From: Hyperoplus lanceolatus
Taxonomy: Eukaryota > Chordata > Actinopteri > Uranoscopiformes > Ammodytidae
DNA length: 64,000 nucleotides
Assembly (NCBI GenBank): GCA_026929865.2
Contig: CM049416.1
Span: 7,200,501 to 7,264,500 of the forward strand
Direction of reading: 5' to 3'
Part shown: one piece after another, positions 1-64,000 of the stretch
Layout: every line of letters starts with the position of its first letter
How positions within the stretch are numbered: the stretch's first letter is position 1
Translations under genes and position numbers: made by a program
The notes under the pieces: generated by a model
The model's database searches: none
Told to the model about the DNA's origin: nothing
Seen by the model: only the letters and a program-made list of their open reading frames with translations

Positions 1-1377
1 TCATTAGTGGAAGAAAGCCCTTATTGGTTCTTGCAGTCGTTGAAGTCTACATCTATCGACAAATAAGTGTGTGAGATATGGCTGGTCTCCTAAGATAGCT
101 TGACAACTAAACAAACCAATCAGAAGCTGCCTCCACTATAAGGGACGAATGTTGGGTTTGTACACGGCCCGATTGGCTCAGGCATTTTTTTCCCGGGCTC
201 CTACCCACAGAGATTGGAGAAAGTCCAGACAGATCTGCAGGAGAGTTCCCATTTGCACTGTTTGTACTAAATCCAGACCAGGGTTCTGGTGATCTGGTAA
301 TTTAATAAATGGCCAGCATATAGTTTAACTAAGCACTTCAACGTGAAATGAAATGGAAAAATTACTTCTGGTTCAGAAAAAATGTATCTTTATTTTGATA
401 CAAAAATACAAATCACTGAAAAAAAGTCAAAACATCTGAGGCGTAGTGTAACTAATCATTGATATTGTACAGAGTATTAGTGTAGGTAAAGTATGTGTGT
501 ATGATGTGGTGGTGGTGGGGTGGCTAATGTGTAGGCCTAATGTATAATGTCAGAGGAAGCAACGCCAGTCGTATTGATAATTTTTCATGATCTTGCCTCA
601 TTTCACTAAGAGGCACAACAACCTGACAGTTGGTGGCGTTTTCAATTCACTTATAAAGACAAGACCGAGAAAGACCAAGAGAGAAACGCTGCTCTAACTG
701 AAACGAACAAGGCCATGTAAAAATTATCAATAATAGTGCTAGCAAACAGTGCAATAATTTGGGAAAGGCTTTTCCGTTTTAAGTTGCAGTTGAATAGTGA
801 TATGAAGCAAAATAACTGATATGCAAAATCTGAAAGTGGTACTTTAAATGATCAAAAGCGGTGCATCATAAACATTGTGCGAAACAAAAAAAACTGGTTG
901 ATGAAGTCGTTAAGAAATGACTATGTGACGCTTCCTTTACAGTTATTGAACACAAGTATTTAAATTGAATTGTGGTATAGAAGCAAATCGCAACAGAGAA
1001 GCAATGGAAACAAGCTTAGTGAATCAATCTGGACCTATACAGTATGTGACAAACGTTAACAAAACACTCAACTAACGCCAGACAAAATGGTCCTACATGT
1101 ATGTGATTAGAATGCTATAATTTCTCTAAATTATTACACGAAACAAACAAATGCCATATTCTCCTTGTGGTTTTTTCTAAATTTGGACTCTGACAGGTGC
1201 AAATTTAATCTTGTCATTTCGCTAAGCCATCTTACTATGCAGAGTTTCAATGACAACCGACGGGAGACTTAAGCTCCACCAGCTGTTTATCTCCACGCAC
1301 TAACTCCTAATATTCATATAATGGTAGTGGCTAGAAAGAAGTGGCTTTGTTGTTGTTTCTTTCTACAAGATTTCTGG
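1..1377. other. Intergenic DNA, nothing recognised
   Basis: AT-rich sequence beyond the 3' end of the parp12-like gene. No exon with splice sites, no long open frame and no repeat family that I recognise. Confidence 0.5.
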
Positions 1378-1573
1378 GGCGACTGTGGCTCAGGTGGCAG
1401 AGCGGGTCGGCCGATGATCAAAGGGTTCGTGTGAATGTCGATAGTTAGCCTGCTATCAGTGTATGAATGTGTGTGTGAATGGTAACGTGTAAATGGGAAC
1501 AGGTCTCCCTTGCAAAAGAGTCTTTGGACTCAATGGGATATACCTGTATAAATAAAGGTAAAAAAAAAAAGAT
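1378..1573 (+). mobile_element. tRNA-derived SINE (short)
   Basis: It starts ggcgactgtggctcaggtgg, resembling a tRNA A-box head, contains the fish-SINE body string tatcagtgtatgaatgtgtg and ends in a poly(A) run at about 1560-1570. The same body string occurs in the SINE near 40.24 kb. The B box is degraded. Confidence 0.6.
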
Positions 1574-1746
1574 TTCTGGAAATATGTCTGAAATTGATAC
1601 ATCTGGATGGAAACTTCTCTACCATGAAGTCGGCAGCTATTCATTACTTTGTTTTTGTGTTTAAGTTTTTCACATGAAAAAGCACTTTAAGTTTGTGTCA
1701 TCATGTGTTGCATAATAGACGCTCTACTTATTGCATACTTTACTTA

Positions 1747-1752
1747 TTTATT
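1747..1752 (-). terminator. Putative poly(A) signal of the distal parp12-like last exon
   Basis: TTTATT on the plus strand reads AATAAA on the minus strand, about 120 nt beyond the stop codon at 1872. The surrounding sequence is AT-rich. This is a motif match only. Confidence 0.5.
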
Positions 1753-1871
1753 ATCTATATATTTATCTATACATTAAATGCACCCAACGCATTCTGCATA
1801 GGCTTCATCATGTGTTATTATCAACTCATCCAGAAAAAGAAGCAACACTTGCCCTCACTTCACCTATGTCA

Positions 1872-2446
1872 CTAACAGATGATACATTTATCAGACTTTG
1901 CTTTTGGGCTTGGGAGGAAAGGTGGAGTTAATGGCCTGGGTGGGCTAACTGTTGTGGTGTTTGGGTATTGGTACGAGGCTCTATTATAAGATACTGTGCT
2001 GGGTAAGAATGAGGTCGTACTGGGTTGGTACGAGGCTCTTGTTGAGTTGTAAGACGATGTGCTGGGTTGGTAAGAGGCTGTGCTGGGTTGGTTTATTGAC
2101 ACACGGGGTTGGGGGGCCGGTCTCGGTGCTGGGGCCGGTGCCGGTTTTCCTGCTGGTACTGATGCGGTAAATGAGTTGGGTAGCCCAGAGGTTTTGTACT
2201 GCAGCAGGTACTCAGGGTAGATCTGGTGCTTCTCAAACAGAACAAAGATGGAGGGGTCTAAAACTTTGTCTACACAGCTGTCGTAGAAGTTGATGTCCCC
2301 ACCGTCCTTGGAAGGAGGTTTGACAAAGTCAGGGGACCCTTTGGTGTAGTGTCCTGCCAGCACCCTTGCGATGAACATGGATTGGACAGAGTCGGAGTAA
2401 CCAGTGTAGTTGTGGGAATATTTGGCGTCCCGGGCAAAGTAACTAC
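1872..2446 (-). CDS. parp12: parp12-like terminal exon, distal copy (intact, ends in CaaX CIIC)
   Basis: The acceptor is caaacccag|GTAGTT, with the same phase as the proximal copy. It encodes SYFARDAKYSHNYTG, PSIFVLFEKHQIYPEY and then a Pro/Ala and QPSTASYQPS-rich tail of about 100 residues. The end is KAKSDKCIIC then TAG (1874-1872). Cys863 with two aliphatic residues and a C-terminal Cys fits a CaaX prenylation box. An AATAAA on this strand lies at 1752-1747, about 120 nt after the stop. This copy is the better candidate for the functional 3' end. Confidence 0.85.
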
Positions 2447-5400
2447 CTGGGTTTGGGCAAAGAACAAGATTGAAATTATATACACTATGTGGAACCATGC
2501 AAGGGACTGCCATGAACAAATTGTTTAATTATCTATCATCAGACAATTGTTAAAAAAATGTAAAAAAGGAATAAATCCGACCAACAGTATCAGTTTCATA
2601 AAAACATTTTCATGAAAGTACCACAGAAATAATCCCTCCCAATGATCACTTCTGCCTCACTACACTGTCTGCACAATTATTAGGCAAGTTGTATTTTTGA
2701 GGATTTATTTTATTATTGAACAATGAACAACTACAGTGCCCTCGGTCAATCCAAAATGTAAATGAACCTAAACCTGAATGTTTAAGAAAGTAAAAGTGAG
2801 ATTTTGTCTTTTTTAAGAGAATACATATATGCACAGAATTATTAGGCTACTATTAGTGTGCAGAATTATTATGCAACTAAATGAAAAAACAAACATTTTC
2901 CCATCTCACTTATTTATCTTCATCTGTTAAAGTGAGAATGATAAAACCACTCAACATTTACAAATAAACATATCTGACATGTAAAAAAATCAGTGACTGT
3001 TAGTAGAATTATTATTAAAAACCCAAGTGTTTTTGAATAAAGAGATCTGAGTCTGGCAGTCTTCAAAGCAGGAGATCTTTACTTGCAAACAGCAGCAAGG
3101 GTAAACAAATGTTCCATGTTGGGTACATGGTTGAATACAAAAACTGAACAGAAATAGCACTGATATTTATGGTCCAAAAGTTGTATATGCGAAGACACTC
3201 GGTTTGTGTGTCTGGCCCTCAATTTTGCTTGCGAAAGCAGAAAGATTTTTAATTAGGCAGATATTCCCAGAAACTCATATCAGCAGGTGTTATTCTTCAT
3301 ACAATGTCTGAAAACAGAATATGGGAGTCATTCACTGTGCACATGAATGTGTCATACATCTGTATGTGCCAAAGTCTTTAGTAGGCAGTTTTCTTCTTCA
3401 AGGCTAAAAAACAAGTAATCAGCAGATGTTGTCCTAAATGCAAGTTTAGCAAAACTCTTTGGAGTTCTTTAAGTTTAATGGGACAAAGTTCAACAGGCAG
3501 AAAGCTGTTTGAGCATTAAAATATTATACAATCATAAGGAAAATTAAATTCCGTTAACAGTGACCAATATAGCCACCCTTCTTTTCAATAACTGTCACAA
3601 CTGTCATTCATGGAGTTTGTCAGTTTCTTGATCTGTTGACGATCAACTTTTTGTGCAGCAGCAACCACAGCCTCCCAGACACTGTTCCGAGAGGTGTACT
3701 GATTTCCTTCACTGTAAATCTCCTGTTTAAGCAGGGCCCACAGGTTCTCAATAGGGTTTAGGTCAGGTGAGGAAGGGGGCCATGTCATAATTTTTCATCC
3801 TTAAGGCCTTTACGGGCTAGCCATGCAGTTGAGTACTTTGATGTATGCGATGGAGCATTGTCCTGCATACAAATCATGGTCTTCTTGAAAGATGCAGACT
3901 TTTTCCTGTACCACTGCTTGAAGAAAGTGTCTTCTAAAAACTGTCTGTAGGTTTGGGAGTTGATTTTGAGGCCATCTTCAACCCAAAAAGGTCCAACTAG
4001 CTCATATTTAATAATACCAGCCCATACCAGTACCCCACCTCAACCTTGCTGGCGTCTGAGTCGAAGTGGAGCTCTGTGTCCGTTACTGATCCAGCCACGG
4101 GCCCATCCATCTGGTCCATCAAGAGTCACTCTCATCTCATCAGTCCATAAAACCTTTGAAAAATCTGTCTTCAGATATTTCTTGGCCCAGTCTTGACGTT
4201 TCAAATTGTGTGTTTTGTTCAGTGGTGGTCGGGTTTCAGCCTTCCTTACCTTGGCCATGCCTCTTAGCATTGAACACATTGTACTTCTGAGCACTCCGGG
4301 TAGGTTGCACTTCTGGAATATGGCAGCACTGGAGGATAATGGATTCCTGGTAGCTTTACGTTTGATTCTTCTCAAATCTTTGGCAGTTAATTTCAAGAGT
4401 GCTCCATACCTCTAAAAGACTTTATGCAATTTTTGATTTTTCAGAGTCCATCAAACCTCTTCTTTAGCCCATTTTGCCTGAGAAAGAGAAACTGCCTAAT
4501 AACTATGCACACCTTGATATAGAGTGTTGAACTCCTTAGGCCACACCTTAACTCATTACGCAAATACACATCACCTGGTATGCTTAAATCGAATAAGCAC
4601 TCAATTGTATACACAGCTTAAAGTTGGAAAATAATATGCATACATGATATGGCCAAAATACTCACTTGCCCAATAATTGTATGTGTGTTTATCTAAGCTC
4701 CGTCAGGGGGCTTCTGGGCGTCAACCAATTGAGCAGAGCAGGTAGAGGGTGTTGAACCCTCAACCAATAACAGCGAGGGGGCAATCACCAAGGTGAGGTT
4801 TGGTATTGGTACGAGGCCATTCTTTAGGTGTAAAAAAATGTGTGTGTGAGGGGGGCTAGAAGGGGTGACGACGCAATGGTATAGGGGGGGGACATAGGCT
4901 GGGGGGCGAGGCTGTTCTCGAGTTGTAAGATAATGTGCTGGGCTGGTAGGAGGCTGTGCTGGGTTGAAACATTGACACACTGGGTTGAGCGGCTGGCCTC
5001 GGTGCCTGGGCTGCTCTTGATACTGGTACTGACGGCTTGGGGAGAGTGGCGGGGCGAGGCCTGGGGGCAAAGCTTGTAATTGCTACAGGCTGTTCTTGAG
5101 TTCTGAAATCAATTCCGGGGCGGGGCGGGCAGTTGCCGCCAACTTGGCACGCGGGGTAGGAGTGGGTGGGGATAATGTGCTGTGTGGGTGTGAAGTTGTG
5201 TTTGATGGGTATGAGGTTGTACTGGTTTGGCATGAGGCTGTTATCGAGTTGTAAGACGCTGTGCTAGGTTGGTAAAGGGATGTGCTGGGTTGAAGCAATG
5301 ACACACTGGGTTGGGGTGCTAGTTTCGGTGCCGGGGCCGTTGCAAGGCTTGGGTCTGGTCTCGGTGCCAAGGCTGCTCTTGGTGCTGGTACTGACGGCTT

Positions 5401-8400
5401 GGGGAGAGTGGCGGGGCGAGGCCTGGGGGCAAAGCTTGTCATTGCTACAAGCCTGTTCTTGAGTTCTGAAATCAATTCCGGGGCGGGGCGGGCAGTTGCC
5501 GCCAACATGGCACGCGGGGTAGGAGTGGGTGGGGATAATGTGCTGTGTGGGTGTGAAGTTGTGTTGGATGGGTATGAGGTTGTACTGGTTTGGCATGAGG
5601 CTGTTATCGAGTTGTAAGACGCTGTGCTAGGTTGGTAAAGGGATGTGCTGGGTTGAAGCAATGACACACTGGGTTGGGGTGCTAGTTTCGGTGCCGGGGC
5701 CGTTGCAAGGCTTGGGTCTGGTCTCGGTGCCAAGGCTGCTCTTGGTGCTGGTACTGACGGCTTGGGGAGAGTGGCGGGGCGAGGCTTGGGGGCAAAGCTT
5801 GGCATTGCTGCAACGCTGTTGTTAAGTTCTAAGATAGATAGATCTAAGAAGTTTTTAGACAATGTGCTGGGTTGGTCAGATGCTTTTCTGGGTTGAAACA
5901 TTGACACACTGGGTTGGGAGGCAGGTCTTGGTGCAGGGGCCAATGCCAGGGCCAGCCTTGGGGCCGTTATCAATGCCGGGGCCAGTATTGGGGCTGATCT
6001 TGGTGCCACAGTCGGCATTGGGGCTGGTCTCGGTGCCAGGACCAGTCTTGATGCTGGTACTGACACGGCACCAATCGATAAGACAGGCAGATCTGAGGTT
6101 TTGTAGTGCAGCAGGTATTCTGGGTAGATCTGGTGCTTCTCAAACACAACAAAGATGGAGGGGTCTAAAACTTTGTCTACGCAGCTGTCGTAGAAGTTTA
6201 TTTCCCCGCTGTCCTTGGAAGGAGGTCGGACGAGGTCTGAAGACCCTGTGGTGTACTGTCCCACCAGAACCCATGCAATGAACATGGATCGGACATCAGA
6301 GTTACCGGTGTAGCTGTGGGAGTATTTGGCATCCCGGGCAAAGTAACTACCTGGGTTTGGAAACAGAACGAGATTAGAATTTTTATATACACTAGGACTA
6401 GGTGGAACCATGTCAGGGACTGCAACAAACAATGTTTAATTAATCGATCATATGTAATGTGTTTTCTACCATACTACATAGGAGAAAGTATGGCTATTGG
6501 ATTGCAAAGAGAGTGTTAGGAGGTAAAGGAGAACAGGAAAGTGTCAAAATAAGAGAATAGGAATCTTTACAAGAGCCATACCCAAATTTCTAGTGAGAAA
6601 TATGATAAAAGATCAAACCATATAATATCCTTGGCAGGAGATGGGTCAGCTTTCCTACAGGCCAAATTGCTCTTTGTAGCCGGAAGTCAATGTTCATCAC
6701 AATGGAGTTTAACTATAGATCGGGTTTGTCCAGTTGCCATACAGTATGTGTCATGTCTAAGTAATGCTGGGTAGGATTTGGAGAAGTTTTTCCAAAAGTG
6801 ATCCGTCAATAATCTGTGAATGTCTCCAACATTGTCGGCTGACGCGAGTGGTAGGCCATATTTGGAATAATTGGTTTCGCAATCCTCCTCTGGCCTGAAG
6901 CACATCTGCGCTGAAGGCTGCATACAGCTTCTCTTCCTCTCAAAATTTATTTCGGCAAAAAGTCTTTCAGAACCAGTGTGATGGAGTTTCTCATCATAGC
7001 CATGAATGAGCAGTTTTGTCACCTTGTGAGCAGGATCTAGTACAATTGGATGGTTGACTCCCATTTGAGCTGATCAATGTGCTGCAACGGACCTCCAATG
7101 CTCCAGTGGAACTGCACATTTCTTCAGATAAATAGAACCGGCTTTGGAGATTGCAGACATGTCCACACCAAAGCTGTTCATCTTTGCTTGTTTTAGTATT
7201 TTTTTATGAGCGATAAGGTGAATTTAATCTGAAACATATGAGCAGCAGTGGTGGAGGGTAATGGAATGCCTTGTAGATGCCTTTACTTCTTTTGAAGAGA
7301 TAGCACAGGATAAGTGTGATAAATGCTAACTGGCTAGCAGTAAAGGCATGATGGATGGTGAAAGTTTGTTAGGGCATGTGACAAGATAGAGTGTTTTACA
7401 GCAGGACCAGCAAGACAGTGGGACCCTTGATTGACTTCACACTGTATTTGCAGATGTCTTCTTTTGCAGGTCACACTTGTCACACCTTCATGTGACCCAG
7501 CGCAGCGCCAACAACTTTGGTTTTCTTTAATCCAGGTAATCATTTGATCCTTTGTGAGGTTAATACATCCAGGACATAAAGTGCAATATGCAGAGGGACG
7601 GTGGTTTTGACTTTGTGAATAAAGATGGAAGATGGAACGGATCCTCTTGGGTTATTTGCGACATGTAGAATTGTCGGCAGAGCAGGTAAGGACTTAAGAG
7701 GGGCCACACTGAAGTCCTTCTTCTTGTACGTAGGTGCTTGTACACAAAGCACCTATCACACAGGTTTCATCTGATGTCAATAACAATAGCAATGACAATA
7801 GCCTAGCTCTGGCTCAAAAGACCATGTTAAATAGAGGAGGTTCAGAAAGGATGGTTTGCCATTTCATGGGCATCGGTCAGAATGCAATGCAGTGAAGAAA
7901 ACTTGAATTTTAACAATGATTTATTCATCCAGTTCAAACAATTGAGAGAAAACCTAGATGGGTTGGCAATGAATCCTGCCGCCTCGTGTGATGATCTACA
8001 AAAGAGTGACTGAAAGGGTGAGCCATGTTTATATAGGGAGAGAACAGGTGCACTTTATCAGGTCAATGAGCAGTGAACATATTGTGAGAATCACTACCAA
8101 TCAGTGATAATAATCAGGACATGAGGTGAGTGGGTAAGAGAGAAAAAGGAATTGTCAAAATAAGAGAATGGGAATCTTTACTACACTATACTTTAAAGAG
8201 AAGCAGCAAATCCTCACAATTGTGAAGCTGAACCTCGCAAATGTTTGGCACCACATTTAAAACTGCAATCTATTGAATTCAGGGAAGCTATGACCAAGGT
8301 CAAGGGCCGAAACATATCACTCAGACAATACAGCTTCAAAGTCGGATAGGAGTAAGACTAAAGTAGTATATGTCTTCAACTGACCTTTGCCAAAAGCGGT

Positions 8401-11400
8401 TCCATGAGTTCCACAGAGTCTCCAGTCGAAGTTAAAGTGGCAGATGACGTCCACGTGTTTAGAGTCAGTACCATGAAAAAGCTTTTTTTCTGTCACATTA
8501 CTTGCAGCATTGTTTCCCTTCATCTGCTTCTTCTGCCTTCATGTAGGAAAAATAAATCAAGGCTTCATTTAGGAATGGGTGCTAATGTAAAATGAGAGCA
8601 TGCACATTTTGCTCAACAGATACTGACATGGACTTTAGAAGATAATGGTAAACACTCAATGGTTAACAGGAAAACAAGTATACAACAGTTGAAAATAATG
8701 TAAACTGTCTCAATAATATCAATTTAAAAAGGTGGAGACAGCAATTCTGGAGATTGTTATCAATATCACTTTGTCAAAATCTGAGATTAATAATAATAAA
8801 CATCTATTGGTGTTTTTCCACTGCCACTTTTGGCCTTGCAGAAAAAAGTCATGCCGTGCCGCGCCCAGGAAGGACCAGGATGGAGCAGGCTGGTTATCAT
8901 AGCTGATACTATGATAACCTAGTAAAGAAGATGTCAAACAAAGGTTTGGAATAAGGATGTGAAACAAATGTTTTTTTGGAATTAAGTTTCCAGACCGAAC
9001 ATATAACCTAACACTTACCACTGAAAGACTTCCCAGAGAGCTTTGTTCTGAATCCTCTCGATTTTGACTATGTCAAAGCCTCTCATGGTTTTACAGAAAA
9101 GAGTTTCAATCTCATTAAATTCATCTGAGGAGCGCTGCAGGGGGATTCGCTGGAAAAAACATATAGAAGAGAAAAGGGAGTTAATTTTTGGTGGATATGG
9201 AAATTTTCTAGCAATTTCTGAGGTTGTTTCTGAGGTTGCGAGTTGTCTGCCAACAGGATAATAAAAGCTGGGTAGGGGCGCTCGTGGTGTAGTGGTTAGA
9301 GCATCCCCCCCAGAAGACTCAATTCTTGCAGAAGACCCGGTTCGAATCCGAATTTGAATCAGTTCTCTGCATGTCATTCCCCTCTCTGCCCCATATGATG
9401 TCTGTCTCTGCACTATAAATAAACCATTGAAAATGCCAAAAAATATCTTAAAAAAAAATAAAAGTCTGGTTGAGCTACAACCCCAAATGATCAAAGGAAA
9501 AAAAAATATGCAGAAATTGTGAGATAAAACACACCCTTCTGAAGTAATTAGCAACACTAGAAGGTCACAACTTTGCTTGCCTGTTTTAAGTCAGTTACTC
9601 TTTTGCGGTTACCAACCATTTTTCAAAGCAATCCATGTTTTTTTTTGTTTTTCTTGTAGCACGGCACTTCACTTGACCGTTGTCACTACAACTCTCATTC
9701 TGCAGGGTATCTACAAGAGGGAGTTGCCTCAGTTTGAACTACTAGTGTAACATGCGGTCATTGAGTGTATGTGTGAATGCTTTGTTTTTATTATAGCTGG
9801 TAGCAGTATTGCAGTATTTATTGCCTTCCCTGCCTGGGACAGTCCACGTCAACACATCTAGATATCAAAACTGCTGCTGTTACTATTTTTTTTCCTGCTG
9901 GAAATGCAAGTTGGATCAGAACTGCTCTTTGGCTCAGCAGGTGGATGTCATTGGCCTAGTTTTGCATGCTTGACGTCCCTGACACTGGGTGTGTCCTTGA
10001 GACATTTCTCTCACAAGTGTTTTTCTTTCCTCCCAGGCAGTTGTTTTTCTCAACATCCGGATAAAGCCGGCGCAACTTTAATTTTTCAGATATAGGTTAG
10101 CACTATAGTTTTTATCCAACATTACTCTTACAGTCCAGCAATGGATCAATACACATTAATGTGGAACTGACTGAAAATAAATAACAGTGACATGTGTTGA
10201 AGCAACAGGTCACCCAGTTTAACTTTACTCACTACTCTTTTAACATGCTTTATCCACAATAGGAAAAGTATAGATGAAGGCCATCAATGTGATATTTTCT
10301 AAAGCTTTGTTATTGTTCATTGAATGCATATTAAAACGGTAGCTCTGGCGCCTTTGCATATAATATAGTATTTTTTTGAGTTTGTAGTGCATGCATAGTG
10401 GGAAGATGACAAAAAAGCTTTCAGATGGTGGATACAATCTTCCAACAATACAATGCATAACTTAATTTAGGGACCTATCAAATGCTAATTCATTAAAGAT
10501 TTTTTTTTTTTTAAAAGTCAGATGATGGTCCAGCAACATCTTAGAAAAATATTGAAGTCCTTGACACCTTTAAATGGACTTTGCCAAAGTATGTGGCTGT
10601 GGTTTTTCATAGTCACTTTTTTAGTCCATGTTAGAAGTACAGGACAGATCACCAACTTATAACCAGAATCGCACCGTGTTGACGCTTATTTAGGCTGTAC
10701 AAATTATGATGACCATATACAGTATGTAGCTGGGACTAAAATGTCTGCACGTCATCATTTCGATGTTGATAGTTTTTATGTTATGTTTAGATTTCCAGGT
10801 TGCGGCCAAACAACACTTCACTGACTTTTCCCCCTTTCCATCAGGAAAAAAACATTCAGACACAAACAATTATAAACTTGTTTTTCTAATGTATTAAATA
10901 GCATGTGCATTGAAATACTTCCGAAGGCTGGGCACAAACGGTATCATGCTGTTTGAAGGTGTGGTGTATTCACAATACCTTGTATCCTGTTTGAGGAATC
11001 TGTGTCTTCTCCCAGTGGTCTGGCACAGTGGTGAAACTGACTTGACCAACAGGTCTTCTGTGGTCAGAAAGAAAACTAGATTAGTTTTACTGTGAGGTGG
11101 TTTCGGCGAAATGCTTTCATCAAGCGAGATCAACACGGTGTATTTGTGGATGTGGTACCTCACTCTCGCTGTTCGGACATCGGCTGCGGAGACAAACTTG
11201 GGAAGTCTTTTCACAAGTCGCTTAGTGCCATAACGCTTGTTTGTTTGTATCATGTCTGAATGGGTGAAAAAAGACGACTCGGGTATAACACTGCGTGAAC
11301 ACCTTGAATAGCACAGAACTACACACACATAGATCAGCTACTACGTTTACCCGGGAAACTGAGTGAATAGGCCTGCGAGCCGGCCGTGAACTCCACCACA

Positions 11401-14400
11401 TCTTGGTCATTTTCCAGAAACTTCTGCTCCAGCTGATCGCTGGACATGTCTGCTTGTTTATGTTCAGCAGCCTGCAAGTAAGTTCAGAGTTGGATGAGAA
11501 AAGTGGACAGCAATGTCCTGTCTAGCCATGTACGCTAAATATGAATACTACTTAGTTTAGCTTAGCATGTGTCAACTTTGTGAACATGCAGTAGGTTCCA
11601 ATATTAAATTCTGGTGGAGATCTGCAGATTTTAATCAGAATTTTAATATTCTGAACTTTTCCACTTCATTTTGTTTAGAAAAGTGTAAACCTGGAGGATA
11701 AATGATATATTATTAGGAAGTGCTCGATTTGATCAGCTTCAGCTGAAGGGGCCCCACCAAATGCTTTTAAAACTTAATTTCCTAGTGCATCAGGCCAACG
11801 TGAGCATGGCAAATTTAAATTCATGCAATCTGGATACAATCTCTGCTCCTGCTCATCTCTGCCTCTGTTATTTGCATGTAAGGCTATACAAAAGAAGATT
11901 AAAACTGAAAATCTATGTGCATGTGTATAAGCTTAAGCAAGAAAACATAGCCGGGTAAAAAGAAAGTTTACTGTAACATATAAGAGATAAAAACGGGATA
12001 TAGGAGTCCCGGAGGTATGTAACCAAATGTACTTCAGTTGTCAGTTCAGAAAAGGTTTAGTAGACCGCGAGTGGGAAGGATGAAGGGAGAAAATCCTGGA
12101 GTAAATTGAGTTTTTTAATTTCTGTCCCTTTAAAAAGTTTGAATGTGACACTGCTCCAATGACTGTTAGATTCCACAGACCACTGGCATCAGAAGGCTAA
12201 AATGACATAAACATGTGTTCAAATCAAAACAAAGATTGGATAGAATCACTTCTTTCTCATGATGTGAAAATGTCTTTGCGTTAGTTTACAGGTTGCTGCA
12301 GTGAGGTGTTGTCACTTTAGGATGTCCCTGAAACGAAGTGACCATCTTTGGCCAAAATCAGCTCCACTATAGCTACACATTCGCGGCACCAGCTCAGTGT
12401 GAGTTAAATTTTCAATTAAACTGTTGGCTGCTGCTGCTGCTGTGCTTTCATGCTGCTCTGCTGTTTGCTAAGTCACTCCTAGGGACCGATTATTATCAAC
12501 AAGGGATAATTGCAATGTTATTATTATGAGGCGTTATTGGAGAGTAACAAATGGGATCGGCCAATACACGCCTCGATTGGTTGCAGATTGTGGATACTGG
12601 GACAACCCTATTTCAGAATATTTACCGTATGTACTGAAGCATAACATAACTAATATCTCCCAACGTAGGGAAAAAACAGCTATCATCACGACCTTCAAAA
12701 TGCAAAACACGAACATGTCAGCAAACATTTAGACTATTTAAACATCCAGCAGTTAGCAACAATAGCATGTATTTGGAGTTGTGATGTGTCCACATGATGC
12801 ATGTACGTCCAACACTATTTTAGCTCTGTACCATCCTATGAGGAAAATATCTAATTGTTAAAGATCTGCTATTATACTACTTCTCTGGTCTTAATTTCTC
12901 ATTAATTACCACTATAGAGCAACCTGACACGAATCACAGCACTAAAAACTATGTAGATGTTCGGGAAACTCTTCCTCTCAACTGGGCGCTCTCAGCATTC
13001 TCTGTCAACACTCGGTTTTGTCCTTCTCCGCCCCCTACTGCAAACTTTAGTATGGTTAAACATGACTATAAATCATTATAACAACGTTTATAGGTCATAA
13101 AAGTTGAAAAAGCATAACAGGTGCTCTTTAAGCCACCATTAAGCCACAACTTAGGAAAGTAGAAAAACTAAAACAAACCAAGTACCGATGCAGACAGTTA
13201 CTCACAGTTGCTGCGTAAATGTTCCACTTTCCGAACTCATCCTCCCAGTACCAGAGCCACTGGGTGGTGTGGATGAAGTCTGGCTGAAGCAGAGCGTTAA
13301 TGGTAGAGAGTCGTCGTACTTTGTTCACACCACGGGTCATCGTGTCAAAATGTATCCGTTCGACGTTTCCACTATGGGCAGCAAAATGAATAGGTAAACT
13401 GTTAATTCATATTATTCAGACCAGTTTGAAAGCAGGACATCTGTTGCACTAAACATTACCAATGCTAAAACAACCGATCAATATTGGCCTTTTCCATAGC
13501 TGATATGTCATTGATTGGTACTGAATGATTTATGTCTATTAAATTGTGTTTTTCTTAGAAATTGGATCTAATATTAAAAGCTAAGGGCTCTGTCAGATTT
13601 GATTAAAAAGTGTTTGGTGTGTAATTCTAAAGCCTGCAGTAAACTTTGACTCATCTTGCGTTAAGGAAGTTGTTCCACATATTTTTGAGTAATCCTTTTA
13701 ATCACATTTATTGCAGTTAGATAAAACCACACTCGACACCACCACAAATATGTAGAAGCAGTTAGCAACAGTCGGGTTAGCTTAGGGCCAAACTAGCCAT
13801 TTCAGATCATTGTAGGTTTTTATGCTACGCTAAGCTAACCGGCTTTTGTGTGTACAGTAGCTTCCTATTAACTGTACATACATGAGTGGTATCTGTTGTC
13901 TTATCTACCTGTGAATAAGCGCATTCCTTAAAACATCCTATTCTTTTTAAAAGAGCTATATTAATTTATGTTGCTTTTCGAATATTGCATGAAAACTTTC
14001 CCATTTAAAAGTTCACACCGAAATGATTGGAAATAGAATACACCTGGAAATAATTGACTTTAAAATAAACATCTTCCCACAACTACAACGCCGCAATCCC
14101 ATTAAGCACCTGTATGTTATTGTAGGGTTACAGTAGTCCTTCTCGATCGTCTCATTATCTGGCAAGGCGGTCCATTTATCCTCCTCTCTGACCTCCCACA
14201 TGTACGGCATCTTGTGATGAGCTTTGAAACATCGCTCTAAGAACACATCGGTCGTAAAGCAAGATCAAATGTCAACAGATCAATCTGAAGAACACAAAAA
14301 CATAAGTGTAATTATTGCTGTTGTGATTGATGATCTATCATTGGATTACTCACCCTCATGTATACAGTGTCCTTTGATGAAGTACATGCATATCTCAGTT

Positions 14401-17028
14401 TTATCTAAACAGACAAAAGAGTGCATTATGAAATTATTTTTTGAACACTCAGAATACCATACCCATCATCACTGTTAAGATCGTCGCTGACGGCAGCAAA
14501 GAAGTCGTTACTTGTTGTCCGTGGCAGCTTTTGATGGTTGCCCCTGTCGCCACCTCTCCCTCTGTGGTCCGTGGAAGCTTGAGAAGGACTTTGTGTTTGT
14601 TCCCGGCTAGGACCGGTGTCACTGCCTGAGTAAGAGTAAAATTTGGAGGCAGCAGCAGCAGAGGTATCGTTGGTGGAGGAGCTCAGGTCGCTGCCCCCGT
14701 CGGTGTACAGATCCAGGTCATCGCAGCCATCAAAGGGATCAGAGGAGTCACTGTTGTAAGAGGTTTGTCTCTGCTGTTGAGGGTTGCCCTGGTTTCCTCT
14801 TTTGCCTCTATTTCCCCTGTTGCCCCTGTTGCCTCTGCCGCCCCGGTTGCCGCCTCTCCCCCTCCCTCTCCCTCTTGCTTCAGTGTTGTTGGCCGCAGCA
14901 GAGTTGCCTCCTCTGTCATGGAACCTCAAAGCCGATTTGTTTGCGTAAACAGGCTTCAGGGAGAAAATGAGGGTGTCTGGCACGCCTTTTTTCCGCAAGA
15001 GGTTTAAAGGCTGTGGCGCGTTAAAATCATGAACCCTGAAGCAGCTGCAGTCGGAGTTCAGGTGCCTCTCACAGATATGCAGCCTCTCGCAACCATGACC
15101 CGCCTGACACCGGCCGAACTCCCCGTCACCATTGTTGTAATCATAACACACCTGGTAGATGGTGTTTAGGAAAGAAGGGAAGATGGTAAAAATCAAGAAA
15201 AGCAGAAATCGAATGTAAGAAAACAGCTAACGAGACATTGTAGTGGTGATGTGTAACATCTCCTTTAAGATGATTACTATGAAGTGTGTATTATGTACTG
15301 TGTAATCAAATCAGAGTATGGAATATTACAAAAACACTGTTAGTTTTGGTCCCATGTGAGCGACGATGTGTAGACTCACGGGAGGCAGGAGTGTGTTGTC
15401 ACACTGCAACAGCAGGGTGCACAGCTCAGTCCTGCTCAGGGTCTCCAGCTCGTGCAACCTCAGGGTCTCTTCATTACGAGCAGAGTGCAGCTCATGGGAG
15501 AAGATGCATCCTCTCCTGTCGTTGAAGAACACAATTCACAAGTTTCAGTCATCAGTTTAATGTTTCGTAACTACAATACATTCAATTTAGCTGAAGGGAG
15601 AAAGTATTGAACGATTAAGAACGTAAATCATGAATAGGCCAACAGGTGTGAAGGAAGTTCTTTTATGGTTGGAGGTCAACGCAGGTAGAAGAATATTTCA
15701 GGAGACTTGGATGAATTATTATATTATTAAGCCATATTTATTACAGGCCGCTTGGCCAAGGAGAAACGGACTGCAACTTCAATTCTGACAAACCCTTCCT
15801 GAGAGCTGTGTATTAACCTTGTGCTATCTCTAACACCTCCCCGGCTCGGGCACCAAGCGTACCAATGTTTCGGTTCAGAGCTGAACACAGTGACAGTGAA
15901 CCATAACATTCTGGAGTAGAAGGAGATGAGACTTTATCTATAAAGCTGTCCTAAGTGTCTCCTAACAGACTCCAAGGCTGACCTTGAGTCTGTGAGAGAC
16001 AGACACACAAGACAGGTATAAATGCACTACCAATCTTTACCATTAATATTACAACTAAAGACTGAAAATTCCCTCACATCATGGTCATAGGCCAAAGTAG
16101 TGTTCATATTCTAAAACACAATGGACATACAATAAGCGAAAACAAACGCTACTGGCAGCTCCAAACCGGTAGAAATCCACGTTTGAGGGTTTCCCACTTG
16201 CCTGGTATAAAACTATAATATCTAGCTTCTAACATAGGCTACTGAGAGGGCTAAAGGTCCTCATTGTATCAGAACACATAGGCTACGACATATCTGAAAA
16301 GTTAGACTACACTTCGAATATCCCCCCAAAATCTCTGACTGTTCTATCTTTGAAGCTACTTCAAAGTGTGACGGACCATTACACTTCAGCTGTTTATGTT
16401 AGTAAATTAGCCTTTCAAGCTACACGGTGTTAATGTTTGTTTAAATGACGGGGCCACAGTTGTCTAAAGGCCTTTAAAAACGTAGGCTATCATGGCTACA
16501 GCAAATGTTATGCAACACATTAAATTACACTACAACGCCCAAACCTGCATCAGTGTTATCCAAATAGCTTAATTAGGCCTACATATAAAAAACAACTGTA
16601 AAGTTTTGAATTTCAAAAATAAAAGTGCCCTTTTAAAACAAATGAGATATCTCTGAAGGAGACGTCCCCTCTAAACCCACAAGTAACCATTGCATCAGTT
16701 TATTGTTAAAATATTTCCCAAATAGGCCGCATTCATTATTTAACAAACATATTTACCTCGTCTGGGTGTAAGGACATGATCCGGTGAAGAGGAAGTTTTT
16801 ACACAGATGCAGCCGCTGGCAGGCTCCTTGACAGTCTTTGACTCGGCACAGTGTCAGTTTGGTCCTGGCCACCACCTTCGGCTGCCCGAAAGGACAGCAC
16901 AGAGCGAATTTCTCTTGGTTTTTGACGATTTCATTTGTCGAATCGCCCAAACCGAGATTATACGTCAAGAAATCCGTCTCAACCGATCCTTGGCTGGCAC
17001 AGATGGCCTTTAAAACCTCAGCCGCCAT
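1872..17028 (-). CDS. parp12: PARP12-type zinc-finger mono-ADP-ribosyltransferase gene, 12 coding exons
   Basis: The coding exons on the minus strand are 17028-16757, 15515-15380, 15151-14458, 14404-14354, 14236-14110, 13371-13206, 11471-11351, 11255-11159, 11057-10979, 9149-9019, 8536-8385, and one of two terminal exons (6350-5083 or 2446-1872). All junctions are GT/AG and the phases match throughout. The predicted product is 866 residues with the distal last exon or 1097 with the proximal one. Domain order is CCCH fingers (about 60-170), an RGG-rich linker (about 200-365), a further CCCH finger (about 370-392), a WWE region (about 440-525) and a PARP catalytic domain (about 590 to the end). 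This order, and segments such as ALWEVFQWQKKQMK and FHGTD, match PARP12. Family knowledge says PARP12 transfers single ADP-ribose units, is interferon-induced and acts at Golgi or stress granules. The catalytic triad reads His646, Tyr678 and a Leu after YPEY, which is the mono-transferase pattern. Which fish paralogue this is (a or b) cannot be told. Confidence 0.9.
2663..4689 (-). mobile_element. Tc1/mariner-like DNA transposon, decayed
   Basis: Imperfect terminal inverted repeats (gcacaattattaggcaagt near 2671 and acttgcccaataattgt near 4664-4680) are flanked by TA on both sides. A minus-strand transposase is spread over several frames: MKLTAKDLRRIKRKATR and WTDEMRVTLDG at 4396-4040, QDNAPSH near 3860, and SPDLNPIENLW within 3788-3585. 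These give the three DDE positions. Frameshifts at about 4045 and 3790 inactivate it. It sits exactly between the two copies of the parp12-like terminal exon. Confidence 0.8.
3585..4396 (-). pseudogene. Tc1-like transposase pseudogene
   Basis: The helix-turn-helix and catalytic segments remain readable but lie in at least two frames. The DDE residues come from WTDE, QDNAPSH and SPDLNPIEN. At least two single-base slips break the frame, so no full-length transposase can be made. Confidence 0.8.
5061..5785. repeat. Near-identical 363-bp tandem duplication in the PARP tail
   Basis: The segment 5423-5785 (363 bp) is followed by a 362-bp copy at 5061-5422 that differs at only a few positions, with one base missing near 5090. 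The unit is 121 codons and encodes a block rich in PKPSVPAPRAALAPRP and QPSTSLYQPSTASYNS. More diverged copies extend to about 4690 and up to about 6050. Confidence 0.85.
5083..6350 (-). CDS. parp12: parp12-like terminal exon, proximal copy (repeat-expanded tail, no CaaX)
   Basis: The acceptor is caaacccag|GTAGTT. It continues the catalytic domain with SYFARDAKYSHSYTG, DSCVDKVLDPSIFVVFEKHQ and YPEYLLHY, so the active-site Tyr and the Leu at the third triad position are present. An approximately 330-residue Pro/Ala/Ser/Thr tail follows, built of repeats including a 121-codon unit. The frame stops at 5083-5085, just after a one-base deletion relative to the neighbouring repeat copy. The undisturbed frame would run on to about 4856. 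No clear AATAAA lies between the stop and the transposon at 4689, so use as a real last exon is uncertain. Confidence 0.75.
6687..7064 (-). pseudogene. BEL/Pao-type LTR-retrotransposon pol remnant
   Basis: The translation contains HPIVLDPAHKVTKLLI and GYDEKLHHTGSERLFAEI, resembling the zinc-binding region ahead of integrase in BEL/Pao pol. LLTDHFWKNFSKSYPALL then resembles the post-integrase segment. The integrase core between them is missing. It lies in the intron before the proximal terminal exon. Confidence 0.6.
7334..7543 (-). pseudogene. Probable BEL/Pao gag zinc-knuckle remnant
   Basis: ITWIKENQSCWRCAGSHEG followed by CKRRHLQ resembles the W-x-CWRC-x-H knuckle of retroelement Gag. It lies upstream, on the same strand, of the pol remnant at 6687-7064, which is the expected gag-pol order. 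The frame is short and broken. Confidence 0.45.
8385..8536 (-). CDS. parp12: parp12-like exon 11 (catalytic core with HGT motif)
   Basis: It encodes WQKKQMKGNNAASNV, then EKKLFHGTDSKHV and FDWRLCGTHGTAFGKG. His646 in FHGTD is the NAD+-binding histidine of the H-Y-[E/I/L] triad. The acceptor is catgaag|GCAGAAG and the donor GCAAAG|gtcagt. Codon 676 is completed identically by either terminal exon. Confidence 0.9.
9019..9149 (-). CDS. parp12: parp12-like exon 10 (start of PARP catalytic domain)
   Basis: It encodes RIPLQRSSDEFNEIE through KIERIQNKALWEVFQ, the first helices of the PARP catalytic fold. The acceptor is ttttccag|CGAATC and the donor CAGTG|gtaagt, which is a consensus site. Confidence 0.9.
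9274..9462 (+). mobile_element. tRNA-derived SINE
   Basis: It has an A-box-like head (gctcgtggtgtagtggttag), a B box ggttcgaatcc at about 9339, a short unrelated body and an A-rich 3' tail at about 9450-9462. It lies in the intron between parp12-like exons 9 and 10. Confidence 0.7.
9463..10978. other. parp12-like intron 9, remainder
   Basis: No exon fits the required phase. Only short homopolymer tracts (for example T-rich at 10500) are seen. Confidence 0.5.
10979..11057 (-). CDS. parp12: parp12-like exon 9 (linker to catalytic domain)
   Basis: The 79-nt exon was recovered by phase matching. The acceptor is gaccacag|AAGACC and the donor TACAAG|gtattg. It encodes RRPVGQVSFTTVPDHWEK then TQIPQTGYK, the counterpart of the W-x-IPDPGYK linker of PARP12. 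Its 3n+1 length is exactly what joins exon 8 (phase 2) to exon 10 (phase 0). Confidence 0.85.
11159..11255 (-). CDS. parp12: parp12-like exon 8 (end of WWE region)
   Basis: The 97-nt exon encodes DMIQTNKRYGTKRLVKR then LPKFVSAADVRTARV, the conserved basic stretch after the WWE domain. The acceptor is cattcag|ACATG and the donor GTGAG|gtacca. Confidence 0.87.
11351..11471 (-). CDS. parp12: parp12-like exon 7 (WWE region continued)
   Basis: The acceptor is acttgcag|GCTGCT and the donor CCCGG|gtaaac. It encodes residues 483-522, with DQLEQKFLEND then VVEFTAGSQAYSLSF, matching the beta-strand core of PARP12 WWE domains. Confidence 0.87.
11472..13205. other. parp12-like intron 6
   Basis: AT-rich intron of about 1.7 kb with a small (CTG)n run near 12433. 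No repeat family or hidden exon recognised. Confidence 0.5.
13206..13371 (-). CDS. parp12: parp12-like exon 6 (WWE region start)
   Basis: The 166-nt exon encodes residues 427-482. It includes QWLWYWEDEFGKW, the Trp/Trp/Glu signature of a WWE fold, which binds ADP-ribose-containing ligands in this family. The acceptor is gcccatag|T and the donor GCAACT|gtgagt, ending in phase 0. Confidence 0.88.
14110..14236 (-). CDS. parp12: parp12-like exon 5 (finger 5 end, linker to WWE)
   Basis: The acceptor is ttcttag|AGCGATG and the donor ATACAG|gtgctt. It encodes ERCFKAHHKMPYMWEV followed by WTALPDNETIEKDYCNP, the conserved PARP12/PARP13 segment after the last finger. Confidence 0.87.
14354..14404 (-). 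CDS. parp12: parp12-like exon 4 (51-nt micro-exon, half of finger 5)
   Basis: The micro-exon encodes KTEICMYFIKGHCIHEG between acceptor gtttag|AT and donor GAGG|gtgagt. It supplies the first two Cys of a C-x7-C-x6-C-x3-H finger completed by the next exon. It was found by joining phases and is too short to stand out as an open frame. Confidence 0.85.
14458..15151 (-). CDS. parp12: parp12-like exon 3 (CCCH fingers 3-4, RGG-rich linker)
   Basis: The 694-nt exon covers residues 137-367. It starts VCYDYNNGDGEFGRCQAGHG and contains two further Cys/His clusters. These are followed by a run of Arg-Gly and Gly-Asn-Arg-Gly repeats, a short Gln run, then an acidic/Ser-rich stretch. Mammalian PARP12 as I know it does not have so long an RGG tract here. 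The donor choice TATG|gtattc is fixed by the phase of the next exon. Confidence 0.88.
15380..15515 (-). CDS. parp12: parp12-like exon 2 (finger 2 completion)
   Basis: The acceptor is acgacag|GAGAGG and the donor CTCCC|gtgagt. The 136-nt exon completes codon 91 and encodes residues 91-136. It starts with RRGCIFSHEL, which finishes the second CCCH finger. The helical ELxTLSRTELCTLLLQ segment that follows is typical of the PARP12/PARP13 N-terminal module. Confidence 0.88.
15516..16756. other. parp12-like intron 1
   Basis: The segment 15725-15910 read on the minus strand (tgttatggttcactgtcac... with aataaatatgg near its end) resembles the end of a solitary LTR, but I cannot find paired boundaries. 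The rest is unremarkable AT-rich intron. Confidence 0.35.
16757..17028 (-). CDS. parp12: parp12-like exon 1 (start codon, N-terminal CCCH fingers)
   Basis: This exon encodes residues 1-90 plus two bases of codon 91. ATG lies at 17028-17026 in a good context (GCGGCTGAG follows). It holds a winged-helix-like start, then the first C-C-C-H cluster (CRVKDCQGACQRLH) and the first half of the second. The donor is GAG|gtaaat. The start agrees with PARP12 family N-termini and lies about 120 bp below an ISRE. Confidence 0.9.
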
Positions 17029-17148
17029 TACTGAGCGCTCTTTCCCTCGTTTCCTGAGTGAAGTGAGGCAGCAGCCAGACAGGGACTGCTGCTGGCTTCA
17101 CTGGTGTTGATAGAACAGTTCCCTTTCATTTCCCATTTCAGAAGATTG

Positions 17149-17160
17149 GAAACCGAAACT
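17149..17160 (+). promoter_or_regulatory. ISRE upstream of the parp12-like gene
   Basis: GAAACCGAAACT is an exact match to the interferon-stimulated response element core GAAANNGAAACT (ISGF3/IRF site), preceded by TTG. It lies about 120 bp upstream of the ATG of the minus-strand gene. A second IRF-like tract reading GGGAAATGAAAGGGAAC on the minus strand lies at 17117-17134. This fits interferon induction known for PARP12. Confidence 0.75.
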
Positions 17161-17837
17161 TAACTATTTTTAGATATTGTTGTAACGCCGCTCTCCACCG
17201 CTTGAGGGCGCCCCTGTGTTGACCTCAGACAGCACTATTAACACGAGGACAGAGGAGAACTTTCCCTCTGCTTTACAAAGAGTATGCCTAATCATGTTGA
17301 ACGTAGTGGGAATATTTCTAATACATATATATTCTAAGTCAGTCCTAGACGTCCAAATTCATCTCTTCACTGAACATTAATACACTGAAAATGTCTAGGC
17401 CTACATAAATAATCACATAGGCCTACATACTGTAGAGACAGGCTACATTATGTCTGTAATATGAACTCCATTGTAGGCTTATAAACTAGTAGTTAAACTA
17501 GGCCTACATACAGTAGCTTGCTGGTTATTCAACTGAATTTATTTTATTTTTGGATTATGTATGGCCTGTGAAGAACAAATTTGCACTTTGTAGTTTTTGC
17601 AATAAACTTAGTGGAATTTATGCCAGCATGAGACTTTCATGTAGCCTATTAGTGACCTACTTGTTATAATTTCATGTCACATCGTCAATTTGATAATTTT
17701 TTAACAAAGTAGTTTGAACTACTTTCATTCCTTCCTAGGATAACTTTGCTGTAGTACAACTTCTTCCAGTTTGAAGTAATTGGTAGTTTTCAAAGCTACT
17801 GTATGTTTGCTGTAAGTAGCTCTCCCAACACCCCACC
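17161..17837. other. Promoter-distal intergenic DNA
   Basis: About 680 bp between the parp12-like promoter and the Tc1-like element. Repeated taggcctaca-type strings occur; no gene seen. Confidence 0.4.
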
Positions 17838-18796
17838 TGTTCAATTGCTTGTTAAAAACAAATAGCTAATCAGTCAATCTCATGGCAGCAACTCAATGCA
17901 TTTAGGCATGTAGACATGGTCAAGACAATGTGCTGAAGTTCAAACCGAGCATCAGATTGGGGAACAAAGGGGGTTTAAGTGACTTTGAACATGTCATGGT
18001 TGTTGGTGCACGGCAGGATCGATCCATGTTTTCATGTTGTTTACGCCAAATTCTGACGCTCTATGGTGTTTTGTGCCCCAAGGCAGCGCTGCCTGAAAGG
18101 CCCTAACCCTAACCGTTGTGCTCCCAATGGTGCCTTCCAGGCGGCACTGCCTGGAAGGCTCCATTGGGGGCACAAAACACCAAGCACCAATTCTGACCCT
18201 ACCATCTGAACTTGGCAACTGAAATCGAGACTCATCAGACCAGGCAAGATTTTTCCAATCTTCTATTGTCCAATTTTGGTGAGAATGTTCGGATTGTTGC
18301 CTCAGTTTCCTGTTCTTCTGTGGTCTTCTTCCCATCTGCTTCAAGGTTGGACGTGCGTTCAGAGATGGTAGTCTGCATATCTTGGTTGTAACGAGTGGCT
18401 ATTTGAGTTACTGTTGCCTTTCCATCATCTCCAACCAGTCTGCCCATTCTCCTCTGACCTCTGATATCAACAAGGCATTTTTGTCCACACAACTGCCTCT
18501 CACTGGATTGTTTTCCTTTATCGGACCATTCTCTGTAAACCCTAGAGATGGTTGGACGTGAAAATCCCAGTAGATCAGCAGTTTATGAAATACTCAGACC
18601 AGCCCTTATGCCACGTTCAAAATCACTTAGACTCCCTCTCTTCCCCATTCTGTTGCTCGGTTTGAACTTCAACAAGTTGTCCTGTCCAGGTCTACATTCC
18701 TAAATGCTTTGAGTTGCTGCCATGAGATTGGCTGATTAGTAATATGTCTTAACAAGAAATTAAACCGGTGTACCTAATAAAGTGGCCGGCGAGTGA
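17838..18796 (-). mobile_element. Tc1/mariner-like element, 5'-TIR lost, hosting a MITE
   Basis: The right end is ggtgtacctaataaagtggc...gagtg. The left end starts abruptly at acctgttcaattgcttg without the matching inverted repeat. On the minus strand a transposase N-terminus (ATVTQIATRYNQDMQTTISE, 18492-18235) and WSDESRFQLPSSDG (about 18235-18170) are readable, with no full frame. A 131-bp MITE interrupts it at 18058-18188. Confidence 0.75.
18058..18188. mobile_element. 131-bp foldback MITE inside the Tc1-like element
   Basis: Inverted termini tggtgttttgtgcccc and ggggcacaaaacacca enclose a GC-rich stem (ggcagcgctgcctg / caggcggcactgcctgg) and a ccctaaccctaacc loop. A 9-bp direct repeat, AATTCTGAC, flanks it at 18049-18057 and 18189-18197, so it is a clean insertion, hAT-like in TSD length. 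Confidence 0.8.
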
Positions 18797-19006
18797 CACA
18801 TATGGAGTTTATATATTTTAAGTACACATTTCCTTACATAATTCTGAAATAAGATGCTTAAGGCGGAATGAAACGACGTTTCTCTCGCCTTTCTTTCAAA
18901 GTGTCTGTGATCTGATTACTGTGTTTTTGCAGGTGTCTGAGATTAGGTTAGCCGCCTTTTTAATCCGATCACTGTAATCCCATTAATGTAATCTTCTTAT
19001 TCCACC

Positions 19007-22000
19007 CAGGCCCGCTTCTAGAAAGTCAGACTTGGGTGGGCCTGTAGAAATTTTAGGTGGGCACACTTTTCAGGGAGAACGAAGATGCAAGCGCAGAGAT
19101 CTTGCCCTTGTAAGATCTCTGCGTCTGCTTTTTGGCACATTTACTGTGAATTGTGTAGAACACAATATGCAAATAAACGTTGAGTGTTGCTGTGTGGGAG
19201 ATTTGATTCTTGCACGTTTTTTTCCCAAAATGTTTATGAATAACATATAATATACATTATATACAACATAATGTATCTATTTTTCTTAATCGCAGTATTA
19301 ACTGTAGGCAGCCTGAGCTGATTGAAGAGAAAGCTTTGGGACTGGGCAACCTGGATGGTGGTAGTCCAGAGCTATATACTATACACACTACTTTCCACTA
19401 TTGCCTCTGATGTCCAGCTGGGTGAAAATAGTAGCCAGCCGAGTCCACGGGATTTTTTTTTACCTTTTTAAAGTGAAATGCATGAATCTGGTGCCCTTTG
19501 AGAGGAAGATTAGGAGGCTAAATCTGAGGAATTTTGTGTAAACAAATAATTTGGAGACACTGGGTCGGATGAATTAGAAGCTATTGAAGAAAGACACATG
19601 GATTTTCCATAGAAATATACATTTGAAATAAAATAGTATGCAGGGTCCTCTGTGATGGGCTTGGTGCTCTTTTTCTTTTACGGGACATATTTTTCTGTAA
19701 TATAATGAATTAATTTAAATGCAGTGAGAGGAACGAAGCAGAATAACTCTGTTGTCCAGTTATCTTTTTTTCCACAGACAAGGCTGAAATAGGCTATAGA
19801 CTACAGTATACACAGTGCATGGGCAACTGAGGGCAGCCCCATTTTCAAATATTTTTAAATAAACTCAAACGTGATGAACGTGATGTGATCAGTTAACCTC
19901 GGATTACCTCCCAGATGAACTGATTCAATTATTAAGATAATAACTATCTACCAAAACATTGTATTCCTTTTATTGTATGATAATTTAAATTTACATAATA
20001 TGATGTTGATATCAAACACACAAACTAAAAAAAAAAATAAAAAAAATAAAAAATTGGGTGGGCCCCCTGGCAGTCGGGACCCTAAACAACCGCTCATTCC
20101 GCTTATGCCTCGGGCTTGCTCTGCTGACCAGTGACCACTATAAGCGGGTGGGTAACTTGGAGGCAGGCTGTCCTGCCCACCCAATAATACAATTAGAAGC
20201 AATGTTAGTTAGTTAGTTAGTTAATTCTTTATTGTCCACGGTGTGGATTGTCTTGGTCCAAAAAAACAACAAGCAGGACAACACAACAACAACAACAACA
20301 AAAAAACAACAACAACAACATTTCACACAGCCTTCAGGGCAAGAAGCAGGGCAGCAGGGCAGTTACACATCAGCGGGACAGGTGTTCAGTCCCCAATCGT
20401 TAGGGTGAAGGATTTTAAAAAGTTCATTTCCTGGCCTAACGCACCGAGGAAGGGTTCAAACTCCCTATGGGTGGTGGGCGGTGTTTGCTATTTTAACAGC
20501 TTTTTCCCAGCCTCCTCGTCATACAACTAAGTTTCGTTTTGTCCCTATGTTTTTGGGCAAGGTTTTTTCCGAGCGCCTTCCTTTACGTTTAGGTTACCAT
20601 ACCACATTGCCATATTAAAGGTTAAAATGCCCTCTAAGGTTCTTATAAACGTTTCCTGTGCTTGCTCCTCTGAATGAGTTGAGTTTGGCAGTGATGGAGC
20701 TTGGTTACAGTTTTAAATTGTCGGTTTTCACTAAAATTAGTTGCAATCAAAAATGTACCTAAATATTTGAAACGTCCTACCTCTACAACTTGTCCCCTAA
20801 CGTGGGGCGCCGGTTCTTTTCAGAAAACGTTCCGTGTTTTGTGCTTCATCTCAGGAACTGCATCACACCCTTCTGAAGAGTGCCACAAGCTCTACCCCCT
20901 CCGCGTGTCCCCCCTTTAATAAGGCAACCACCATATGTCGCATTTAAACAAACGAAAGTTTTCCAGATCTAATTGGATCGTTTGAGGAAAGGGGGGAGCC
21001 GGGGCGCCAGAACAGGGCGGACCTTAACCAGAACCGGGGCTGGGGGTCCCTAACAGGTGGAAACCACCGTTACCCTATCTCGTAAGTCTTTGCAAAAGAG
21101 TGACGCAGCGTTAAAGGCGGAGGTAAATCGATAAACAAGGCCCAGCAAAGGGGAGGGGCTTGAAGGTGCTTGGAGAGTGTGGAACATACTGGTTCTCCGG
21201 TTCCCCGCTTTTGTAAGCAAACGAAGGTCAAGCGTTAGAAACCAGTGTGTTTGTCTGCTTATAACCTCTCAAACTTTTCCTAAGATGAAGTAGTGCTGGG
21301 CCTGTAATCTTTTAATTCGTAGTTCCAGGTTTTTAGGGATAGGCACAATATAGCTTTTCCATATTTGGGCTGTTAAAGAATAAGCAAGCCGAATAACCCG
21401 CACAATCCTTTAAGTTCATAAACTTTTCTTTTAAACCCCCTCTCGCCCGGGGCCGTGGGCTTACACTAGACAGGCGGCACAACTCAGTTCTTCAGTGTAA
21501 TAGGGACATATCCAGGAATGGATCTCCACACTATCACGTTCAGCACTGAAATCATTCTTGTCAAAACGACTGAAGAAGACATTTAAACTTTGCAAAAGAT
21601 GGAGAGGGGTGTGACAAGGGGTACACTTTTTCTTAGTCTCCCTGCCCATCATCCATTTAAACCTTCCCATGCTTTCTTGGCATTTCCTGAAAATAATGAC
21701 ATTCCTTTATCCTTATATTCTTTTTAGCTTTACTCGTTTAGTCTTAGTTCCTTTTTTCCTTAAGTAATTCAGTGTTACCATTACTAAAGCTGTTTTCTCC
21801 AATGCATTCCTTAAGATCACTAGACATCCATACATTGTTATTAGGAAATATTCTAACAGTTTTAGTTCGAGTGATTTTACTTTCATTAAACAACAGATAA
21901 GACGGAAAGTGTCAATTAGTTCATGAGGGTGTCACAAGTTAAGAAAAGCCTACTCCAGCTCCATTTCATCTCCTCCCTACAGTCCTCAGTCCAGTCTCAA

Positions 22001-23163
22001 TTTCCTTGGTCACTGTATTTTCCTCTCAACTAGCCCTGTAACGGGGAGTAGATGGACGACGTTATGGTCAGATTTCCCCAAGGCAGGCCTACAGATGGAT
22101 TTATAGGCGTCAGGTATGTTGCCATAACACTTATCCAGGGTCGTGCCAGGGGGTGGGACAGTCCACGTATTGATGTAAAGGGGCAGATGATCGGACAGGT
22201 CACAAAGTTAAAGTCCCCGAGCAACAGGACGGGTTGGTTAACTGACGGAAGGATGTTATAACTCTCGCTATTTGTAGTCAAAGTGGCCCAGGTAGTACAT
22301 ATGATTGTAATTGCCAAACTCTCGGGGGTAAAAGGGGCGAAAAGAGACAACAGATTTATAATCATGTGTGCATGGACGGTGTACTGGGTAGCAGTGCATG
22401 TAGCAAAGAATTTTGTGAGAATTAGTGTCTCTGTCGCGAATTATTGTGTAACCCGGTAAATTGGGGTCTGGCATCTCCTCTTTCAACCAGTTTGTAAAAA
22501 GATGAGGTTGTCTGTGGTACTCATTGTATATTGAACTTTAGCGTCAGTTATTCATTTGTTGCTCAAAAGGAACATTAGAAAAAGTTATTCCGGTAGAGGA
22601 TGTCTGTGCCTCCTTAGTGTTCTCTGCTCTGGATCCTCTTTCTTTATTTTAGTCCATTTTGGTCGATGTTTTTGAGTTGCGGATACTTGATCAGAGCTCC
22701 AGACCAGAGTCCTCGGCTGATTGAGTGCTGAGTGAAACAGTGGCTCGCGTGTAGGTGAGGATGCGCTTTTCGTATAAACTCATACTTGGGATTAAACTAC
22801 TGAGAAGGACACAGCCAGCAAAGTAATATGTGTGAACTTCATCTTCACAAAGAGAATGGGGCATCACTTAAAAAACAAAAAACATAGAAACGACAGAGGA
22901 GACAGAAGGGAGAAGGTCAGCACACCCCCCTCCAATGCATGGTAATGGTATATTCTTTATTATTAATTAATTGTCTGAATTTTATTTGACATTTTCTTGG
23001 ACAGCGAATGAACAGGTCCGTCCGATAGTGGATCTGGACTTCCACCTAAAAAAAAATATATAAATAAAAAATATACACAGTATATTTTTTTTTGGGTTGG
23101 GTGGGCACAGCCCACATTTGGGTGGGCACGGCCCACCCTGGCCCCTGGCTACCGCCGGCCCTG
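19007..23163. mobile_element. hAT-like element with 8-bp TSD, interrupted by a LINE remnant
   Basis: The ends are CAGGCCCGCTTCTAG at the left and ...CCGCCGGCCCTG at the right. Both are followed inward by gtgggc-rich subterminal sequence. ATTCCACC is repeated exactly at 18999-19006 and 23164-23171. No transposase is readable. A third internal gtgggccc-rich end at about 20054-20175 suggests another related copy or a rearrangement. Confidence 0.75.
20203..22500 (-). mobile_element. Non-LTR retrotransposon (LINE) remnant, minus strand
   Basis: On the minus strand the 5' part (22486-22030) reads MPDPNLPGYTIIRDRD and NQPVLLLGDFNFV, the GDFN motif of LINE endonucleases. Near 20790-20740 it reads GRFKYLGTFLIATN, like the post-palm KYLGT of LINE reverse transcriptases. 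The 3' end shows a HPLYGEFEP-like stretch and an (AACT)n-type tail at 20203-20225. The core palm is missing. Family not assigned. Confidence 0.55.
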
Positions 23164-23171
23164 ATTCCACC

Positions 23172-24718
23172 ATCTAAACGCCTTCCGTACACAATGTCTA
23201 TCCCCCACACTTCCTTGGATATTTGTGAAAACACTGAAATTGAATGTAGTTTGATTGTCACAATTACGTTGACAGATGGCCCCATCGCAAGGACAGAACT
23301 ACACAAATCATACTCATTATTTTATCTCACTTTCCAGCCTTAAACTAAAGAGCAAATTGGTTAATAATACTTTAACATGTAAATATATATGCCCATAAAA
23401 AAATCTTCTGTACAAAATAGATCATATGATTCAGCAGGCCTCAGTCTGCAACATCAGAATGAATGTCCCCAAGCTTCGCTCATCTGCATTTATCTCATCA
23501 ACTAGCAGCACATTTCCCATCATCCATTTTGCTTCCTGCCCCCTCCCTCTGCCTAAAGAGAATATACAGTCTATGATGGAAGTGATTTTTCCATGATTTG
23601 TCTCTTTTCTCTTCTAACACCATCTGCCACCACCAGAAACTCCAAAGCTTTAGATTTAAATGGTCCAGAAGATCATCAGAGCTTTCGTCCTCTTGTTCTG
23701 TTTTGTTTTATGAAATAGTGCTAGAAACCCCCCCCCCCCCCACGGATCTGACCTGGAGGCTCACAGTGGCTAAATACAAATGAATGGGGAACCCTTGTGC
23801 TCCAATGATCTTGGATACAAACCATTTTATCAAGGAGGTCCCAGTTTGTGTCCACATCTGGGGGCTTTTGTCATGTGTCAGCCGCTTCCATTTAGGCCAT
23901 GAGGAGGTACTGGGTGAATTGATGTGTAGGTAAATTATGTAAAGTCACACGTATCTCAACTAAGTCAGACCAACCACAGATTCATTCTTCTCCAGTATTT
24001 AGAGACTTGGAGTACCCTTGAAGTTGTAGGCTACCTGTACATATGAAAATGGACTGCTTGAGTACCAATTATGTCTATTTAAAGGTGTATTACCAGATAT
24101 GTTCGCCACTTGGGGGCAGCAGAACAGGCCATAAATACAACATTGGCTTATCAACTAATTAAGTTATAAACTTCATAAGAAGCAAACAATTGCAAATGTG
24201 TATTTATAAATCCGGCAGAGAACAATATTAGCATTCATCTGGATTCATGTTTTGTAAGTCTAATATTCACTCTCCTTATATTAGTCCACGGCTATAGGTG
24301 CAACTTTTGTCTGCTGTTTACTACACTGTTAGTCTGCAATGGGTTTGACAACAGCCTTCAACGGCAAAGAAAAACAAGGTCGTTAAGAGCAGCGAGAGTG
24401 AACCAGAACAGTAAAGTGGCAGGCCGTAAAACCAAAACAAGTCCAAAGACGTTACAAGCTCTGCTGACGGGAACTACAGGGTTGGGTGATAATTATCTGT
24501 ATCACAATAATACACACAACATTTTAAATTCAACATCATAGATAGGCCTAATTTTTTGGAATTCAGAAACAACGACTGTATCAACTCTTTATCCTTCAGG
24601 AATACTCAACTAAGCTTAAGGACCCCAATAGGGCCCCTAACCTAAGTTTGACAACCACTAAAAACCCCATTGGCCTTTTTTGTCAAACATTAGATTTTTA
24701 GAAAATTAGATTTTTCTG
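23172..24718. other. Intergenic DNA with a C tract
   Basis: No gene recognised. There is a run of about 15 C at 23730. Confidence 0.4.
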
Positions 24719-24828
<110 letters not shown>

Positions 24829-27117
24829 TTGATTTGATTTGATTTGATTCAATTTATTTCAGACATATCAAAAAAAAGAAAAATGAAAAGCATGAAAATA
24901 CAATAAAAAAAAAATATGTTCAAATGATTTCACAAAAGAAATAAAAATAAACAAAATAAACAAACGACATATTGAATTGATATGCCTGAAAAGGAGTAGG
25001 AAGAAGTATAAACTTATTTGATCCTACCCCTTTTCCACAGCTCAATAATTTATATTTATTATATTAGCTTCCTGTGTTCTTTATAATCCTGTTTACAAAT
25101 CTATACAATTGGTTATACTATATTTGATACAATCCATACAAATAGGCTATACAATTTGGTACTATAATTATTATTATTTTTTTTATATATATTTATATAA
25201 TCCATATATCTATATATATTATATACATACATCTATATAAAAATATATCTATTATATGCATTTATACAATCCATATATCTATATATTTATATTTGTACAA
25301 TTCACATATCTATATCTAGGCTATATATATACATGTATCCACATATCTATACAATCAATATATCTATATACAAATATTCATTCAATATGATGCATCATAA
25401 TTACACTTTAAATATATATATATAATATATTTACAATCTAAAAAAAAAACATATGTTTTTTATTATTACTATTCTTTATTTTTTAATATACTTTCCTTCT
25501 TAAATCTCTCCCTCATCCCTGTACCTTTTAAAAATCATTGCTTTGAATTTTCTTTTGAACTGAATCATGTTTGGACATTGCTTTAGCTCGGTGCTCATAC
25601 CATTCCACAGTTTCACACCACCAATAGAGATGCAATGACATTTTAAAGTCATGCGTGCAGCCAGTGTCTTAAAGTTTAACTGATCCCTCAAATTATAACC
25701 ACCGTCTCTGTCAAAAAAAAGTTTTTGAATGTTACCTGGTAGCAGTTTGTTTCTAGCTTTAAACATGATTTGTGTAACTTGATATTCAACCAGGTCTTTG
25801 AACTTTATGATGCGGGAATGTAAAAAGAGGAGGTTGGTGTGATCATAATATCCAGCTTTATTGATTATTCTTACGGCTCGTTTTTGAAGTGTGACTAGTG
25901 GTTGCAGTGAGCTTTTGTAAGTGGTCCCCCAGACCTCCACACAGTAATTTAAATAAGGTAAGATCATTGAACAGTAGAGAATATGCAATGATTTGTGATC
26001 CAATATATGCTTTGCTTTACCCAGGACTGAGATGCTTCGTGACAGTTTAGATTTAACATGTTTTATGTGAGGTTTCCAGCATAGCTTGTGGTCTATTGTC
26101 ACACCCAGGAATTTATTTACATACACTCTTTCAATAATAACACCATCTATCTTAACATTTACATCACTATTTAAATTACAATTTCCAAACAACATGATTT
26201 TTGTTTTGCTTAAATTCAATGATAATTTATTATTGTCAAACCACCTTTTTAATTTGCTCATTTCAGATGTAATTGACTCCAGAAGCTGCTGCAAGTCCTT
26301 TCCCGTACAAAAAATATTTGTGTCATCTGCAAATAACACAAATTGTAAAATATTCGATGTTTTACATATGTCATTTATGTAGAGAATAAAAAGAATTGGC
26401 CCTAACACTGACCCCTGGGGGACCCCACAAGCAATGTCCAAACAAGCTGACACGTATTCACCCATCTTCACAAACTGTTGCCTGTTCTGTAGATAGCTCC
26501 TCAGCCAGTTTAATACAACCCCCCTGATACCATACCGTTCTAATTTATTAATTAGTATATCATGATTTATGGTATCAAATGCTTTTTTGAGATCAATAAA
26601 GACACCAGCTGCATATTTCTTTTGGTCCAGGGAATTTGTAATCTTTTCAATTAGCTCAATGACCGCTAATGAAGTGGATCGGTTGGGTCTGAAGCCGTAT
26701 TGGCTGTCAGTTAGTATATTGTGTTTATTGATGAATTTGTTAAGTCTAGCAGCAAATACTTTTTCTAAGATTTTTGAGAATTGAGGAAGCAGTGAAATAG
26801 GCCTGTAGTTTGTGAAGTGGTGTTTGTCTCCAGTTTTGTACAGCGGTATGACTTTTGCAATTTTCATTTTTCTTGGGAATTTACCAGTTTTAAATGATAA
26901 ATTACAGATGTGCGTTAATGGTTTCAAAATTCCGTGAATTACCTCTTTGACTATTCTCATATCAATGTCACTATAGTCAGTAGAAGTTTTATTTTTGCAT
27001 TATTGGACAATCTCTATAATTTCACTCTCTTCCACTGCTGTTAGAAACATTGATTTTGGATTAATGTCTATGAAATCATTAATCCTGTCATCAGATCTCA
27101 CAGGATTAGGTATTTTC

Positions 27118-27118
<1 letters not shown>
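24829..27118 (-). mobile_element. 5'-truncated LINE, minus strand, inside an (ATCT)n tract
   Basis: It contains a long reverse-transcriptase frame (26960-25500), an AT-rich 3' UTR of about 0.65 kb and a 3' tail of AATCA-like repeats at 24829-24850 (read on the minus strand). The endonuclease is absent, so it is 5'-truncated. (ATCT)n flanks it on both sides in the same orientation. Confidence 0.85.
25500..26960 (-). pseudogene. LINE reverse transcriptase, 486-codon open frame
   Basis: It shows VIPLYKTGD and TNYRPISLLPQFSK, then FDTINHDIL and GVPQGSVLGPILFILYIND. FVLFADDTNIF carries the catalytic Asp pair, and LSLNLSKTKIMLFG and FLGVTIDHKL follow. These are the ordered RT blocks of a jockey/CR1/L2-type LINE. 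Upstream sequence continues in frame (MFLTAVEESEIIEIVQ) but is cut by a TAA near 26992, so the ORF2 is truncated. The long open RT frame suggests a fairly young insertion. Confidence 0.88.

Positions 27119-27199
<81 letters not shown>
27119..27199. repeat. (ATCT)n microsatellite, 3' block
   Basis: About 20 ATCT units in the same orientation as the block at 24719-24828. Confidence 0.95.
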
Positions 27200-27594
27200 C
27201 ATTCATTCATCTATCTCTGATTAGTAAAATGTAAATACAAATGCTCCCTTTAAAAAGTAATTAGCATAATATTTATATTTTTAGACCTTTGTGAACAAAT
27301 AAGAAAAAAATCTGACAATATAAGAAAAAAAACAGGTACATTTGAATTTCCCAGGACAACTTGACTTAATGTAGGCCTAATATTGGTAATCACAATAAAA
27401 ACAAATCAGGTTGGAAGTCAACGATTATCTCAAGGCCTATTATATGTTTATGCTAATTCTAGGTTAAAAACGTCCTGTTAGCCTACTTACCATACTTATC
27501 CTAGGCATAGGCCTACATTATAAACTTTGTTACGAATTAATTACAATTGCCTGAGATGACCAATATGGCTATATTTTTTAGTAGTTAAGATAGT

Positions 27595-29202
27595 GGTAAC
27601 ACTTTACAATAAGGGTACGGGAGAGTGGCCTAAGTTGTGCCGGTGGGGAAGTTGTGCCACCCCTTGTTTCTAGAAAACCATAGAAGAATTTGGAAATGTG
27701 ACCACATATTTAAGAAGAGCCATCCATTTAACCCATCATGTAAAGGAGAAACATGGATAAGATATAAGAACATTTAAGCTCAAAAAACTGTTTTTTGCCT
27801 TTCAAAGTAAAATTTCCATGATCAAGGTTTTTTGATTATTGTGTCTGAACAATTATAAACACGTTTGAAAACATTTGACACATGTTTTAGTGCTTTAGTA
27901 TGCTACACTTTGTGTCTATATAGTGAGCACAATGTCAGCCCTAAATTGCTGCATCATGCTTATTATCCAACATTCTGGGGTTGGGGTGATTTGTGCCTGA
28001 GGGCCTGGGGTGAGTTATAAGTAAGTAAGTAAGTAAAATGTATTTATAAAAGCACATTTATAACAGTTTGCACTGTCCAAAGTGCTGAACATAGTGCATT
28101 CAGTAGGTAAAAAATGAAGGTAAAATAACAATAACCAAAATAAAAGTCATAAAGCCCAGACATCCACATAAAAACAAAGATAGTAGTGCAGAGGTAAGAT
28201 AGTTAATGGGGAGGAAACACCAGGGTGTACAGATGGGTTTTGAGCCTTGATTTAAAGGCAGAAATGGAGGGGGAATCGCATTTGCCAGGTGGCAGTTGGT
28301 TCTACAAGGGCGGAGCAGCTAGTGCAAAGTACATTTCTGAGAGTTGTGCCATTGGCAAGGCTGTATACGCTGGTCACCAAAAGAAAGTGATTGTCTACAG
28401 TAGCTAAGAAGAGAGTGACATCTCCATTCCACTTAACGACACCACTGATGAGAGTTCAGATGGCCAGAAAGATGATGATGGTGACTTTGTCATTGTGAGC
28501 TTTTGCAGGTAAAACCATTAGATTGGCTAGTCCTTGTTTAAGAAAATTGTCTTCAATCTTTGTAAAATATTTACTTTATTTACTTTAAATACACCTTAAA
28601 TAAGTGATTGTCTAATGGATTTGTCTTGCATTACAGTTTATGAGATATATATCAATGGCACAATTTACCCCATGGTATTCTCTCCAACGGCACAACTTAC
28701 ACCACACCGGGGGCAAATTGTGCCACAAGACAACTTTTTTTCCAAAAGCTATATTTCCTCAACAGTTTATTCCAGATCCAAAGTTTTTATTGCCAGGGAT
28801 GCACAACACCCTAAAATATATGTACATATGAGAGTTGGAGACGTTACTGTCAAAGCCTCACTTTAAAGTCACTTTGAGTAAAAAGTGGCACAACTTAGGC
28901 CACTCTCCCCTACATTAGTTAACTGGTAGTTAATGTTTAATTGAGGCTTAATAAGCATTTACTAAGCATAACCTAACTGTTAACAAAAGCTTAGTAAATG
29001 CTTAATAAACATAAACTAAGCATTAACTAACTGTAATGCTTCGTAGTTTATGCTTAACTAAGCATTAGTTAATGAAGCATTAACTAAATGTTAATAACTT
29101 GACGCTTAGGCTATGTAGGCGTTAACTATGCATTAACCATAACTAACCACAAATAGCATTAACTAACAGTTAATTAATGTACCCTTATTGTAAAGTGCTA
29201 CC
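27595..29202. mobile_element. hAT-like MITE (TIR ggtarcactttacaataagg), split by another element
   Basis: Inverted termini ggtaacactttacaataagg (27595) and ccttattgtaaagtgctacc (ending 29202) are flanked by the 8-bp repeat AAGATAGT at 27587-27594 and 29203-29210. Removing the inner element leaves about 313 bp. The interior is rich in ttaactaagcatta-type palindromic words. Confidence 0.85.
27618..28910. mobile_element. 1.29-kb DNA transposon with TA target duplication, nested
   Basis: The inverted ends are CGGGAGAGTGGCCTAAGTTG and its near complement CAACTTAGGCCACTCTCCCC. It lies between two TA dinucleotides (27616-27617, 28911-28912). The host MITE's other end (gtacattaattaac) shows the empty site, so TA is duplicated, as for Tc1/mariner-like elements. 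No transposase is readable. An LINE-tail-like segment (tgtatttataaaagcac) lies at about 28020-28420. Confidence 0.8.
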
Positions 29203-29210
29203 AAGATAGT

Positions 29211-30032
29211 TATCTAGTTAAGAACATTCAAATATCACCAATGGGACATAAGAAATAACATTACATTTATAAAATTATTGAATTAATAGTTTTACTATCT
29301 AGTTTGACATCCTGCAGGTTCACATTCCAGTAGGCTTAGTCTATTTTAATGAGTTACATTGCTGCTGTTGCTTTTTGCACAGCTTGACGTTTAATTAAAG
29401 TGGGGCCTCAACATTTGCATAACCTCTGATTTAAAAATAAAAAAAACATAGAAACCCAGTCTATCTCTCTGTCTGTCATTCAGTCTGCCTGCCTGTCATC
29501 TTGTCTCTCAGCCCGTATAGTAGCCCATGGACCTATTACAAAAGCTGTAGCCGCATCTCTGCCTCGCGACCTGCTGCGATTTCCTGCTATGGGTTTCCCT
29601 TTAAAAGGGGGCAAGGCTCAATGCTGGGAATTCACGTCATTTCGCCGTTTTACACACATCCAGATCAATGAGAGAGAGTGAGCGTGTGTGTGTGTGTGTG
29701 TGTGTGTCAGTCTGTCGCTCTCTCTCTCGCTCTCTCTCTTCCAGGAAGGGATTATTAACCAGCACGCTGCCGACATATGAAGGGAAAACACACGCAGACA
29801 AAAGAAGTTTTTGCACCGACAGCCGCGCAATGAACCCGGACTGCAGATAAAAAAAGAAAGAGCTACATGGCTACTACATGAGAAAAAAACAACTTCTCCC
29901 ACAACAACAAGCCGAGCAGTGGGGCTGCCGCTCTGCCGCTGCGTGGGTTTCTATAGGGAAGAAACGGGAGATAAAGAAGAAGAGGGCACAACGGAAAAGT
30001 GGAAGGAGACGGAGAGAAGTTGACGGGAGACG
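29211..30032 (+). promoter_or_regulatory. etv6 promoter and 5' UTR region
   Basis: A TATA-like ctttaaaaggggg at about 29600, a (GT)n run at 29686-29707, CT-rich tracts and a purine-rich leader precede the ATG at 30033. CpG density rises from about 29560 through 30400. The exact start of transcription cannot be read. Confidence 0.5.
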
Positions 30033-61021
<30,989 letters not shown>

Positions 61022-61490
61022 AGGGAACTCTGGGAAACGGAGTCCATGACTCTATAATGACTATATATTACTACTACAGCCGCTGATGCCTTTTCAGAAG
61101 CAGCCTGAACAATCCTGGTCCCGTCTGGAGCGCGTGGTCGTTCGCTCGTATCAGTCCCAAAACAGAGAGCCCAGGCCCCACCTCTCTTCAGATTGCCTTA
61201 GGATGATAATCCCCTGAAGCAAAACAACTACAACAAAAGAAACAATAGCATTGGTTGTTTTGATCGTCTCTGACGGAGCAAGCTGAAAGGACATTCTTAT
61301 GTGTTCCCTTTTTATTTCTGAATGAACTGCAAAAGCCAATCACTTTGTGCTTATGTCACTTTTTCTGATTTCTATCGTCTCCTCACATGCATTATACTAC
61401 AGAATTTTGCTGTTTGTAAAAAAAAAAAAAAAGCATAATTGGGTGTGTGTGTGTGCGTGTGTGTGTGTGACAGGAATGTATTCACTGTGG
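61022..61490 (+). other. etv6 3' UTR
   Basis: Sequence from the stop to the poly(A) signal. Contains an A tract at 61420-61433 and a short (GT)n at 61443-61470. Confidence 0.6.
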
Positions 61491-61496
61491 AATAAA
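61491..61496 (+). terminator. etv6 poly(A) signal
   Basis: AATAAA lies 470 nt downstream of the stop, followed by a GT-rich segment (ttagtgtgtgtac) typical of a cleavage region. Confidence 0.7.
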
Positions 61497-61509
61497 CATT
61501 TTTGATCAA

Positions 61510-62690
61510 ACTGTATTCCATTAGTGTGTGTACTTCAAAAATGAAGATATTCACCTGAACGTATAGTTAAAGGTGAAGTGAGCGATATATTTATGTTAAA
61601 ACACGTGTTAAATTGCTCTATATTCATACAGTGATCACTTATATAGTGTGTGTTTCATAACACAGATCTCTCATCCACCCACTCTGCATGTAATCGGTAA
61701 ATACACTTTTCTGGGATCCCACAACCTAATAACCAATCAGAAGAGAGAACGCTACAAACGGCATTTGGTGTAGATGCAGCATAAGTCTCTGCCGGTGCAC
61801 GCGCAGAGAGCGACAGATGGGTGAATGTTTATGCGCCTACAATGGCGGAGCAGATTAAAATCCTTCCCATTGTCTGTTTTGATGGTTTTTATCATGTTTT
61901 ATCGCACTTATGGATCTGAGATGATGCTAGATAACTTGCTGCTTGAAGACATTGCATTAATATGGTGACGTAGGGAGGAGGGAGGGGACTGCTCACTGCA
62001 GTCACTGACAAGAAGTTAGCTAAAAGAACCATTTCGCTCCCAGCACCTTCAATTATAGTTTTCTCTTGTATTTCTTGTATCGGTGACTGGTGAAATGCGT
62101 CATATCTCCACATGATGGCAATACTGGCCAATTATTGAGGACGGAGAGAGAGGGAGGCAGCAGCAGTGGATGCTGCTCAATAGCTCATCAGAACATGTTC
62201 CACAGCTTCACTCACAGAGTAATGTACTTCATAATACAGTTGGAAATACTGCTAGAGCTTTTAGTGGAACGGATATGGAGTGGGAAGGGATCTCTGTTGA
62301 GCTCAATTTATCAAATAATTCCAGTGTTGTATTCACTAATAATTATTGCATATTTTCTTTCATTATTTTCACCTTACACCTAGATTGCTAATGTCTTTAT
62401 TCTTACGTAAGACTGTCAATGAAAAATGTAAATTTAGTGAATCATCATTGTTAATGAGCTGGGCACTGCAATGAGCATCCCTGCAGCTCCTTAGTTAGAA
62501 AATACCACGACGATAATTTGTAGGCTACTTCTTTAATTAGATTGATTATTGGAATGACGTTCAGTTGGTAATAAAACCATCGAATGCATATTTCACAGTC
62601 ACGTTTACGTTGAATTTACATCTAACTATGACACACACATCCGTAACAGTAATCTGACTACTGTAACGCGCTACCGACAGAGGCAGAGGC
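61510..62690. other. Intergenic DNA downstream of etv6
   Basis: No gene seen. The stretch from aaaggtgaagtgagcgat (61570) to about 62100 looks like a dispersed fish repeat, but I could not set its borders. Confidence 0.4.
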
Positions 62691-62711
62691 GGCGGTGCGC
62701 TCTGGAGTCTC

Positions 62712-62719
62712 CATAAAAG
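62712..62719 (+). promoter_or_regulatory. TATA-like box of a downstream gene
   Basis: cataaaag lies in a GC-rich, CpG-containing setting, about 30 bp before cgagctgtcagactgg. Confidence 0.4.
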
Positions 62720-62741
62720 TTAGTGCGCGCAGAGCCGAGCT

Positions 62742-63315
62742 GTCAGACTGGGGAAAGACACGGCGCAGCGAAGACTGGAGGATGGAGTGATTGATTTAGG
62801 ATCGATCGAGCCCAGTGTGAGGAATTCATTTTGTTCTTGTTTTTTAAGTTCGCGGGGTGTCTGGTCCTCTGGGTGTCACCCGCCAAACAACCCACCGACG
62901 ACACACGCAGTTACGGACAGTATCTGTGAACGGACTCCTGGTTGTTTCTGGACTCTATAGGAATAACACAAAAACAGAATAGGACAGGAGAGGGGGGTCT
63001 TTGGACGCAGGAGAGTCTCGGCTGTGCGGCGGATCAGGTGCCCATGCGCTGCCGCCTCAAACGAATAATAAACCTGCCTGATTCTTAATTGGCGGTTTGA
63101 TTTCATCTGGGAAGGAAAGCAACCACTCTTGGTTTTTTTTTTGTTTTATTTTTTATTTTTATTAACCTATTAGTTCCCCCCCTCCCCCGCCCCTCCAATC
63201 CAGGACGCAAATGTCTCCACTTCACAGACACGCCAGTGGATTGTAGCAGCAGCCGCCACCGATGGTTTGAAAAGGGCGTTAAGGTGCCGGACGGGAGTGG
63301 GACAATTAGCTACAG
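62742..63315 (+). other. Putative non-coding first exon of the next gene
   Basis: A GC-rich segment of about 570 bp starts below a TATA-like box and ends at CTACAG|gtaaga, a near-consensus donor at 63316. No ATG opens a convincing frame that crosses the donor. The gene identity lies outside the window. Confidence 0.4.
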
Positions 63316-64000
63316 GTAAGAGCCGTTCAGGTCGATCTTTCTCTCTGCCCTCTTCCAGAGTACCAGCGCCGAACACACTCAGCCTCTGCAGGTGTTTCAC
63401 GCGGAGCTGAGGCTCTCCAAATATATGTCCAATCATACATTTATAGCACAAGAATGAGTATTAGGGGATGGATTTTCTCTCAATCGCTCCCCCATATTAA
63501 TATAAAAATAGAAAATCATGTTACCTTAAGATTTTTTTTTGAAAGAGGTGAATACATGTATTTCATTGGGTCTATGTATTGCAGTGATGCTTCACAGTAG
63601 TTTGCAGTAGCCTTTTATATATTTTTTCCCTTTTTAATTAAAAAAAAAAAATATATATATATATATATATGATTTTTTCAACACATTTTCATACATTCTG
63701 TTGAGTTGCACAATGTTCCACGATGGCTCTGTGACAAGTCAACCTTTTCAAACCAAACTCCTGTGTTGAAAAAAAAACCTATTTACTTACATTCAATCTC
63801 TGCCTTCGGACAGTGCAGCTTTCCGGTTATTAGCCCCCACCCCCCTTGCACAGAGCTTTTACAATCAATTCAGTTTATTTCACCAATTCAGCGCTTTTTG
63901 TTGTTGTAAAAAACCTGCCATCGTCTCTGGTGGGACATAATTCTATATGTCAGCTTATAAAAGAAGTATTTCCCATGAGACTGTGTACTGTCACATCACT
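63316..64000. other. Putative intron 1 of the downstream gene
   Basis: AT-rich with an A-run/(AT)n at 63643-63670. No exon recognised. Confidence 0.35.

Follow-up and report, generated by a model that had tools for sequence, protein, structure and literature searches.

Human PARP12 is described as a Golgi-localised mono-ADP-ribosyltransferase (Catara 2017, PMC5656619), which relocates from there to stress granules once poly-ADP-ribose is bound by its WWE domain (PMC5656619). Its catalytic triad is H-Y-I, and mutation of the His (H564) or the Ile (I660) is reported to have abolished activity (Catara 2017, PMC5656619). Human PARP12 lacks a CaaX box (Kmiec 2021), as the earlier note on this DNA had stated, and Kmiec 2021 report that human PARP12 to which a CaaX was added showed no activity against HIV-1. 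In ZAP (PARP13), a relative of PARP12, the residues in contact with CpG are K89, Y98, K107, and Y108 (PMC8102003). A survey of ZAP and PARP12 genes attributes the acquisition of the CAAX box to tetrapod ZAP (Simon 2025, PMC12204182). For the teleost relatives of ZAP and PARP12, which are PARP12a, PARP12b, and ZC3HDC1L, the portions of Goncalves-Carneiro 2021 considered here do not mention a CaaX end. We found no mention of a fish PARP12 with CaaX in the portions covered of the literature, including PMC12204182, PMC8568172, and PMC9888277.

The fish gene presented here has in common with human PARP12 the CCCH fingers, two WWE domains, and a PARP domain with H-Y-I; it differs by a 106-residue tail ending in CIIC and by a duplicated last exon. 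With ZAP-L, as that form is described, it shares the order of domains and a C-terminal CaaX (CVIS in ZAP-L) after the PARP domain, as well as a potential CaaX-free form corresponding to the short form of ZAP. However, the PARP domain of ZAP is described as catalytically inactive, whereas the fish protein retains H-Y-I, and ZAP-S has no PARP domain, whereas the form made from the proximal last exon of the fish gene would retain it.

The two forms of OAS1, p46 and p42, arise by the choice of the 3' end. They likewise give one antiviral protein an isoform whose CaaX is prenylated and another isoform without it (Kmiec 2021), although OAS1 is unrelated to PARP12. Such pairs of isoforms, OAS1 p46/p42 and ZAP-L/ZAP-S, are the nearest working parallel to the arrangement proposed below.

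Gene model

The window (the whole stretch of 64,000 nt that was analysed) contains a minus-strand gene, which we assembled from 11 exons, their GT/AG sites and phases being in agreement, into a PARP12-type product of 849 aa. Each of the 10 upstream exons has a GT donor, and an AG acceptor precedes all exons except exon 1. The frame of the distal last exon is open back to the AG acceptor at 2446 and joins the ten upstream exons in phase. The features of the locus are as follows.

16757..17028, minus strand: exon 1, start codon and beginning of the zf-CCCH_PARP12 match
15380..15515, minus strand: exon 2, remainder of the zf-CCCH_PARP12 match
14458..15151, minus strand: exon 3, more of the CCCH region (assigned by aligning it to ZAP), then a linker rich in RG/RGN
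14110..14236, minus strand: exon 4, WWE_4
13206..13371, minus strand: exon 5, where WWE_4 ends and the second WWE domain begins
11351..11471, minus strand: exon 6, second WWE domain
11159..11255, minus strand: exon 7, last part of the second WWE domain
10979..11057, minus strand: exon 8, RPVGQVSFTTVPDHWEKTQIPQTGYK, with a similar segment in the paralogue on contig C6
9019..9149, minus strand: exon 9, beginning of the PARP catalytic domain
8385..8536, minus strand: exon 10, catalytic His629 (FHGT)
5083..6350, minus strand: proximal last exon (11P), same catalytic half as 11D, longer repeat-rich tail ending in ELKNSL, without CaaX
1872..2446, minus strand: distal last exon (11D), carrying Tyr661 and Ile725 in the second half of the PARP catalytic domain, then a tail rich in Pro, Ser, and Tyr, and the CaaX end; AACCCAG acceptor
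1872..1910, minus strand: final 13 codons of 11D, SPKAKSDKCIIC and then stop; Cys846-Ile-Ile-Cys849
1747..1752, minus strand: candidate poly(A) signal AATAAA, 119 nt past the distal stop
4993..5830, no strand: 363-bp tandem repeat, 2.3 copies, reaching from inside the 11P tail to beyond it
1996..2092, no strand: degenerate 21-bp tandem repeat, 4.6 copies, encoding part of the distal tail
2673..4680, no strand: Tc1-like element separating the two last exons; 17-nt inverted ends (2673-2689 and 4664-4680), approximate outer limits

Placing exon 8 was the most difficult step: four stretches passed a simple splice filter, two of them being one exon with differing starts. The chosen exon has the correct phase, and its Trp-containing segment DHWEKTQIPQTGYK resembles the segment found at the same place in the C6 paralogue.

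The linker of exon 3 (14458-15151), which follows the CCCH region, is made of RG/RGN repeats, RGRGRGRGGNRGGRGNRGNRGNRGKRGN. This RGG-like stretch might add RNA binding.

Protein identity and catalytic site

The Pfam search, which was run on the protein lacking exon 8, revealed zf-CCCH_PARP12 (PF25261, 65.8 bits at a cut-off of 27), two WWE domains (WWE_4 PF23466, 64.7 bits, and WWE PF02825, 53.8 bits, both above cut-off), and the PARP catalytic domain (PF00644, 103 bits, above cut-off). Among 53 distinct solved sequences, the best match was to the catalytic domains of human PARP12, up to 240 bits, against 111-112 bits for those of ZAP (pairwise scores only). The domains and this best match bear out the view of the earlier note that the protein is of the PARP12 type. 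The gene is probably a fish paralogue of PARP12; among PARP12a, PARP12b, and ZC3HDC1L, linkage to ETV6 leads us to guess that it is PARP12b.

When aligned with human PARP12, the catalytic triad consists of His629, Tyr661, and Ile725 (DPSIF), i.e., H-Y-I. An active H-Y-L site had been proposed in the earlier note. The catalytic residues are indeed of the active kind, but the third aligned residue is Ile, so the H-Y-L reading is ruled out. By the retained H-Y-I residues, the enzyme looks active.

Two tandem last exons

The gene carries its last exon twice in tandem (proximal copy 6350-5083, distal copy 2446-1872), and the same AACCCAG acceptor stands before each copy. Each copy supplies the C-terminal half of the catalytic domain, including the Tyr and the Ile, and only the distal one has the CaaX end and a nearby poly(A) signal; neither AATAAA nor ATTAAA is present within 1 kb after the proximal stop. 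Over the 88 codons compared, dS between the copies is 0.40 and dN/dS is 0.21 (bootstrap 95% interval 0.11-0.41). In simulations with one copy neutral and the other copy given three different settings, a dN/dS this low was obtained in 1, 0, and 1 of 400 runs; when both copies were constrained, 72% of 400 runs reached the observed value. Therefore, both copies were coding sequences for the greater part of their shared history, although one of them may have been lost recently. If both are used, the two copies would represent alternative terminal exons.

An assembly artefact or a recent copy as the source of the two last exons is ruled out by the dS of 0.40 over 88 codons and by their location in one 25.6-Mb contig. 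A second full gene between them is also ruled out: exons 9 and 10 are each single locally on this contig (C22), and the gap is occupied by the transposon. The HTH_Tnp_Tc3_2 match of this Tc1-like element (24.7 bits) lies under the curated cut-off of 31.5, and its frames are in pieces.

Past the proximal exon, no counterpart of the distal CaaX codons could be recognised, except for a 30-nt piece of the tail itself, which scored 35 against a maximum of 24 in 50 shuffles. The two copies may or may not have shared an ancestral CaaX.

The 363-bp repeat (4993-5830) is recent and lengthens the proximal tail; two of its units differ at 6 of 120 codons. The proximal frame stops at 5083, inside the third, partial unit.

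The C-terminal CaaX motif

The protein terminates with SPKAKSDKCIIC followed by a stop (window positions 1910-1872, minus strand), and CIIC occupies residues 846-849. The CaaX consensus is fitted by a Cys at position -4 followed by two Ile. At the extreme C-terminus CIIC thus has the form Cys-aliphatic-aliphatic-X and fits a CaaX of the farnesyl type. As the earlier note had suggested, this end follows lysines, which make up three of the eight residues before the Cys; the number 863 given there for this Cys has to be replaced by 846 in the rebuilt 849-aa model. The prostacyclin receptor is reported to be farnesylated at CSLC, i.e., at a CaaX with X = Cys (PMC3566133), and by this precedent a Cys in the last position may be acceptable for farnesylation.

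The frequency of such ends was estimated with a strict pattern (C, a permissive a1, V/I/L/M, and S/M/Q/A/C/T), which was picked after the motif had been seen. Among the 5183 stop-to-stop frames in the window that are 4 aa or longer, it fits 11, the PARP12 frame included (~0.2%); with a minimum of 30 aa it fits 3 of 1289 frames, and with a minimum of 60 aa a single one of 321, namely the distal end of PARP12. A very loose pattern, C..[SMQACTLFIV], fits 158 of 5183 frame ends.

The tail extends for 106 residues after the catalytic domain. Its frame remained open in 169 of 5000 base shuffles, which makes the open frame modest evidence. Compared with three units of the proximal tail, the distal tail gives dN/dS of 0.77, 0.66, and 0.62, against 0.21 in the catalytic half. 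Since the tail is weakly constrained, fast-evolving, and made of repeats, its C-terminal end could be incidental.

Relatives of the last exon

The genome that contains the window (807 Mb, 527 contigs) was searched with the distal last exon, which matches at least 15 places, three of them within its own gene. Among the matches listed, the 12 other PARP last exons all reach their first in-frame stop without a CaaX of the strict pattern; six ends were read by eye (L004-L009) and six by pattern. The searches of this genome gave one other PARP12-type gene, on contig C6, with CCCH, WWE, and PARP exons; it ends in IYPEYLIEYS, with no tail and no CaaX. A scan of the viral contig collection for relatives gave none, and a scan of the genome contig collection had a single match, located in a bacterial bin (L001), which contains in-frame stops and which we read as chance.

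Discussion

The CxxC may represent the chance end of a fast-evolving tail built of repeats, and the gene would then encode an ordinary soluble or Golgi-recruited PARP12 without meaningful prenylation. The relaxed constraint on the tail (dN/dS 0.62-0.77 versus 0.21) agrees with this explanation, as do the repeat arrays held by both tails and the CaaX-free ends of the proximal exon and of all 12 other PARP last exons among the matches listed. However, the strict pattern is rare among frame ends of the window (11/5183, ~0.2%), and CIIC follows a lysine-rich stretch and closes the reading frame of a gene whose domains are intact and whose relative, ZAP, has the same device; we consider a chance end somewhat unlikely, although it is a substantial alternative. 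It is much less probable that CIIC stays unprocessed and serves as a PDZ ligand or for palmitoylation, with no role as a prenylation signal. The unprenylated CSLC end of the prostacyclin receptor is reported to bind PDZ1 of PDZK1, but the receptor is farnesylated on the same CSLC (PMC3566133). The arrangement of CIIC itself, with the Cys at -4 and two Ile, also speaks for a CaaX, and an unprocessed end seems very unlikely to us.

The use of the last exons is another matter. The proximal copy comes first in order, has an open frame, and is preceded by an acceptor as good as the distal one (each has 15 pyrimidines among the 20 nt upstream of the AG), so that it might be mainly used, with the distal copy being a little-used or decaying duplicate and the CaaX form nearly absent. 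Against this, an Arg of human PARP12 is kept in the distal copy (MFLARVL, MFIARVL) and replaced with Trp in the proximal one. The distal copy is also slightly closer to human PARP12 (53 of 90 aligned residues matching versus 51 of 89) and is the only one with a nearby poly(A) signal, the proximal copy being followed by the transposon. Moreover, the simulations with one neutral copy gave the observed dN/dS in just 1, 0, and 1 of 400 runs. Predominant use of the proximal exon is thus improbable, and we infer that the distal exon is used in mRNA.

On balance, we think it likely that the distal last exon carries a genuine CaaX box and yields a farnesylated, membrane-bound, catalytically competent PARP12; the prenylation, membrane binding, and activity of this form are predicted. 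Farnesyltransferase would add a farnesyl group to Cys846 post-translationally; Ile-Ile-Cys would next be removed and the Cys methylated. The lipid together with the preceding lysines would keep the H-Y-I mono-ADP-ribosyltransferase on internal membranes by means of the long flexible tail. The tandem last exon without CaaX could yield an otherwise similar form lacking the anchor.

No ZAP is known from ray-finned fish. One can suggest, with much reservation, a fish-specific switch between membrane and soluble states of an active PARP12, in which the duplicated last exons would give a farnesylated endomembrane form and a mobile CaaX-free form; such alternation is a tentative idea, which we regard as rather unlikely.

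The earlier note compared this end with the CaaX of ZAP-L, which it described as directing ZAP to endomembranes and strengthening its antiviral activity; an antiviral gain of that kind is not supported for the fish protein. In the alignment of the fish protein to the 6uei structure, read by eye, the first two CpG-contact positions of ZAP keep their Lys and Tyr, and K107 and Y108 are replaced with Ile and Phe. Because two of the four contacts differ and the CaaX-bearing human PARP12 is reported as inactive against HIV-1 (Kmiec 2021), the ZAP-L analogy fails for the target; it holds for the device.

If the CaaX is genuine, membrane anchoring arose more than once in the antiviral PARP12/ZAP family, and it arose on a copy that retains its catalytic residues. 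An anchored CaaX form is predicted to stay on membranes under conditions in which human PARP12 moves to stress granules. The two natural last exons could then separate the effects of membrane placement from those of ADP-ribosylation within a single gene.

Neighbouring genes and other loci

The ETV6 orthologue occupies 47064-61020 on the plus strand; its pointed domain matches ETV6 structures best, and its linker exon and ETS-domain exons were recognised by eye, with an ETS-type frame at ~59.7 kb. An open reverse-transcriptase frame of 499 residues (RVT_1, 140 bits), presumably from a LINE-type element, is located at 25503-26999 on the minus strand.

Two of the last exons matched elsewhere in the genome, L007 and L008 (G000:C23:7543551 and 7558587), which we take to be PARP14/15-like, lie ~15 kb apart and have identical translations; this pair may have arisen by tandem duplication in recent time, or one of the two may be a duplicate produced by the assembly. 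Two tandem genes, presumably PARP11-like, are situated on the same contig as the PARP12-type gene (L022, G000:C22:15155000-15164900).
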